Positions 1 to 64,000 of a stretch of 64,000 bases of DNA are shown piece after piece; position 1 is the stretch's first letter; the number at the start of each line of letters is the position of its first letter. The notes under the pieces were generated by a model. The model did no database searches, was not told the origin of the DNA, and was given only the letters and a program-made list of their open reading frames with translations. Position numbers and translations under genes: made by a program. This stretch comes from Urinicoccus massiliensis (GTDB lineage Bacteria > Bacillota > Clostridia > Tissierellales > Peptoniphilaceae): the NCBI RefSeq assembly GCF_900120405.1, contig NZ_LT635492.1, forward strand, positions 79,477 to 143,476. Reading direction: 5' to 3'.

Positions 1-4
1 TAAG

Positions 5-247
5 ATGATAGAGCTTCAACTCAAGAAAAAAGAAATGGAGATTATCCAAAGAGAGTTGGGAGAACTCCTAGATAAGATTGGAAACATAACCACCAGTAAC
101 AATAGCTTACAATTTAAAGAGGAAGAAGATAGACAAAACTTCTTATCGGAGCTATTAGTGGCGAGTTCAGAATATATCACTGAGGAAGGAATCGAAAAAG
201 AAGGGATAGAAATCGAAAAGATCCTAGACAAATATTTTGTAAACTAA
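5..247 (+). CDS. Hypothetical protein, possibly the 3' end of a longer gene
   Basis: An 80-residue frame rich in Glu, Lys and Ile with predicted helical, coiled-coil-like character ends in TAA and is followed at once by a terminator hairpin, which supports a real gene end here. The frame is open to the left edge (only one codon is visible before the first ATG) and no ribosome site can be seen. It may therefore be the C-terminal tail of a larger protein, for example a recombinase or other mobile-element protein. I do not recognise the family. Confidence 0.4.
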   Translation: MIELQLKKKEMEIIQRELGELLDKIGNITTSNNSLQFKEEEDRQNFLSELLVASSEYITEEGIEKEGIEIEKILDKYFVN

Positions 248-263
248 GAAAACATAATGCACG

Positions 264-295
264 AAGCTTTACCAGTTATTGGTAGGGCTTTTTTA
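264..295 (+). terminator. Rho-independent terminator
   Basis: The arms AAGCTTTACC and GGTAGGGCTT pair (with G-U wobbles) around a 7-base loop and are followed by a T run. It lies 17 bases after the stop of the first gene. Confidence 0.75.
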
Positions 296-753
296 ATGGG
301 AGTATAGTTCACGCTGTAAGCGTCTATACTTGGGTCAAGATGGACGGCCAAGGGCCCTTAAGCCCAAAGATTTACTGGAAAACGGAAGCAATGTAGCTAG
401 GAAGATGGCCGACTTGGGGTAACGCACTCCCACTGCCAGTGCATCCTGGAGGTACTGCTGGGAAACCACATTCTTGACGAAAAAGAAAACATAGGCCTGG
501 TGAAAGATGAAAAAGCCAAAGAAAAGAAAGATAATTATTTTATCTATTCCTACTACTGCGCTTTCCACACCTATTCGGCCTTAGAGAGTGTTTAGTGGCT
601 TTTTATAGAGCAATTTTATATTTCTATACGAGATATTATGGGACGTAACCTTGTTGTTCTAACTGAATATAGAACATCACTTGGATATAGAAATAGATTA
701 AGATGAATGACTTGGTGATTGTATAGAAAGTCTTTAAAACGAATAAATAACTA
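296..753. other. Gene-poor stretch, possibly decayed coding DNA
   Basis: About 460 bases hold no convincing gene. On the plus strand roughly 60 codons (about 400-595) read open in one frame after an in-frame stop, with no start or ribosome site. This could be the relic of a gene but matches nothing I recognise. The minus-strand open frame over the same bases has no ribosome site either. Confidence 0.35.
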
Positions 754-788
754 GAAAAAATCTCCCCTGTATTTAACTGGGGAGATTT
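754..788 (-). terminator. Terminator of the toxin-antitoxin operon
   Basis: A 10-bp perfect stem, AAATCTCCCC with GGGGAGATTT, is followed by a T run in the minus direction (an A run at 755-760 on the plus strand). It overlaps the toxin stop codon, so it ends the minus-strand operon. Confidence 0.8.
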
Positions 789-1053
789 AAAATTTATCCA
801 GGATATCATGGTGTCCAATGTCTACAAGAAAGATCAATTCATTATTTTCATAAAACCAAATAATTCGAAGATCCATATTAATAGAAGATTCCCATATACC
901 ATCACTAGCTTGTATTTTCTTCGTTCTTAAAGATGGGTGAGTAGGATTTTCTACGAAAAATTCAAGTTTCTTTTTTGTTTGTTTCTTTTCAGAATCGGAT
1001 AGTTTTTTGTAATGTTTTTTAAAGGCTTTTGAATAAGTAATTTTATAGGACAT
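787..1053 (-). CDS. RelE/YafQ-like toxin of a type II toxin-antitoxin pair
   Basis: An 88-residue basic protein of RelE/ParE-superfamily size. It has a Lys-rich N-terminal helix pair, a central strand containing IWESSINMDLRIIW, and a C-terminal HHDILDKF motif like the His/Asp tail of YafQ-type mRNA interferases. In this family the toxin cleaves mRNA at the ribosome and is neutralised by a protein antitoxin. Its ATG overlaps the stop of the upstream antitoxin (TAATG), so the two are translationally coupled in antitoxin-toxin order. The family call rests on pattern and context. Activity cannot be judged from sequence alone. Confidence 0.8.
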   Translation of the reverse strand: MSYKITYSKAFKKHYKKLSDSEKKQTKKKLEFFVENPTHPSLRTKKIQASDGIWESSINMDLRIIWFYENNELIFLVDIGHHDILDKF

Positions 1054-1310
1054 TACTTATCTAATTCCTCAAATAGAGAGTCAATGGAATCAAAGATTGG
1101 TTGATCTCCATTTTTTATAGATTCTTTGATTTCTTTTACCTGAGCTTTTAAATTTTTTATGACATGTTCTGGATAGATTGCCACTGGAACCAGTACAATT
1201 TTTCCGTTATCTTCAATTACTTCAAATTGGTCACCTTGATTTAATTCCATAGACTTTACGATGTCTTTTGGAATAGTGACTTGTGATTTAGCTTTTAGTT
1301 CAACTAACAT
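1053..1310 (-). CDS. AbrB/MazE-family antitoxin
   Basis: An 85-residue acidic protein. The first 45 residues form a SpoVT/AbrB swapped-hairpin DNA-binding domain (KSQVTIPKDIVKSMELNQGD). The acidic C-terminal helix (about 60-85) is the expected toxin-wrapping tail. It sits first in a two-gene operon with the RelE-like toxin, preceded by AGGAGG and by a palindrome suited to autoregulation. AbrB-type antitoxins more often partner MazF, so the pairing with a RelE-like toxin is a mixed-type module. Confidence 0.85.
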   Translation of the reverse strand: MLVELKAKSQVTIPKDIVKSMELNQGDQFEVIEDNGKIVLVPVAIYPEHVIKNLKAQVKEIKESIKNGDQPIFDSIDSLFEELDK

Positions 1311-1326
1311 AAGAACCTCCTCTCTG

Positions 1327-1349
1327 GTTAGAAATTCATACTTTCTAAC
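1327..1349. promoter_or_regulatory. Palindromic operator of the toxin-antitoxin operon
   Basis: The inverted repeat GTTAGAAA-N7-TTTCTAAC lies just upstream of the antitoxin ribosome site and within the likely promoter. Its two-fold symmetry fits binding by the dimeric AbrB-type antitoxin, which is an inference from how such modules autoregulate. Confidence 0.65.
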
Positions 1350-1522
1350 TAGATTTTAATAATTCCGAAGAAAAAAGTCAAGTGGAGAGTAAAGCTGCTA
1401 GAATGAAAGCAAAAAAGAAATCCTCCTATTTATAAGCATTATGAAAGAGTATGAAGACTTATAAGAAAAAGATATCTTAATAAACACCCACTATGTGAAT
1501 GTGTTTAAAAGAAAATAGAATA
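1350..1522. other. Intergenic, no gene seen
   Basis: AT-rich spacer between the toxin-antitoxin promoter and the terminator of the next minus-strand gene. I see no open frame with a ribosome site and no RNA structure. Confidence 0.5.
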
Positions 1523-1565
1523 AATGAGCCAGAGGAAGTAGGGCGTCTACCTCCTTTGGCTCATT
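1523..1565 (-). terminator. Long hairpin, probable terminator of the 1647-1958 gene
   Basis: The arms beginning AATGAGCCA and ending TGGCTCATT form an imperfect stem of about 19 bp. In the minus direction the stem is followed by a T-rich tract. It lies about 80 bases past the stop of the minus-strand gene. Confidence 0.6.
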
Positions 1566-1646
1566 ATGGTTCCAGTGATGAATAAAATCTTATGAGTCTA
1601 TGAAAATCTTACGATTCCAAAATACAGACAGAGCCAGGAGGTAGGC

Positions 1647-1958
1647 TTAGGAATCTTTTTTAACATTATACACTTCATCCAAGAACTCTTGAATGGTGTA
1701 TCTTCTGGAGTCTACACATTTATGTGCGACAGGACGATATATCAGACCGAAACGCTTAAATTCCATATTGACAAGTATGAGTGGATAGGTGTCATTCCAA
1801 TCTACACACTTAAATCCCTCAGATTTTAGAAATCTATAAAATGCCTTTCTATGCTTAGGATTCCTATCATAAACACCATATGGAATGGAGATAGGTTCTT
1901 CCCAGTAAGCATCATTGCATCTTTTCGCATAGTTTTCGTAATAAACTTCCATTAACAT
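1647..1958 (-). CDS. Unknown 103-residue protein under a SAM riboswitch
   Basis: I do not recognise the family. The protein is soluble-looking, with no signal peptide or membrane segment, and is rich in Tyr, Arg and Lys with single Cys and Trp residues scattered through it. The start at 1958 is set by AAAGGAG six bases upstream. The leader carries an S-box-like aptamer and an intrinsic terminator, so the gene is probably switched off when S-adenosylmethionine is plentiful. S-box genes normally act in methionine, cysteine or SAM supply. A role near that pathway, or in its sensing, is an inference from the control element only. Confidence 0.7.
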   Translation of the reverse strand: MLMEVYYENYAKRCNDAYWEEPISIPYGVYDRNPKHRKAFYRFLKSEGFKCVDWNDTYPLILVNMEFKRFGLIYRPVAHKCVDSRRYTIQEFLDEVYNVKKDS

Positions 1959-1985
1959 TTTTTTCTCCTTTCAAACTTTAGAGAA

Positions 1986-2125
1986 GAAAAAAGCACCCAT
2001 CGATAGATGGATGCAAGTTTAATATGTATCCATCGTACAAGCATTAGCACCTTTCCAAAAGGTAGGTTGCTGAAGGGTCGATGAGCTTGTCTCTCGCCTT
2101 CTCTTTATGGTAATTTCATTTTATC
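1986..2125 (-). ncRNA. S-box (SAM-I type, variant) riboswitch with terminator
   Basis: Read on the minus strand from about 2116, the leader has the SAM-I landmarks in order: AAAGAGAAGGCGAGAGAC, a GCTC segment, CCCTTCAGCAACC, then AAGGTGCTAATGC. GAAGG pairs with CCTTC (P2) and ACCT with AGGT (P3). A P1 helix can form between TACCAT and the ATGGATA that follows the core. That same GATGGAT can instead pair with ATCCATC of the downstream terminator stem (GCATCCATC / GATGGGTGC, then six T, at 1986-2014). This is classic S-box logic: bound SAM holds P1, the terminator forms, and transcription stops. P3 is short, so it resembles a compact variant class. Confidence 0.78.
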
Positions 2126-2447
2126 ACATTTCATTTCACTTGGCAAAATAGATATTTTGGATAAAGGGTTGCAATCTATACGACTGATTTTTCCGGCAAA
2201 GATGTCACTTTTTCATGGATAAAAACCCTTCTTCTAGACTTGTTAAAAGAAGAAGTCAAAGCACTTACACTTGTAGGTGCTTTTTAATTTTTAGAAGAAG
2301 GTAGTAGGTTTTTTCAAAAAATTTTAACCCGATACAATAGTTCAATAAAAGAAGACAATTTATAAGCAAATCTATAAGACAGAATAAAAATCCTAAAAAT
2401 AGGGTATGATAGTAAATAGAAATCAAATAAAAAAAAGGAGGAAAAGT
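2126..2447. other. Intergenic region with a plus-strand terminator
   Basis: This stretch separates the riboswitch leader from the SDR gene. It contains a hairpin terminator at 2261-2287 and a short open tract before it (about 2170-2289, no start codon with a ribosome site). An AT-rich region with a TACAAT -10-like element near 2331 probably serves as the SDR promoter. Confidence 0.45.
2261..2287 (+). terminator. Rho-independent terminator
   Basis: AAGCACTTAC and GTAGGTGCTT form the stem around an ACTT loop, followed by T residues. No intact plus-strand gene precedes it, so it may be left over from a lost gene. Confidence 0.65.
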
Positions 2448-3206
2448 ATGAGATTCGAAAATAAAGTTCTTGTGGTTACTGGGGCTTCTTCCGGTGTTGG
2501 TAGGGCGACTAGCCTGATGGCAGCCAAAGAAGGAGCCAAGATTTATGTAGTGGCTAGAAGGGAAGAAAGGCTCCTTGCCCTTGCAGAGGAAGTAAAGTCC
2601 CTAGGCTGTAAAGGCCAAGTCATTCCTGTGACTTGCGATATTTCTAAGCCAGAAGACGTAGACAGGCTCTTTGAAAAAGTAAAAAGCGAAAACGACAAGT
2701 TGGACGTCCTCATTGCCAATGCTGGTGTCATGGATAAATTCGAACCAGTAACCACCTGTACAGAAGAAAATCTGGACCGGATTTTCTCCATTAATGTCAA
2801 GGGAACCTTCCGACTCTTCAAGGGTGCAATTCCCCTTATGAAGGATGGCGGGGCCATTGTGGCTACCACCTCCATTGCGGGTATCCGGGGTGGCAAGGCC
2901 GGAGTGGCCTATACCATGTCCAAGAGTGCCATCCATGGCCTGGTGAAAAATACATCAGCCATGTATGCAAACGACAAGGTTCGTTGCAATGCAGTAGCCC
3001 CTGGTGGGATTGCCACTGAAATCCTGGAAAACTTAAGCGATGTAGACGAAAAGGGTATGGAAGTGGTTATGAGAGGACCAAAACTCGACAAGATGGTGGC
3101 CAGCGCTGAAGAAATTGCTGAAAACCTCCTCTTCCTTGCATCAGACCAAGCGTCAAATATCACAGGACAGATCCTGGTGTCCGACGGCGGTCTGACTGTT
3201 ATGTAG
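2448..3206 (+). CDS. Short-chain dehydrogenase/reductase (SDR family)
   Basis: A 252-residue classical SDR. The Rossmann motif TGASSGVG is at 11-18, NAG at 91-93, the catalytic Ser near 142, YTMSK with catalytic Tyr155 and Lys159, and PGGIATE at 185-191. It ends in the usual SDGGLTV tail. Such enzymes carry out NAD(P)H-dependent carbonyl/alcohol interconversion; the substrate cannot be read from sequence (FabG-like or a hydroxysteroid-type dehydrogenase are options). The start at 2448 is chosen because AAAGGAGG lies seven bases upstream. A longer frame from 2406 lacks a ribosome site. The gene stands alone between terminators. Confidence 0.92.
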   Translation: MRFENKVLVVTGASSGVGRATSLMAAKEGAKIYVVARREERLLALAEEVKSLGCKGQVIPVTCDISKPEDVDRLFEKVKSENDKLDVLIANAGVMDKFEPVTTCTEENLDRIFSINVKGTFRLFKGAIPLMKDGGAIVATTSIAGIRGGKAGVAYTMSKSAIHGLVKNTSAMYANDKVRCNAVAPGGIATEILENLSDVDEKGMEVVMRGPKLDKMVASAEEIAENLLFLASDQASNITGQILVSDGGLTVM

Positions 3207-3220
3207 GTCATAAGAACTAA

Positions 3221-3250
3221 AAGAGCTTGTCTTTGACAGGCTCTTTTTCT
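3221..3250 (+). terminator. Terminator after the SDR gene
   Basis: AAGAGCTTGTC and GACAGGCTCTT form an 11-bp stem with a three-base loop and a T tail. Confidence 0.85.
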
Positions 3251-3353
3251 TTTAAAGCACTTTGAAAAAAGATTTTAAAAATAATCTAGAGCCAGGGAGG
3301 ACCTGTTTCCACCTACTGGCTATACAAGTGAAAAAAACCACCAGCTAATTTTT

Positions 3354-3386
3354 CAAAAAAATCAGGGCTCCCAGGGGAAGCCCTAT
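3354..3386 (-). terminator. Terminator of the signalling operon
   Basis: The hairpin AGGGCTTCCCC/GGGAGCCCT read on the minus strand is followed by a T run (A run at 3354-3361). It lies 26 bases past the response-regulator stop. Confidence 0.75.
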
Positions 3387-3411
3387 TTTCTATGTTTGAT
3401 AAAATTTCAGC

Positions 3412-4038
3412 CTAGTCGTCCTCAATGACAAAACCCGTAATACGTGACTGTATTGCAAGTTGAGTTCGCGTTTTAAATCCTGTCTTGCTAAGGAGGTGGG
3501 CTATGTGCGTTTTGACTGTGTTTTCCGATATGCCTAATTTACTTGCAATTTCATCGTTGCCCACTCCTGTTGTGAGAAGGCGAAGGACCTGGATCTCTCT
3601 TGGAGTAAGTTGTGACGAGCTTACCTGTCCCAGCTTGACTTCAGGTGTTTCGTCGGGATAGATGGATTCTCCATTTAATGTTCTTTCAATAATTTCTAAG
3701 ATGGTCTCTTCAGACACTTCCTTGTACCAAAAACTTTCGATACCAATTTCTTTTGCCCTATCCATCCAGGATACTTCCGGCATGCTGGTAACGGCGATGA
3801 TTTTAAGTTCCGGCTTTAGCTTCTTGATCTTTTCTGCTGCATCGAGGCCGTTTGAACCATCCTGCATCAGTATGTCCATAATAACCAGGTCGAGTTTAGT
3901 ATTTAGCACATAGGTATCTGCAAACATGGCGGTATCGACGCAGTAGACCACTTCGTAGTCGGGGCATTGGCTGATGTATAGTTTAAACATTTCTCTGGAG
4001 ACGAACTGATCGTCTACAATCATTATTTTATAGGTCAT
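3412..4038 (-). CDS. NarL/LuxR-type response regulator
   Basis: 208 residues: receiver domain (1-120) with the acidic pair Asp9/Asp10, phospho-acceptor Asp55 (VIMDILM), Thr84 and Lys106; then a LuxR-type helix-turn-helix (about 142-205, LTPREIQVLRLLTTG and NDEIASKLGISENTVKTHI). It is the last gene of a minus-strand operon. Its start overlaps the end of the histidine kinase gene by 11 bases, so the two should act as a pair. Likely targets are nearby: the divergent leader at 7096 and its copy at 10420. That target assignment is an inference from position. Confidence 0.93.
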   Translation of the reverse strand: MTYKIMIVDDQFVSREMFKLYISQCPDYEVVYCVDTAMFADTYVLNTKLDLVIMDILMQDGSNGLDAAEKIKKLKPELKIIAVTSMPEVSWMDRAKEIGIESFWYKEVSEETILEIIERTLNGESIYPDETPEVKLGQVSSSQLTPREIQVLRLLTTGVGNDEIASKLGISENTVKTHIAHLLSKTGFKTRTQLAIQSRITGFVIEDD

Positions 4039-5317
4039 AGTTTCCTCCTTTTGGCCAGGATAGGTCCAAGGTGAATTGTGGATTAAGTTCTATATTCATC
4101 TTGCCACCAAAACTTTTGATCCTTTGATGGATGTTTTTGAGTCCGCCCTTTTCTTTTATCGGTTCTTTAGATGGGATGCCGTCGTTTCTTATCTTGCAAT
4201 AGATATTTAAATCGCCTTCATCTAACTTAATCCATAGATTTTTAGCTTGACCGTGGCGAATGGCATTGTTAAGTGCCTCGTGAACTATATCGACCAAGAG
4301 AGTTAGATCGCCTTCGTCCTTAGGAGTTTCGCCGTCCAAGTGGACAGCAACTCCTATATCTTTTGCGGTGGAGATCAGTTTTTCGAAATTTGCTTCATTC
4401 TTCGAAGAATCTTCCTTTTCACTTAAGAAATCATCTTTTTCATTGAGCATTACGAGACTCTCCATCCATAAGTTTATGAGTTTGTCCCGATCTTCCTTGG
4501 TCTTTTTGTCCATATCCAAGTATCGTTTAAAATAGATTAGAGACTGACCGATCTTGTCGTGGATTTTGATTTTTGCCTGCAAGATTTCCTTCTGCCTCGT
4601 GTACTCTGCCACGTTCTTTTGGTATTCTTTGAGACTTTTGTTAATCTTTTCAATCTGTCTATTCTTTTCTTCGATCTCTTGGTACAGACCCCACTCAAGG
4701 GTGATTTTATATGCCAAGGTTTCCCTCAAATTGTCGTGAATGAGTATTTTTATATACCAAATATCTCCCAGAGCTTCTACTATGAGGGGATCTCGTTGCA
4801 AGATGCGGGCTTCCTTTTTTATTTTATTGTTTTTTATATCTTCTGCACAGACCACATCGTTTACTAGCATGTTTCCGAAGACTGCATAGCTAATATCCTG
4901 CATTGCTCTGTTGACCAAGAGGGGCCTACCGTCCAACCTTGAAAAACAGATACCATCAGGAAGATTGTCCATACTTTCCTTGATAGAGTTTTTGCCGATG
5001 GTGTTTTTAATACTCTTTGTAAAACTTATAGTAAAGATAATTTCAAGGGAGCAGAGGAACAAATCGAAGATTATAAATAAGTAAATGGGAAGGTCTAACA
5101 TAGGTTTTGCAATGTAGAGTCTGCCGGTTCCAATCTCTGCCAAAATTTGTATCGAGAAAAAACTCAATGAAAAGATGAATAAACTATGTATAAAATACTT
5201 GGCATGTACTTTACTATTTGCTGTATCGACAACAATCTTTACACCTGCAACTAAGATAATGGTGTTAAAGATAAATAAAAGGGCAAGTTGATAGATGTTT
5301 AGATTTATAAGAGTCAT
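4028..5317 (-). CDS. NarX-type membrane sensor histidine kinase
   Basis: 429 residues. Three to four hydrophobic segments occupy the first 100 residues, followed by a PAS-like middle part (about 115-205) and a coiled coil (210-250). The phospho-acceptor box has His253 in IHDKIGQSL. The ATPase domain has an N box HEALNNAIRH (346-355), a G1-like NDG (378-380) and a G2-like GGLKNI (391-396). It therefore looks catalytically complete and should phosphorylate the adjoining response regulator. Its start overlaps the stop of the upstream 551-residue sensor (ATGA), indicating coupled translation. Confidence 0.9.
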   Translation of the reverse strand: MTLINLNIYQLALLFIFNTIILVAGVKIVVDTANSKVHAKYFIHSLFIFSLSFFSIQILAEIGTGRLYIAKPMLDLPIYLFIIFDLFLCSLEIIFTISFTKSIKNTIGKNSIKESMDNLPDGICFSRLDGRPLLVNRAMQDISYAVFGNMLVNDVVCAEDIKNNKIKKEARILQRDPLIVEALGDIWYIKILIHDNLRETLAYKITLEWGLYQEIEEKNRQIEKINKSLKEYQKNVAEYTRQKEILQAKIKIHDKIGQSLIYFKRYLDMDKKTKEDRDKLINLWMESLVMLNEKDDFLSEKEDSSKNEANFEKLISTAKDIGVAVHLDGETPKDEGDLTLLVDIVHEALNNAIRHGQAKNLWIKLDEGDLNIYCKIRNDGIPSKEPIKEKGGLKNIHQRIKSFGGKMNIELNPQFTLDLSWPKGGNYDL

Positions 5318-6969
5318 AGATGCCTCCTTCTAAGAGAAATACATAAATTTATTTCATCCTCTGTTAGGTCCTCATCAATCAATATTCCGCGATTAGCATA
5401 GGTGTCTTTATATTTACTTAAGAAAGATTTCGGTTCTACGCCGGTAATTCTAATACTTAGGGTAGGTATACGGTCCTTTCTATATAGACTCACCTGGAGA
5501 ATGTCGATTTCAGGCATATAAAATTCTAAAGCATATTGAAAAATTTCGTAGAGATTAAGACAGTACTTGGCATCGAACATCCCGCTCAGTTCCCAATCTA
5601 TATAGGTATTTACATCGCTTAGTTTCAAATAGTCGAGGGATTCAGAAAATGCAAGTCTTAGCTCTGCAAGCTCTAGAATCTTTTTATTCTTCGTAATAAG
5701 GAATAGATTGGAATATCTCTTTATATACACGTCTAGAAAACATGCGTGTTTTAATTTTATCTCAAACAATTCTTCATCTTCAGGTAGGTGCATCAAGATG
5801 TATTTAAGCTGATTAAATTGAGGTCTCAGCTTCATGAGAATATGCTCTCTAATCTCTCTTTGTTCCTCCACCTGAATCATATTCTTCTCCAAGGCGTTCT
5901 TCGCCCTTAGAAGTTCGTTTTCGTTTAGCATGTCTTCGCTCAGGGAAAGGAGTTTTCTCTTTAGATTGTTGAAATCGCTAAAATCTACAAACCAAAAAGA
6001 TTTACCACCCTTGATCTTTGCACTTTCAAGCATGGTATTTTCATCGATAAAAATTGGATTTAATAGTGCATCTTCAATGAGATATGGCTCGATATCTCTA
6101 TACATTTTTGGGCTGAAGATCATTTTGCCATTTAAGTCCATAATCCCAATATTTAGAGAAGAAAGCTGCAAGAATGATTCATATCCTCTGTTGGAAGGTA
6201 GAAGCCGCATAAATACCAGGGATTCAATAAATAATACCACCATTAAGATATTGAATTCTGCACTTTTGAAAATAATTTTAAAGTATTCGAAATTTTTCCA
6301 ACCAATCATGTATAGAAAAGTATATAGACCCCAGATGATAAGTATAAAGATAGGCAGATTTACAGAAGCTAAATTTCTATTTTTAAAGGAAGGAAGCATT
6401 GTAAATACTAAAGTGCATAGAGAAAGGAGTCCTATGTAGATAATTACGAAATAAAATACGGGGCCATACATGTGGAGGCCCCTTACATTGGGGTCAAGAG
6501 AGAAGACGAGTCCGTGGTAGTCGTTGGTTAGGATCAGGATTGCAGTTATGTAAGTAGGTATCCAAAGAAGCTTCCAATGCTTGCTTATATTTTCTCTCTC
6601 TGATTTACCGACGTGAAGAGAAGTGAGGAACACGAGATGAGTTAAAACAAGTGGAAAGACAAAGTAGAAATTTCTTATAAGTCTTACTGCGTCTTCATTT
6701 CCAATCAAAATTTCGTACTTAACAGTCCTCACCGTAAGGTAACAGATGAGAAGTATGCCGATGAGTTTAAATTTTGTGACGATAGAATGTCTAAGGACTC
6801 TACTGATCATATTGTGCATCCACAAGAAAATGACAACTGTATAGAGAACAAGCACCATGGTATGCACAGGGAAATTCACTAAATTATAAAAATCCAAAGC
6901 ATGCAAAAGGCATGCGGCTAAAACCAAAAATATAGAAACGATATAACTAATGATTTCTTTGCGATACAT
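5314..6969 (-). CDS. 7TM-like sensor with degenerate kinase domain
   Basis: 551 residues. About seven to eight membrane segments (10-275) resemble the N-terminal 7TM input region of some Firmicute kinases, followed by a PAS-like stretch and a long helical region (345-400). Where the neighbouring kinase has its phospho-acceptor His, this protein reads EHILMKLRPQFNQL without the HDxxGQ pattern. The N box is reduced to YEIFQYALEF and no glycine-rich ATP lid is visible. It is probably a pseudokinase that senses a signal and modulates the true kinase encoded next. It is the first gene of the three-gene operon, with a good GGAGG ribosome site. Confidence 0.75.
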   Translation of the reverse strand: MYRKEIISYIVSIFLVLAACLLHALDFYNLVNFPVHTMVLVLYTVVIFLWMHNMISRVLRHSIVTKFKLIGILLICYLTVRTVKYEILIGNEDAVRLIRNFYFVFPLVLTHLVFLTSLHVGKSERENISKHWKLLWIPTYITAILILTNDYHGLVFSLDPNVRGLHMYGPVFYFVIIYIGLLSLCTLVFTMLPSFKNRNLASVNLPIFILIIWGLYTFLYMIGWKNFEYFKIIFKSAEFNILMVVLFIESLVFMRLLPSNRGYESFLQLSSLNIGIMDLNGKMIFSPKMYRDIEPYLIEDALLNPIFIDENTMLESAKIKGGKSFWFVDFSDFNNLKRKLLSLSEDMLNENELLRAKNALEKNMIQVEEQREIREHILMKLRPQFNQLKYILMHLPEDEELFEIKLKHACFLDVYIKRYSNLFLITKNKKILELAELRLAFSESLDYLKLSDVNTYIDWELSGMFDAKYCLNLYEIFQYALEFYMPEIDILQVSLYRKDRIPTLSIRITGVEPKSFLSKYKDTYANRGILIDEDLTEDEINLCISLRRRHL

Positions 6970-7189
6970 AGCACCCTCCTTCCAAAAATGAAATAAAATT
7001 TACTCGATTGGTAATTTAACAAAATAAAGAAATGATTAAACTAATTATATCAAAAAGAATATATTTATTCTAATTCGAAAAAAATTAAAAAAAAATCATA
7101 CTTTCGGGTGATGTGCAAAAGAAAATAATTTTGTAAGATAAAGACAGAAAGTGAAAAATGGTTCCATACAAGCAATAAGGAGGGATTTG
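6970..7189. promoter_or_regulatory. Divergent regulatory region
   Basis: This AT-rich region separates the minus-strand signalling operon from the plus-strand envelope cluster. Its right half (7096-7189) is one of two copies of a ~90-bp leader found again at 10420-10513. Confidence 0.55.
7096..7189 (+). repeat. Leader repeat copy A
   Basis: This segment starts with a conserved core CTTTCGGGTGATGTGCAAAA and runs through AAGATAAAGA, CCATACAAG and TAAGGAGGG to the start codon of the next gene. A second copy with the same order and spacing lies at 10420-10513. The conserved block covers the promoter, 5' leader and ribosome site, so both genes probably share one control. The adjacent LuxR-type regulator is the obvious candidate. 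Confidence 0.8.
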
Positions 7190-7412
7190 TGGCAAAGAAA
7201 CAGAAGAAAATTAAACTCCTACTAGTGATTCTCGTGGCAATACTTCTGACTGGATTTAAAGAAGCAAGTGAAGTAAAGATTTATGTAAATGGCAAGCGAA
7301 TTAAATCAGACCAGCCACCGATCATTAAGACTAGCAGAACCTTATAAACGAAACTGGAACCATGGTCTTAAAATATAAGCTGGTAAGCGATACATTTGAA
7401 AGAATTTATTAA
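7190..7412 (+). pseudogene. Truncated/frameshifted CuAO-stalk-domain secreted protein
   Basis: A GTG start with a strong GGAGG site gives 51 residues: a Lys-rich, hydrophobic signal-like segment (LLLVILVAILLTGF), then VKIYVNGKRI and a PPIIK...RTL tract. This matches the opening strand of copper-amine-oxidase-N-type stalk domains, and the full version of that fold is at the C-terminus of the 1479-residue surface protein. It stops abruptly after RTL. Another frame continues to 7412, suggesting a frameshift and internal loss. It is probably a decayed paralogue that kept its promoter. Confidence 0.65.
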
Positions 7413-7438
7413 AAATTATTTAATTTAAGGAGGAAAAC

Positions 7439-8728
7439 ATGGGATTTATCAAAGCATTTACAGGCGCATTAGGCGGCACATTCGCAGATCAATGGAAAGA
7501 TTTTTACGGACCCATGGAAGGAGCCCCGGCAACTGCGGCAGTGTTTCCGGGAGTAGCAATGGGGACGAACAAGGATAGAGGAGAAAATTACAAAGGAAAT
7601 GACAATGTAATTACCAATGGAACCAGGGTCATCGTTCCGGAAGGAACCGCCCTCGTAACCATCCAAGACGGAGCAATCACCGGCATCATTACAGAAATAG
7701 GCGGATATATTTACAGCACAGACGATCCAAATTCAAAATCCATATTTTCAGGGGACGGACTGATGGACTCCTTAGTCAAAACATCCTGGGAAAAATTTAA
7801 GTTTGGAGGCATACCGGCCACGAACCAACTGCTCTTCTATGTAAACCTAAAAGAAATACCAAACAATCGATTTGGAACGCAAAGTGAAATCTATTGGGAC
7901 GACGCCTTCTTCGGCACCCAAGTAGGAGCAGTAACCAGAGGAACATACACGCTTCAAATCGTGGACCCAATCTTATTTTTAAAAAATTTCGTTCCGGTTA
8001 AATATCTAAGTTCCGGAGCGCCAGCCTTCGATTTAAGCGATATGGATAACGAAGCTTCAGAACAACTATTTAACGAAGTAGTTGGCAGTCTATCAGCAGC
8101 ATTTTCAAACTATACCAACGACCCAACCAGGGGCAATAGGATGAGCAAGATCCAAGGAGATCAAATTGGATTTGCAAAATCTCTATCAGCTGCAGTTGAA
8201 GACGGTTACGAATGGAGAACCACCCGCGGTTTAGAAATTGTGAAGACAGCCATCTTAGCCATCGAATATGACGAAGACACCAAGGAAATGATGAAGGATG
8301 TCAAGAGAGCCGATGCACTTTCAGGCTCCCGTGGCAATTCATTTATGCAACAATCAGTGGCAAGAGGTATGCAAGCCGCAGGAGAAAATGGTGGCGGAGC
8401 AAACATGGCATTTATGGGAATGGGCATGAACGCAGCAGGAAATATGATGGGTGGAGTACAGCAGCCAAACGCAGGAAACTCCTACCAACCTAATTTCGGT
8501 GGCGGAATGAACCAAAACCAAGGATACCAAAACCAAGGATACCAAAACCAAGGATACCAAAACCAAGGACAAAACCAAGGCTACTATGACCAAGGTCAAA
8601 ACCAAGGACAAAGCCAACCACCGGAAGATCCAACAGAAAAATTAATCAAGATGAAGAAACTTCTCGAAGCAGAAGTCATAAGCCAAGAAGAATTTGACAA
8701 GATGAAGAGAGAATTACTGGGACTATAG
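7439..8728 (+). CDS. SPFH-domain protein with SHOCT tail (YdjI-like)
   Basis: 429 residues. An SPFH/virion-core-like domain spans roughly 30-300, followed by a Met/Gly-rich linker, a Gln/Asn/Gly/Tyr-rich low-complexity tract with near-perfect NQGYQ repeats (about 360-390), and a C-terminal SHOCT helix pair (about 397-429, ending EEFDKMKRELLGL). In Bacillus the YdjI relative works with the PspA phage-shock protein at the membrane, and SHOCT tails usually mediate oligomerisation. The partner zinc-ribbon protein follows after 8 bases. No PspA gene is seen here. The start is fixed by AAGGAGG seven bases upstream. Confidence 0.88.
   Translation: MGFIKAFTGALGGTFADQWKDFYGPMEGAPATAAVFPGVAMGTNKDRGENYKGNDNVITNGTRVIVPEGTALVTIQDGAITGIITEIGGYIYSTDDPNSKSIFSGDGLMDSLVKTSWEKFKFGGIPATNQLLFYVNLKEIPNNRFGTQSEIYWDDAFFGTQVGAVTRGTYTLQIVDPILFLKNFVPVKYLSSGAPAFDLSDMDNEASEQLFNEVVGSLSAAFSNYTNDPTRGNRMSKIQGDQIGFAKSLSAAVEDGYEWRTTRGLEIVKTAILAIEYDEDTKEMMKDVKRADALSGSRGNSFMQQSVARGMQAAGENGGGANMAFMGMGMNAAGNMMGGVQQPNAGNSYQPNFGGGMNQNQGYQNQGYQNQGYQNQGQNQGYYDQGQNQGQSQPPEDPTEKLIKMKKLLEAEVISQEEFDKMKRELLGL
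8511..8600 (+). repeat. 15-bp tandem repeat coding for NQGYQ units
   Basis: Three to four near-identical copies of AACCAAGGATACCAA, then looser variants, lie in the linker of the SPFH protein. Such a repeat can change in copy number by slippage without shifting the frame. Confidence 0.8.
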
Positions 8729-8736
8729 GTGATCTT

Positions 8737-10266
8737 ATGAAGGATGATGTAAAGATAATAGATATGTCAAGCGACTTAAAAGACGGTCAGATCAAGTGTC
8801 CTAAGTGTGGCGCAACAGACATAGAGACCAACAACAAGACCGGTAAGCTCAGATGCAATTTCTGTAGAACTGAATTCGAACCGGAGCTCGCACCGGAAGA
8901 CCAAGATATAAGCACATTGGAAGGAACCACCATGGGAAGTGGGGCAGCAGACATAGACGAAGCAGCGGAAAGCATGGTGACAGTTAAATGCGAAAGCTGT
9001 GGCGCAGAAGTCGTCATAGACACCAACACCACCACCCAAGCAAGGTGCCACTGGTGCCGCAACACACTATCTATCAACAATATCATACCCAATGGAGCAG
9101 TGCCGGATGTCATCCTTCCATTTAGCGTCACAAAGAGCGACGCACAAAGAGAAATAGAGGACTTCGTCAAACAGAGAAAATTCTTCGCCCATCCTAAATT
9201 TACAAGAGAGTTTACCACAGAGAATATCTGTGGAGTCTACCTTCCATACATGCTGGTGGACGTCAACGCCCACATGCACCTAAGGGGCGAAGGCCAAATA
9301 GAAACGAATCGTTACGAAGTCGGCACAGGGGACGACAGACATACAGAGTACGACGCAGATAGCTACGCAATTGAAAGGGACTTCGATATATTTATAGACG
9401 ATCTGTCCATAGAATCTTCCAGCGACAAATTGGACTACACAGCCCAGGACAAAACTACAAACATCATAAACGCCATCATGCCCTTTGACACAGAAAACTC
9501 TGTCAAGTTCAACGCCAACTACATGAAAGGCTACACATCAGAGAAGAGAGATAGCAATATCGATTTTCTAAGAGAAGCAGTCTTTGCACAAAGCTCCGAC
9601 GTAGCAAGACTTGCGGCAAAGGAGACTGTGGAAGAATACGACAGAGGCGTAAGATGGGAAGACGAAGACTACAAGGTCAAAGGCGATTCCTGGAAGGCAG
9701 CCTACCTACCGGTGTGGCTCTACAGCTATATGCAAAAGAAAAACGGAAAAAACCTCCTTCACTACGTGGCAGTAAACGCAAGGACCAAGGAAACCATGGG
9801 CAGCGTACCAATAAACTTCACGAAACTATTCTTCGTCTCAGTATTAGTAGAAATTTTAGGCGGACTAGCAGCCTTTGTCTTAAATCTAGTGGCTGAAATG
9901 AGCATGTTTGACGATACAAAATTCCAAGACTCAAGACAGTTCTTCTGGTTGCTATTAGTATCAGGATTCGTCTTCTTCTTCACAATCTACGCAAGGTATA
10001 GAAACTCAGACGAAAGACACTACTACGAACTAGAAACCAAGCACGAAATAAGTAACCTAGTTTGCCAAGATAACTACTTAAGAAATATAAAAGGACTTGT
10101 AGAATCTTATATCAAAGGCGAAAACTCAAGTGAATTAAAGGGCAACAGGCTCGATCTAACCAAGGACAAATACCTTAAAAAAGCAAAAGAAAAGGGAATC
10201 CTAGATGAAGTCGAAGAAAATAAAAAGAGGCTAAAGGAAACTTTTGACAAGACGGAGGTAAAGTAA
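8737..10266 (+). CDS. Zinc-ribbon membrane protein (YdjG-like, TFIIB-type ribbon)
   Basis: 509 residues with two zinc ribbons, Cys21/24/40/43 and Cys85/88/104/107 (each CxxC...CxxC). A long mixed domain (115-360) follows, then two transmembrane segments near 366-391 and 405-425, and a charged C-terminal helical tail. This order matches the Bacillus YdjG type found beside SPFH protein YdjI. The gene follows the SPFH gene by 8 bases and the pair is surely co-transcribed. A membrane-stress or envelope-scaffold role is an inference from that association; the biochemical activity is not known to me. Confidence 0.85.
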   Translation: MKDDVKIIDMSSDLKDGQIKCPKCGATDIETNNKTGKLRCNFCRTEFEPELAPEDQDISTLEGTTMGSGAADIDEAAESMVTVKCESCGAEVVIDTNTTTQARCHWCRNTLSINNIIPNGAVPDVILPFSVTKSDAQREIEDFVKQRKFFAHPKFTREFTTENICGVYLPYMLVDVNAHMHLRGEGQIETNRYEVGTGDDRHTEYDADSYAIERDFDIFIDDLSIESSSDKLDYTAQDKTTNIINAIMPFDTENSVKFNANYMKGYTSEKRDSNIDFLREAVFAQSSDVARLAAKETVEEYDRGVRWEDEDYKVKGDSWKAAYLPVWLYSYMQKKNGKNLLHYVAVNARTKETMGSVPINFTKLFFVSVLVEILGGLAAFVLNLVAEMSMFDDTKFQDSRQFFWLLLVSGFVFFFTIYARYRNSDERHYYELETKHEISNLVCQDNYLRNIKGLVESYIKGENSSELKGNRLDLTKDKYLKKAKEKGILDEVEENKKRLKETFDKTEVK

Positions 10267-10294
10267 ACGGATTAGGAAATGAAAGGAGATCATT

Positions 10295-10435
10295 GTGGGA
10301 CGATTCGGTAAAAAAGAAAAAATAGAAATAACCGATCACTTCCATAATTCATACTCCTGGAAAAACGGGGAAGGACAAAGGCACTCCGCATTTGGGGTGG
10401 TTTTGTATTTTTTCAAATCTCATCCTTTCGGGTGA
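10295..10435 (+). pseudogene. Truncated start of a cluster gene, cut by leader repeat B
   Basis: A GTG with a good ribosome site (GAAAGGAG) begins a 46-residue frame, MGRFGKKEKIEITDHF and onward. The frame ends with a stop that lies inside leader repeat B (its last codons are read from the repeat). The most economical reading is that a gene following the zinc-ribbon gene lost its 3' part when the leader and surface-protein gene were joined here. It could still be a small functional ORF. The family is not recognised. Confidence 0.5.
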
Positions 10436-10513
10436 TGTGCAAAAGAAAAAATTTTATAAGATAAAGATAGAAAGCTAAGAATCCATTTCCATACAAGATA
10501 AGGAGGGGGAAAA
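10420..10513 (+). repeat. Leader repeat copy B
   Basis: Second copy of the ~90-bp control segment seen at 7096-7189, with the same CTTTCGGGTGATGTGCAAAA core, AAGATAAAGA, CCATACAAGA and AAGGAGG. It ends at the start codon of the large surface-protein gene. Confidence 0.8.
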
Positions 10514-13500
10514 ATGAAAAAGAAACGAGAAAGACCCATCGCAATGCTACTAGCAATTATGATGCTCGTAATGAACTTAATTGTAAGCCCAGTTTGGGCA
10601 GCGCCGGGAGATGTTGCGATAAATGAGACAAATTTCCCGGATGAAACATTTAGGGAATATGTAAAGACAAAATTCGATACGGACAAAAACGGCATCTTGT
10701 CACAAGAGGAATTGAATGACGTGACGAGTATCGAGGTGAGGGATAAAGGAATCACGACTCTTCAAGGGATTGAATACTTTACCGGGCTTATGGGGCTTGA
10801 TTGTTCAAAAAACAAATTGACCGCTTTAAACCTAAGTAAAAACACAAAATTATCATCCATTTACTGTGAGAAAAACCAATTGGAGAGTTTAGACTTAAGT
10901 CATAACAAAGACTTAGGAGTTATTATCTGTCGCCAAAACAAATTGAAGACTTTAGACTTGACGTATAATACAGAATTAAGAAGGCTTTTATGCTCTATAA
11001 ACCAATTGACTAATTTAGACTTAAGTACAAACTCAAAATTAACAGAAATTGATTGTGCATCAAACAAATTGAAGACTTTAGACTTGACGAATAAAACAAA
11101 CTTAGAAGAGCTTTATTGTGACCAAAACCAATTGACTACTCTAGAATTAACGAATGACACAAAATTAAAAATTCTTAGTTGTAGGTATAACCAATTGACT
11201 ACTCTAGACTTGACGAATAAAACAAACTTAGAAAAGCTTTATTGTGATTCTAACCAATTGACTACTCTAGACTTGACGAATAAAACAAACTTAGAAACTC
11301 TTCATTGTAGAGATAACCAATTGGCTACTTTAGACCTAAGTACAAACCCAAAATTAAAAGAAATTAATTGTGAAAAAAACAAATTAAGTGAATTAGACTT
11401 AAGTCATAACACAAACTTAGAAACTCTTGACTGTAGCGATAACCAATTGAAGACTTTAAACCTAGATACAAACACAAAATTAAGTCATCTTTATTGTCAC
11501 TCTAACCAATTGGCAGCCTTAGACTTGAATGATAACATAGATAGCATATCTTTTTATGGACCTTATCAAAAAATCTATGTCTCACTTCCGGTAGACAGCA
11601 CAAGCTTAGATCTTGCAACACTGGCAGATAACTTTGATTCAGAAAAGGTGAGTGATTTAAAAGGACAAACTATTACAGGCACTACTTTGTCACTTGATGG
11701 TCAGCCGAAGGAAGTGTTTTACAAATACAAGGTTAGTACAAACCGTGAATTATGGGTGACATTGAAAATCATCTATGGAGAAGCATTTAAAGTAACATTC
11801 GATAGAAACAAAGGATTGGGCTATATGGATCCTCTTAGCTTAAAAGCAGGTTCATCATATGAATTACCAACTTGTTATTTTACTCCACCGGAAGGAAAAG
11901 TATTTGATAAATGGGAAGTAAATGGAACAAAATACGACGCAGGTGATAGTATAACAGTAAATGGGGATATGACTATTAAGGCTATATGGAAAGTATTTGA
12001 AGAGATAGCCATATTAGAAATAAACGAAGATACCTTCCCAGATGCAAACTTTAGAAAATATGTTTCAGAAAAAATTGATACGAGCGGTAATGGCACTTTG
12101 TCACAAGAGGAATTAGATGCGGTGACAGCGATCAATGTAGAGAATAAAGAAATCACAGATCTTAAAGGTGTTGAACACTTTACTGAACTGACAAAGCTTA
12201 ATTGCAATAATAACAAATTGACTACTTTAAACTTGACGAATAACACAAAATTAGAAAATCTTTCTTGTTTGCATAACAAATTGAAGTCTTTAGACTTAAG
12301 TCAGAACACAAACTTAAAATCTCTTGACTGTAAACAAAACCAATTGACTGCTTTAAACTTGACGAATAACACAAAATTAATAAGACTTTATTGTTCCTAT
12401 AACGACTTGACTACTTTAGACTTAAGTAAGAACAAAAACTTAGGAACTCTTTACTGTAACCATAACAAATTGACTAATTTAGATTTAAGCCAGAACACAA
12501 ACTTAACATGGATTAATTGTCAAGATAACCAATTGACTAATTTAGACTTAAGTAATAATTCAAAAGTTAAGAGATTTGATGGATCTGGTCAAGTATATGA
12601 TATTAAAGTAAGTGGTAGTACCTTAAAATTTGACCTTAAATCACTACCTGGTAAATTTGATTCATCAATGGCAAGTGACTGGGTTGGTGGCAAAGTTGAC
12701 ACTGTTGACAGTAATATCTTGAATTTAAACAATGATCCAAAACCAACTGAAGTGAAATATAACTATAAGGTTAACAACGGCGACAAAAATATAGATGTTA
12801 CTTTAAAGGTTAAATATGGAAATTTTGTTACAATCACATTTGATGCAAACGGACACGGCACAGCACCAGCAGATATAACTGTAAACAAAGGCGAGCAAGC
12901 AACAGCACCAGCTGAGCCAACAGATGCTAATTACGATTTCGGTGGTTGGTATAAAGAAGCTGAATGCACAAATGCATTTAATTTCTCACAAGTAGTAAAT
13001 GATAATATAACACTTTATGCAAAGTGGACAAAGAAAACACCACCAACACCAGTAACAGTAACAATCACATTTGATGCAAACGGACACGGCACAGCACCGG
13101 CAGATATAACTGTAAACAAAGGCGAGCAAGCAACAGCACCAGCTGAGCCAACAGATGCTAATTACGATTTCGGTGGTTGGTATAAAGAAGCTGAATGCAC
13201 AAATGCATTTAATTTCTCACAAGTAGTAAATGATAATATAACACTTTATGCAAAGTGGACAAAGAAAACACCACCAACACCAGTAACAGTAACAATCACA
13301 TTTGATGCAAACGGACACGGCACAGCACCAGCAGATATAACTGTAAACAAAGGCGAGCAAGCAACAGCACCAGCTGAGCCAACAGATGCTAATTACGATT
13401 TCGGTGGTTGGTATAAAGAAGCTGAATGCACAAATGCATTTAATTTCTCACAAGTAGTAAATGATAATATAACACTTTATGCAAAGTGGACAAAGAAAAC

Positions 13501-14953
13501 ACCACCAACACCAGTAACAGTAACAATCACATTTGATGCAAATGGACACGGCACAGCACCAACTCCATTAACTGTAAACAAAGGCGAGCAAGCCACAGCA
13601 CCAGCTGAGCCAACAGATGCTAATTACGATTTCGGTGGTTGGTATAAAGAAGCTGAATGCACAAATGCATTTAATTTCTCACAAGTAGTAAATGATAATA
13701 TAACACTTTATGCAAAGTGGACAAAGAAAACACCACCAACACCAGTAACAGTAACAATCACATTTGATGCAAATGGACACGGCACAGCACCAACTCCATT
13801 AACTGTAAACAAAGGCGAGCAAGCCACAGCACCAGCTGAGCCAACAGATGCTAATTACGATTTCGGTGGTTGGTATACAGAAGCTGAATGTACAAATGCA
13901 TTTAATTTCTCACAAGCAGTAAATGATAATATAACACTTTATGCAAAGTGGACAAAGAAAACACCACCAACACCAGTAACAGTAACAATCACATTTGATG
14001 CAAACGGACACGGCACAGCACCAGCAGATATAACTGTAAACAAAGGCGAGCAAGCAACAGCACCAGCTGAGCCAACAGATGCTAATTACGATTTCGGTGG
14101 TTGGTATACAGAAGCTGAATGTACAAATGCATTTAATTTCTCACAAGCAGTAAATGATAATATAACACTTTATGCAAAGTGGACAAAGAAAACACCACCA
14201 ACACCAGTAACAGTTACAATCACATTCGACAAAAACGGTGGTAGCGGAACCATGGCAGATGTAATTAAGACTAAAGACGAATCATACACATTACCAGCAT
14301 GTGGATTTACACCACCAGCAGGCAAAGAATTCAAAGCATGGCAAGTAGATGGAACAGAAAAGAATGTTGGCGATAAGATAGTATTAAATGGAGATAAAAA
14401 TATCAAAGCGGTATGGAAAGATATAGGAAGCCTTCCACCTACTCCATATACACCTTATCCATGGACGGTATATCCGGGATGGTACTACAACTTCGAACCA
14501 CCTAAAGCAAAAGAAGAAAAACCGGCAACCAAAATGGAAATGGACTGGAAAATAGAACTTGCAATTGGAATAGGCACAATCGATAGAAAAATAAACGGAG
14601 CAGATTCAAAGATTAAGATGGACGTGGCACCATATATAAAAGATGGCAGAACCATGTTACCAATTAGATCTGTGGCAGAAGCCTTAGGCTTTGAAGTAGA
14701 ATGGAATAAAAGCACTAGAACAGTCGTACTCAAGGACAATACCACAAGAGTAGAAATCCCGGTAGATACAAATAAGATCATCGTAAATGGCACAGTCTAC
14801 ACAAGCGATGTTAAACCGGAAATCAAAAACAACAGAACCATGCTTCCAATAGCAAACATTGCAAGGGCGCTTGGTCTAAAGGACGGCAAGGACATCATCT
14901 GGAATAGCAAGTCTAAGACGGTAACCATCTATAGATCCATCCTAGTAAAATAA
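10514..14953 (+). CDS. Large LRR / InlB-repeat surface protein with CuAO-type stalk
   Basis: 1479 residues, secreted. The signal peptide (1-31) ends ...SPVWAAPG. An EF-hand-like segment (33-75, DTDKNGILSQEEL) leads into 21-residue leucine-rich repeats (80-345) with the recurring LTTLDLT and LYCDxNQL pattern. One InlB-type B repeat (about 420-490), a second EF-hand/LRR block (498-690), six near-identical 77-residue Listeria-Bacteroides B repeats (773-1234), a diverged seventh (1235-1305), a Pro/Tyr linker, and two copper-amine-oxidase-N-like stalk domains (about 1340-1479) follow. No LPXTG is present. The C-terminal stalk domains may hold it in the wall. Adhesion or binding is an inference from architecture. 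Confidence 0.9.
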   Translation: MKKKRERPIAMLLAIMMLVMNLIVSPVWAAPGDVAINETNFPDETFREYVKTKFDTDKNGILSQEELNDVTSIEVRDKGITTLQGIEYFTGLMGLDCSKNKLTALNLSKNTKLSSIYCEKNQLESLDLSHNKDLGVIICRQNKLKTLDLTYNTELRRLLCSINQLTNLDLSTNSKLTEIDCASNKLKTLDLTNKTNLEELYCDQNQLTTLELTNDTKLKILSCRYNQLTTLDLTNKTNLEKLYCDSNQLTTLDLTNKTNLETLHCRDNQLATLDLSTNPKLKEINCEKNKLSELDLSHNTNLETLDCSDNQLKTLNLDTNTKLSHLYCHSNQLAALDLNDNIDSISFYGPYQKIYVSLPVDSTSLDLATLADNFDSEKVSDLKGQTITGTTLSLDGQPKEVFYKYKVSTNRELWVTLKIIYGEAFKVTFDRNKGLGYMDPLSLKAGSSYELPTCYFTPPEGKVFDKWEVNGTKYDAGDSITVNGDMTIKAIWKVFEEIAILEINEDTFPDANFRKYVSEKIDTSGNGTLSQEELDAVTAINVENKEITDLKGVEHFTELTKLNCNNNKLTTLNLTNNTKLENLSCLHNKLKSLDLSQNTNLKSLDCKQNQLTALNLTNNTKLIRLYCSYNDLTTLDLSKNKNLGTLYCNHNKLTNLDLSQNTNLTWINCQDNQLTNLDLSNNSKVKRFDGSGQVYDIKVSGSTLKFDLKSLPGKFDSSMASDWVGGKVDTVDSNILNLNNDPKPTEVKYNYKVNNGDKNIDVTLKVKYGNFVTITFDANGHGTAPADITVNKGEQATAPAEPTDANYDFGGWYKEAECTNAFNFSQVVNDNITLYAKWTKKTPPTPVTVTITFDANGHGTAPADITVNKGEQATAPAEPTDANYDFGGWYKEAECTNAFNFSQVVNDNITLYAKWTKKTPPTPVTVTITFDANGHGTAPADITVNKGEQATAPAEPTDANYDFGGWYKEAECTNAFNFSQVVNDNITLYAKWTKKTPPTPVTVTITFDANGHGTAPTPLTVNKGEQATAPAEPTDANYDFGGWYKEAECTNAFNFSQVVNDNITLYAKWTKKTPPTPVTVTITFDANGHGTAPTPLTVNKGEQATAPAEPTDANYDFGGWYTEAECTNAFNFSQAVNDNITLYAKWTKKTPPTPVTVTITFDANGHGTAPADITVNKGEQATAPAEPTDANYDFGGWYTEAECTNAFNFSQAVNDNITLYAKWTKKTPPTPVTVTITFDKNGGSGTMADVIKTKDESYTLPACGFTPPAGKEFKAWQVDGTEKNVGDKIVLNGDKNIKAVWKDIGSLPPTPYTPYPWTVYPGWYYNFEPPKAKEEKPATKMEMDWKIELAIGIGTIDRKINGADSKIKMDVAPYIKDGRTMLPIRSVAEALGFEVEWNKSTRTVVLKDNTTRVEIPVDTNKIIVNGTVYTSDVKPEIKNNRTMLPIANIARALGLKDGKDIIWNSKSKTVTIYRSILVK
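12829..14214 (+). repeat. Six 231-bp tandem repeats in the surface-protein gene
   Basis: Six in-frame copies of 231 bp (77 codons) start near 12829, 13060, 13291, 13522, 13753 and 13984, with only a few substitutions. Two variants alternate at two places (ADITV or TPLTV; WYKEAE with QVV or WYTEAE with QAV). The near-identity points to recent expansion or gene conversion. Confidence 0.95.
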
Positions 14954-14983
14954 AAGATTCACCCTTTAAGACTAGATAAGAAA

Positions 14984-15019
14984 AGTAAAAACGGTTTAGT
15001 CAGCTAGACCGTTTTTACT
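14984..15019 (+). terminator. Bidirectional-looking terminator after the surface-protein gene
   Basis: AGTAAAAACGGTTTAG and CTAGACCGTTTTTACT form a 16-bp stem with one mismatch around a TCAG loop; A and T runs flank it on both sides. Confidence 0.85.
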
Positions 15020-15099
15020 TACATAAGCTTGGACAAAGTTTAAGCGTAGATTTTCATTCTGTACTACACTTATAGTTAAGCGGAAATGTGAGGGATATT

Positions 15100-16557
15100 A
15101 TGAAAAGAAATTTTAAATTTTTAATTATTTTTATGGTGGCGATGGTGGTTCTTGCTGGTTGCGGAAATGGTAACAGCTCGGCGAGGGTAGAAAATAAAGA
15201 TGCAAATGCAAATTCTGCGGTGGAAAATTCTAAGGAGACTTCTAAAGTTAAGGAAAATTTAAAGCCTGTTGACGGAGCGGTGATCGGTTCAATGTCTTCC
15301 TACGTTGAGGACAGAGAAGTTTGGAAGGACTTCGTCGATGAAAAATACATAGATTCTGCCAAGAGGGATTTTGGCATCCACCTGCCTAGGATTCTTTTGG
15401 ATTCTAAGGACGCCAAAGTGGCAAACGATGAGATTGATGGCTTGGTAAAAGATATAAAGAATCTATATACTACTCATAAAAAGGATATGGTAGATGACGA
15501 TATTGGAATAAACTCCTCTTTTTCCGTTTACCAAGATGACCATGTGCTAAGTGTCATGGTGGAAGTTGCCAATATTTGGGAGGGCGAGTTTCCGATTTAC
15601 AGAGTGTTTAACTTCTCTCTTCCTGATGGAAAATTAATAAATGACCAAGAGCTTATGAAGAGCATGGGCATAGAGAAGGAAGAGATCCTGGGGATGATTG
15701 AAAATAGTGTGCGTGAGGAACAATCCATGGCTGCGAAAATCTACTATAAAGATGTAACTGATTCTTCCTACATCTATAATCCTTGCAACCAGACCGGAAA
15801 TATTCTAAACGATCTATGGGATAGTTACGATTACAAAAATCGCCAAATTTTTATAGACGAAGTGGGCACACCTACACTTGCCTTTACTCAATATTTAAAT
15901 ATGGACATGGGACAGCTGCCGGATCTTCTAAAACTAAAGATAGATAGATTCAATAAAAGTGGGATTTCAGATGAATATTTAAGAATGGCAAGAAGACTCG
16001 GTGTCGATCCAAATAACGAAAAGTACAAGGCCTTTGTTATCTATCTCGGCTCTGCTTACGATGAGAATACCTTGAAAGCTCCTCTTGAAAAGTTACATGC
16101 TTGGACAAGTATTTTTACGAATTACGAAGATCCAAACCTGCTTATTTCAATGAAAGATGGCGAAGTCGGCGACAGACCATACTTAAATGGACAGGAATGT
16201 TATCTAGTAATTCCTAAGTACAAAAACGCTTCAGTTTCTCTAAAGGAACTGGAAATTACTAAAGATGGAAAATTAAAAGAGGTTGAAAATCTGTACCTAG
16301 ACGCCCTTTCAAGCAGTGGAATCACATTTGTCATGCAAAATATAAGTGACGTCGCTCCAAATGGCAAGATCACCATCAGGTACAGAGACGATACTTTTGC
16401 GTTCTCCCCTTCAATCAGTCTAAAGGACGGCAGTTTGGTGTTACCGGATGAAGTAAAAGATGGAGAAGGGATCCTCGATTGGAATGGTTTAGTTAAGGAG
16501 GAAGGCGATTCACAAACTATGTTTGATAGAATCATGTCCATAATGGGCAAGGGTTGA
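15100..16557 (+). CDS. Secreted lipoprotein of unknown function
   Basis: 485 residues from the ATG at 15100. A GTG twelve bases earlier is possible, but the weak GAGGG ribosome site suits the ATG. The signal peptide is followed by the lipobox VVLAGC, so the protein should be lipid-anchored outside the membrane. After a polar linker the mature part is a mixed alpha/beta region (about 60-480) with a DUF4163/DUF3298-like stretch (VYQDDHVLSVMVEV and YRVFNFSLPDGK). I do not recognise a catalytic motif. It lies in the same envelope cluster as the SPFH and zinc-ribbon genes. Confidence 0.75.
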   Translation: MKRNFKFLIIFMVAMVVLAGCGNGNSSARVENKDANANSAVENSKETSKVKENLKPVDGAVIGSMSSYVEDREVWKDFVDEKYIDSAKRDFGIHLPRILLDSKDAKVANDEIDGLVKDIKNLYTTHKKDMVDDDIGINSSFSVYQDDHVLSVMVEVANIWEGEFPIYRVFNFSLPDGKLINDQELMKSMGIEKEEILGMIENSVREEQSMAAKIYYKDVTDSSYIYNPCNQTGNILNDLWDSYDYKNRQIFIDEVGTPTLAFTQYLNMDMGQLPDLLKLKIDRFNKSGISDEYLRMARRLGVDPNNEKYKAFVIYLGSAYDENTLKAPLEKLHAWTSIFTNYEDPNLLISMKDGEVGDRPYLNGQECYLVIPKYKNASVSLKELEITKDGKLKEVENLYLDALSSSGITFVMQNISDVAPNGKITIRYRDDTFAFSPSISLKDGSLVLPDEVKDGEGILDWNGLVKEEGDSQTMFDRIMSIMGKG

Positions 16558-16593
16558 TTCATAATCGAATAAAGGATATGAAAGGGGCAATTT

Positions 16594-16801
16594 ATGAAGA
16601 AAGGAAATTAAGTAAAAAGAAGAAGATAATCTGATGAATCCTTCTACGATGAATACCAAATCCATTGGACTCGAGAGGGGGTGCAAGATAGTCAAGGATC
16701 AAGAGCTTACAAAGGCAGTCGACGATGCCTATCAGCCGAATTTCAGTGGCTAGTCTCAGTAGCCACAAGAAAGTCAAAACATAGATCCTGCGGAAAAGTG
16801 A
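16594..16801 (+). pseudogene. Decayed fragment resembling the SPFH-protein linker
   Basis: A ribosome site and ATG at 16594 open a frame that stops after five codons. In another frame from about 16634 the DNA reads ...AYQPNFSG, a stop, SQ, a stop, then PQESQNIDPAEK and a third stop. AYQPNFSG and the SQ-P-...-P-EK order resemble the linker and pre-SHOCT part of the SPFH protein (SYQPNFGG, SQPPEDPTEK). It is probably the relic of a related SHOCT-tailed gene. The resemblance is short, so the identity is tentative. Confidence 0.4.
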
Positions 16802-16833
16802 ATACAGATATAAAAATTTAAGGAGGTAAAACG

Positions 16834-17412
16834 ATGAAAATGAAAAAGAAGATAGTATTGACCATTGCTCTGTGATTGATCGTATCCATGGGTATGACAG
16901 CCTGCGGAAGTAAGGGAAAGAGCAGTGCTGTTCAATCCACGAACAAGGTAATCAGCGTAACCCCTACAGATGGCTATGTGGCAAAGCCACAGGAAGGTTA
17001 TGAGCAGATCATGATTTTCCCAAAGGACAAGCAGGATGATAACGACACCGAGTATATACAAATTGACGCAGTTGATCCGGACGGAGCGCTCAATTCTTTG
17101 GTGGGCTTTACTCTCAAGGGATATAAGGAAGGAACGACGAATTATACCATGGACCAACTTAATGCCGATCTTGACGCAAAGGCAAGTGAGGAAAAGGCAG
17201 CAGGTGTTGTAGGCACATTTGACAACAAGACCAGCGTGAAACTTGGAGAGGTGGATTATGTCAAATTCGATTTGACAAGAAATGGAGCTGATGCAAACGA
17301 ATATTACGGCCTTGTGGACGGGACCCCCGTATACATTGCTGTCGTCGGGCTCATCGACAAAGATGGCGTAAGCGACATGCTGAACTCTATAGAGTACAAA
17401 ATCGAGAAATAG
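16834..17412 (+). pseudogene. Lipoprotein gene with an in-frame TGA in the signal peptide
   Basis: A strong AGGAGG site precedes ATG 16834, which reads MKMKKKIVLTIAL, then TGA at 16873-16875, then LIVSMGMTACGSKG in the same frame through to 17412. Without the stop this is a textbook lipoprotein: charged start, hydrophobic core across the TGA, lipobox MTAC. The mature 165 residues look intact and under coding constraint. Restart at the TTG or ATGs after the stop would give a signal peptide without a positive end. It may be a recent nonsense mutation, low-level readthrough, or a sequencing error. Function unknown. Confidence 0.75.
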
Positions 17413-17494
17413 ACAGTCAACAATGATCTTAGTCGCCTTTATTTTGTCTAAGATGGATCGTCAAAAATAGAAATGGTTTAAGGAGGTAGCAGAT

Positions 17495-18301
17495 ATGGGA
17501 CTTTTCAGTAAAAAAATATGTGTAATATGCGGTGAAAAGGCAGGACTTCTCTCGAGGCTAAAGCTGGAGAACGATGACTTCGTCTGTGGTAACTGCCAAA
17601 AGAAGCTTTCCCCATTTTTTGATCACGAAGACAAGGTTCATACTGAAAAAGAGATCCGCGACCAGATCGCATGGCGCGAATCGACGAGGGAAGAAGTCGC
17701 TTCATTCCAAGCGGACGATAGCGTTCAACTAGACGGAAAGGACCTGCTTTTAATCAATCACGACGAAGGAAAATTCGTTTTAATCGAAAGCGGAACCAAG
17801 AAAGAAGATGCAGATGTCTTTTCACTTGATGAGATAGTAGACGCTATGCTAACCGTTGAGGAGACCAAGAAGGAAATTAAAAAGGAGATAGACGGAGAGA
17901 AAAAGCCATACCATCCGCCACATTACTCATACAAATATCATTTCCTGCTCTCTGTGAGATTGAATAATCCCCACATAAAGGAGATTGAATTCAGACTGCA
18001 TCAGCTTGCCATAGATGGCGGGGATGATGCGGACGGCTATCAGGCACCGTCAATTTTAGAAAAGGCAACCGGATTTTACGTTTGGAGAGAGAAACAACTG
18101 GATGGCAATGACTTTCTCCATCGTTCCAATTTCGCCCTGTCAAGTTCACCGGGCGGATATGGTCCAAAGGGCTCGACTACAATGACTGATTTTAACATAG
18201 AGCAATTCGACAAAATGGTCAATGCTGGAAGCAAAGTAGTGGAGCTGCTCACCGGTCAGCAAAAGGAACCAGCCTTCAAATCCACGACGAGTTGGCTATA
18301 A
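17495..18301 (+). CDS. DUF4428 zinc-ribbon protein
   Basis: 268 residues starting MGLFSKKICVICG. The N-terminal zinc ribbon uses Cys9/Cys12 and Cys31/Cys34 (CVIC...CGNC), the DUF4428 pattern. The middle (60-125) is acidic with a coiled-coil-like helix, and the rest is a mixed domain without a motif I know. It lies last in the envelope cluster behind AGGAGG and before a terminator. DUF4428 proteins tend to occur with SPFH and zinc-ribbon partners as here, suggesting a shared membrane-associated process; no enzymatic role is visible. Confidence 0.85.
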   Translation: MGLFSKKICVICGEKAGLLSRLKLENDDFVCGNCQKKLSPFFDHEDKVHTEKEIRDQIAWRESTREEVASFQADDSVQLDGKDLLLINHDEGKFVLIESGTKKEDADVFSLDEIVDAMLTVEETKKEIKKEIDGEKKPYHPPHYSYKYHFLLSVRLNNPHIKEIEFRLHQLAIDGGDDADGYQAPSILEKATGFYVWREKQLDGNDFLHRSNFALSSSPGGYGPKGSTTMTDFNIEQFDKMVNAGSKVVELLTGQQKEPAFKSTTSWL

Positions 18302-18334
18302 ATCCGAACTCTTTGAGTTTTGAGATTGAAACGG

Positions 18335-18378
18335 AAAAAACTTACTTAGTTTAAACAAATAGGCTAAGTAAGTTTTTT
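18335..18378 (+). terminator. Strong terminator ending the envelope cluster
   Basis: A perfect 15-bp stem of AAAAAACTTACTTAG and its complement, loop of 14 bases, six T at the end. Confidence 0.9.
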
Positions 18379-18711
18379 AATGCTAGTCAGGAAAAGAATA
18401 TCTCCGAGACCAACAATTTAAAGCAATTTTTCTCCTGGAGAACAGCTTAAACAGCAACATCTTACACATTATTTTTCCTTTGTTTCATAGCTCTATCTTA
18501 TTTCTTTCGTTTAGGGTAAGATGTTCATCGCTCATATTGACCTCTGTGTTCGTTTTTGTCGTTATGAACAGTTTACACGAAGTTAGTATGAATTTTTATT
18601 TTTATTTATGTCGCATTTAATTTTACAACTATCTTAACAAAAACTTTACATCGTTTATGGTATAATCCATTTTGTCAATAGGACAAGCAAGAAGGACAAG
18701 GAGGTATATGG
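18379..18711. other. Intergenic region and cassette promoter
   Basis: About 330 bases without a gene. It holds an inverted pair CATCTTAC / GTAAGATG (about 18467 and 18513), the left flanking repeat of the redox cassette (core TGTCGCATTT, 18609-18618), and an extended -10 promoter, TGGTATAAT, at 18658-18666, followed by AAGGAGG at the first cassette gene. Confidence 0.6.
18658..18666 (+). promoter_or_regulatory. Extended -10 promoter of the redox cassette
   Basis: TGGTATAAT matches the TGnTATAAT extended -10 element. The only -35-like match (TTAACA) is too far upstream at 21 bases, which fits an extended -10 promoter. It lies 45 bases before the first start codon. Confidence 0.6.
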
Positions 18712-18876
18712 ATGGATAAGATAGCATTCAAGTCTACCAAGCAAAAGCTTACAGTACAAGTAATATTACTTGTCATAGCGGTTGCTTTCATAGGCTTTGG
18801 GGCATATCGTGGAGAAGCTAAAACTGTATTTACTAAAGCAATGAACTTATGCTTAGAGTGTGTAGGAATAGGATAA
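18712..18876 (+). CDS. CD1871A-type small membrane peptide with CXXC
   Basis: A 54-residue peptide: basic N-terminus (MDKIAFKSTKQK), one transmembrane segment (about 13-31, VQVILLVIAVAFIGFGAY), and a C-terminal CLEC motif at residues 47-50 just before the end. This matches the CD1871A family of CXXC peptides known by name from Clostridioides difficile. AAGGAGG lies seven bases before the start. It begins a cassette with a ferredoxin-like membrane protein and a thioredoxin-like lipoprotein, so the CXXC probably takes part in thiol-disulfide or metal transfer at the membrane surface (inference). Confidence 0.85.
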   Translation: MDKIAFKSTKQKLTVQVILLVIAVAFIGFGAYRGEAKTVFTKAMNLCLECVGIG

Positions 18877-18885
18877 ACTGAAAAG

Positions 18886-19800
18886 ATGAATACAGTAGAG
18901 AAAAAGCTAGTAAATAAAAAGAAAAAAGGTTCATTTAAGGATTTTCTAAAAAGTAGGACCATGGTACAGATGATGGCGACGCTATTAACGAATATTCATC
19001 TTCCAAACTTTTTTAAGGGGACCTTATATCAGGGTAAAGGAAAAATCGCCTGCGTACCGGGACTGAACTGTTATTCCTGTCCGGGAGCAACAGGAGCCTG
19101 TCCGATAGGGTCTTTCCAGGCGGTAATTGGTTCTAGAGATTTCGCTCTTACTTACTATATTACGGGTATCATAATATTTTTTGGCGTAATGCTTGGAAGA
19201 TTTATTTGTGGCTTCCTCTGTCCTTTTGGGTGGTTTCAGGATATGCTTCACAAAATTCCCAGCAAAAAATTTAGAACTAAGAAGCTCAAGTTTCTAACAT
19301 ATACGAAGTATATAATTTTAGTCGTTGCAGTTATTCTCTTACCGACATTTATGAATAATAAAGCGGGACTCGCCTCGCCTTATTTCTGTAAATATATTTG
19401 TCCACAGGGAATACTGGAGGGCGGCATACCCTTGTCAATTGCCAATCCGGCGATCAGGGCAACACTTGGCAAGTTATTTACTTGGAAACTGATGATTCTT
19501 ATAAGCGTTATAGGGCTTAGTATCATGGTTTATCGTCCGTTTTGTAAATGGATATGTCCTTTAGGAGCCTTATATGCTCTGTTTAATAAGGTTTCCTTCC
19601 TTCATTATAAGGTTGATGAAAATACCTGTATCTCTTGTGGAAAATGTGCGAGAACCTGTAAGATGGAGGTAGACATTACTAAAAATACTGCACATATGGA
19701 ATGTATCCGCTGTGGAGAGTGTGTGAAGGTCTGTCCTACCAAGGCAATCAGTGTAAACTGGGGACCGGAAAAAATGAAATTGCTTGAAAAGGCTCGTTGA
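18886..19800 (+). CDS. NapH/YccM-like 4Fe-4S membrane protein
   Basis: 304 residues. An N-terminal CPGLNCYSCPGATGACPIG cluster is followed by about four membrane segments with repeated C...CP motifs (FICGFLCPFGWFQD, YICPQG, FCKWICPLGAL) and two C-terminal 4Fe-4S ferredoxin motifs (CISCGKCARTCKM and CIRCGECVKVCPT). This is the layout of NapH/RdxA-type electron-transfer membrane proteins. It likely passes electrons from the cytoplasm across the membrane to the thioredoxin-like lipoprotein encoded next. Start 18886 follows the CXXC peptide by 9 bases. Confidence 0.9.
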   Translation: MNTVEKKLVNKKKKGSFKDFLKSRTMVQMMATLLTNIHLPNFFKGTLYQGKGKIACVPGLNCYSCPGATGACPIGSFQAVIGSRDFALTYYITGIIIFFGVMLGRFICGFLCPFGWFQDMLHKIPSKKFRTKKLKFLTYTKYIILVVAVILLPTFMNNKAGLASPYFCKYICPQGILEGGIPLSIANPAIRATLGKLFTWKLMILISVIGLSIMVYRPFCKWICPLGALYALFNKVSFLHYKVDENTCISCGKCARTCKMEVDITKNTAHMECIRCGECVKVCPTKAISVNWGPEKMKLLEKAR

Positions 19801-19850
19801 GCTTAACAAGAATAAAACAAGAAAAAGTGTAAATTAAGGAGGAAAAAACA

Positions 19851-20744
19851 ATGAAAACAAAGATGGCAATTAAGAGAATTTTACCTGTATTTATGGTAAC
19901 AGCAATGCTTGCAACAACAATGACAGCTTGTGGCAGCAAAGATAACTCAGGAAATATGACGACTGGAAACAAGACTGTGGCAAGCAGCAATCAAGCTGCC
20001 GGAGAGAAGTTTCCCAGCTTTAAGGGTAAGGATTTTGAGGGAAATGATGTTGATGAAAGCATATTTAGCAAAAATGAGGCAACACTTGTTAATTTTTGGT
20101 TTAATGGTTGTTCAGCCTGCGTAAATGAGATGCCTGCACTTGAAGAGTTTAGTAAAAAGCTTAAAGAGCAGGGTGCAGAGCTTATAGGTATCAATGCAGG
20201 TACAGCAAGTGATGCAGAGGGACTTGCAGAGGCAAAGGATATACTTTCAAAGCAAGGTGTAACCTATAGAAATCTTATCCTTCCAAATGACCACGAGTAT
20301 GTTAGAAAGATATTCAGCTTCCCTACAACGGTTATCGTTGATAAGAATGGGAATATAGTTGGAGATCCAATAGTAGGAGCTATTGAAGATGAAAAGAAGC
20401 AGGCAAAAATCCTTAAGGTAATCCAGGAGATAAAGGCCGGAAACGGTGTAACTTCTTCAGTACCTTCAGACCAGTCAGCTGCTAATGATGACCCTACAGC
20501 ACCACTTTATGAAGAAGAAAACAAAATTTTTGCGGAAAATCAGGATACTTGGAATAAGTTATTCTCAAAAATAAAGAAGGATCAGGCGCAAGAAAATGTT
20601 GAAAAGCCTTATGTTGAGTTTTTAAAAGAGCAGTTAGAGGCATCAAAGGCTGATTTTACAGAGGATGAGATTAAGACGATTAACGAAGGTCTTGAAAAGA
20701 TTGATAAAATTGAAAAGCAAATTGCAGAGTTAAAGCAAAAATAA
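19851..20744 (+). CDS. TlpA-like thioredoxin-fold lipoprotein
   Basis: 297 residues. The signal peptide with lipobox MTAC gives an extracellular lipid-anchored protein. The TlpA/ResA-like thioredoxin fold (about 50-195) has the active site WFNGCSACVNEMPALEEF (CSAC) and the cis-Pro region SFPTTVIVDKNG. A helical C-terminal extension (215-297), rich in Glu and Lys, is not part of the standard family. It follows AAGGAGG. It is likely to reduce or relay thiols outside the membrane using electrons from the 4Fe-4S protein. Target unknown. Confidence 0.88.
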   Translation: MKTKMAIKRILPVFMVTAMLATTMTACGSKDNSGNMTTGNKTVASSNQAAGEKFPSFKGKDFEGNDVDESIFSKNEATLVNFWFNGCSACVNEMPALEEFSKKLKEQGAELIGINAGTASDAEGLAEAKDILSKQGVTYRNLILPNDHEYVRKIFSFPTTVIVDKNGNIVGDPIVGAIEDEKKQAKILKVIQEIKAGNGVTSSVPSDQSAANDDPTAPLYEEENKIFAENQDTWNKLFSKIKKDQAQENVEKPYVEFLKEQLEASKADFTEDEIKTINEGLEKIDKIEKQIAELKQK

Positions 20745-20758
20745 TTTAAAGGCAAACC

Positions 20759-21577
20759 ATGGCTAAAAATAATGAAAATTTGTGGTGTAAAATTGGATTT
20801 ATAGCATTACCTATCCTTTCGGTTATAGCATACTATTATCTAACAAAGTATCTAAATGTGCTTGCATTCGACCTGTTTTTAGGAATTTTCAAGATACCTA
20901 TGCAGCAGTTCATCAAATTTATGTATCTTTCAGATATTCTTATAGCTTTAATACAGTTCAGTATATTCTTTGTCATATATAAGCTGTTCGTAAAAAGAAA
21001 TGACCATGAGTTAAGAACCAAGCTTAATCTAAAAGATGCAGGATCCAGCTTTGCAGTAGGTGTCGGAGTCTCAGGTCTATCCCTTATATGGATTACGATT
21101 GCAGGAAAGATACCTATGTTTCAGGCACAGCTTGCTGCTATGAAAGAAGGAAATGCGATGATTGGGGGAGGAAGCCTACATGGAGTCTTCTTAAGTGCAG
21201 TCATTGCTGCCCCTATTGTTGAGGAAGTTATATTTAGGGGACTTGTACTTGGCTCCTTTAGAAAGGTATTTCCTGCCTGGGTATCAATAATGGTTTCAGC
21301 ATTGATCTTTGGGATCTATCATATAAATCCTGTTGCAATTGTATATGCATCGATTATGGGAATTATAGCCGGTATAGTTTATGAGAAGAAGCAAAATTTA
21401 TTATTCACAATTATTCTGCATATGGCAAATAACCTTATGGGACTGTTGCAGGATTTTGTTCCGGCAGGTATAGGGGCAAGTGTAGTAAATGTAGTTTCTA
21501 TAGCTATGATTATCCCTATGTGTTATATAGTGTACAAAATACTGAATGGTGATTTTTGTAAAAAGGCATATGCTTAA
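20759..21577 (+). CDS. CPBP-family intramembrane protease
   Basis: 272 residues with about eight membrane segments. The CPBP (Rce1-like) motifs are EEVIFRG near residues 159-165 with its two Glu and Arg, and FGIYH with the second-motif His near 186. The family includes bacteriocin self-immunity and peptide-processing proteases. It follows the TlpA-like gene by 14 bases with a weak ribosome site (AAAGG), so it is part of the same transcript. Its job in a redox cassette, such as processing the small peptide, is speculative. Confidence 0.85.
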   Translation: MAKNNENLWCKIGFIALPILSVIAYYYLTKYLNVLAFDLFLGIFKIPMQQFIKFMYLSDILIALIQFSIFFVIYKLFVKRNDHELRTKLNLKDAGSSFAVGVGVSGLSLIWITIAGKIPMFQAQLAAMKEGNAMIGGGSLHGVFLSAVIAAPIVEEVIFRGLVLGSFRKVFPAWVSIMVSALIFGIYHINPVAIVYASIMGIIAGIVYEKKQNLLFTIILHMANNLMGLLQDFVPAGIGASVVNVVSIAMIIPMCYIVYKILNGDFCKKAYA

Positions 21578-21653
21578 TAACTTTTTTATATTTGATGAAT
21601 TGCAAATAAAATGCGACAGCTAAATCAAACTAAGTTTATGTAAAAACAATTCA

Positions 21654-21704
21654 AATGGAGTTCGATAATTTAGACCCTTTCCAGGTCTCTTATTGAGCTC
21701 CATT
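21654..21704. repeat. Long imperfect hairpin beside the IS
   Basis: AATGGAG...AGACC and GGTCT...CTCCATT make a stem of about 22 bp with three mismatches and a 7-base loop. It is not followed by a clear T run. It could end the CPBP transcript or be the remnant of another mobile end, since the IS begins 10 bases further on. Confidence 0.55.
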
Positions 21705-21714
21705 AAATTTTTAA

Positions 21715-23064
21715 GGCTCTTTGTCAAATGTTGGGGTGAGATCTATTCTTGCCCCTTCCTTATGCCCGAAGAACCATTAAAATGCGACTCTTAAAGTTCT
21801 CAAAATTCCGATACCCATAGGAAACCCGTTTAATCACTTTGATTTTGTTGTTAAAGCCTTCTGTTTGTCCATTGGTGATGCCTGTGGAAAAGGCGTTTAG
21901 GATTTCTTCTTTCCAGTTTTCATAGGCCCGAATACTGGCTTTAAATTCCTTTAATCCACTTTCTTTAGCAACCCACAGCCACTTGTCTAAGGCCTGTCTT
22001 GCTTCTTCTTTGCTGGAGGCATCTAAGACGTCATAAAAGCGTTCTTTTAAGAGATAAGCTTCTTTGATTTCCTTGTCTTGCCAAAGCATTAGTTCCAGCT
22101 TTTCTTTTTCTTCGGGGCTTAGCCGACTGCCTTTTTTCCGTAGGATGGACTTGGACCGTTTAAAGTAGAGGCGATACTTTGCATCCCTTGTCTTTTGTCG
22201 TGTCTTGCGTACATTCTCTAAGGCCCAAAAGACTTGTCTTGCAAAATGAAACGTATCCGCAATGAAGGTGGCTTGAGGGAAGAATTCCTTTAAGACGGCG
22301 TAGAAAAGATGACTCATATCCATAACCACATACTTCACCCTTCTTCGTTCTTCCTTGGGAAAAGAAGAAAAGTAGTCCATCAAAGCCTTTTTTCGTCGAG
22401 AGGGTAAAATATCCAGTACCTGGTGATGGATTGGATCCACTAGAATACATTGGTATTTATCCCCACCAGCATTTCCCTTAAACTCATCCATACTTAAGAC
22501 CCGAGGAAGATTTGGCCGCCTCCTTGGAGCCAACTTTAGATAGCTTGTGAGACAAGAGGAAGATAAACCCAAGTCCTTGGCAATGGAGGATAAAGACCGG
22601 ACCTGTTTTAATTGGTCTTGGATAAAGAAGTGGAGATCCTTAGTCCGTCTAGAATAGGGAGCTAAGAAATCCAAAGACTCATAAAAGCGCTTCTGACAAT
22701 GAGGACAAACAAAGCGCTTCTTCCGAAGAAAAAGAAAGACCTTCCGCAAGCCAATAGGCGTGTGTTGGATCCTTTGCAGACGATAATCATGGATGCGAGA
22801 GGTCTTATGACCACAAACAGGACAAAGTCCCTCCTTGTATAAAGAATGGAGTTTTACATCAATGTGATCATCAAAAGAGACCACCTCGTCAATAGAGACA
22901 CCTTTTAAATTCAATAGATTTGTGTTAGTATAGTTTTGCACTTATCTCACCCTTTCATTTTGTTGTGGTAACTTTATTGTAAAGGAAAAAAGAGATAAGT
23001 GCATTTTTTATGGCAAAAAATAAATGTTGGAGTCTAGGGGGACCCCAACATTTATTATAGAACC
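21715..23064 (-). mobile_element. ISL3-family insertion sequence (~1.35 kb)
   Basis: The ends are imperfect inverted repeats: GGCTCTTTGTCAAATGTTGG on the left and, read inward from the right, GGTTCTATAATAAATGTTGG (14 of 20 identical). One transposase gene fills the interior. I cannot see a clean 8-bp target duplication, so the insertion is either old or was altered by recombination. The right end lies inside the final codons of the neighbouring K+ channel gene. Confidence 0.85.
21760..22941 (-). CDS. ISL3-family transposase
   Basis: 393 residues. An N-terminal zinc finger (CPVCGHKTSRIHDY and CPHCQKRF, about residues 40-85) is followed by an HTH and a DDE catalytic core: MDEFKG, MDMSHLF, and TEGFNNKIKVIKRVSYGYRN with the last acidic residue. 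Length and order fit full-length ISL3 transposases and the frame is intact, so the element may be active. It is transcribed toward lower coordinates, away from the K+ channel gene. Confidence 0.95.
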   Translation of the reverse strand: MQNYTNTNLLNLKGVSIDEVVSFDDHIDVKLHSLYKEGLCPVCGHKTSRIHDYRLQRIQHTPIGLRKVFLFLRKKRFVCPHCQKRFYESLDFLAPYSRRTKDLHFFIQDQLKQVRSLSSIAKDLGLSSSCLTSYLKLAPRRRPNLPRVLSMDEFKGNAGGDKYQCILVDPIHHQVLDILPSRRKKALMDYFSSFPKEERRRVKYVVMDMSHLFYAVLKEFFPQATFIADTFHFARQVFWALENVRKTRQKTRDAKYRLYFKRSKSILRKKGSRLSPEEKEKLELMLWQDKEIKEAYLLKERFYDVLDASSKEEARQALDKWLWVAKESGLKEFKASIRAYENWKEEILNAFSTGITNGQTEGFNNKIKVIKRVSYGYRNFENFKSRILMVLRA

Positions 23065-24071
23065 TTTTTTATTTCATCACCCAGGTGTCTCAACTTATCC
23101 ACCTGGTCTTCCCGGCCCAGAACAATAAGGACGTCACCAATTTTAAAGGTATAGTCCACCGGGGGGTTAAAGAGCATTTTTTCATCTTCAATTTTTTTAA
23201 TAGCCAGGACAATAAGGCCAGTTTTCTTGGGAATTTGGGACTGGATTAAATTTTTATCTTCAAGATAGGACCCCCTTTTCACGATGACCTCTTCCAAGTC
23301 CAACTCCACATCCCCAATTCGGGTGACGACATCCAAGAAGGAGATGATATTGGGCTTAATCATCAAGGAAGCCATTCTTTTTCCGCTGATTTCTACGGCA
23401 GATAGGGTCTTGTTGGCTCCCACCTTCAGGAGTTTTTCATTTCCCGACTTACTGGTGGAATTGGCAATGATGTAGATGTCTTTATTGAGATTTCTAGCTG
23501 TAAGGACGGTGACGATATTGTCCACTTCCGTTTCCAGGGTAGAGACAAGTCCCTTGGCCCGGTCAATTCCGGCTTTTTCCAGAACACTTTCTTCTGTAGA
23601 TTGGCCTTCCACCACTAAAATATTGTGGTGACTATAGTCGTCCAGGTCTTGCTGGTTATCAGTAATAACAACAAAATTTAAATTTTCATCGATAAATTTT
23701 TTGATAATAACTTCGGCCAATTCTCCCGACCCACATATGATGTAGTGGTCTTTTAAGGCTGAGATTTTTCGATCCATCTTACTTCCCTTCCACAAGTCTA
23801 CAAGTTTACCTTCAACAAACATGGCCACCACTGTTGTAAAGGCGTAACCCACAATTCCTACGCCTAGAAAAATCATACAGATTGAAAAAATTTCGGCCTG
23901 GGGACTGTTGGTCCCCACTTCACCAAAGCCTACAGTGGATATGGTAATTACGGTCATATAGAGGGCGTCTACAAAGGGCACTTTCAATAGGTACATATAG
24001 CCCACAACACCGACAACCAGCAAAAGTGCAAAGGCACAAAAAACAAATTTGAGTTTTCTTTTTTCTTCCAT
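23055..24071 (-). CDS. Potassium channel with RCK (TrkA) domains
   Basis: 338 residues from the ATG at 24071, chosen because AAGGAGA lies six bases upstream; an open frame runs further left but lacks a ribosome site. Two membrane segments flank the pore with selectivity filter TVGFGE (about 46-51). An RCK/TrkA-N domain (HYIICGSGELAE, from about 102) and a TrkA-C domain (about 250-338) follow. It is a ligand-gated K+ channel of the inner membrane. The last codons (Val-Leu-stop) come from the inverted repeat of the ISL3 element, so the native C-terminus may have been trimmed or replaced. Confidence 0.9.
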   Translation of the reverse strand: MEEKRKLKFVFCAFALLLVVGVVGYMYLLKVPFVDALYMTVITISTVGFGEVGTNSPQAEIFSICMIFLGVGIVGYAFTTVVAMFVEGKLVDLWKGSKMDRKISALKDHYIICGSGELAEVIIKKFIDENLNFVVITDNQQDLDDYSHHNILVVEGQSTEESVLEKAGIDRAKGLVSTLETEVDNIVTVLTARNLNKDIYIIANSTSKSGNEKLLKVGANKTLSAVEISGKRMASLMIKPNIISFLDVVTRIGDVELDLEEVIVKRGSYLEDKNLIQSQIPKKTGLIVLAIKKIEDEKMLFNPPVDYTFKIGDVLIVLGREDQVDKLRHLGDEIKKVL

Positions 24072-24179
24072 AAGCCTCTCCTTATAGGTTAGATTATAAT
24101 ATAGTTCAAAAGAAAAGACTAGGCGTTTAGGGAAGAATAAAGAAATTACCTGTAAAGGGGGAAATTGCTCCACAAAAGA

Positions 24180-24670
24180 GCCCCTTTACGAGCAAGTCAA
24201 GGCAGGAGTTTGTGGGCTGAAAATTCATGAAGACTGGGGAGCAACTAGGGCGGTTATTGACACCTGCCTATCCGTTGCAGATGAATATGACATTGCCGTT
24301 GCCATCCACACAGACACCCTAAACGAAGGGGGCACCATCGGGAGACCCCAATGCGTCCATTCCAACACCTCAACCCATTATCTATCGGAGGATGTTTGCC
24401 TCTCTGGGTGGAGGTATTGGGAATTCATGCATGACCTTTGTATCCCAAGTGGCCTATGAAGCCGGCATCAAGGAAGAATTGGACCTAAAGAGGATTGTTT
24501 TGCCTGTCCGCAATTGCCGGAACATCGGGAAAAAAGACATGCAGCTAAACTCAGAAACACCCAATATCAAGGTAGACCCTGAAACATACAAGGTAACCAT
24601 AGATGGAGAATTGATTACATCTGACCCTGTTGACAAGGTTGCCTTGGGCCAACTCTATAATTTATTTTAA
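24180..24670 (+). pseudogene. ureC: Relic of urease alpha subunit (ureC)
   Basis: From 24184 the DNA reads [20 protein letters not shown] and then a [25 protein letters not shown] stretch, the nickel-site region of UreC. At about 24331-24343 it jumps, with a frame change, to [12 protein letters not shown] and the UreC C-terminus (MFASLGG ... VLPVRNCRNIGKKDM ... IDGELITSDP ... LYNLF). Roughly 190 codons between these points are missing, and the N-terminal ~200 codons are absent. The gene is dead. No ureA, ureB or accessory genes are in the window. Confidence 0.9.
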
Positions 24671-24730
24671 ATCTGGGGAAAGATATGGTCTTTCCTGATG
24701 AAATAAAGACCAAGCAAGTGACTATTTACA

Positions 24731-24763
24731 AAACCCTCGGAGTAGATTTTCCGAGGGTTTTTT
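24731..24763 (+). terminator. Terminator after the ureC relic
   Basis: AAACCCTCGGA and TCCGAGGGTTT form a perfect stem with a T tail. It probably ended the former urease operon or gene. Confidence 0.85.
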
Positions 24764-24905
24764 GTAGGGGTCGGGAATTATCTAGGGTGGTCCTGTGCTG
24801 CCTATGTGTAAACTGGATTTGTTTTTTACAAGATTTCCTAGCTGTTTGACTCCTATTTTTATAGTTTTCTAGCAATAAAAGGGCCGGACAGGCCGACCCC
24901 TACAA
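24762..24905. repeat. MITE-like element with 13-bp inverted ends
   Basis: TTGTAGGGGTCGG (24762-24774) and its exact reverse complement (24893-24905) bound 144 bases with no coding capacity. The size and perfect ends suit a miniature inverted-repeat element. Confidence 0.55.
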
Positions 24906-24917
24906 TATTTATCATGC

Positions 24918-25017
24918 AGTAGGTCTTATGCAACCAATTGCCCAAATTTTCAATTTGGCAGCAATTGTCTGCGAACCTTCCTCAATTCAGCCTTTGCTTT
25001 GCTCGGCTTCATTGGGA
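24918..25017. repeat. 100-bp intergenic direct repeat, copy 1
   Basis: This copy is nearly identical to 25239-25338 (about three substitutions in 100 bases). It contains internal symmetry, CAATTGCCCAAATT with AATTTGGCAGCAATTG, so each copy can fold into a hairpin. Confidence 0.85.
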
Positions 25018-25238
25018 GATTTTAGTATTTTATCTATACCGAGGATGGTCGCTTGCTGTCAAATCAAAGATTTGAAACGCCGCGACCTCTGACCTACCTA
25101 CGATTCGGACTTCGTTTCACCTGTCCTCATCGGGTTAGGTCATTACACTGTCGATTTCTCCCAATCAGACTTCGCTTCGCTTGTCTTCTTGGGAAATCTT
25201 AGGATCTTCCAGACCTAACTTGGCGACGAAGGAGCCAT

Positions 25239-25338
25239 AGTAGGTCTTATGCAATCAATTGCCCAAATTTTTAATTTGGCAGCAATTGTCTGCGAACCTT
25301 CCTCAATTCAGCCTTCGCTTTGCTCGGCTTCATTGGGA
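25239..25338. repeat. 100-bp intergenic direct repeat, copy 2
   Basis: Second copy of the repeat at 24918-25017. Between the copies lie weaker ~35-base units with the same CTTCGCTTCGCT...TTGGG signature and a GTTAGGTC / GACCTAAC inverted pair, so the whole 24,900-25,340 stretch is a patch of nested repeats with no gene. Confidence 0.85.
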
Positions 25339-25409
25339 TAGGTCATAATAGACATGGGGGGAAATATCTTGTAAAATAAGAAGTCGACGATTTATTGAAA
25401 GGGGACAGT

Positions 25410-26132
25410 ATGGAATGTTTTAAAAGTGCCAAGCCCTGGCAGTGTTTAAATGGGGCGCAACTAAAGTACTTGGCTTTTGCTTCAATGTTTATTGATCATA
25501 TGAATAATTCGGTGGTTACTCCTTATTTAAGTGGAGGGGGACCTCTTCTTCATCTCAGCAATTTTTTTAGTATTTTGGGGCGGATTGCCTTTCCTATTTT
25601 TTTCTTCTTCCTAGTAGAAGGGTTTTTCCAAACGCATTCTCGCAAGGCCTATATGGGAAATCTTTTACTTTTTGGGATTCTTTCAGAGGTACCCTTTGAC
25701 CTTTTTACTTCCAAGGTCTTTTTTGACCCCTATTGGAACAATATTTTCTTTTCTTTGGCCCTGGGTCTGGCTACGATTTGGCTGGTGGATTGGCTCAAGG
25801 GGAAATTGGAGGGTCGGCCCAAGGTGTTTTGGTATCTTGCTTCTTTACCAATTCTTTTGGGGATGGGGGCCCTGTCTATGTATTTGAGTCTGGACTATGA
25901 CTACCATGCAATCTTGCTGGCCTATCTTTTTTATCTCTTCCGCAAGAGGCCCTTGTGGGGGTCGGTCCTGGGTTACTTGTCTATTTTAAAGGAGCTTTGG
26001 TCTTTCCTGGGCTTTGGACTGGTCTTAACCTACAACGGCCAGAGGGGAAAGCAGTACAAGTGGCTTAATTATGCTTTCTATCCGGCTCATCTCTTATTTT
26101 TTGCCCTCTTGCGTTTTGCCTTGGGGGTCTGA
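25410..26132 (+). CDS. TraX-family membrane protein
   Basis: 240 residues from the ATG at 25410 behind AAAGGGGA. About seven membrane segments are present. The start SAKPWQCLNGAQLKYLAFAS followed by MFIDHMNN is the TraX signature (TraX acetylates F-pilin in plasmids; chromosomal homologues in Firmicutes are membrane acyltransferase-like proteins of unknown substrate). It lies just after the repeat patch and 68 bases before the DegV gene. Confidence 0.85.
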   Translation: MECFKSAKPWQCLNGAQLKYLAFASMFIDHMNNSVVTPYLSGGGPLLHLSNFFSILGRIAFPIFFFFLVEGFFQTHSRKAYMGNLLLFGILSEVPFDLFTSKVFFDPYWNNIFFSLALGLATIWLVDWLKGKLEGRPKVFWYLASLPILLGMGALSMYLSLDYDYHAILLAYLFYLFRKRPLWGSVLGYLSILKELWSFLGFGLVLTYNGQRGKQYKWLNYAFYPAHLLFFALLRFALGV

Positions 26133-26200
26133 TTCGGAAGGGGTTTCATACCTGGTCTTGCTATAGTATAATAAAGAAAAAATAAAAAAGGGGATATAGA

Positions 26201-27067
26201 ATGAATTCTTATTGCATCGTCAGCGACTCCTGTCTTGATTTTTCCCCAGAGGAAATGAAGGCAAAAGGGGTCGAACTGGTGCCTATAAATACTGTAATGG
26301 ATGAAGTGGAATATGGACTGAACCGGGAAAAAATTTCTTTGGAGGATTTTTTTCAAAAGATTAAGGAGGGGGCAAGGCCTACAACGGTGGCAGCCAATCC
26401 TGCGGATTACCAGGACTTTTTCGAAAAGTTTTTAAAAGAAGGGAAGGATCTTTTGTATATTGCCTTTTCTTCAGGGCTGTCTTCTTCCTATGCCAATGCC
26501 AGATTGGCCATTGAGGATTTAAAGGGGACTTATCCAGACCGGAAGATTGGCCTTGTGGATACCCGGTCGGCTTCAGTGATTGAAAGTTTGGTTTTGGCTA
26601 TGGCCCTAAGAGAGCAGGCTGCCGGCAAGACCATGGACCAAGTGGTTGACTATCTGGAGGAGAAGATTCCCTATACCAAGGTGGAATTTATCATAGACGA
26701 CCTCTTTCACCTGGAAAGGGGAGGACGGATTTCCAAGACCAAGGCAATTTTTGGAACGGCCTTGAAGGTGGTCCCCATCCTATCCATGGACCTGGAGGGG
26801 AAGCTTTACTTGTCAGAAAGTGTACGGGGGCGGAAAAAGGCCCTTGGGACTATTTTGTCTCACTTAAAAGAAAATATAGATCCCGACTTGTATGATGAGG
26901 TTTATGTTTCTTATTCTTCATCCGGAAAAGAAGCAGCGTCTTTAAAAGAGGCCATCGAGGCTCTTGGCTTTAAGGTCCACCTCTATGAGATGAGTTTGAC
27001 CATTGCCGCCCATACCGGGCCGGGCTGTCTTGTCTTGGCCTATGGGTCGAAAAAGAAGAGGGATTAG
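26201..27067 (+). CDS. DegV-family fatty-acid-binding protein
   Basis: 288 residues. DegV (FakB-like) layout: N-terminal IVSDSCLDFSPEEM, then PTTVAANPADYQDFFEK, SSGLSSSYANARLA, VDTRSASVIE and FHLERGGRISKTKA motifs lining the fatty-acid pocket, and a C-terminal HTGPGCLVLAY. The family presents fatty acids to the FakA kinase for phospholipid synthesis. Which fatty acid this one binds cannot be read. It has a TATAAT box just upstream and ends at a terminator. Confidence 0.93.
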   Translation: MNSYCIVSDSCLDFSPEEMKAKGVELVPINTVMDEVEYGLNREKISLEDFFQKIKEGARPTTVAANPADYQDFFEKFLKEGKDLLYIAFSSGLSSSYANARLAIEDLKGTYPDRKIGLVDTRSASVIESLVLAMALREQAAGKTMDQVVDYLEEKIPYTKVEFIIDDLFHLERGGRISKTKAIFGTALKVVPILSMDLEGKLYLSESVRGRKKALGTILSHLKENIDPDLYDEVYVSYSSSGKEAASLKEAIEALGFKVHLYEMSLTIAAHTGPGCLVLAYGSKKKRD

Positions 27068-27072
27068 TATAA

Positions 27073-27108
27073 AAAAACATCGACAGGAGAAAACTTGTCG
27101 ATGTTTTT
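27073..27108. terminator. Bidirectional terminator between convergent genes
   Basis: AAAACATCGACA and TGTCGATGTTTT form a 12-bp perfect stem with A and T runs on opposite sides; it serves both the DegV gene and the minus-strand exporter gene. Confidence 0.88.
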
Positions 27109-27112
27109 GCTT

Positions 27113-28099
27113 TTATAGGATTCCTATAAGGGATTGACCCCCCAGACTCGTAAGGGTAATGAAGATCCAACAGACCATGCCAACTAAGATGGCCTTGCCT
27201 CCAGTTTTAACAAGGTGAACCAGGTTGGTTTTAAGGCCAATGGCAGCCATGGCCATGGTGATAAAGAATTTTGACAGGGTTTTGAGTTGGAGGATTAGGG
27301 CTTCAGGTAGGGGGATAAAGGTCCGGATAATGGAAGCCAGGATAAATAAGAGGATGAAGGAAGGGACCAGGGAGGAAATTTTCAAATCCTTTTTCCCGGA
27401 CTGTCTTCCCTCGTAAAAGGACAGGACCAAGCTAATGGGGATAATAGCCAGGGTTCTTGTTAGTTTCACAACGGTAGCTATGGTTAGGGTATTGGATTGG
27501 TGGATGGCATCCCAAGAGGACGCGGCTGCAGTAACAGATGAGGTGTCATTGATGGCAGTTCCGGCGAAGAGACCAAAACCTTGGTTGGATAGGCCAATCC
27601 ATTGCCCCAGGCTAGGAAAAAGGATGGCAGCTAAGACATTAAAGAGGAAGATTACGGAAATAGACTTGGCCACTTCTTCATCATTGGCATCGATAATGGG
27701 GGCTGTAGCGGCAATGGCAGATCCTCCACAGATGGAGGAGCCGACACCGACTAGGATTCCAATTTTCCGGTCCAAACCCAAGGCCCTGGTTAGGACATAG
27801 GCAGTAATAAGGGAGATGGAAACAGTAGACAAGATGACGGGGAGGGATTCTTGTCCGCTGGCCAGGATGGTCTTGAGGTTCATGGAAAAGCCCAAGAGGA
27901 TGACAGCGTATTGTAAGATTTTTTTACTGGTAAAGGCGATGCCGTCACTGGCCCAGGTTAACTTACTTACGGGTTTATTTAAGACCATGCCCAAAATAAC
28001 GGCAAAGACAGCGCCACCGACAATGGGCAGGCGGCTACCCAAAAAACTTGCCACTAGGGCAAGAAAAAAGCAAAGGATGATTCCTTTTAATTGTTTCAT
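27113..28099 (-). CDS. YeiH/UPF0324-family putative sulfate exporter
   Basis: 328 residues with about ten membrane segments. The conserved GVGSSICGGSAIAATAPII and GLFAGTAINDTSSVTAAA blocks are typical of the UPF0324 (PSE) family, proposed to export sulfate or related anions. The start follows AGGAGG. A good promoter lies upstream on the minus strand, and the gene points away from ahpC. Confidence 0.9.
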   Translation of the reverse strand: MKQLKGIILCFFLALVASFLGSRLPIVGGAVFAVILGMVLNKPVSKLTWASDGIAFTSKKILQYAVILLGFSMNLKTILASGQESLPVILSTVSISLITAYVLTRALGLDRKIGILVGVGSSICGGSAIAATAPIIDANDEEVAKSISVIFLFNVLAAILFPSLGQWIGLSNQGFGLFAGTAINDTSSVTAAASSWDAIHQSNTLTIATVVKLTRTLAIIPISLVLSFYEGRQSGKKDLKISSLVPSFILLFILASIIRTFIPLPEALILQLKTLSKFFITMAMAAIGLKTNLVHLVKTGGKAILVGMVCWIFITLTSLGGQSLIGIL

Positions 28100-28136
28100 A
28101 TAACCTCCTAATGTATAAAAAAATAAAGCGACTTTT

Positions 28137-28165
28137 ATTATAACGCAAACTTGAATTCCTGTTAA
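28137..28165 (-). promoter_or_regulatory. Promoter of the UPF0324 exporter gene
   Basis: On the minus strand TTAACA and TATAAT are separated by exactly 17 bases, about 40 bases before the start codon. Confidence 0.75.
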
Positions 28166-28253
28166 AAGTTTTTTTAAAAAATTTTTGCCAGGAATATTTT
28201 ATACATATTTTGAAAAAAAGTTTTAAAGAGAATTTTAGGGGTAGATATATAAA

Positions 28254-28268
28254 TGATATTAAATATCA
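28254..28268 (+). promoter_or_regulatory. Fur/PerR-type box upstream of ahpC
   Basis: TGATATTAAATATCA is a 7-1-7 palindrome with the geometry of Fur/PerR-family operators (compare TGATAATnATTATCA). It lies 28 bases before the ahpC start. Control of ahpCF by a peroxide-sensing PerR is common in Firmicutes, so PerR is the likeliest regulator (inference). Confidence 0.7.
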
Positions 28269-28296
28269 ACGAAACATTATTTATTAGGAGGTTACT

Positions 28297-28866
28297 ATGT
28301 CACAAATCGGAAAGAAAATCCCTGAGTTTAAAACTCAAGGGTATAACCCAAAAAATGAAGCTTTTGTAGAAGTATCCAACAAGGATTTTGAAGGTAAGTG
28401 GACTGTTTTAATGTTTTATCCTGCAGACTTTACCTTTGTTTGTCCAACTGAATTGGAAGATATGCAAGAACAATATGGTCGCTTGCAAGAACTTGGTGTA
28501 GAAGTTTACTCCATGTCTTGTGATACGCACTTTGTTCATAAGGCTTGGCATGACCATTCTGATGCTATTGGTAAACTTGAATTTACCATGTTGGCAGATC
28601 CCCACAAGTCTATTGCCAGAGACTTTGACGTTCTAGATGAAGAAGCAGGCTTGGCCCAAAGGGCAACTTTTGTCATTGACCCAGATGGAGTAATCCAAAC
28701 CGTGGAAATTAATGCCGACGGAATTGGCCGGGATGCAAGTCAAGTTTACGACAAGGTTCGAGCTGCGCAATTTGTTCGTAAAAACCCAGCTCAAGTTTGT
28801 CCAGCTAAGTGGAAGGAATCTGGAGAAACACTCACTCCAGGTCTAGACCTTGTTGGTAAAATCTGA
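28297..28866 (+). CDS. ahpC: Alkyl hydroperoxide reductase subunit C (peroxiredoxin)
   Basis: 189 residues, a typical 2-Cys peroxiredoxin: peroxidatic Cys49 in [20 protein letters not shown] in the middle, and resolving Cys168 in AQVCPAKW. It reduces peroxides in the cytoplasm and is re-reduced by AhpF, whose ATG overlaps the TGA stop here. It has AGGAGG before the start. Confidence 0.97.
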
Positions 28867-30383
28867 TGTTAGATAAAGCATTATTGGCCCAGGTTAAGGG
28901 ATATTTAGAACTTCTCGAAAGGGAAGTTCTAATTTCTCTTCACATGGACGGGTCTGAAAAGTCCCGGGAGATGAAGGCCTTTATTGAAGACTTGCTTGGC
29001 CTTTCGGACCGACTGAAGTTGGAAGAAGGAAGCCAGGGGCCAAGTCCCAGCTTTACCTTATCATCCGGAGACTGTGGAGGAATTACCTTTGCTGGCATTC
29101 CCCTGGGGCATGAATTTGAATCCTTTATCTTGGCCCTCTTGCAAGTGGGAGGAAGACCACCCAAGATTGACCCGGCAGACCGGGAAAGGATCTTATCCAT
29201 TGACCGGGACCTTGCCTTCGAAACTATTGTGAGCTTAAGTTGCCACAATTGCCCGGAAGTAGTTCAAGCCTTAAATACTATGGCGGTTTTAAATCCTCGC
29301 ATCAGCCACACCATGGTGGACGGGGCCTTGTTCCAAGACTATGTAGAAGGTCTTGGGATTTTGGCTGTTCCAGCTGTGCGCTTGAATGGGGAAGAATTTA
29401 GCCACGGAAAAATCAGCCTGGGACAAATTCTGGACCAAGTCTTAGGGGCCAAGTTGGACCTGGACTTAGAGGGTAAAGAATGCTATGACCTCTTGGTGGT
29501 TGGCGGGGGACCTGCTGGAGCGACAGCAGCTATTTATGCTGCCCGTAAGGGAATCCGGACGGGGCTTGTGGCCAAGGACTTTGGGGGTCAGGTTAAGGAA
29601 ACTCTGGGAATTGAAAATATTACCGGCCTTGCCTACACAGAAGGCCCCAAGTTTATGGAAGAGGTGAAAAACCACCTACTCAAGTATCCTGTGGACTTAA
29701 TTGACCAGGTAGAGGTAGAGGGGATTGAAGAGGGGAAACCCTTAAAGGTTTTAACCAACCGTGGAAATCTCTCAGCCAAGACAGTGGTAATAGCGACAGG
29801 AGCCAAGTGGCGCCTTTTAGGTATTCCTGGTGAGTTGGAATTTAGGAACAAGGGGGTTGCCTATTGCACCCATTGCGACGGTCCCCTCTTTAAGGATAAA
29901 AAAGTCACCGTAATTGGTGGAGGAAATTCAGGTGTTGAAGCGGCCATTGACCTGGCCGGATTGGCTCGGGAAGTTTTGGTTATTGAGTTTGCAGACCAAC
30001 TCAAGGCAGATGCGGTCTTGCAAGAAAAGTTGGCGGAATGCAAGAATGTTCGCCTGGTAACCAATGCGGAAACCAAGGCTCTTTTAGGAGAAAAAGTCTT
30101 GGAAAAAATCCGCTACACCAACCGTTTAACCGGGGAAGAAGTGGAAGAAGCAACAGATGGATGCTTCATCCAAGTGGGCTTGGTACCGCAAACAGACTGG
30201 ATTGACAATATCAAGAAAAACAACCGGGGCGAAATTATTGTAGACCCGGTAGGGGCAAGTAGCCTGGAAGGGGTTTATGCAGCTGGAGATTGCACGGATG
30301 CAAGCTTTAAGCAGATTGTCATTGCCCAAGGATCCGGAGCCACAGCTGCCCTGGGTGCCTATAATTATTTGCTCAGAAAATAA
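28866..30383 (+). CDS. ahpF: Alkyl hydroperoxide reductase subunit F
   Basis: 505 residues. The N-terminal tandem thioredoxin-fold region has redox CHNC (126-129), and the C-terminal thioredoxin-reductase part has FAD-binding GGGPAGA (213-219), active-site YCTHCDG (about 333-339), an NAD(P)H motif GGGNSGVEAA and a final GDCTD. It transfers electrons from NADH to AhpC. Translationally coupled to ahpC and followed by a terminator. Length matches the family. Confidence 0.95.
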   Translation: MLDKALLAQVKGYLELLEREVLISLHMDGSEKSREMKAFIEDLLGLSDRLKLEEGSQGPSPSFTLSSGDCGGITFAGIPLGHEFESFILALLQVGGRPPKIDPADRERILSIDRDLAFETIVSLSCHNCPEVVQALNTMAVLNPRISHTMVDGALFQDYVEGLGILAVPAVRLNGEEFSHGKISLGQILDQVLGAKLDLDLEGKECYDLLVVGGGPAGATAAIYAARKGIRTGLVAKDFGGQVKETLGIENITGLAYTEGPKFMEEVKNHLLKYPVDLIDQVEVEGIEEGKPLKVLTNRGNLSAKTVVIATGAKWRLLGIPGELEFRNKGVAYCTHCDGPLFKDKKVTVIGGGNSGVEAAIDLAGLAREVLVIEFADQLKADAVLQEKLAECKNVRLVTNAETKALLGEKVLEKIRYTNRLTGEEVEEATDGCFIQVGLVPQTDWIDNIKKNNRGEIIVDPVGASSLEGVYAAGDCTDASFKQIVIAQGSGATAALGAYNYLLRK

Positions 30384-30386
30384 GAG

Positions 30387-30420
30387 ATAGCCTTGGTTTA
30401 AGACCAGGGCTATTTTTTTT
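30387..30420 (+). terminator. Terminator of ahpCF
   Basis: ATAGCCTTGGT and ACCAGGGCTAT form the stem, loop TTAAG, followed by eight T. Confidence 0.9.
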
Positions 30421-30492
30421 AGAATAAATCATCTTAAAAAGGGTATTTAAGCAATGATGAAAGCTTAAAAATTAACCAAGGGAAGGAAGAGG

Positions 30493-30978
30493 ATGATGGA
30501 AGAAAAGAAAAGAGTTGCTATTCAAGAATGCTATGGAGACCACTTTCAAAATTGCTGGGGCTGCGGGGTTAAAAACCAAGAGGGGCTCCACTTGCATTCC
30601 TATCCCAGCCAAGATGGGGAAACTTGTATTTGTCAGATTAGGGTACCCAGTCAATACACTGGTGGAGTGCCAAACAAATTGTTTGGGGGAATGATTGCCA
30701 CCATTTTTGATTGCCATGGCACAGCCTCGGCAACCTGGTTCAAACTTAGGAGTCAGGGCCTAGATTTGACAAAGGACAGGGTGGTTAACCGCTATATTAC
30801 AGCCAGGTTGGAAGTGGACTACTTAAAGCCCGTTCCCATGGATGGGGAAATTTTAGTTCGGTCTAGTTTGGAAGAATTGGGGGAAAGAAAGGCCATTATC
30901 CAGATGGAAATGGAAGTGGAAGGTCAAGTCCGGGCCCGGGCTCGGATGGTGGCTGTTGGAGTTAAAGACGATATGTAA
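30493..30978 (+). CDS. PaaI-like hotdog-fold thioesterase
   Basis: 161 residues. The hotdog thioesterase pattern is seen: N-terminal CWGCGVKNQEGLHL, GGMIATIFDCHGTASA in the central helix (Asp as candidate catalytic acid), and the strand ARLEVDYLKPVPMDGEI. It probably hydrolyses an acyl-CoA; the substrate is unknown. AGGAAGAGG precedes the start. Single gene between two terminators. Confidence 0.85.
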   Translation: MMEEKKRVAIQECYGDHFQNCWGCGVKNQEGLHLHSYPSQDGETCICQIRVPSQYTGGVPNKLFGGMIATIFDCHGTASATWFKLRSQGLDLTKDRVVNRYITARLEVDYLKPVPMDGEILVRSSLEELGERKAIIQMEMEVEGQVRARARMVAVGVKDDM

Positions 30979-31013
30979 AAACCTGCCGGAAATTTAGCTT
31001 CCGGCAGGTTTTA
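30977..31013. terminator. Bidirectional terminator
   Basis: AAAACCTGCCGGAA and TTCCGGCAGGTTTT form a perfect 14-bp stem between convergent genes. Confidence 0.92.
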
Positions 31014-31463
31014 TAGGTATTGGATGGCTTCCAGGATAATGCCGTCAGGGTCTCTAAAGTAAAAGGCCCAGGATTTGGAAAAACCGGCATCGGTGGAATC
31101 AAAATATTGGGGTGGAGAAAGAAGGTCAACTCCCAAAGATTTGAGCTTGGCATAAAAGGCATGGATATCTTCTACAGCAAAGCAGAGCTCGGAGATGGAG
31201 GGTTTAAAAAAATCAGCCTTGGACTTGTCCAGGGGAATCTGGTTAAATTGAATGAGTTCGACCAAGGTGCCAGACCCATCTTTGTTGGGAGATAGGTAGG
31301 CCAGCTTGGCGGAAGCCTGGTCTTTTTGAAACAAGGTGTCGGTGGCCTGGCCATCCATAGTCATGCCACCAAGGAGGTGGAGGTCTAAAACATTTTGATA
31401 AAAGTCAATGGACCGGTCTAGGTCTTTTACACTTAGGCCAATATGGGCAATGGATTGAATCAT
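31011..31463 (-). CDS. VOC/glyoxalase-family protein
   Basis: 150 residues with two beta-alpha-beta-beta-beta units. Starts IAHIGLSVKDLDRSIDFYQN, contains a LVELIQF strand, a second LCFAVEDIHAFYAKLKSLGV unit and ends AFYFRDPDGIILEAIQ. His8, Glu79 and Glu146 could bind a metal as in glyoxalase I-type enzymes. Actual substrate unknown. GGAG precedes the start. Confidence 0.88.
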   Translation of the reverse strand: MIQSIAHIGLSVKDLDRSIDFYQNVLDLHLLGGMTMDGQATDTLFQKDQASAKLAYLSPNKDGSGTLVELIQFNQIPLDKSKADFFKPSISELCFAVEDIHAFYAKLKSLGVDLLSPPQYFDSTDAGFSKSWAFYFRDPDGIILEAIQYL

Positions 31464-31490
31464 GGCAGCTCCTTTCTGGGTTTTACCGGG

Positions 31491-32150
31491 TCAAGAAATG
31501 ATAAAATTTTTTCCAATCCGCTGGACCTTATGACCGGATTTTTCTAAAAATCCCTTTAAGAGGGATTCACGCAAAAGGTAGTAGGGAGAGCCTTCTTCAT
31601 CTTGGAGGTCCAAGGAAGGACCTTCCTGGATGTGAAAACTTTCATGGTCATGGTGGTCGTGGTCTCCCTGGCAACTTTTATCCAAACTGTCTTTAGGGTC
31701 AATGGTTAGGGGAGATGCGGCGTATTTTTCATGGCAGTCCAATTGGCTGTTGAGCTGGAGGCGGCCTTGGGAATCTAAGCTAGCCAAAAGGGCCTGGTCA
31801 CAGGGCATGGCATCCAGTAGTAGGGGGTTGATGGCTTGGAAGACCTCTTGAGGTCCATCTAGTTGGTCCGGAGCCAAAGTCTGACCCAGGGCATAGGCCT
31901 TTTGGTAGATGTCTTTGCCATGGAGGATGGCATAGGCCAAGCGGGATTCCACCTGGTCAATTTTTGCGGATAAAAAACCATGGATATTATCCTGGTCCAG
32001 AATATCGGCCAAGTCGTCCAGGGGAACCGGGGCCAAGTTTTTATCTAAAAGAGCCAAGTGGTCTTGGTCTAAAAGACAGGCAGTTAACCGGTCTTGAAAT
32101 TTAATTTTTTCATACATTAAGTAGTGGATAGGTCCTAAAAATTCGCTCAT
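31491..32150 (-). CDS. Conserved-looking unknown protein with His-rich segment
   Basis: 219 residues starting MSEFLGPIHYLMYEKIKFQD. Helical, acidic, no signal or membrane segment. Around residues 160-174 there is CQGDHDHHDHESFH, a likely metal-binding insert. The ending YYLLRESLLKGFLEKSGHKV looks like a folded C-terminal domain. I cannot name the family; the FLGPIH opening feels familiar from other anaerobic Firmicutes but I cannot attach a function. It shares orientation with the VOC gene 27 bases downstream, so the two are probably one transcript. Confidence 0.7.
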   Translation of the reverse strand: MSEFLGPIHYLMYEKIKFQDRLTACLLDQDHLALLDKNLAPVPLDDLADILDQDNIHGFLSAKIDQVESRLAYAILHGKDIYQKAYALGQTLAPDQLDGPQEVFQAINPLLLDAMPCDQALLASLDSQGRLQLNSQLDCHEKYAASPLTIDPKDSLDKSCQGDHDHHDHESFHIQEGPSLDLQDEEGSPYYLLRESLLKGFLEKSGHKVQRIGKNFIIS

Positions 32151-32314
32151 AAACGTCCTTTCTTTAAATGATAGTTGCTATCGGTCTAAGTAAATTGTAT
32201 CCAAATCCTTTTGAAAATTCAAGAGAGTCAGAGAGGAATGAGAAAATTAGAGAAAGGTTGAGGCCTTGGACTATAGTCGTGGTTGAGAACGGATGACTGT
32301 CGAAAGGAGCCAAG

Positions 32315-32356
32315 AAAAAATCGTGCCGGGAAAGTTTCTACCAGCACGATTTTTTC
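32315..32356. terminator. Terminator downstream of the AKR gene
   Basis: AAATCGTGC and GCACGATTT form the core stem, flanked by A and T runs on both sides, so it can act in the minus direction for the oxidoreductase gene. Confidence 0.85.
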
Positions 32357-32360
32357 TCTC

Positions 32361-33485
32361 TTATTCAAAATAGGAATCCACTTTCTTTAAGAAGTCAATA
32401 ATTTCCAAATGTTGGGGACAGATTTTTTCGCAAGCACCGCAGGCAATACAGTCAGAGGGACTGGGGTTATTTTTCCGGGTGGCCTGGTATTTCTTTTTGG
32501 GGTCTAGGCCCAGGTCCAGGTGGTCCCGGTTGTAGAGGGTAAAATAAGATGGGATGGGAATTTTTTTAGGACACTTATTCAGACAGTATTCGCATTCGGT
32601 ACAGCCAATTAAGCTTGCTTCCTTGAGCCAGTTGGCTTCTTGGATTAAAAAATCCTGGTCTTCCTGGGACAAGGGCTGGAAGTTTTTCATGGTGGCCATA
32701 TTGTCCCTTAATTGGTCCAGGTTGGACATGCCGGACAGAACCATAAAGACCCCATCTAAACTGGCTGCAAAGCGGATAGCCCAAGAAGCAGTAGAGGCAT
32801 GAGGATCTTTTTCTTGCAGCTTTTGGGTCATGGACTGGGGAAGATGGGAGAGGGTTCCACCCTTGACCGGTTCCATGACAATGATTTTTTTATCATAGGC
32901 CCGGGCCAATTGATAAATTTTTTGGGACTGGATGCTCTCATGGGTCCAATCCAGGTAGTTGATTTGTAGCTGGACAAAGTCCATGGCCGGGTAGGCCTTG
33001 AGCATCTCTTCTAGGACGTCTACGGTGTCATGGAAGGAAAATCCAATATGTTTGATTAGGCCCTGGTCCTTTTTTTCCTGGATAAATTCATAAGCCTTGT
33101 AGGTCTTGGCCACGTCAAATTTTTTCCGGTCCAGGGAATGGAGGAGGTAGTAGTCAAAATAACCAGCTCCTGTTTTTTCCAATTGACGGTTGAAATAGGA
33201 TTCCAGGTCTTGGCGGAGCTCTTCCGGAGATTTTGTCCCGGGACGAAGCAAGGCAATGGGCATCTTGTCAGCCAAGATATAGGAGTCTCTAGGATGGAGG
33301 TCCACCAGGGCTTTTCCAATGGCCAACTCAGATTGGCCCTTATGGTAGAACCAGGCGGTATCAAAATAATTAAAGCCCTGGTCCAAAAAGGCATCCACCA
33401 TAAGCTCTAGGGTCTTGATGTCAATTTGGTCTGTTTTATCCTCGAGAATGGGTAGCCTCATCAAGCCAAAACCTAATTTTTTCAT
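32361..33485 (-). CDS. Aldo/keto reductase with C-terminal 4Fe-4S ferredoxin domain
   Basis: 374 residues. An AKR barrel (1-275) has the FDTAWFYH start of the catalytic region, a Lys near 75 (LADKMP) and HIGFSFHD in the middle. The C-terminal extension carries CTECEYCLNKCPK and CIACGACEKICPQ, two ferredoxin clusters. This fused type is common in anaerobes; electron donor and substrate are not known. The start follows AAGGAGG. Confidence 0.92.
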   Translation of the reverse strand: MKKLGFGLMRLPILEDKTDQIDIKTLELMVDAFLDQGFNYFDTAWFYHKGQSELAIGKALVDLHPRDSYILADKMPIALLRPGTKSPEELRQDLESYFNRQLEKTGAGYFDYYLLHSLDRKKFDVAKTYKAYEFIQEKKDQGLIKHIGFSFHDTVDVLEEMLKAYPAMDFVQLQINYLDWTHESIQSQKIYQLARAYDKKIIVMEPVKGGTLSHLPQSMTQKLQEKDPHASTASWAIRFAASLDGVFMVLSGMSNLDQLRDNMATMKNFQPLSQEDQDFLIQEANWLKEASLIGCTECEYCLNKCPKKIPIPSYFTLYNRDHLDLGLDPKKKYQATRKNNPSPSDCIACGACEKICPQHLEIIDFLKKVDSYFE

Positions 33486-33546
33486 AAAATCCTCCTTATT
33501 TCATCTGGTATCTTCTACTATTATACCATGATATTTTATAAAGGTC

Positions 33547-33572
33547 TCACGAGAAAGATCTTGTGATATAAT
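33547..33572 (+). promoter_or_regulatory. Promoter with overlapping inverted repeat, ArAE-xpt operon
   Basis: TCACGAGA-N4-TCTTGTGA (one mismatch) abuts an extended -10 box TGATATAAT. A repressor bound there would block the promoter of the two genes that follow. The regulator is unknown. Confidence 0.6.
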
Positions 33573-33604
33573 AATTAAAAAGAAAAGGGAGATTAGGGGC
33601 GACA

Positions 33605-34561
33605 ATGAAAAAAACAGTTATGGTTCGAACATTAAAAACGGCCTTTGCAGCACTTTTTTCAATCCTAATTGCTGAGGAATTAGGTCTGGACTATGGAGCT
33701 GCAGCTGGAATTATTGCAATTTTAAATGTGTTTGAAACCAGATGGGCTACTGTAGAAGGGGGATTAAAAAGAACTCTTTCCGCTATTTTAGCTTTAGTCA
33801 TTGGAAGCTTATGCTTCGAAAGTTTTGGCTATAATACCTGGATTTTTGGCCTCTATCTTTTGCTTTTTGTCCCCTTGTCCTTTTTTCTCAAGGTAGAATT
33901 GGGCCTGGGGCCCTCCAGTGTTTTGGTGACCCACTTGATGGCTTTTGGGACAGTGACCCCTTCCATTATCCTGAATGAAATGGCCCTGGTTTTTATAGGG
34001 ACAGGTTTTGCTATGGCCACGAATTTTTATGCTCCCAGTAAGCAAAAGAAGTTAAGGGAATTAATTGACCAAGTGGATGAAAAGATGAAAGATATCTTGA
34101 ATCTCTTTTTCAGGGCCTTGACAGAGGACTTAGACGTTCAACTTTATACCGACCTGTTTAAAGATTTGGACCAAGACCTAGAAGAAGCCATCCGCCTAGC
34201 TGTGATAGAGGATGAAAATATGATTCAAGATTCTTCTATGCAGCTTTATAACCTCCATTTAAGAGAAAGAGAAGTAAATCTATTGAAGATTATTTATGAA
34301 GACTTGGCCAGCATTCCTCCCTCCTATGTGGAGGGAATCCACATGTCGGAACTACTCCAGACAACCTCCACCCAACTGACAGAGAAGGGGGCCATGATGG
34401 AGGTGAAAAGACGGATGAACTATTTGAAAGACCATGTAGAAGTTTTAGACCTACCCAAGACCCATGAAGAATTTAAAATTCGGGCGGCGGTTTATCATGC
34501 CTTCCGGGCCCTGGACCAACTGGTAGAAATCAGTAATTATATTGTAAATAAACCCATGTAA
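33605..34561 (+). CDS. Aromatic acid exporter (ArAE/FUSC)-family membrane protein
   Basis: 318 residues. The first 145 residues hold about five membrane segments with the opening MVRTLKTAFAALFSILIAEE typical of the DUF939/ArAE family; the rest is a cytoplasmic helical domain. Bacterial relatives export aromatic carboxylates, but most are uncharacterised. It precedes xpt by only a few bases, so co-transcription is near certain though the functional link is unclear. Confidence 0.85.
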   Translation: MKKTVMVRTLKTAFAALFSILIAEELGLDYGAAAGIIAILNVFETRWATVEGGLKRTLSAILALVIGSLCFESFGYNTWIFGLYLLLFVPLSFFLKVELGLGPSSVLVTHLMAFGTVTPSIILNEMALVFIGTGFAMATNFYAPSKQKKLRELIDQVDEKMKDILNLFFRALTEDLDVQLYTDLFKDLDQDLEEAIRLAVIEDENMIQDSSMQLYNLHLREREVNLLKIIYEDLASIPPSYVEGIHMSELLQTTSTQLTEKGAMMEVKRRMNYLKDHVEVLDLPKTHEEFKIRAAVYHAFRALDQLVEISNYIVNKPM

Positions 34562-34570
34562 GAGGTGACT

Positions 34571-35158
34571 ATGTCCTATTTAAAAGAAAGAATCCTTAAG
34601 GATGGAGTGATTTTTCCAAACAATGTTTTGAAAATTGACTCCTTTTTAAACCAACAAATTGATCCGAAAGTTATGCGAGAAATTGTTCAAGAAATTTATG
34701 CATACTATAAAGATGAAAAAATTACCAAGGTCTTAACCATTGAAGCATCGGGGATAGCCCCGGCTATTATGGTGGCGGCCCAATTTGATGTTCCCATGCT
34801 CTTTGCCAAGAAGGCCAAGGCTGCAACCCTGCAAAAAGACCAGGTTTATGAAACCAAGGTCTATTCCTATACCAAGGGAACAACATCCAATGTAGTGGTG
34901 TCCAAGCAGTATCTAAATCCCCAAGACCGGGTTTTGATTATCGATGACTTTTTAGCCAATGGAGAAGCAGCCCTGGGCTTGATAGACCTGGTGGACCAGG
35001 CAGGCGCCCAAGTGGTGGGGTTGGGAATTTGTGTAGAAAAATCCTTTCAAAAGGGACGGAAACGCCTAGACGAAGCTGGCGTAAAAGTCTACTCTATGGT
35101 CCGTATAGCAGAAATTAATAGTGACCGGCAAGAAATTATTTTTGCCCAGGGACATTAA
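34571..35158 (+). CDS. xpt: Xanthine phosphoribosyltransferase
   Basis: 195 residues from the ATG at 34571 (GAGGTG ribosome site; a GTG six bases earlier is less likely). Type I PRT fold: VLTIEASGIAPA loop, then the PRPP-binding motif VLIIDDFLANGEA (about 120-132), and a hood region matching Xpt. It salvages xanthine to XMP in the cytoplasm. No purine riboswitch is visible because the gene is second in its operon. Confidence 0.94.
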   Translation: MSYLKERILKDGVIFPNNVLKIDSFLNQQIDPKVMREIVQEIYAYYKDEKITKVLTIEASGIAPAIMVAAQFDVPMLFAKKAKAATLQKDQVYETKVYSYTKGTTSNVVVSKQYLNPQDRVLIIDDFLANGEAALGLIDLVDQAGAQVVGLGICVEKSFQKGRKRLDEAGVKVYSMVRIAEINSDRQEIIFAQGH

Positions 35159-35195
35159 AATTTGAAAAAATAGTCTAGAGACTCGATGAAAGTAG

Positions 35196-35223
35196 CCGGT
35201 TCAGAAGGAGCCGGTTGTTTTTT
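35196..35223 (+). terminator. Terminator after xpt
   Basis: CCGGTTC and GAGCCGG pair (one G-U) around AGAAG, followed by TTGTTTTTT. Confidence 0.75.
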
Positions 35224-35259
35224 ATGTTGGAAAAATTTTAAAGATTTTTATAAAAAGAG

Positions 35260-35300
35260 TAACAAATATTACTGATTGTTATTATCGGATGCCTTATAAT
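35260..35300 (+). promoter_or_regulatory. Inverted repeat and -10 box upstream of the DUF438 gene
   Basis: TAACAA-N10-TTGTTA (35260-35281) is followed by TATAAT at 35295-35300. The repeat sits where a -35 region should be, so it may be an activator or repressor site, with no good -35 of its own. Confidence 0.5.
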
Positions 35301-35329
35301 AAGTTTAGAAGATAAGAAGGAGGTAAGTT

Positions 35330-36646
35330 ATGAAAATTGATATAAGTAGGCCTGTGTATGATCTTATTAAAGACAATCCAAAATTAAAAGAGATCTTGAT
35401 TGACCTGGGCTTTAAGGGACTGGACAACCCCATCATGGTTCAAACCATGTCCAAGAAAATTTCAATAAAGCGTGGGGCAAGGATGATGGGCATTGAAGGC
35501 CTGGTAGAAAAATTAGAAAAAGAGGGTTACGAAGTCTATGACTCCTCTCAAGCACCGGAAGCTCAAAAGAGGAAGGACCTGATAAAGTCCTATATTGAAA
35601 GGCTATCCCAAGGGGAAGACCTGGAAGGGGTTCGGGAGGATTTTGTTAAAAATTTTAAGGGAGTTTCTTCCTCTGAAATTATGGATGCGGAAGAAGACTT
35701 GCTGAATTCCGGGGCGGACAAGGAGCAGGTGAGAAAGCTTTGTGATATTCATTCTGCCCTTTTTCACGGAATGACGGAAAATGAAAATAAGAAGGACAAG
35801 TATGAAGGCCAGGCCTTTCTATCATACATGGATCGGGAGAATGATAAGATCAAGGACCTCGTGGAAGCTGCCAGGTCAAGGGAGGATTTTACTTTGGACT
35901 TGGGGAAAATTGCCTCTCATTATAAGAAAAAGGGGGACTTGATCTACCCTCTCTTAAAGGTAAAATACAATAAGCCGGGGCCCTCGGATGTGATGTGGGC
36001 TGTGGATGTAGAAATTGTCAAAAGTTTAAAAAGGGCTCAGAAGGAAAAGAATGAAAAGCTCTGGCAGGAAGCCTTACAGCGGGCAGATGAAATGACCTAT
36101 AAGGAAGAAAATATCCTCTACCCCCTAGTGAAAGAAAATCTTACAAGGGATGACCTGGACTTGGTCTATCAAGATCTTAAAGACTATGACCACGACTTGG
36201 TTCCCTATGAGGAAAGAAGGACAGGTTCCAGCAAGGGAAGGGAAGATGCCTATATCCACTTTAAAAAGGGGAAGTTAAGACCGGACCAGCTGGAAGCTCT
36301 TTTAGATACTCTGGAGATTGAGTTGACCTTCGTGGATGAAAATGACCTAAATGCCTACTACAACAACCCCAAGGAAGCGAAAGTCTTTAAGAGGCCTATA
36401 AGTTCCCTGGGCAGACCTGTTTACTCCTGTCATCCACCTCAAATTGAACCCATGGTAAGGGGACTTATCCAAGATTTTAAAGATGGAGAAAAAGACTCTT
36501 TTAAGTTGGTGAAAAAAATGGGAGAAAAAATTATGGCCATTTCCTATTATGCAGTGAGGGATGAGGAGGGAGACTATAAGGGAGTCCTGGAGGCGGTCCA
36601 AGACTTGACTTATTATAAGGACCTTCTGGGAAAAGAAGAAAAATAA
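35330..36646 (+). CDS. DUF1858/DUF438 hemerythrin-like PAS protein
   Basis: 438 residues: DUF1858 (1-65, ISRPVYDLIKDNPKLKEIL), DUF438 (70-150), a hemerythrin-like four-helix region (about 165-300, with His at FLSYMD..., HYKKKGDLIYPLL and YDHDLVPYEE), and a PAS_10-like C-terminal domain (about 315-435). Relatives are thought to sense nitric oxide, oxygen or iron in anaerobes. It has AGGAGG and its own promoter, followed by a small cupin gene. The sensing role is an inference from the domains. Confidence 0.88.
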   Translation: MKIDISRPVYDLIKDNPKLKEILIDLGFKGLDNPIMVQTMSKKISIKRGARMMGIEGLVEKLEKEGYEVYDSSQAPEAQKRKDLIKSYIERLSQGEDLEGVREDFVKNFKGVSSSEIMDAEEDLLNSGADKEQVRKLCDIHSALFHGMTENENKKDKYEGQAFLSYMDRENDKIKDLVEAARSREDFTLDLGKIASHYKKKGDLIYPLLKVKYNKPGPSDVMWAVDVEIVKSLKRAQKEKNEKLWQEALQRADEMTYKEENILYPLVKENLTRDDLDLVYQDLKDYDHDLVPYEERRTGSSKGREDAYIHFKKGKLRPDQLEALLDTLEIELTFVDENDLNAYYNNPKEAKVFKRPISSLGRPVYSCHPPQIEPMVRGLIQDFKDGEKDSFKLVKKMGEKIMAISYYAVRDEEGDYKGVLEAVQDLTYYKDLLGKEEK

Positions 36647-36715
36647 GGTCTACTTTCACTCCCAGAAAAAGTTTTTAGCTATTTTATGGAAGTGGAATTT
36701 ATAATAGGGGGCAGG

Positions 36716-37015
36716 ATGGAAATTTTTAAGCTTTTAGAAAATCTTACATTTTCTCAGGAAGAGGAAGTGGACCAAGTTATTTATGAGGATGAGGCTCTTA
36801 GAATTCTTCGGACTATGTCCCTGAACCAAATAACAGACTTTATGGTTCAAGACCAGGATGAGTTTGTGGTCTTGATGAAGGGGAAGGCATCCATAGAAAC
36901 AAGTAATGACCTGGTCAAGATGGAAGAAGGAGACTTTCTTTTTATCAAAAAGGGAGTCAGGCATAGGGTCCTTGACCAGGATAGGGCGGTTTGGTTTTGC
37001 GGATTTATAAAATAA
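36716..37015 (+). CDS. Small cupin-domain protein
   Basis: 99 residues from ATG 36716 (GGGGGCAGG just before). Single cupin: the first motif is degenerate (QDQDEFVVLMKGKASIE) and the second is EEGDFLFIKKGVRHRV with one His. It lies 69 bases after the DUF438 gene. Metal binding and function are uncertain. Confidence 0.8.
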   Translation: MEIFKLLENLTFSQEEEVDQVIYEDEALRILRTMSLNQITDFMVQDQDEFVVLMKGKASIETSNDLVKMEEGDFLFIKKGVRHRVLDQDRAVWFCGFIK

Positions 37016-37016
37016 G

Positions 37017-37044
37017 AAAAATGACCCCAAGAAGGGGTCATTTG
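37017..37044. terminator. Bidirectional terminator
   Basis: AAATGACCCC and GGGGTCATTT form the stem around AAGAA, between convergent genes. Confidence 0.88.
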
Positions 37045-37070
37045 CATATAGGTCCGCATAAAGAAAGGGA

Positions 37071-38636
37071 CTAGTCTTTTTTGTCCTGGAGGTTTTGGCA
37101 ACCCAAAAGTTGAAGGGCGCACTTTAAACCATCCAGGGCTGAGGAAACAATTCCACCGGCATAGCCGGCTCCCTCGCCAATGGGGTGGAGGGTGTCAAAT
37201 TCAAGGCTATGGTAGTCCTTTCTTAAAAGGCGGACCGGGGAAGAGGTCCTGGTTTCCACTCCGGTTAAAAGGGCGTCGGGATGGGCAAAGCCCTTTAATT
37301 TTTTATCAAAGGCCAAAAGGGCTTCCTTAATTCCTTGGTTAATTTCCTGGGGATAGATTAGGTTGAGGTCAGCAAAGTGGGTTTGGGGTTGGTAGCTGGC
37401 TTGAATTTTTCCAAAAGCCTGGCTGGGTCGACCCAGGAAGAAGTCTTCCAAGCGTTGGACAGGAGCAGTAAAACCACCGCCACCCAGTTGGTAGGCTTTT
37501 TCTTCGATTTTTCTTTGGAAGTCCATGCCAGCCAAGGCACTGGAGCCAAAAACTTTTGGGTCAATGGCCATGACGATGGCTGAATTGGAGTTTGTGGCCA
37601 TCCGGTCATGGTAACTCATGCCGTTGACGCAAAGGCGGTTTTCTTCGCTGGAGGCCGGAACTACATAACCTCCCGGGCACATACAAAAACTGTAGACAGA
37701 CAGGTTTTTTTCCCGGTTAAAATGATTGAGTTGGTAGGAAGCTTGGGGAAGAAGGGGGTCTTGGATCTTGTATTGGGCCAGGTTGATGTCTTGCCGCAAG
37801 TGTTCAATCCGAAAGCCCACGGCAAAGGGCTTTTGTTCCAGGCTGATGTAGCGGTCCAGGAGAGAAAAAGTGTCCCGGGCAGAATTTCCCAGGGCCAGGA
37901 TATAGTGGTCGGCCTGGTAACTGGTCTTGTCAGTTTTGATGGCCTGGATTTTCCCATCTTCGATGACCAGGTCAGTAAATTTTTCTTGGAAATGAAAGGT
38001 TCCTCCAAGACTTTCAATTTTTTTTCGCATCCGGACAATGACAGCCCGTAAGATATCGGTGCCGATATGGGGCATTTGTTCGTAGAGGATGTCTTCTGGG
38101 GCTCCATTTTCGACAAAAATCTTAAAGACCTCTCGCGACCTTTTATCCTTGGACCGGCTGGTGAGTTTTCCATCAGAAAAAGTTCCGGCCCCACCTTCGC
38201 CAAATTGGATATTGGATTGAGGGTTGAGGATCCCGTGGTCCATCATGGCCTGGACAGACCGGACTCGGTCTTGGATTTTCTCTCCCTGGTCAATAAGATG
38301 GACTTGGACCCCAGCTTGGCTTAGGATATAACCGGCAAAAAGTCCGGAAGGGCCAGTGCCTACAATGACGACTTTTTTGACCCTGGTCTTATTTTCCAAG
38401 ACTAGGTCTTGGGGCTGGTAGGCCTGGATGCGGTTTTTCAAAGACCGAAGGATTTTCTTACCTAGGTCCTTTTTTACCAGGACCTGGTAGACGTAAAAGA
38501 CTCCCTTGCGGGCATCTAAAGATTTCTTATAAAGTTCAAAGGGGATGTCTTTGCCCCCTAAAAGGCGGTCTACTTCCCTTTGGAGGTCCTGACCTGAGGC
38601 CTGGTAGGGAAGTTTGATGTTTTTTAAAATATACAT
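37071..38636 (-). CDS. FAD-dependent dehydrogenase (COG2509 type)
   Basis: 521 residues. An N-terminal ~85-residue domain (YILKNIKLPYQASGQDL...) precedes the FAD-binding VVIVGTGPSGLFAGYILSQA, then SNIQFGEGGAGTFSDGKL, an AGMDFQRKIEEKA tract and a final GEGAGYAGGIVSSA. This matches the widespread uncharacterised flavoprotein family COG2509. Substrate unknown. It has its own AGAGGAC ribosome site and no partner gene. Confidence 0.9.
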   Translation of the reverse strand: MYILKNIKLPYQASGQDLQREVDRLLGGKDIPFELYKKSLDARKGVFYVYQVLVKKDLGKKILRSLKNRIQAYQPQDLVLENKTRVKKVVIVGTGPSGLFAGYILSQAGVQVHLIDQGEKIQDRVRSVQAMMDHGILNPQSNIQFGEGGAGTFSDGKLTSRSKDKRSREVFKIFVENGAPEDILYEQMPHIGTDILRAVIVRMRKKIESLGGTFHFQEKFTDLVIEDGKIQAIKTDKTSYQADHYILALGNSARDTFSLLDRYISLEQKPFAVGFRIEHLRQDINLAQYKIQDPLLPQASYQLNHFNREKNLSVYSFCMCPGGYVVPASSEENRLCVNGMSYHDRMATNSNSAIVMAIDPKVFGSSALAGMDFQRKIEEKAYQLGGGGFTAPVQRLEDFFLGRPSQAFGKIQASYQPQTHFADLNLIYPQEINQGIKEALLAFDKKLKGFAHPDALLTGVETRTSSPVRLLRKDYHSLEFDTLHPIGEGAGYAGGIVSSALDGLKCALQLLGCQNLQDKKD

Positions 38637-38850
38637 AGTGTCCTCTCTCTCTTTGTTCCTTATTTTATCAAATTATTTGTCTTTATCCTAGGGAAAAGCC
38701 TAAGGATGAAAAAATTTAGCTGGCCTAATAGGAAAAAGGGCTCAGAATCTTAGGTTTAAGTCAATAATCCTGGGGTAGTTTTTAAATTATGGGCCCCGTG
38801 GTATAATGAAGAAGTAAAAGAGAAGAAGACCTTGATTGAAGGAGGCGTCT

Positions 38851-39528
38851 ATGAAGTATTTTATTGAAGGAGAAAACCTACCGGTTGTCCGGTTTGAACT
38901 AGATGAAGGCGAAAGCTTAATCAGCCAGGCTGGCGGTCGGGCCTGGATGAAGGGAAATGTGAAAACCGACACCGTTTCCGGTGGCGGGGTAGGAAAAATG
39001 CTGGGACGGATGTTTTCCGGAGAAAGCTTGTTTTTAAGCTCCTATACAGCACAAAGTCCTGCTGAAATTGTCTTTGCATCAGACTTTCCCGGGTCCATCT
39101 ATGCCATCGATTTGGCAGAAGGACAAAGTATTATTGCTCAAAAAAAGGCCTTTTTATGTGCTAGCCCGGGAGTGGACCTGTCTATTTATTTTCGAAAAAA
39201 ATTAGGCACCGGCTTATTTGGCGGTGAAGGCTTTATCATGCAAAAAATCACCGGGCCAGGCCTGGTCTTTTTGGAAATCGACGGCCATTGCCAAGAATAC
39301 ATTTTAAATGTAGGGGAAAGACTGGTTATGGATACCGGAAGTTTGGCCATGATAGAGGCTACTTGTCAAATGTCCATTGAACAAGTGGAAGGAATGAAGA
39401 ACATTCTCTTTGGAGGAGAGGGACTTTTTAATACAGTGGTAGAAGGTCCCGGCAAGGTCCTTGTCCAATCCATGCCTATTCAAAAATTGGCGCGCAATAT
39501 TGCTCCCTACCTTCCCATAAAGGGCTAG
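38851..39528 (+). CDS. AIM24/TIGR00266-family protein
   Basis: 225 residues from ATG 38851 with AAGGAGG upstream. It is all-beta, with GESLISQAGGRAWMKG, KMLGRMFSGESLFL and a GTGLFGGEGFIMQKITGPG core that define the TIGR00266 (AIM24) family. Molecular function is unknown; the fold resembles tubby-like beta barrels. An extended -10 box (TGGTATAAT, about 38800) lies upstream. It is followed by a DUF1275 gene in the same operon. Confidence 0.88.
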   Translation: MKYFIEGENLPVVRFELDEGESLISQAGGRAWMKGNVKTDTVSGGGVGKMLGRMFSGESLFLSSYTAQSPAEIVFASDFPGSIYAIDLAEGQSIIAQKKAFLCASPGVDLSIYFRKKLGTGLFGGEGFIMQKITGPGLVFLEIDGHCQEYILNVGERLVMDTGSLAMIEATCQMSIEQVEGMKNILFGGEGLFNTVVEGPGKVLVQSMPIQKLARNIAPYLPIKG

Positions 39529-39540
39529 GGGGAGTGGATT

Positions 39541-40236
39541 GTGAATTGGAAGAAGAAAAGAGCCTGGAAGGGCCAGATGTCTGAGGCCTTTGTTACGGCG
39601 ATTTTTTTGTCCCTATCCGGAGGCCTCCAAGATGTTTATACTTACCTGGCCCGGAACCATGTCTTTGCCAATGCACAAACAGGAAATATTGTCCTTTTAA
39701 GCGTCAAGCTGATGGAAAAAAATTGGTCCGTTGTTTTGAATTATCTGGTACCTCTGAGTTTTTTTGCCCTGGGGGTTGCCGTAAGTGAGTTGGTTCAAAC
39801 TCGGCATAAGAGGGACAAAAATTTCCATTGGCGGCAAAGGGTCCTGGCAATGGAAATGATCCTCTTGTTTATTGTGGGTTTTTTGCCGACAAGTTTGAAT
39901 CTTTTAGCCAATGCCCTGGTGTCTTTTTCCTGCGCCATGCAGGTCCAGGCCTTTCGTAAAATTAAGGGGGCCAACTATGCCTCTACCATGTGTATTGGCA
40001 ACCTACGTAGTGGGATGGAAGCCCTGTGCCACTTTATCCTCAAAGGGAAGAAAAAGAAAAGGGTCCTGGCCGGCCAGTATTTTGCTGTAATTTTTTGTTT
40101 TGCTCTGGGAGCTGCCTTGGGGTCGTCTTTGATTCCCTATCTAGGGATGAAGACCATCTGGATTTCCTGCGGCCTCTTGTTTTTTAGTTTTTGCCTTATG
40201 TTTGTCCAAGACCAGGAAGAAGGAATGGACAGCTAA
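39541..40236 (+). CDS. DUF1275 (YoaK-like) membrane protein
   Basis: 231 residues from a GTG start with GGGGGAGTGG just before. About six membrane segments; the AFVTAIFLSLSGGLQDVYTY opening followed by an ANAQTGNIVLL block, plus the LRSGMEAL region, are DUF1275 signatures. Role unknown. It is 12 bases after the AIM24 gene, so probably one transcript, and ends at a terminator. Confidence 0.87.
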   Translation: MNWKKKRAWKGQMSEAFVTAIFLSLSGGLQDVYTYLARNHVFANAQTGNIVLLSVKLMEKNWSVVLNYLVPLSFFALGVAVSELVQTRHKRDKNFHWRQRVLAMEMILLFIVGFLPTSLNLLANALVSFSCAMQVQAFRKIKGANYASTMCIGNLRSGMEALCHFILKGKKKKRVLAGQYFAVIFCFALGAALGSSLIPYLGMKTIWISCGLLFFSFCLMFVQDQEEGMDS

Positions 40237-40237
40237 A

Positions 40238-40279
40238 AGATCAACCCATTCCAGGCTGAGCTTGGGTTGGTTTTTTATT
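40238..40279 (+). terminator. Terminator after the DUF1275 gene
   Basis: CAACCCA and TGGGTTG pair across a 13-14-base loop and are followed by six T. Confidence 0.75.
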
Positions 40280-40342
40280 TATAAGGAAAAATTTCCCCAC
40301 CATGCTATAATAAAAGGTAAGAGATTTGGAGAAGGAGGAAAT

Positions 40343-41182
40343 ATGAAGTTCATATCTTGGAACATTGATTCTTTAAATGCAGCCCTAACTAGCGATTCAG
40401 CCAGGGCACAATTGTCCAGAGGGGTTTTAAGAACCATCCGGGACCAAGACGCTGATGTCATAGCCATACAAGAAACCAAACTGCCTGAAAAGGGCCCTGG
40501 GAAAAAACACATCCAGGCCCTGAAAGAGTGGTTTCCTGACTACAACTATGTCTGGACGTCCTCTTGCCCACCAGCACGGAAGGGCTATGCAGGAACCATG
40601 ACCCTCTATAAAAAGGGTCTGGATGCAAAAGTGACCTTTCCGGAAATTGGGGCTCCGGACACTATGGACCATGAAGGCCGGATTATTACCTTGGAATTTG
40701 ACCGCTTTTACTTTACCCAGGTCTACACTCCCAATGCGGGAAATGGCCTGGTCCGCCTAGGAGACCGACAAGTTTGGGATGAAAAATATGCCGACTACTT
40801 GGAAGGTCTTGACCGAGAAAAACCAGTTATTGCCACGGGAGACTTTAATGTGGCCCACAAGGAAATTGACTTGAAAAATCCAGAAGCCAACCGTCGGTCC
40901 CCAGGTTTTACCGATGAAGAAAGATTGGGCTTTAGCAAGCTTTTGGATCGGGGTTTCGTAGATAGCTTCCGCCATATCCATGGAGATGTAGAAGGGGTCT
41001 ATTCTTGGTGGGCCCAAAGGGTTAAAACCAGCAAGATCAACAATTCAGGCTGGAGGATTGACTACTTTTTAGTCAGTGACCGGATCAAGGACTTGGTTCG
41101 AGAATCCAATATGATTGATTCAGGCGAAAGACAGGACCACACTCCCCTGCTTCTTAGCTTGGATTTGGAGGGAATTCACTAA
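40343..41182 (+). CDS. xth: Exodeoxyribonuclease III
   Basis: 279 residues from ATG 40343 (GGAGGA six bases before; a longer open frame upstream lacks support). EEP nuclease fold: KFISWNIDSL with the first metal Asn, IAIQETKL with catalytic Glu, YTPNAG, TGDFNVAHKEIDL with catalytic Asp/Asn, WRIDYFLVS, and the final His in DHTPLLLSL. It repairs abasic sites and 3' ends. Length suits the ExoA/Xth family. A TATAAT box lies at about 40305. Confidence 0.93.
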   Translation: MKFISWNIDSLNAALTSDSARAQLSRGVLRTIRDQDADVIAIQETKLPEKGPGKKHIQALKEWFPDYNYVWTSSCPPARKGYAGTMTLYKKGLDAKVTFPEIGAPDTMDHEGRIITLEFDRFYFTQVYTPNAGNGLVRLGDRQVWDEKYADYLEGLDREKPVIATGDFNVAHKEIDLKNPEANRRSPGFTDEERLGFSKLLDRGFVDSFRHIHGDVEGVYSWWAQRVKTSKINNSGWRIDYFLVSDRIKDLVRESNMIDSGERQDHTPLLLSLDLEGIH

Positions 41183-41189
41183 GGCAAGT

Positions 41190-41236
41190 TTGACAGACTG
41201 GCCTTATTACAGTAAAATTAAGTTTATTATTTACTG
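41190..41236 (+). promoter_or_regulatory. nad operon promoter with overlapping palindrome
   Basis: TTGACA (41190-41195) and TAAAAT (41213-41218) are spaced by 17 bases. An inverted repeat CAGTAAA-N13-TTTACTG (41210-41236) covers the -10 and start region. This is the right place for a repressor; a niacin-responsive NiaR-type regulator is the natural guess, not proven by sequence. Confidence 0.72.
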
Positions 41237-41266
41237 GTTGACCAGTGGGATAAACGAGGGAGAGAT

Positions 41267-42193
41267 ATGGAGAATAAAGAATTACTTGGAGAGATAGAAG
41301 AGCTAAAATTAAAGAAAGACGCTTTAATTTTGGCTCACTATTATGTGGATGGAGACTTGCAGGAAGTTGCAGATTTTGTAGGAGATTCATATGCTCTGGC
41401 AAAAAAGGCTGTGGCCAGTGAAAAAAAGAGGATTGTATTTTGTGGGGTTAAGTTTATGGGAGAAAGTGCCAAGCTTTTAAACCCCCACAAGCGGGTTTTT
41501 TTAGTGGACAAACATGCTCTTTGCCCCATGGCTGACATGATTACAGGCAGGGACATAGAAGAATATCGAAGGGAATATAAGCACATTTGCGTGGTAACCT
41601 ACATCAACTCCACGGCAGAAACCAAGGCCCATTCCGACGTGTGCGTTACTTCATCCAATGCCTTGAGGATTGTCAAAAAAATCCAGGCAGACAATATTTT
41701 GTTATGTCCGGATAAAAACCTGGGGACCTATATCAAGTCCCAGCTTAAAGACGATTTAAAAGATAAAAATGTCCTTATCCATGACGGCTATTGCCATGTC
41801 CATGAAGATTTTACCTATGAAGCTATACAAGAAGCCAAGGCCAAGCATCCTAAAGCTCCTGTTTTGGTCCATCCGGAGATTAATCCGGCCTGTTATGACC
41901 TGGCAGACTATATCGGGTCTACTAGTGGAATCTTGAAGGAAGCCCGGGAAAGGCCTGAAGAAGAATTTATCATCTGTACCGAAAGGGGAATCTTGCACCA
42001 ACTGCAAAAGGATAGTCCCCATAAAAAGTTTTATTTCACAGACCTTAAACAAGTTTGTTACAATATGAAAATGCTAAATCTTGAAAAACTTAGGGATTGC
42101 TTAAGAGACGACTTAAATGAAGTCTTTTTGGATGAAGACGTTATGGAGAAAGCCAGCCGGCCTCTTAAAAAGATGCTTGAAATGGCGGAGTAA
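41267..42193 (+). CDS. nadA: Quinolinate synthase A
   Basis: 308 residues. ALILAHYYVDGDLQEVADFV opening, VFCGVKFMGESAKLL with the first Fe-S Cys, VTYINSTAETKAHSDVCVTS with the second, and EEFIICTERGILHQL with the third. It condenses iminoaspartate with dihydroxyacetone phosphate to quinolinate using an oxygen-labile 4Fe-4S cluster. It is the first gene of nadABC; nadB starts one base after the stop. Confidence 0.96.
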   Translation: MENKELLGEIEELKLKKDALILAHYYVDGDLQEVADFVGDSYALAKKAVASEKKRIVFCGVKFMGESAKLLNPHKRVFLVDKHALCPMADMITGRDIEEYRREYKHICVVTYINSTAETKAHSDVCVTSSNALRIVKKIQADNILLCPDKNLGTYIKSQLKDDLKDKNVLIHDGYCHVHEDFTYEAIQEAKAKHPKAPVLVHPEINPACYDLADYIGSTSGILKEARERPEEEFIICTERGILHQLQKDSPHKKFYFTDLKQVCYNMKMLNLEKLRDCLRDDLNEVFLDEDVMEKASRPLKKMLEMAE

Positions 42194-42194
42194 A

Positions 42195-43514
42195 ATGGAC
42201 GACGAAAGACAAAAGTTAAAAAATAAATACCAGGTAATTATAGTAGGCACAGGGGCAGCAGGGCTGTTCTGTGCCTTAGCTTTAAATCCGAAACTTTCAG
42301 TCCTGCTGGTGACCAAAAAGGGTATCAAGGACTGTAACTCCTACCTGGCCCAGGGAGGTATGTGCGTCTTAAGAGACCCGGATGATTTTGAGGACTTTAT
42401 GGCCGACACACTTAAGGCAGGCCACTATGAAAATCGGGAAGAATCTGTCCGAACCATGATTTTACGGTCCAGGGATATTTTACAAAAGCTTTTGGACTAC
42501 CGGGTGGATTTTGACCGGGAGGGTCAAGATCTTTCCTACACCCGGGAAGGAGGCCATGGCAAACGGCGGATTGTCCATTGCAAGGACGAAACTGGCAAGG
42601 CCATTGTGGAAAAACTTGTGGACCAAGTTCTGGAAAGAAAAAACATCCAGGTCCTTGAAAATACAGAAATGGTGGACTTGATGATTAAGGAAGGAACCTG
42701 CTATGGGGCCTGCCTTAACCGTCACCTAGAAGGAGACTCCAACAAGTCCATCCAGCCTGTCTTTGCTGACTTTACAGTTTTAGCCACAGGGGGGATTGGG
42801 GGCCTTTATGAAAATTCTACCAACTTTCCCCATATTTGTGGAGATGCCTTGGGGATTTTAAGAAATTATCAGGTAAGGACAGACCACCTGGACTATATCC
42901 AATTCCATCCAACCACACTTTTTGTAGAGGAGGAAGATGGTCGGAGGCGGTTGATGACAGAAGCCCTAAGAGGGGAAGGCGCCTACCTATTAGATAGGCA
43001 TGGCAACCGCTTTACTGATGAGCTTCAACCTAGGGATATCGTAACAGGGGCCATTCTTCGGCTCATGGAAAAAGAAAAAACTGACCATGTCTACCTGTCC
43101 ATGGCCCACTTGGATCCTGTCCGGATCAAAAACCGCTTCCCCTATATCTATGCCATGTGCCTGGAGCGGGGCTATGACCTAACTAAGGATTCCATCCCCA
43201 TCGTTCCAGGGCAGCACTACCATATGGGTGGAATCCATGTGGACCAAAGGAGTCGGACCTCTATAGACCGCCTTTATGCTGTGGGAGAATGCGCCTGCAA
43301 CGGAGTACATGGCAAGAATCGTCTGGCCAGCAACTCTCTGTTGGAATCTATGGTCTTTGCCCAAATTATTGCTGAAGATATTGGCCAAGGGGACAAGAAA
43401 AGTTGGGATTTGGAAAACTTGTCCTGGCCCATGCAAAGGAACTGGGCAGATTTTCGAGAAAAAAATCAAAAGGGCTTAAGAGAGGCCATTGAGAAAAACC
43501 GATTGGAGAAATGA
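42195..43514 (+). CDS. nadB: L-aspartate oxidase
   Basis: 439 residues from ATG 42195. The FAD-binding start is YQVIIVGTGAAGLFCALAL, with SYLAQGGMCVL, HPTTLF, EALRGEGAYLLD and the final GECACNGVHGKNRLASNSLLE. It makes iminoaspartate for NadA. It is shorter than many NadB proteins: the C-terminal helical domain is reduced (the protein stops about 40 residues after the ASNSLLE block), as in some anaerobes. Confidence 0.95.
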   Translation: MDDERQKLKNKYQVIIVGTGAAGLFCALALNPKLSVLLVTKKGIKDCNSYLAQGGMCVLRDPDDFEDFMADTLKAGHYENREESVRTMILRSRDILQKLLDYRVDFDREGQDLSYTREGGHGKRRIVHCKDETGKAIVEKLVDQVLERKNIQVLENTEMVDLMIKEGTCYGACLNRHLEGDSNKSIQPVFADFTVLATGGIGGLYENSTNFPHICGDALGILRNYQVRTDHLDYIQFHPTTLFVEEEDGRRRLMTEALRGEGAYLLDRHGNRFTDELQPRDIVTGAILRLMEKEKTDHVYLSMAHLDPVRIKNRFPYIYAMCLERGYDLTKDSIPIVPGQHYHMGGIHVDQRSRTSIDRLYAVGECACNGVHGKNRLASNSLLESMVFAQIIAEDIGQGDKKSWDLENLSWPMQRNWADFREKNQKGLREAIEKNRLEK

Positions 43515-43521
43515 GGATTTC

Positions 43522-44379
43522 ATGTATCGATTAGAAAATTATAACCGACATAAAATTGACCAGTGTATTCAAACTGCCTTGGACGAAGATATTATTACAG
43601 AAGACCTGTCCACCAATGCCATCTATGACCAGGGGCAAAAAGCCCGGGTGGACCTCTTGGCCAAGGAGGATGGTGTCCTTTGTGGTCGCTATGTCTTTGA
43701 AAGAGTCTTTAGCCTTCTTGACTCCCAAGTTCAAGTGGACTGGACCCTGGAAGAGGGAGCCCACTTTAAAAAAGGAGACCTTTTAGCCAAGATTTCAGGA
43801 GATGTCCGGCCTATTTTAACAGGGGAACGGACGGCCCTAAACTTTCTCCAAAGGCTTTGCGGTGTGGCCAGCTATACCCGGGATATTGTGGACCAATTAG
43901 AGGGAAGTGGCATTCGTCTTATGGATACCAGAAAGACAACACCGGGCCTAAGACTCTTGCAAAAATATGCTGTAACAGTTGGGGGCGGAAAAAACCACCG
44001 AACCAACCTATCGGATGTGATTATGTTAAAAGACAACCACATCCAAGCCGCAGGAGGTGTCGGGGCGGCCATCCAAAAGGCCAAGACCTACGCTCCCTTT
44101 GTGCGGACTATTGTGGTGGAAACAGAGAACTTGGATATGGTCCAAGAGGCAGTAGAAAACAAGGCCTCCATTATTATGCTGGACAACATGGACCGGGACC
44201 AAATGGAAGAAGCCATTAAGCTTATTGACGGTCGGTGTTTTATAGAAGTCTCCGGCAATGTAACCCGGGAGAGTATTCGGGACCTAAAGGGCTTGAAAAT
44301 TGACTACATCTCCAGCGGTGCCTTGACCCATTCCTCGGGGATCATAGACCTGTCTATGAAAAATTTAAGGCTCCTCTAA
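43522..44379 (+). CDS. nadC: Nicotinate-nucleotide pyrophosphorylase (carboxylating)
   Basis: 285 residues from ATG 43522, chosen because homologous sequence begins at YRLENYNRHKIDQCI. It has ALDEDIITEDLSTNAI, GERTALNFLQRLCGVA, MDTRKTTPGLRLLQKYAV, GGGKNHRTNLSDVIMLKDNH and IMLDNMD motifs of type II PRTs. It converts quinolinate to nicotinate mononucleotide. Its stop overlaps the ATG of the next, frameshifted gene. Confidence 0.95.
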   Translation: MYRLENYNRHKIDQCIQTALDEDIITEDLSTNAIYDQGQKARVDLLAKEDGVLCGRYVFERVFSLLDSQVQVDWTLEEGAHFKKGDLLAKISGDVRPILTGERTALNFLQRLCGVASYTRDIVDQLEGSGIRLMDTRKTTPGLRLLQKYAVTVGGGKNHRTNLSDVIMLKDNHIQAAGGVGAAIQKAKTYAPFVRTIVVETENLDMVQEAVENKASIIMLDNMDRDQMEEAIKLIDGRCFIEVSGNVTRESIRDLKGLKIDYISSGALTHSSGIIDLSMKNLRLL

Positions 44380-44802
44380 TGGATTATTTCTGTAGTTCCT
44401 GGATTCAAGACAATGACCTGTCCTTGTGGGAAAGGGCCTACCAGGTTCTTTTAAAAGAAGCGGACTTTTACCAGGTTATGTTTCCAGAGGGGGAAGACAT
44501 AGACCCGAAAGTCTTTCCTCTGGCAAAAGACCTTATTGAAAGGCCGGGAGTTGAGGTAAGCAAGATTGATTTTTTTCCCAACAGGGACTTGGATTTACTA
44601 TAAGGGCCCCTTGGACCAAGAAGTAGAAGACTTGCTCTTGGAGGCCTTGAGAACCGGCCCTGTCTTTCATATTATCTTTTTAAAGGAAGATCGAAAGATT
44701 GCTGAGGAAAATGACTATACGGACTTTTTACTCTTTGACGAAGACTTAAAAAGAAAGATGCTGGAAGTTTTTCCAGCCCTGGAGACCTATATTGACCAAT
44801 AA
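44379..44802 (+). pseudogene. nad-operon follower gene split by a frameshift
   Basis: Two overlapping frames, 74 codons from ATG 44379 and about 78 codons ending at 44802, join naturally if one T is removed from a 7-T run near 44569-44575 (reading ...KIDFFPTGTWIYYKG...). The joined protein of about 140 residues is acidic, soluble and unknown to me. Start overlap with nadC shows translational coupling. It may be inactive, phase-variable at the homopolymer, or a sequencing error. Confidence 0.7.
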
Positions 44803-44813
44803 AGGGGGATGAC

Positions 44814-45686
44814 ATGTTAAGCTATGAAGGAAAAGTCTACCGGCCACCCTCGGAGTGGCGGTCTTTAATTGTCCAGGCCACAGTAGGGTGTAGCAACAAT
44901 ACCTGCACATTTTGTGGCATGTACAAGGAGGAACAGTTTCATATTAAAGACGAGAAAATCCTCTTTAAAGAATTGGAAGAAGAGGCCAGGGCCTTTAACG
45001 GCTATGAAAAGATCTTTATCGCCGATGGAGACGCCCTTTGCCTGTCAACAGACCGTCTTCTTCGGTTAATGGCCAAATTACGGGAGCTTTTCCCTTTTTG
45101 CCAAAGGATTGGGTCCTATGCAACAGCTTTAGATGTCAACGGAAAAAGTCATGAAGACTTGAAAAGGCTGAAAGAAGCTGGCTTAGGGATTCTTTACATT
45201 GGCTTGGAAACAGGGTCTAATGAGCTTTTGAAAAAAATCAAAAAAAATATGAAGGCAGAAGACTACCTAGCAGCCAGTGAAAAACTCCACCAAGTGGGCA
45301 TTGCCCAAAGTGTAACTTTAATCACCGGCTTGGCTGGGGCAGGGCAAAGTATCCAATACGCCCAGGAAACGGCTAGGGTTGTTAGCCAAATGAACCCGGA
45401 CTATGTCTCCTACCTAACCCTGATGCTAGATGAAGGATCTGAACTTTTAGAAGACTACCGCCAAGGGCGCTTTCAACCAGCAGGTCCTGATGAGGCCTTG
45501 GAGGAAATTTATGTCTTTTTAGACCACTTTACCGGGAAGGGTCCTTGTATTTTTCGGTCCAACCATGCTTCCAACTACCTGTCCCTAGCCGGGACCCTAC
45601 CGGAAGACCTAGACAGGTTAAAGGGACAAATTTTACAGACCACCCGAGCTAGGGCCTATAAGGACGAAGCCTTTCGCCGTTTATAA
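44814..45686 (+). CDS. Radical SAM protein
   Basis: 290 residues. The 4Fe-4S motif is Cys26-x4-Cys31-x2-Cys34 (CSNNTCTFC), a wider spacing than the usual CxxxCxxC, typical of one HemN/Elp3-like radical SAM subgroup. IFIADGDALCLSTDRLL, GLGILYIGLETGSNELL and SVTLITGLAGAGQ follow the SAM-binding core. Substrate unknown. It follows the frameshifted gene by 11 bases with AAGGGGG, so it belongs to the nad transcript. Confidence 0.88.
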   Translation: MLSYEGKVYRPPSEWRSLIVQATVGCSNNTCTFCGMYKEEQFHIKDEKILFKELEEEARAFNGYEKIFIADGDALCLSTDRLLRLMAKLRELFPFCQRIGSYATALDVNGKSHEDLKRLKEAGLGILYIGLETGSNELLKKIKKNMKAEDYLAASEKLHQVGIAQSVTLITGLAGAGQSIQYAQETARVVSQMNPDYVSYLTLMLDEGSELLEDYRQGRFQPAGPDEALEEIYVFLDHFTGKGPCIFRSNHASNYLSLAGTLPEDLDRLKGQILQTTRARAYKDEAFRRL

Positions 45687-45715
45687 GCCTGGGAGAGATT
45701 TTATGGTAAAGGCTA

Positions 45716-45744
45716 TTTACTATTGGAGCCTTCTGGGATAAGAT
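45716..45744 (+). promoter_or_regulatory. Promoter of the microcompartment locus
   Basis: TTTACT and TAAGAT with a 17-base spacer, about 75 bases before the EutS-like start. Confidence 0.55.
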
Positions 45745-45769
45745 AAGTTTACAGGAGAAAGTTTAAAAT

Positions 45770-45787
45770 TGAGTGGCCGACCACTCA
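45770..45787 (+). promoter_or_regulatory. Perfect palindrome, likely operator
   Basis: TGAGTGG-CCGA-CCACTCA lies between the promoter and the first shell gene. The symmetry and size suit a TetR-like repressor; no regulator gene is adjacent. It does not look like the paired-hairpin target of EutV. Confidence 0.6.
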
Positions 45788-45819
45788 TGAAGAAATAATT
45801 GCTGATTAAGGATGAAAAT

Positions 45820-46158
45820 ATGAAGAAATTAAAAAGAACAATCCAGGAAGGAGTGCCTGCCAAGCAGATTACCATGCTGCACCTTATTGCCTCTCCAGAC
45901 CCCATTCTCTATCAAAAGGTCTTGATTGACCCCAAACGGGCTTTGGGGATTATCAACATGAGCCCTTGGGAAGGGGCCATTATTGCTGCAGACCTGGCAG
46001 ATAAGGCGGCACCCATAGAGATTAAGCTGGTAGACCGTTTTAAGGGGGTCGTATTTATCCAAGGAGATCGGGATAGTGTTTATACAGCCTTGGACCGAGT
46101 AAGACGTGTTTTTGATTCAGACTATGGCTATACAGTTCCTTCGGTAACGGAGAGTTAA
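45820..46158 (+). CDS. eutS: EutS/PduU-type microcompartment shell protein
   Basis: 112 residues from ATG 45820 (AAGGA before it; an open TTG frame begins 21 bases earlier). It follows EutS throughout: RTIQEGVPAKQITMLHLIAS, a GIINMSPWEGAIIAADLA helix, and KLVDRFKGVVFIQGD, the circularly permuted BMC fold. EutS forms hexamers in the shell of the ethanolamine compartment. Here it starts a three-gene set with no enzyme genes. Confidence 0.9.
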   Translation: MKKLKRTIQEGVPAKQITMLHLIASPDPILYQKVLIDPKRALGIINMSPWEGAIIAADLADKAAPIEIKLVDRFKGVVFIQGDRDSVYTALDRVRRVFDSDYGYTVPSVTES

Positions 46159-46184
46159 GAAAATGACGATAAGGGAGATACAAG

Positions 46185-47015
46185 ATGATTCAACTAGAGG
46201 ATTCTAATAAGATTATTAAAAAATTTGAAAAGGTTATAAAGACCCCCTTAAAGGGGGCGGGAAAAACCCTTTATACGGGTATAGACCTGGGTACAGCCTA
46301 TATTGTTCTGGCTGTTTTAGATGAGAATAAAAATCCTGTTTGTGGGGCCTACCAGGCAGCGGATGTCGTCAAAGACGGCATGGTTGTAGACTATATGGGG
46401 GCTGTGAGGATTGTTAAAAAACTCAAGGCTGACTTGGAAGAAAAAATCGGTCAAGAGCTCTACCTGGCCGGAGTAGCCATTCCTCCAGGAACGGAAAACA
46501 TTGATGGCGGCGTGGTAAAAAATGTAGCAGAGGCTGCAGGCTTTGAAGTAGTCAAGGTTCTGGATGAACCCACAGCGGCCAACATGATTCTCAAGATTCA
46601 AGATGGGGCCGTAGTGGATATTGGTGGTGGAACCACGGGAATTTCTGTCATTAAAAAGGGAAAAGTTGTAAAAGTAATGGACGAAGCCAGTGGTGGACGA
46701 CACTTTTCCTTGGTAATTGCCGGGGCCCAAAAAATTTCCATTGAAGAAGCGGAAAAAATGAAGCAGGACTTTAGCCTCCACAAGGAAATCTTTCCCCTGG
46801 TTCAACCTGTGATTAAAAAGATCATCAGCATTATCCAAAAAGCCCTGGAAGGCTATGATGTGGATGAACTGGTCCTAGTAGGAGGGACAGCCCTTTTAAC
46901 TGGGATTGAGGCCTTTGTGGAAAAAGAAACAGGTTTGAAAACCTCCAAGCCCAGTAACCCTATGTTTGTAACTCCCTTGGGAATTGCGGCAGCTTTAATT
47001 GAAGGAGAAGAATAA
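46185..47015 (+). CDS. eutJ: EutJ-like Hsp70-fold chaperone
   Basis: 276 residues with an actin/Hsp70 ATPase fold: phosphate 1 loop TGIDLGTAYIVLAVLD, AGVAIPPG, DEPTAANMI, phosphate 2 VVDIGGGTTGISV, and adenosine-site LVGGTALLTGIE. This is EutJ, proposed to help fold or load cargo of ethanolamine compartments. The ribosome site is AAGGGAG. Its stop overlaps the start of the next BMC gene. Confidence 0.9.
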   Translation: MIQLEDSNKIIKKFEKVIKTPLKGAGKTLYTGIDLGTAYIVLAVLDENKNPVCGAYQAADVVKDGMVVDYMGAVRIVKKLKADLEEKIGQELYLAGVAIPPGTENIDGGVVKNVAEAAGFEVVKVLDEPTAANMILKIQDGAVVDIGGGTTGISVIKKGKVVKVMDEASGGRHFSLVIAGAQKISIEEAEKMKQDFSLHKEIFPLVQPVIKKIISIIQKALEGYDVDELVLVGGTALLTGIEAFVEKETGLKTSKPSNPMFVTPLGIAAALIEGEE

Positions 47016-47311
47016 TGGATATTCGTTTAATCAAGGGCCCGTCTACAGGGACCCTGGAAATTGTAGAAAACCGCAGCCGGCTATCTTTTAAGAATAAAAA
47101 GCCCGGAGCCCTGGGCCTGGTCCAAGGCAAGGTCGTTGAAATGCTTTGTGCAGCAGATATTGCAGAAAAAGCTTCCGGTGTTGAAGTGGTAGATGTCCGC
47201 GGGTCTTGTCCGCAAAACTTAATTATTTTAGCTATTGTGGGAGAGATGTCTGATGTCAGTGAAGCCCTAAGGCAAATCCAAGCTGGAATGGACGAAATGA
47301 AAAATATATAA
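47015..47311 (+). CDS. Single-domain BMC shell protein with N-terminal extension
   Basis: 98 residues. About 30 residues of extension (DIRLIKGPSTGTLEIVENRS) precede a BMC domain: GALGLVQGKVVEMLCAADIAEKASGVEVVDV, then NLIILAIVGEMSDVSEALRQI. The pore loop (about RGSCPQN) carries a Cys, and the C-terminus is short. It is not a close match to EutM or EutK. It could form hexamers; whether a closed shell forms is unclear since no pentamer gene is present. Confidence 0.85.
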   Translation: MDIRLIKGPSTGTLEIVENRSRLSFKNKKPGALGLVQGKVVEMLCAADIAEKASGVEVVDVRGSCPQNLIILAIVGEMSDVSEALRQIQAGMDEMKNI

Positions 47312-47604
47312 TGATAGATAAGGAAAAAAAGATGGTCAAGGATTTTATGGCTATCTTTTTTTTACGGTTAAAGTACTTTCTTACTGGAGAAGAAATAAAT
47401 AGGAAAATTAAGAGGAAAAGAAAATCTTGGCAAAAGCAGTTTCCTTGCAATAAAATTTATTTCCTAATATAATAAGTATTGTCTTTGTTTTTTCACAAGG
47501 AAAATTTTTATGGATAAAAAGGGTCTTTGACATAAAAGGAAAGACTCTTTTTTTCTAGATTGATAGACAAGTTAATTGAATTTGAATCTATTTGGAGGTA
47601 TTTT
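47312..47604. other. Spacer between the BMC locus and the antiporter gene
   Basis: A T/A-rich spacer of about 290 bases. It holds a terminator (47521-47555: GGGTCTTT with AAAGACTC, then a T run) and otherwise nothing I can name. A ribosome site GGAGG at 47594 serves the antiporter. Confidence 0.6.
47521..47555 (+). terminator. Terminator ahead of the antiporter gene
   Basis: An 8-bp stem with one G-U, an 11-base loop and a T tract. It ends the microcompartment transcript or acts as a leader attenuator of the antiporter. Confidence 0.7.
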
Positions 47605-49095
47605 TTGAAAATTTTCAAAACCATTTTAAAGTTTAGTCCTGTAGCAGTTCTAGCCTGGTTATTACTGGCAGGGAAAGGCTACAATGAAGCTGGAATTTTG
47701 GAAGGCTTTGACATGTTAATTGCAGGTCCTATGGCCTTTCTATATGCGGGTTTGGTGGCCTTTATTACAGAAGGTATTAAGCCGAATGAAATTGTTGATA
47801 TAGCGGTGGAGAGTGTTCAAGAGATTGAAGTGGTCTTTTTTATTTTGATGTTGGCCTATGCCATGGCGGGAGTTTTCATGTCTACAGGTGTTGGGGCAGC
47901 CATTGTAAATGCTGCTTTAAAGGTTGGCATTAGTGCTAGGATTATTGCACCCTTAAGCCTTGTGGTAACTGGGGTTTTATCTGTGGCTACAGGAACAAGC
48001 TGGGGAACTTTTGCTGCTTGTGCCCCAATTTTTCTGTGGTTAAACCATATTGTGGCTGGAAATATGCTCTTGACCCTATGTGCTATTACCGGTGGAGCTT
48101 GTTTTGGAGACAACTTAGGATTAATTTCAGATACGACTGTAGTCAGCTCTGGAATTCAAAATGTAGAGATTATTGACCGAATTCGCCATCAAGGAATTTG
48201 GGCTATAGGAAGTTTAGTCTTAGCTGTAGTTTTATTTTATCTAGCATCTGCGGGTCTACCCACCCATTCAGCTTCAGGAGCAGAAGCCTATTCCAATATT
48301 CCACAAAATACATTAAATTTTCTTGCTGCTGAAAGACCTGATGCCCTATCCTTACTGCAACAGGTAAGAGATGGGGTGCCGGCCTATATGATGATTCCTT
48401 TAATTTTGGTTATTGTAGTGGCTATTTTAGGGGTACAAACTATTTTCTGCCTGTCTGCAGGAATTGTGGCAGCCTTGTTTTTAGGTTTAAAGGCTGGAAC
48501 GGTAGTTTCCATTCCAGTTTTCTTGGAAGAAATTGTGCAATCGGGCTTTGCTGAAGCAGGAGCTTGGGTTGTCGTTATGATGATGTGGATCTCCGCCTTT
48601 GGAGGTGTTATGAATCACATGAAGGCCTTCGATCCTTTGGCTAAACTAGTTTTGAAAATGAGTTCAAAAGTGCGGCACTTAATGACTTGGAATGCTATTT
48701 TATCCATGGCCGGAAATGCTCTTTTAGCTGATGAAATGGCACAGATAGTTACAGTGGGGCCTATTATTCGGGAACTTGTAGATAAAAATATTGAAGGATC
48801 TGAAAAAGATATGTATACTTTGCGCTTAAGGAATGCAACCTTCTCCAGTGCCCTAGGAGTTTTTGGGGCTCAAATGATTCCCTGGCACGTTTATATTGCC
48901 TACTATGTAGGAATAGCCAATGCTGTTTATCCTTTAGCAAGCTTCAAGCCTACGGATTTCATAAAATATAATTTTATGGGCTTTGTGGCCATTATTTCCC
49001 TTGTTGGCTTAACTTTTACAGGCCTAGATAGGTTCGTTCCTTTTTTTAAATTACCCAGCGAGCCGAAGGTAAGTTTAAAGAAACAAGTTAAATAA
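47605..49095 (+). CDS. NhaC-family Na+/H+ antiporter
   Basis: 496 residues from a TTG start with GGAGG six bases before; an earlier TTG (47560) has no ribosome site. About eleven membrane segments. The NhaC signature GGACFGDNLGLISDTTVVSSGIQ occurs here in conserved form, along with ATGTSWGTFAACAPI and AGNALLADEMAQIV. It probably exchanges Na+ (or an amine/organic anion) for H+. Next to the BMC genes by position only. Confidence 0.88.
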   Translation: MKIFKTILKFSPVAVLAWLLLAGKGYNEAGILEGFDMLIAGPMAFLYAGLVAFITEGIKPNEIVDIAVESVQEIEVVFFILMLAYAMAGVFMSTGVGAAIVNAALKVGISARIIAPLSLVVTGVLSVATGTSWGTFAACAPIFLWLNHIVAGNMLLTLCAITGGACFGDNLGLISDTTVVSSGIQNVEIIDRIRHQGIWAIGSLVLAVVLFYLASAGLPTHSASGAEAYSNIPQNTLNFLAAERPDALSLLQQVRDGVPAYMMIPLILVIVVAILGVQTIFCLSAGIVAALFLGLKAGTVVSIPVFLEEIVQSGFAEAGAWVVVMMMWISAFGGVMNHMKAFDPLAKLVLKMSSKVRHLMTWNAILSMAGNALLADEMAQIVTVGPIIRELVDKNIEGSEKDMYTLRLRNATFSSALGVFGAQMIPWHVYIAYYVGIANAVYPLASFKPTDFIKYNFMGFVAIISLVGLTFTGLDRFVPFFKLPSEPKVSLKKQVK

Positions 49096-49136
49096 AAGAA
49101 GAAAACCAGCTCTCTTAAGAGAGCTGGTTTTCTTCT
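49096..49136. terminator. Bidirectional terminator
   Basis: A perfect 18-bp inverted repeat starting AAGAAAACCAGCTCTC around a TTAA centre. It ends the antiporter gene on one strand and the M16 peptidase gene on the other. Confidence 0.93.
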
Positions 49137-52007
49137 TTAGATAGAATAGACTTGGTCAAATAAGTCTTTGTTTTCTTCAATCATATCTTGAGACCCAAAA
49201 ACCACCAATTGGTCTTGGTCCATAGCCTGGCTTAAGAGAGATTTGTAGGATTTTAAACTTTGTAGGCTGGTGGCCAGGGCTTCTTGTTTTTGGATGGACA
49301 GGTCTTCTTCTGCCTGGTCTAGGATAAACCGGGCCAGGTCAACTTGTCCCAACTCATAGGGAGTCCGCAAGGGGTCAAAGGCATTCATAGACCCAATGAT
49401 AATTTGGCTGATTTCATCAGGGGTCAAGTCCAATTGGTCCAGGTAGGTCCCCATAGCATCATAGCAGGCAATAGTTTCTTGAAGTTGGGGGTCCCGGTAA
49501 CTATAAGTTGCAAGGAGACCAGAAGATTTAATACGAATTCCAGCTCCATAGGCACCTCCCTTGGCCCGAATATTTTCATGGAGGTAGCCGGTGCTTAAGA
49601 GATTGGCCAAAACGGCCATGGATCCGGAATAGGGGGCATCCAACTTGTTGAGGTCATAGCCCTTGGAAATATAGAGGACAGAGGCCGGCAGACTAAAGGC
49701 TTCCTTGGAGGGGGATAGGACCGGGTTTAAGTCAACATAGGGATAGGACTGGAATTTTTTTGTTAGGGTCTTAAGAGTGGGGACCAGGTCTTGGTAGACC
49801 TTTTCTTCTCCTGTGAATTCAACAATGACATCTTGACCATTAAAGGCTTTTTTATAAACTTTGTCCAAGGATTGGAGGAAGGCATCCTTTCTTTCTTCCC
49901 AATGGTCTAAGAGGTCTTTGAGATAGAAGTGGTAGTCCAGGCCTCCTAGGAGTTCACGAATCTTAGCAGGCTTGGAATAATGACTATCTACCCGGCTTGA
50001 GGCAATGACATGGCCATTTTGCAAAAAGCCGGCTTCATTGGACGTTTTTTCTAACATTAAGAGGTCGTAAATTCTCTTTTCTTCCTTAAAACTTGTATGG
50101 AAGAGGATATCTTCCATGATGGGTAAGATTTTTTCCACTTGCCGGCCCAGAGATCCTGTATGGATATTGAAGCGGATAGAATACTTATCCTTACTTTGGT
50201 AAACAGTAGGGTCAAAAAGGATTCCGGAGGAATTTAAATAAATGGCTGTAGATAGGTCCTTATAGGATTGATTTTGAGTGGAAATTTTCCCCAAGAGGTT
50301 GGGCAAAAGAGCCAGATAGGCTAGTTCATCCAAGTCTAAATGGTGGGCTTCAAAGGACAGGGTTAAATAGGAGAGGCCGTTGGTAAATTCCGGATGGAAG
50401 AGGTAGTGGGCACCATCTTCTTCTGTTAATTTTCTAGGGATGTGACGGATTCCCGGCTTGATATCATCCAGGGTCAACTTGGGAATGGAGGCCTTGGCTT
50501 GGGGACTGTCAGGTGTGGATTGGTAGTCTAGCAAAGCCTGTGCTTCTTGTAAGATTCTTGCCTTTTCATCAGTAGTCAGATTGTCTTGTTTTTCTTTTAA
50601 TTCCCGGGCCAAGGCCAGCTGGTCTTCTTTTAAAAGGTCTGTATTGGCCTTGGATTCCAAGATCAATTTTTTAGCATTTAAAACTTTTTCTTCCAATAAT
50701 TTTTCGAACTCTCCATTTTCAATGGTCTTTCTCAAGTCGGCCAGGGCATCTGAAAAGTTCAAACCAATAAAGGGACTGGCTCCATATAGCCAGGTATTCA
50801 GGGCATTGATATAGTAGATAATCCCCTTGTGGTTGCCGCCACCTTCTCGGATGGAGATTTCAAATTTATTAAAGGTAGCCAGGAGTCTTTTTTTATCAAA
50901 GCCTTTGATCACCAGGTCCTTGAGGCAGTCTTGGATAATCTTGTAAAAGTCCTTGGACCGGTCGGGCTTGGCTCCCTTGGCTGTGATATAGACATCCAGG
51001 GGAAGGCTTGTAGACAGGTCAACGTAGACATCCTTGCAGAAGTTTTGATCCAACAAGGCTTCTTTTAAGTCTCCTTCGTTGGAATTCACCAGCAAATCGG
51101 CAAACAAGGCCCTCAAGAGCAGGTCCCGACCATTGGTTGCCTGACCCATAGTAAAGGCATAGGTATAGTAGGATCCATCATTTAAGTCGTCGGTAGGGTA
51201 GTCTTGACGAAGCCAAAGGTCCTCTTCCAAATCTGGCGATAAGACAATTTCATTGGGCAAGTCTTTTTTAGAAAATTGAGACAGGTAGTCTTGGTCGATG
51301 CGGTCCAAGATTTCTGTCTTGTCCAGGTTTCCATAGAGGTAGATATAGCTATTAGAGGGGTGGTAGTGGTCCCTATGGAAGTTTAAAAAATCCTCATAGC
51401 TTAAACTGGGAATTTTTTTGGGATGGCCGCCACTTTCAAAACCATAGGTCGTTTCTCCATGAAGGCCTCGAGAAGCTTGAAAGGCCACCAAGGCGTCGGG
51501 GTCCGAATAAACCCCCTTCATTTCATTGTAGACAACACCATTATAAAGCAGGTCCTTGTTGTCTTTAAATTCATAGTGCCAACCCTCTTGTTGGAAGATC
51601 TTCTTTTCCTCATACATCTTGGGGAAAAAAACCGCATCCAGATAGACATCACATAGGTTCATAAAGTCCTTTTGGTTGCGACTGCTAATGGGGTAGATGG
51701 TCTTATCGGAAAAGGTCATGGCATTTAAAAAGGTCTGTAGGGAAGACTGGATCAAGTCCATAAAGGGTTCCTTGGTGTGGTACTTTCTGGATCCTGATAG
51801 GGTAGAGTGTTCCACAATATGGGCAACCCCGGCATCGTCCTTGGGGGGCGTTTTAAAGCCAATGGCGAAGACGTTATTTTCATCGTCGTTGTCCAGCAAG
51901 AGAACCTGGGCTCCTGTGGCTGTGTGTTTGTAGTAAGATACATAGCTGTTGGTATCTTCAGAGTATTTTCCTTCTATAAATGTATAATTCTTATAATCTT
52001 TTTTCAT
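49137..52007 (-). CDS. M16C-family zinc metalloprotease (insulinase/PreP-like)
   Basis: 956 residues. The inverted zinc motif HIVEH is at 63-67 (His63, Glu66, His67) with the third ligand in the NEMKGVYSDPD region. The four-domain layout and length match M16C presequence-protease-like enzymes (Cym1/HypA type), which degrade peptides inside a closed chamber. It is convergent with the antiporter and divergent from rpoB, with AGGAGG before the start. No partner gene. Confidence 0.93.
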   Translation of the reverse strand: MKKDYKNYTFIEGKYSEDTNSYVSYYKHTATGAQVLLLDNDDENNVFAIGFKTPPKDDAGVAHIVEHSTLSGSRKYHTKEPFMDLIQSSLQTFLNAMTFSDKTIYPISSRNQKDFMNLCDVYLDAVFFPKMYEEKKIFQQEGWHYEFKDNKDLLYNGVVYNEMKGVYSDPDALVAFQASRGLHGETTYGFESGGHPKKIPSLSYEDFLNFHRDHYHPSNSYIYLYGNLDKTEILDRIDQDYLSQFSKKDLPNEIVLSPDLEEDLWLRQDYPTDDLNDGSYYTYAFTMGQATNGRDLLLRALFADLLVNSNEGDLKEALLDQNFCKDVYVDLSTSLPLDVYITAKGAKPDRSKDFYKIIQDCLKDLVIKGFDKKRLLATFNKFEISIREGGGNHKGIIYYINALNTWLYGASPFIGLNFSDALADLRKTIENGEFEKLLEEKVLNAKKLILESKANTDLLKEDQLALARELKEKQDNLTTDEKARILQEAQALLDYQSTPDSPQAKASIPKLTLDDIKPGIRHIPRKLTEEDGAHYLFHPEFTNGLSYLTLSFEAHHLDLDELAYLALLPNLLGKISTQNQSYKDLSTAIYLNSSGILFDPTVYQSKDKYSIRFNIHTGSLGRQVEKILPIMEDILFHTSFKEEKRIYDLLMLEKTSNEAGFLQNGHVIASSRVDSHYSKPAKIRELLGGLDYHFYLKDLLDHWEERKDAFLQSLDKVYKKAFNGQDVIVEFTGEEKVYQDLVPTLKTLTKKFQSYPYVDLNPVLSPSKEAFSLPASVLYISKGYDLNKLDAPYSGSMAVLANLLSTGYLHENIRAKGGAYGAGIRIKSSGLLATYSYRDPQLQETIACYDAMGTYLDQLDLTPDEISQIIIGSMNAFDPLRTPYELGQVDLARFILDQAEEDLSIQKQEALATSLQSLKSYKSLLSQAMDQDQLVVFGSQDMIEENKDLFDQVYSI

Positions 52008-52301
52008 AACAACCTCCTAAAGACAAATATACCCAATAGGACCCTGGCTTAATAAAGAGAATTTAAGCTTTTAAAGTTTGTGAATAGGAATAAGAAAGGA
52101 CCTGTAAAAAAATAGATTGAAGCAGAGTTTAAAAAGTTTTGAAATTATCCAGATAATTTCTTTCAACCACTTGCATAAACTTGACCTTCATGATAATATA
52201 ATACATTGCATAATAACGATTAATGTGGATTATTGTTTCCAAAAATAATGACCCACAAGAAAGGCTAGTGGCCGTTAGATCTTAAAGGGGTGAATAGCTA
52301 A
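52008..52301. promoter_or_regulatory. Divergent region with rpoB promoter
   Basis: TTGCAT (52171-52176) and TAATAT (52194-52199) with a 17-base spacer precede rpoB. The 5' leader is about 90 bases. The usual rplJ-rplL genes and their leader are absent, so rpoB here is the start of its own transcription unit. Confidence 0.6.
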
Positions 52302-55300
52302 ATGGTACATCCTGTTCAGTATGGGACAAGGGAAAGAATGAGTTTTTCTCGAATTGAAGAAGTATTAGACCTGCCAAACTTAATTGAGGTCCAAACATCT
52401 TCTTTTCAATGGCTAATCGATGAGGGCTTGAAAGAGGTATTTGACGATATCTCACCAATCGAAGACTATTCGGGTAATTTAGTTTTAGAATTTGTTGACT
52501 ACTACTTATCTGATGATCGAAAGTACGATGTAGATGAAGCGAAGGAAAGGGATACAAACTACTCCGCTCCATTAAAAGTGCGGGTTCGATTAATCAATAC
52601 GGAAACACAAGAAGTAAAAGAGCAAGAAGTTTTTATGGGGGACCTCCCCATTATGACACCTACAGGAACCTTTGTTATCAATGGGGCAGAACGGGTAGTT
52701 GTCAGCCAATTGGTTCGTTCTCCTGGAGCTTATTTTAAGGAAGAAACCGACAAGACCGGGAAAAAACTTTATTCAGCAACCTTGATTCCAAACCGAGGAG
52801 CCTGGTTGGAGTTTGAAACAGATGCCCAAGGAGTTATTAATGTGCGCATCGACCGGACTCGTAAAATCCCCATTACCATTTTATTAAGGGCTATTGGGGT
52901 GGAATCAAACCTTCAAATTACAGAAATTTTAGGGGAGTCTGAAGAGCTTTTAAAAACTTTTGAAAAGGATCCAACTTCAAATAAAACAGAGGCGCTTTTA
53001 GAAATCTATAAGAAGTTAAGACCCGGGGAACCCCCAACCTTGGATAGTGCCCAAAGTTTATTTGAAAACATGTTTTTCGACCAAAGACGCTATGATTTAG
53101 CAAAGGTCGGACGCTATAAATTTAATAAAAAACTAGCCTTGGCCGAACGAATTGCAGGTTACCGGTCCAAGGATACTTTAGCCAACCCTGAAACAGGAGA
53201 AATCATCGTTTCTGAGGGAGAAATGATTACAGAAGAAATTGCCAAAGAAGTGGAAATGGCGGGGTTAAACTGTGTAAATATCATTAAAGACCCCCAAAGA
53301 GAAGACGAGGAAGCTCGAGTTTTAACCATCCTAGGCAACAATTTTGTAGACGTAGAGGCCTTCAGTGACCTAGGTATTGATTTTGAAGAATTTGGCATTA
53401 AAGAAAAAATATACTACCCCTTGATGCGCGAAATCATTGACCAAGCAGAATCCACTGAAGATATTCGCTCTGAAATTAAGAAAAGACACAAAGAATTATT
53501 ACCCAAGCATATTATTGTAGATGACATGCTGGCGGCTGTAAATTACGAATTCAATCTTTTCTATGGCATTGGCTATGTAGATGATATTGACCACTTGGGC
53601 AACCGCCGTATCCGGTCTGTAGGGGAATTATTACAAAACCAATTCCGGATTGGCTTTTCTAGAATGGAAAGAGTCATCCGGGAAAGAATGACCGTTCAAG
53701 ATTCTGAAGCAACAACACCCCAATCTTTGATTAATATTCGGCCGGTAACTGCTGCTATTAAAGAATTTTTCGGGTCCAGTCAGTTGTCACAATTCATGGA
53801 TCAAAACAACCCTCTTTCTGAATTAACCCACAAGAGAAGGCTATCTGCTTTAGGACCTGGTGGTTTAAGCAGGGACCGGGCAGGTTTTGAGGTTCGAGAC
53901 GTGCATAACTCCCATTATGGACGTATGTGTCCTATTGAAACACCTGAAGGTCCAAACATTGGTTTGATTACTTCCTTAACAACCTATGCTCGGATCAATG
54001 AGTATGGGTTCCTAGAAGCTCCCTACCGAAAAGTCGTCAAGGGAGAGGGACGTGTAACCAATGAAATTGAATATTTAACTGCGGATGTAGAATATAAAAA
54101 CACCATTGCCCAATCCAATGAATTAATTGACAAGGACGGTTATTTTGTCAATGACCGGGTTGTAGCCCGGGGGATTGATGGCGTGGTAGACGTTTATGAC
54201 TCAAAAATTGTAACCTACATGGACGTATCCCCGAAACAAATTGTATCTGTAGGGACGGCCATGATTCCATTCTTGGAAAATGATGATGCCAACAGGGCCT
54301 TGATGGGGTCAAATATGCAACGGCAAGCCGTGCCTCTTTTAACAACTCAAGCTCCTATTATCGGAACGGGAATTGAATACAAGGCAGCTGTGGATTCAGG
54401 CGTAGTTATTTTAGCTGAAGATGATGCTGTCATTACAAAAGTTTCTGCAACAAATATTGAATATAAGAGAGATTCGGATGGACAAACCGTCTCCTTTAAA
54501 CTGCACAAGTTTATTGGGGGCAACCAGTCAACAACCATCAACCAACGGCCTATTGTCCGCAAGGGAGACAAGGTTAAAAAAGGCCAAGTCATTGCTGACG
54601 GGCCAAGCACTGACCAAGGTGAAATGGCTTTAGGGAAAAACATCCTGATTGCCTTTATGAACTGGGAAGGTTACAACTACGAAGATGCTATGCTGGTCAA
54701 TGAAGACTTGGTTATTGATGATGTCTTAACCAGCTTGCATATTGAAGAATATGAGTCTGAAGCTCGAGACACCAAGTTGGGACCTGAAGAAATTACCCGA
54801 GACATTCCAAATATGAGCGAAGAAATGCTCAAGGACCTGGATGAAAGAGGAATTATTCGCATTGGAGCTGAAGTCCACCCCAACGATATCTTAGTGGGTA
54901 AGGTTACTCCAAAAGGAGAAACGGAACTTTCTGCTGAAGAACGTCTTTTACGGGCTATCTTTGGTGAAAAGGCCAGAGAAGTTCGGGACAACTCCCTACG
55001 TCTTCCTCACGGGGAAAGTGGAATTGTTGTGGGTGTTAAAATCTTTACTCGAGAAAATGGGGACGAACTCCAACCTGGCGTCAACGAAATGGTTCGGGTT
55101 ATTGTGGCCACTAAACGGAAGATTAACGTGGGAGACAAGATGTGCGGGCGCCACGGAAACAAGGGGGTTATTTCACGAATCCTACCCAAGGAAGATATGC
55201 CCTATATGCCTGATGGAACGCCAGTACAAATCGTCCTGAACCCTCTAGGGGTTCCCTCTCGGATGAACCTGGGACAAGTTTTGGAAGTCCACCTGGGATT

Positions 55301-56054
55301 GGCCGCTAAAAAATTAGGTTGGCATGTTGCTACGCCTGTTTTCGATGGAGCCAACGAACAAGATATTATTGACTCCTTAAGAGAAGCCGGCTATCCGGAC
55401 AACGGGAAAATTCAATTACGGGATGGACGAACTGGGGAAGAATTCAACAATCCAGTAACAGTAGGTTACATGTACATGTTGAAACTTCACCACTTGGTTG
55501 ATGAAAAGATCCATGCTCGGTCCACAGGACCCTATTCCTTGGTAACCCAACAACCCCTTGGTGGTAAGGCACAATTCGGGGGACAAAGGTTTGGGGAAAT
55601 GGAAGTTTGGGCCCTGGAAGCCTATGGTGCAAGTCATACCCTCCAAGAAATGTTAACAGTTAAGTCTGATGACGTAGTTGGTCGGGTGCGGACTTATGAA
55701 GCCATTGTCAAGGGAGACAATATTCCACAGCCGGGAATTCCTGAATCCTTTAAGGTTTTAATTAAAGAGTTGGAATCTTTAGCTTTACAAATAGATGTTT
55801 TAGATGAAGATGGAAATGAAGTGGACCTACAAACAGATGATGAAGAATTGGTTCGCTTAGATCGTCTTGATGGAAAACTAGATGAGGAGGAAGATGTTAC
55901 AGACTTAATTACAGAGGTAACATCGGATGTACCTGGAAGTATTCGTCGGATATCAGGAGAGGAAACCCCTGATGGCTATGTTGATGAAGAGGATGAAGAC
56001 GAGGAATACGAAGAATACGAAGACGAAGCAGAAGATCTAGAATCAGACTTTTAA
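52302..56054 (+). CDS. rpoB: RNA polymerase beta subunit
   Basis: 1250 residues, complete. The rifampicin region reads [20 protein letters not shown] followed by [11 protein letters not shown], with wild-type residues at the common resistance positions. [27 protein letters not shown] and [15 protein letters not shown] are conserved blocks. The C-terminal tail after the clamp region is very acidic (about 1150-1250), longer than in many bacteria. It is co-transcribed with rpoC, 42 bases downstream. Confidence 0.98.
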
Positions 56055-56096
56055 AGTAAAAGATAGATTTAATGGTACAAATGAAAGGAGTATCCT

Positions 56097-59000
56097 TTGA
56101 GCGATCATAAATTGTTTAATTCTATAAAAATTGGTCTAGCTTCACCGGAAAAAATTAGAGAGTGGTCTTATGGGGAAGTCAAAAAACCTGAAACCATCAA
56201 CTATCGGACTCTAAAGCCTGAAAAAGAAGGCCTTTTCTGTGAAAAAATCTTTGGACCTACCAAGGATTGGGAGTGTAACTGCGGCAAGTACAAACGGGTC
56301 CGTTATAAGGGCGTGGTCTGTGAAAAATGCGGAGTTGAAGTTACCAAGGCCAAGGTCCGCCGGGAAAGAATGGGCCATATTGAACTGGCTGCTCCAGTCA
56401 GTCACATTTGGTACTTTAAGGGGATTCCATCCAGAATGGGTTTGGTTCTGGATATGAGCCCCCGGGCCCTTGAAAAAATTCTTTACTTTGCTGCCTATGT
56501 TGTTACCCGGGTAGACTCGGATGTCAACGCAATTTATCCCAAACAACTCTTAACGGAAATGGAATACCGGGAATTAAAGAGAGAGTATGGAGATAAGTTC
56601 AAGGCAGGTATGGGTGCTCAAGCGGTGAAGGAGCTTTTGAAGCAAATTGACCTGGAAAAAGAATCCAAAGCCTTGAAAGAAGACTTGGAAGGGTCTACTG
56701 GACAAAAGAGGATCCGTATCACCCGTCGCTTGGAAGTGATTGAAGCTTTTATTCAATCCAAAAATAAACCGGAATGGATGATCCTGGATGTCATTCCAGT
56801 AATTCCACCGGATATTCGCCCCATGGTTCAATTGGATGGAGGACGTTTTGCAACTTCAGACTTAAATGACCTCTACCGCCGGGTAATCAATCGAAACAAC
56901 CGCTTGAGAAAGCTTTTAGATATTGGAGCACCGGATATCATTGTAAGAAATGAAAAGAGGATGCTACAAGAATCTGTAGATGCTTTAATTGATAATGGTC
57001 GGAGAGGCCGTCCTGTAACGGGACCTGGAAACCGCCCCTTAAAGTCTCTTTCGGAAATGTTAAAGGGGAAACAAGGCCGTTTCCGTCAGAACTTATTGGG
57101 AAAACGGGTTGACTATTCAGGCCGGTCTGTAATTGTTGTCGGACCGGAACTTAAATTCTACCAATGCGGTTTGCCGAAGAACATGGCCTTGGAATTATTT
57201 AAGCCCTTTGTTATGCGAGAATTAGTAAAGAGGGAATATGCCCACAACATCAAGTCTGCTAAGCGGATGGTGGAACGGATTCGCCCGGAAGTATGGGATG
57301 TTCTTGAAGATGTTATCCAAGACCACCCTGTCCTATTAAACCGGGCCCCTACCCTGCATAGGTTAGGGATTCAAGCCTTTGAACCTGTCCTGGTTGAAGG
57401 GAAGGCCATCAAACTCCACCCCTTGGTCTGTACGGCCTACAATGCCGACTTTGATGGGGACCAAATGGCTGTCCATCTTCCCCTGTCAACAGAAGCCCAA
57501 GCAGAAGCAAGACTTCTTATGCTGTCAACCAATAATATCTTGGCTTTAAAAGATGGAAAGCCTATTACCACTCCATCTCAAGATATGGTTTTAGGATCTT
57601 ATTACCTATCTGTTTTGGTTGACGAAAAGCAAAAAGGGGACGGCATGCGTTTTTCAAGTTATGATGAAATGATGCATGCTTTGGAATCTGGCTTTTTACA
57701 CCTCCATTCCAAGGTATCTGTTCGGAGAAAATTAAACGAACAAGATCCAGGGAAACTGGTTAAATCTACTGTAGGACGGTTTATTCTAAATCAATTCATC
57801 CACCAAGACCTGGGTTTTGTGGATCGGGAAAAAGACCCCTATGGATTAGAAATTGACCGGACCATTGATAAAAAACTCTTAGGAAAGATCATTGAAAAAA
57901 CCTATAAATTACACGGAAACCTGAAAACGGCACAATTCTTAGACGACATCAAGAATGCGGGTTACCACTATTCGACCATTGGAGCGGTTTCTATCTCCAT
58001 GGGAGATGTCGTTGTTCCGGATTCTAAGCCTGAAATTTTGGAAAAAGCGGACAAGGAAGTGGATAAGTATGAAAAAGCCTTCCGACGCGGTTTAATTTCA
58101 GATGAAGAACGCTACGAACATGTTATTAAGATTTGGAATGATGCAACGGAAGAACTAACGGATGCAGTTATGGATACCTTTGACCCCATGAACAACATCT
58201 ACATCATGGCAGATTCAGGAGCCCGGGGTTCTAAAAACCAAATCAGGCAGTTGGCCGGAATGCGGGGGCTTATGGCATCACCATCAGGTCGAACCATTGA
58301 AGTTCCTATTACATCTAACTTCCGGGAAGGACTTTCTGTACTTGAATTCTACATGTCCACCCATGGTTCTCGAAAAGGGCTAGCAGATACAGCCTTGAGA
58401 ACTGCTGACTCTGGTTATTTGACCCGTCGACTGGTAGATGTAGCCCAACAAGTCATCATTACAGAAGAAGATTGTGGCACAGACCAATATGTAGAAGCCA
58501 AGGTCTTTACAGATGGAAATGAAGTTATTGAAGAGTTGAAGGACCGGATTGAAGGTCGTTACAGCTTTGAAGATATTTATGATCCAAAGACCAAGGACCT
58601 TATTGTTGGGGCCAATGAAATGATTCACGACGAAGAAGCCGACCGGATTATTGCTTGCGGTATCGAAAAGGTAAAAATTCGTACGGTCTTAGGCTGTAAG
58701 TCCAAACATGGAGTTTGTGCCCACTGCTATGGCCGCAACTTGGCCACCAATGACGAAGTAGGAATTGGGGAAGCTGTAGGCGTTATTGCTGCCCAATCCA
58801 TCGGGGAACCAGGAACCCAGTTAACCATGCGGACCTTCCATACTGGTGGGGTAGCTGCTGCAGCCGATATCACCCAAGGTTTGCCTCGGGTTGAAGAACT
58901 ATTTGAAGCCCGTAAACCCAAAGGGCTGGCTGTTATTACAGAAATTGACGGAACTGTATCCTTAAGTAAAAATGACCGCAAGAGAGAGGTTATTGTTACT

Positions 59001-59660
59001 TCTGAAAATGGTGAAAGCCAATCCTATAACATCGTTTATGGGGCTCGAATCAAGGTTAAAGAAGGAGACTATGTCGAAGCCGGGGACGAATTAACCCAAG
59101 GTTCTGTTTATCCTCAAGACCTCTTAAGAGTTAAGGGGCCAAAAGGGGTTCAAGAATACCTGGTTAAGGAAGTTCAAAGGGTTTACCGTCTACAAGGGGT
59201 AGACATTAACGATAAGCACATTGAAGTTATTGTCCGCCAAATGCTTGGAAAAATTAAGGTTGTAGATTGTGGAGACACAGATTTATTGCCCGGATCCTTG
59301 GTTAGCACAGTAGACTTTTATGAAAAGAATGAAGAAGCTAAAAAAGAAGGCTTGGAAGAAGCTACAGGAGAGGTAACCCTACTGGGAATTACCAAGGCTT
59401 CTTTAGCTACGGAAAGCTTCTTGTCTGCAGCATCCTTCCAAGAAACCACAAGAGTTTTAACGGATGCAGCCATTAAGGGTAAGCAAGACTACCTGCGGGG
59501 TCTAAAAGAAAACATCATCATTGGTCAGTTGATTCCAGCTGGTACAGGAGTCAGAAGCAACGAACATGTTTACCTAAAAGAACAAGACCAAAGAAGTCAA
59601 GAAAACATCTCTCTTTTAGAAGAAGAGGAAGAAACAGAAGTCGTTGACAAGACAATTTAA
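56097..59660 (+). CDS. rpoC: RNA polymerase beta' subunit
   Basis: 1187 residues from a TTG start with AAAGGAG eight bases upstream. N-terminal zinc site [20 protein letters not shown], catalytic [12 protein letters not shown], and second zinc site (CGTD ... [13 protein letters not shown]) are complete. [14 protein letters not shown] marks the trigger-loop region. Length is that of Firmicutes without large insertions. A long palindrome separates it from rpsL. Confidence 0.98.
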
Positions 59661-59687
59661 AACTGTTATACTAATTGGGTATGATAT

Positions 59688-59725
59688 TTAGATAATGACT
59701 GTTCAATTGAACAGTCATTATCTAA
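59688..59725. repeat. Perfect 38-bp palindrome between rpoC and rpsL
   Basis: The left arm TTAGATAATGACTGTTCAA is followed directly by its exact reverse complement with no loop bases. It lies 28 bases after the rpoC stop. There is no T run, so it is not a usual terminator; it may be an RNA processing site or a pause hairpin setting different levels for rpoBC and the ribosomal genes. Confidence 0.85.
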
Positions 59726-59788
59726 TGAAAACACTTTAGGAATATCCCTTAGGGATGCATGAAATTTAAATGATAAGGAGGTGCCTTT

Positions 59789-60202
59789 ATGCCTACTATA
59801 AATCAATTAGTACGCAAAGGTCGCAAAAAGGTTGAAACAAAATCTAAATCTCCAGCTCTCGATTACAACTTTGACAGCTTGAGAAAAGTGGAAACCGAAG
59901 TTAATTCTCCTCAAAAAAGAGGAGTCTGTGTTGCTGTTCGTACAGTTACACCTAAGAAACCAAACTCAGCACTTAGAAAAGTAGCTCGGGTACGTTTATC
60001 CAATGGATATGAAGTTATGGCTTACATTCCAGGAATCGGACACAACCTACAAGAACATAGTGTTGTTTTAATTCGTGGTGGACGGGTTAAGGACCTTCCA
60101 GGGGTTCGTTACCACATCATTCGGGGTACATTAGATACCGCAGGAGTGGAAGAACGTCGTCAAAGCCGCTCTAAATACGGTACTAAGAAACCAAAAGCCT
60201 AA
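59789..60202 (+). CDS. rpsL: Ribosomal protein S12
   Basis: 137 residues. [20 protein letters not shown] with the streptomycin-region Lys intact, [14 protein letters not shown] with the second Lys intact, and the usual Lys-rich ending. Strong AAGGAGG site. First gene of the str group rpsL-rpsG-fusA-tuf. Confidence 0.98.
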
Positions 60203-60312
60203 TACATGTACAAGCAAAGTGCAGGATTGTTTAAATCTCATGCATTTTGGCAGTGCGGCAAATAATTGTCGAGTACCTGTGAATTATCTAAATTGTTAAG
60301 GAGGGAAGAATT

Positions 60313-60783
60313 ATGCCAAGAAAAGGTCATATTCCAAAAAGAGAAGTGATGCGCGATCCAAAATTTGATGACGTGGTCATTACAAAGTTAATCAACAACG
60401 TCATGCTAGATGGTAAAAAGGGTACAGCGCAAAGAATCGTTTATAAAGCATTAGAAAATATTGAAGAAGCAACAGGCGAAGAAGCTTTAGAAGTCTTCTA
60501 CAAGGCCTTAAATAACATTATGCCTGTTTTAGAAGTTAAGGGACGTAGAATTGGTGGGGCTACCTACCAAGTTCCAATGGAAGTACGTCCAGAAAGACGT
60601 CAAACTTTAGGCTTGAGATGGTTAGTCTTATTTGCAAGAAAACGTGGAGAAAAAACCATGGCAGAACGTCTTGCAAAGGAAATTTTAGATGCCTCCAACG
60701 GTCTGGGAGCCAGCGTTAAGAGAAAAGAAGAAATGCATCGTACAGCTGAAGCAAACAAGGCTTTTGCTCACTACAGATGGTAA
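60313..60783 (+). CDS. rpsG: Ribosomal protein S7
   Basis: 156 residues, full family length. [18 protein letters not shown] start, [20 protein letters not shown] core, AHYRW end. It is the primary 16S rRNA 3'-domain binder. The 110-base spacer after rpsL contains no gene. Confidence 0.98.
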
Positions 60784-60806
60784 TATAAAGTAAGGGAGGA
60801 AGACTC

Positions 60807-62888
60807 GTGCCTAGAGAAATACCTTTAGAAAAAACCAGAAATATCGGGATTATGGCCCATATTGATGCTGGTAAAACAACAACAACTGAAAGAATCCTTT
60901 ACTACACAGGTAAAATCCACAAAATTGGTGAAACCCATGAGGGTGCAGCACAAATGGACTGGATGGAACAAGAACAAGAACGTGGGATTACAATTACCAG
61001 TGCGGCAACAACTGCCCATTGGAAGGGCTACCGCTTAAACATCATTGACACCCCTGGACACGTTGACTTTACAGTTGAAGTTGAACGTTCCTTACGGGTA
61101 CTAGATGGTGCTGTTGCTCTATTTGACGCAAAAAGCGGTGTAGAACCACAATCTGAAACAGTTTGGCGCCAAGCGGACAAATATCATGTTCCGAGAATTG
61201 CCCACATCAACAAGATGGATGTTACAGGTGCAGATTTTTTTAGAAGTGTTGAAACCATTGACAAGAAGTTACATGGGAACCCAATTCCTATTCAAATCCC
61301 AATGGGAGCTGAAGAAAACTTCATCGGAATGATTGACTTAGTTACTCAAAAAGCTGAAGTTTATAAAGATGAATTGGGAACTGAAATTGAAATCACCGAT
61401 GTCCCAGCTGAATACGAAGAAATTGTTACTAAATACCGTGATGCTCTAGTTGAACGCGTTGTAGAATTTGATGAAGAGCTTATGATGAAGTATTTAGAAG
61501 GAGAAGAAATTACTGAAGATGAACTCAAATCAGCCATCCGTAAGGGAACCTTGGCCGTTGAAATCACTCCAGTAACTTGTGGGTCCAGTTATAAAAACAA
61601 GGGCGTTCAATTATTGTTGGATGCTATTATTGACTACCTGCCATCTCCTTTGGACATTCCAGCTATTAAAGGGGTAGATCCCACTACAGATGAAGAAACA
61701 GAACGTCACGCCAGTGATGAAGAACCCTTCTCTGCCTTAGCTTTTAAGATTGTTACCGACCCCTATGTAGGTAAATTGGCTTACTTCCGTGTTTACTCAG
61801 GAACATTGGAAGCCGGCTCCTATGTTTACAACTCTACTAAGGGTAAAAAAGAACGGATTGGCCGTATTCTGCTAATGCATGCCAACAAGCGTGTTGAAGT
61901 AGAAAAAGTTTATGCTGGAGATATTGCTGCAGCAGTTGGTTTAAAAGACACCTCTACAGGGGATACTCTTTGCGACCAAGCCAATGAAGTTATTCTAGAA
62001 CAAATGGAATTCCCAGAACCAGTTATCTCAGTTGCTATTGAACCAAAAACCAAGGCATCTCAAGATAAGATGGCCATTGCCCTTCAAAAGTTAGCAGAAG
62101 AAGATCCAACTTTTAAAACCTATACAGACGAAGAAACAGGCCAAACCATTATTGCTGGGATGGGTGAACTCCACTTGGATATTATCGTTGACCGGATGTT
62201 GAGAGAATTTAAAGTAGAAGCCAACATCGGTAACCCACAAGTATCTTATCGTGAATCCATCTTAAATGAAGCTGATGGTGAAGGTAAATATGTACGTCAA
62301 TCTGGTGGTCGTGGACAATACGGACATGCCAAGATTCACGTTACTCCGGGAGAACCAGGATCTGGATTTGTCTTTGAAAACAAGATTGTCGGAGGGGCCA
62401 TTCCGAAAGAATTTATTGGACCAACCCAATCTGGTATCGAAGAAGCAATGCAATCTGGTATCTTAGGTGGATACGAAGTCCTAGATGTGGCTGTAACTCT
62501 TTATGACGGGTCTTTCCATGATGTCGACTCATCTGAAATGGCCTTTAAGATTGCAGGTTCTATGGCTTTAAGAGACGCCCTATCCAAGGGGAACCCGGTC
62601 TTATTAGAACCAGTTATGAAAGTTGAAATTACCACTCCTGAAGAATATATGGGAGATGTTATCGGAGATATTAACTCACGAAGAGGCCGTATGGAAGGTA
62701 TGGAACTAGTTGCAGGTGCACAAATTGTAACATCCTACGTTCCCTTGGCTGAAATGTTTGGTTATGCTACAAGCTTGAGATCAAACACACAAGGTCGTGC
62801 AACTTATTCTATGCAATTTGACCACTATGAACAAGTGCCAAAGAATATCGCAGACGAAGTACTTGGCGATAAGAAAAAGAATGATTAA
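60807..62888 (+). CDS. fusA: Elongation factor G
   Basis: 693 residues from a GTG start with GGAGGA before it. GTPase P loop [28 protein letters not shown]; domains II-V follow, with [10 protein letters not shown] and SRRGRMEGM. It promotes translocation on the ribosome. Confidence 0.98.
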
Positions 62889-62902
62889 TTAGGAGGAGAA
62901 CC

Positions 62903-64000
62903 ATGGCAAAAGAAAAATTTGAAAGAACGAAACCCCACGTAAACATTGGAACCATTGGTCACGTTGACCACGGTAAAACAACCCTAACAGCAGCCATCAC
63001 CCTTGTACTCAACAAGAGATACGGCTCAGGAGAATTCGTAGACTACTCCAACATCGACAAGGCACCCGAAGAAAGAGAACGTGGAATCACCATTTCCACA
63101 TCCCACGTAGAATACGAAACACCAAACCGTCACTACGCCCACGTAGACTGCCCAGGCCATGCCGACTACGTTAAAAACATGATCACAGGAGCAGCCCAAA
63201 TGGACGGCGCCATCCTCGTAGTATCCGCAGCAGACGGACCCATGCCCCAAACCCGTGAACACATTCTACTTTCCCGCCAAGTAGGCGTACCAAAGATCGT
63301 TGTCTTCCTAAACAAAGAAGACCAAGTAGACGACCCAGAACTTATCGAATTAGTAGAAATGGAAGTTCGTGACCTCTTAAGCGAATACGAATTCGACGGA
63401 GACAACACACCCATCGTAGTAGGATCCGCCCTAAAAGCCCTAGAAGATCCAGACGGAGAATGGGGAGACAAAATCATCAAATTAATGGAAGAAGTTGACG
63501 AATACATTCCAGCACCAAAACGTGATACAGAACACCCCTTCCTAATGCCCGTAGAAGACATCTTCTCCATTACAGGACGTGGAACCGTAGCAACAGGCCG
63601 TGTAGAACGCGGAGTCGTAAAAGTAAACGACAACGTAGAAATCGTCGGATTAACCGAAGAAAAGAGAACCGTCGTCGTAACCGGCGTAGAAATGTTCAAG
63701 AAAATGTTAGACGAAGCCCAAGCTGGAGACAACATCGGAGTCTTACTACGTGGAGTCCAAAGAGACGAAATCGAACGTGGACAAGTACTGGCAGCCCCAG
63801 GAACCATCCAACCCCATACAAAATTTGAAGCAGAAGTATACGTACTAACCAAAGAAGAAGGTGGACGTCATACCCCGTTCTTCAACGGTTATAGACCCCA
63901 ATTCTACTTCAGAACCACAGACGTAACCGGTGACATCCAATTAGCCGATGGCGTAGAAATGGTAATGCCAGGAGACAACGCAACCTTTACCGTAACCCTA
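62903..64000 (+). CDS. tuf: Elongation factor Tu, 3' end cut by the window
   Basis: The first 366 codons are present from ATG 62903 (AGGAGGA before it): [10 protein letters not shown], the RGITIS effector region, [13 protein letters not shown], and domain [20 protein letters not shown]. It carries aminoacyl-tRNA to the ribosome. Codon choice is unlike that of fusA: nearly every Asp, Asn, Tyr and His codon ends in C and Val/Leu often use GTA/CTA. Confidence 0.97.

Follow-up and report, generated by a model that had tools for sequence, protein, structure and literature searches.

A P4-less SAM-I riboswitch ahead of an orphan small-protein gene in Urinicoccus massiliensis, and a possible role of the protein in guarding SAM-dependent DNA methylation and restriction systems

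Results

Organization of the locus

In this work, we analyzed a window of 64,000 nucleotides from Urinicoccus massiliensis (contig NZ_LT635492.1). A promoter-like sequence, a SAM riboswitch aptamer, an intrinsic terminator, the gene for an orphan protein of 103 amino acids and a toxin-antitoxin pair follow one another on its minus strand. The orphan protein (1647 to 1958) was delimited as an ORF, has profile homologues and a predicted structure, and is referred to here as family A (the letters A to D were coined in this analysis); its ORF starts at 1958 and is preceded by AAAGGAGA. The downstream neighbour is an AbrB/MazE-type antitoxin (1053 to 1310, minus strand; PF04014, E 9.4e-11), whose partner is a RelE/ParE-type toxin (787 to 1053, minus strand; PF05016, E 9.3e-6; TIGR02385, E 2.2e-8). 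In locus L008, a similar antitoxin ORF (2241-2498) was seen by eye downstream of the family A gene.

The leader contains a SAM-I aptamer devoid of P4

Methionine and SAM genes are the textbook targets of S-box riboswitches. The first-pass annotation of this DNA had proposed one ahead of a lone, uncharacterized gene, and the landmarks on which it relied, the GAAGG/CCTTC P2, CAGCAACC and AAGGTGCTAA, are found in the sequence. The Rfam scan gave a genuine SAM riboswitch match: positions 2113-2027 of the minus strand matched RF00162 (SAM, SAM-I) with 55.8 bits (E 3.5e-10), the gathering score being 44.4. RF00162 won the clan competition at this position and was the sole Rfam match over the cut-off on both strands of the window, so that the lack of any SAM covariance model match, named beforehand as a reason to abandon the proposal, was not what we observed.

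The aptamer (2027 to 2113, minus strand) has in common with RF00162 the helices P1, P2a/P2b and P3, the core with its conserved GCAACC and GGUGC segments, the pseudoknot between the P2b loop and J3/4, and a terminator-type platform. P1 pairs CCAU (2110-2107) with AUGG (2033-2030) and the pseudoknot pairs CAAG (2089-2086) with CUUG (2041-2038), all on the minus strand. It differs from RF00162 in that this leader type lacks P4, forms a compact subgroup and precedes mostly genes for small proteins without known function. About 18 consensus positions corresponding to P4 are gone in the Rfam alignment, and P4 is also absent in the relatives aligned; it belongs to the RF00162 consensus and is dispensable for reaching the cut-off score. 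As P4 is not present, we filed the window aptamer as a P4-less variant and not as a typical SAM-I member. A variant had been suspected from the outset and this part of the suspicion stands, with P4 absent and the SAM-I pseudoknot kept and covarying, but the short P3 then held responsible is only slightly short.

The pseudoknot consists of four pairs, which were paired in 100% of the cells in 28/28 aptamers, and double changes occurred in three of the 28 aptamers, at two of the four pairs. It was left out of the construction of R1, a covariance model that we built from ten P4-less aptamers including that of the window, and 27 of the 28 aptamers counted are not in R1 (the exception being the window's). 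The other helices were fitted to R1 and therefore count less as covariation evidence. We infer that the P4-less form would bind SAM. In two aptamers (L152, 10001-10087; L147, 2293-2379), a C-G pair replaces G-C at the P3 position beside the CAACC core, both strands having changed.

SAM-IV and SAM-I/IV riboswitches have a SAM-binding core in common with the window aptamer. In the portions of PMC6890682 that describe them, P4 is missing from SAM-IV as well, which has P5/PK-2 in addition, and SAM-I/IV retains P4 and has no PK-1. The window aptamer has PK-1 and no P4, so that it was not assigned to SAM-I/IV. Regarding SAM-IV, the segment after P1 is made up of the spacer and the terminator, and the Rfam clan competition took RF00162. 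By the descriptions given in those portions of PMC6890682, the window RNA differs from SAM-I/IV and appears to differ from SAM-IV too.

Expression platform and predicted direction of the switch

An intrinsic terminator (1987 to 2014, minus strand) was found by folding and by a terminator scan, with a 9-bp stem at 2014-1993 and a U6 tail. Terminator-like sites in the 801 bases scanned numbered two (2014-1993 plus T6 on the minus strand and another on the plus strand) versus 0.4 ± 0.7 in shuffles. Folding also yielded an antiterminator (2006 to 2034, minus strand), in which the P1 3' strand GAUGGAU (2034-2028) pairs with the terminator 5' arm AUCCAUC (2012-2006); this pairing is exclusive with both P1 and the terminator. 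Folded alone, the antiterminator gave -8.4 kcal/mol and the terminator -14.3. The competition between P1 and an antiterminator, together with a T-tailed terminator, had been read from the leader beforehand, and both were recovered here (2034-2028/2012-2006 and 2014-1987). Among 11 leaders folded, the terminator was present in all 11, including L013x, where a cruder scan gave none, and the competing antiterminator in ten, the exception being the decayed copy L024. Upstream of the aptamer, a consensus scan detected a promoter-like sequence (2118 to 2146, minus strand) with a -35 TTGCCA (2146-2141), a -10 TAAAAT (2123-2118), a 17-nt spacer and a TG before the -10 (10/12 matches), promoter matches as a class being not above chance in the 801-base scan (three found versus 2.6 expected).

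In this classical OFF layout, plentiful SAM would hold P1, the antiterminator would be blocked and transcription would stop, while under SAM scarcity the terminator would be avoided and the 103-aa protein would be made. The arrangement suggests that the family A gene is induced at low SAM.

P4-less aptamers form a distinct subgroup

The same genome has two further SAM riboswitches, before metN and metK (ORFs read by eye), which score 22 and 16 bits with R1, versus 109.9 for the window aptamer, itself one of the ten training sequences. Across 130 genomes of the family, the distribution of R1 scores is two-humped, with 16 matches at or above 77.8 bits in 13 genomes (six of these 16 being training sequences) and 17 at or below 37 bits. 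Five of the low-scoring matches were read and all lie before metN-type transporter genes. Intact P4-less copies score 65-110 bits with R1 and the other SAM leaders listed from these genomes at most 37, and P4-less aptamers are thus a compact subgroup sharply apart from ordinary SAM leaders. Their counts are lower bounds, as the genomes searched are samples and the genome-wide R1 searches were strictly filtered.

The regulon set comprised 36 loci, namely the 16 strong R1 matches from the 130 genomes and 20 new ones class-wide, with first genes assigned mostly by eye and read at 35 of the 36; the locus left out, L111, has nearly the same aptamer as L110. Small proteins without known function are the first gene at 23 of the 36 loci (by eye): family A at six, family B at three and B-like proteins at two (L082, L137), family C at four, family D at three, a 70-83-aa family at two, and other small proteins at three (L120, L121, L135). 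metK stands behind the aptamer at three loci (L130, L136, L138), at one of them downstream of an N-formylglutamate amidohydrolase-like gene, and a SAM hydroxide adenosyltransferase gene at another three (L084, by Pfam; L089 and L110, by sequence similarity assessed by eye). The amidohydrolase-like gene alone accounts for two loci, and other genes for four (two G090 contigs, L129, L134). The finding of metK and SAM hydroxide adenosyltransferase genes under the same aptamer type ties this type to SAM. L084, L089 and L110 are from Peptoniphilaceae genomes without family A, and an ECF transporter component lies beside the adenosyltransferase in L084 and L089.

P4-less aptamers were also found in phage sequences. 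On the viral contig L077 one precedes the gene for a 143-aa protein, a faecal phage scaffold carries one (R1, 86.5 bits), and Ruminococcus phage NatCom_28274 has another (L156, 3005-3475; 96.6 bits with R1, 59.9 with RF00162). The first ORF behind the NatCom_28274 aptamer belongs to family C (hhalign, 99.7%); beside it are a 757-aa ORF, annotated as hypothetical and a C5 methyltransferase by our reading, and then a gene annotated as DNA methyltransferase. On the Psychrobacter plasmid pA53P4, a broken aptamer relic (L157, 3003-3077) scores 38.3 bits with R1 and falls under the Rfam cut-off; a stretch of 50 nt shares 94% identity with the aptamer's 5' part and the 3' part is degraded, as if it had moved across phyla and then decayed.

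The family A protein and its distribution

Searches with the family A protein returned no family at E<=1 in Pfam and NCBIfam and none at E<=5 in PHROGs. Among 5.8 billion proteins, seven homologues were found with the single sequence and 87, some of them fragments, with a profile of 22 sequences at E<=0.001; the 87 proteins have near-invariant residues in common. The AlphaFold2 model is confident (pLDDT 91.7, pTM 0.83), a PDB search with it gave no convincing relative, and neither a catalytic motif nor a fold match pointed to a biochemical function. The domain occurs in fusions as well: to Sel1 repeats in L012 (Pfam E 4e-39) and, by eye, in L014 and L022, and, in L019, to a segment whose match to HNH is below threshold; L020 is similar to L019 by eye.

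Anti-restriction DNA mimics of the Ocr/ArdA type carry a strong negative charge. The family A protein does not share this acidity, the median net charge of 87 homologues being -1 and that of the window protein +2, and it was rejected as a mimic of this type.

The closest viral models to family A are 81-83-aa proteins of Leuconostoc phage Ln-9 (E ~0.05). Among predicted viral structures, the uncharacterized Ln-9 protein A0A0D3MKV0 ranked second for the family A model (E 0.062, prob 0.97) and first for the family B model (E 0.0052, prob 0.99). Neither structural search gave a match at E<=0.001, and none of 50,697 phage records matched in sequence. The hhalign value of 26.6% between families A and B, their similar order of secondary structures and this shared weak phage match are only suggestive of a kinship between both families.

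Family A is present in 6/130 genomes of its own family, Peptoniphilaceae, in 3/391 of a class sample (all from its own family), in 1/398 of a phylum sample (the genome studied here) and in 2/250 and 1/250 genomes around two of the metagenome-assembled genomes (MAGs), the MAGs themselves counted. One scan of 84,980 species genomes gave 15 loci, whose hosts include Peptoniphilus genitalis, vaginalis and ovalis and MAGs named Oscillospiraceae, Lachnospiraceae and Phascolarctobacterium, where MAG-derived loci may be misbinned.

Conservation of the leader at family A loci

Nineteen distinct family A loci were compared (that of the window, L041-L045, L046-L056, L057 and L058; L052 spans only 3.5 kb). 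A P4-less aptamer lies directly upstream at ten of them, namely the window's own, L041-L045, L051, L054, L056 and L057; in L056 a family C ORF stands between the aptamer and the family A gene, and in L057 the family A gene is decayed and the aptamer was detected by R1 only (64.3 bits). The first-pass annotation had asked whether homologues share the leader. This holds for the other Peptoniphilaceae copies, 5/5 of which have it (RF00162, 51.8-54.3 bits), but not for nine of the 19 loci, which have no aptamer directly upstream. In two of these nine (L047, L048) it lies 5-6 kb downstream of family A, before another gene, and at the remaining seven (L046, L049, L050, L052, L053, L055, L058) no P4-less aptamer was found. 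None was found either in 18 control regions from the genomes of family A loci. The aptamers are nearly identical where family A proteins are only ~50-70% identical. At 15712-16370 of the L047 island, the P4-less aptamer is followed by the gene for a 163-aa protein whose MORN match is below threshold; in the L048 island the aptamer is at 12134.

Restriction-modification and defence genes in the neighbourhoods

DNA-methylation-based or defence systems (restriction-modification (RM), BREX, Hma, McrBC, Zac) were found near family A at eight of the 19 loci: type I RM in L045 (HsdM by Pfam), a type I REase in L047, McrBC in L048, a type I methyltransferase in L049, BREX in L050 (PglX-like methylase, PglZ, BrxL), Hma with its methylase in L054, Zac in L057, and in L056 a C5 methyltransferase and an LlaJI RM system alongside the aptamer-C-A order. 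A direct aptamer and such a system coincide at only four of the 19 (L045, L054, L056, L057), the family A copies near BREX, McrBC and the two type I systems of L047 and L049 having no aptamer directly upstream. AbiD is a neighbour of family A in L042, and an AbiD-like piece in L044. No such system was recognized at the window's own locus (the toxin-antitoxin pair aside) or in L041, L043, L051, L052 and L055, which were not profile-scanned one by one, and L046, L053 and L058 gave weak or generic matches only. Reading by eye, supplemented in part by phmmer, revealed no recognizable RM gene within ~19 kb to one side of the window's family A gene and 24 kb to the other; a protein with an N6 DNA methylase domain is encoded elsewhere in this genome. 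Family B is near RM genes in three of five loci, all three behind a P4-less aptamer: a REase accompanies two C5 methyltransferases in L107, type II methyltransferases are found in L108, and L109 has type III Res and Mod. No RM genes were seen by the B-like copies L112 and L148.

PADLOC families at E<=1e-15 amounted to 183 in 100 neighbours at the 13 non-Peptoniphilaceae family A loci versus 24 in 101 control proteins (11 regions of the same genomes), and in Peptoniphilaceae to 100 in 56 proteins versus 43 in 77 control proteins, largely due to one RM locus and AbiD; as these counts are restricted to ORFs of at least 200 aa within 8 kb and one protein is counted under many models, they indicate a trend and not a tested excess. 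Control regions also contain defence genes (HamA/HamB, a type IIG enzyme, a DruE-like helicase). Around other P4-less aptamers class-wide, 17 regions gave one weak HsdR match, with queries drawn from the test loci. Altogether, part of the family A loci lie in islands of defence genes based on DNA methylation, and families B and C also recur near DNA-methylation-based systems at part of their loci.

Discussion

Taken together, these results point towards a compact P4-less form of SAM-I that heads scattered small proteins. Several of these are encoded close to immune systems that consume SAM, namely type I, II and III RM, BREX and Hma, and a phage has one close to DNA methyltransferase genes. 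Small proteins of this kind likely help cells or mobile elements to cope with SAM shortage. The reading that we prefer, if tentatively, is that the P4-less aptamer is an OFF switch and that the protein made at low SAM guards SAM-dependent DNA methylation and restriction systems, on which it would act when SAM falls, keeping them safe. Two considerations led us to it: the enzymes commonly found next to it depend on SAM for the marking of self DNA, and expression confined to low SAM would bring the protein into play just when this marking fails. The target of family A would then be SAM-dependent DNA modification or restriction. If the protein does respond to SAM shortage, it would bear on how methylation-based immunity avoids self-damage, or notices an attack, when its cofactor is lost.

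A less probable account places the small proteins in SAM or methionine metabolism itself, where they might for instance restrain SAM-consuming enzymes or aid SAM synthesis when SAM is low; the RM surroundings would then be simply a place where mobile genes gather. The aptamer type does precede metK, SAM hydroxide adenosyltransferase genes with an ECF transporter component, and an amidohydrolase-like gene by metK, and many of the small-protein loci are without RM genes. However, families A and B repeatedly lie beside DNA-methylation systems, a placement that methionine genes do not require, and the patchy occurrence of family A (6/130 genomes of its family) is unlike that of housekeeping metabolism. 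The initial idea of a new member of SAM metabolism is less well supported: metK and adenosyltransferase genes do stand behind this aptamer type, but small proteins without known function prevail there, and family A is repeatedly found in DNA-methylation defence islands.

It might also be, although we regard it as improbable, that a SAM-destroying phage trips the switch and that the protein is an effector of abortive infection or counter-counter-defence. Phage T3 destroys SAM and blocks its synthesis, and its SAM lyase likewise ties SAM depletion to methylation-dependent defence, namely BREX and type I RM (PMC12707154, section 67). The lyase is a phage weapon, whereas a host gene induced by SAM loss is not described in sections 67 and 74 of that 2025 review, the latter of which counts the sensing of SAM degradation among the defences not yet identified (PMC12707154). 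Loci in defence islands, the AbiD neighbours of L042 and L044 and the L019 fusion, whose partner resembles HNH below threshold, would fit such an effector. On the other hand, the HNH-like fusions have no aptamer, ordinary starvation also trips the switch, and a phage itself carries the same switch, with family C. A wider proposal, in our view a long shot, is that one compact SAM-I riboswitch serves as a SAM-depletion alarm in clostridial mobile elements, immune islands and phages alike. On destruction or exhaustion of SAM, it would release small fast-evolving proteins (A, B, C and others) that control methylation-based restriction, and a riboswitch would here report the loss of the immune system's own cofactor.

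That the leader was merely copied from a SAM gene onto selfish cargo, giving ordinary S-box control of a mobile gene with no special role, agrees with the patchy distribution, the aptamer relic on the Psychrobacter plasmid and the nearly identical aptamers before proteins ~50-70% identical, which suggest mobility, but seems unlikely given that divergent loci retain both leader and protein, with compensatory RNA changes, and that residues are near-invariant over 87 proteins.

The combination of the aptamer model and a small ORF provides a handle for finding further genes of this kind. Other matches were seen in the course of the searches. A P4-less SAM-I aptamer of Mycoplasmopsis cynos (L159, 1999-2088) scores 78.3 bits with R1 and precedes the gene for a DUF4116 protein. 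In addition, two near-identical P4-less aptamers (L113, L114) occupy the ends of two small contigs belonging to a single genome, one of them before an AAA ATPase-like and a metallopeptidase-like gene (assigned by eye).
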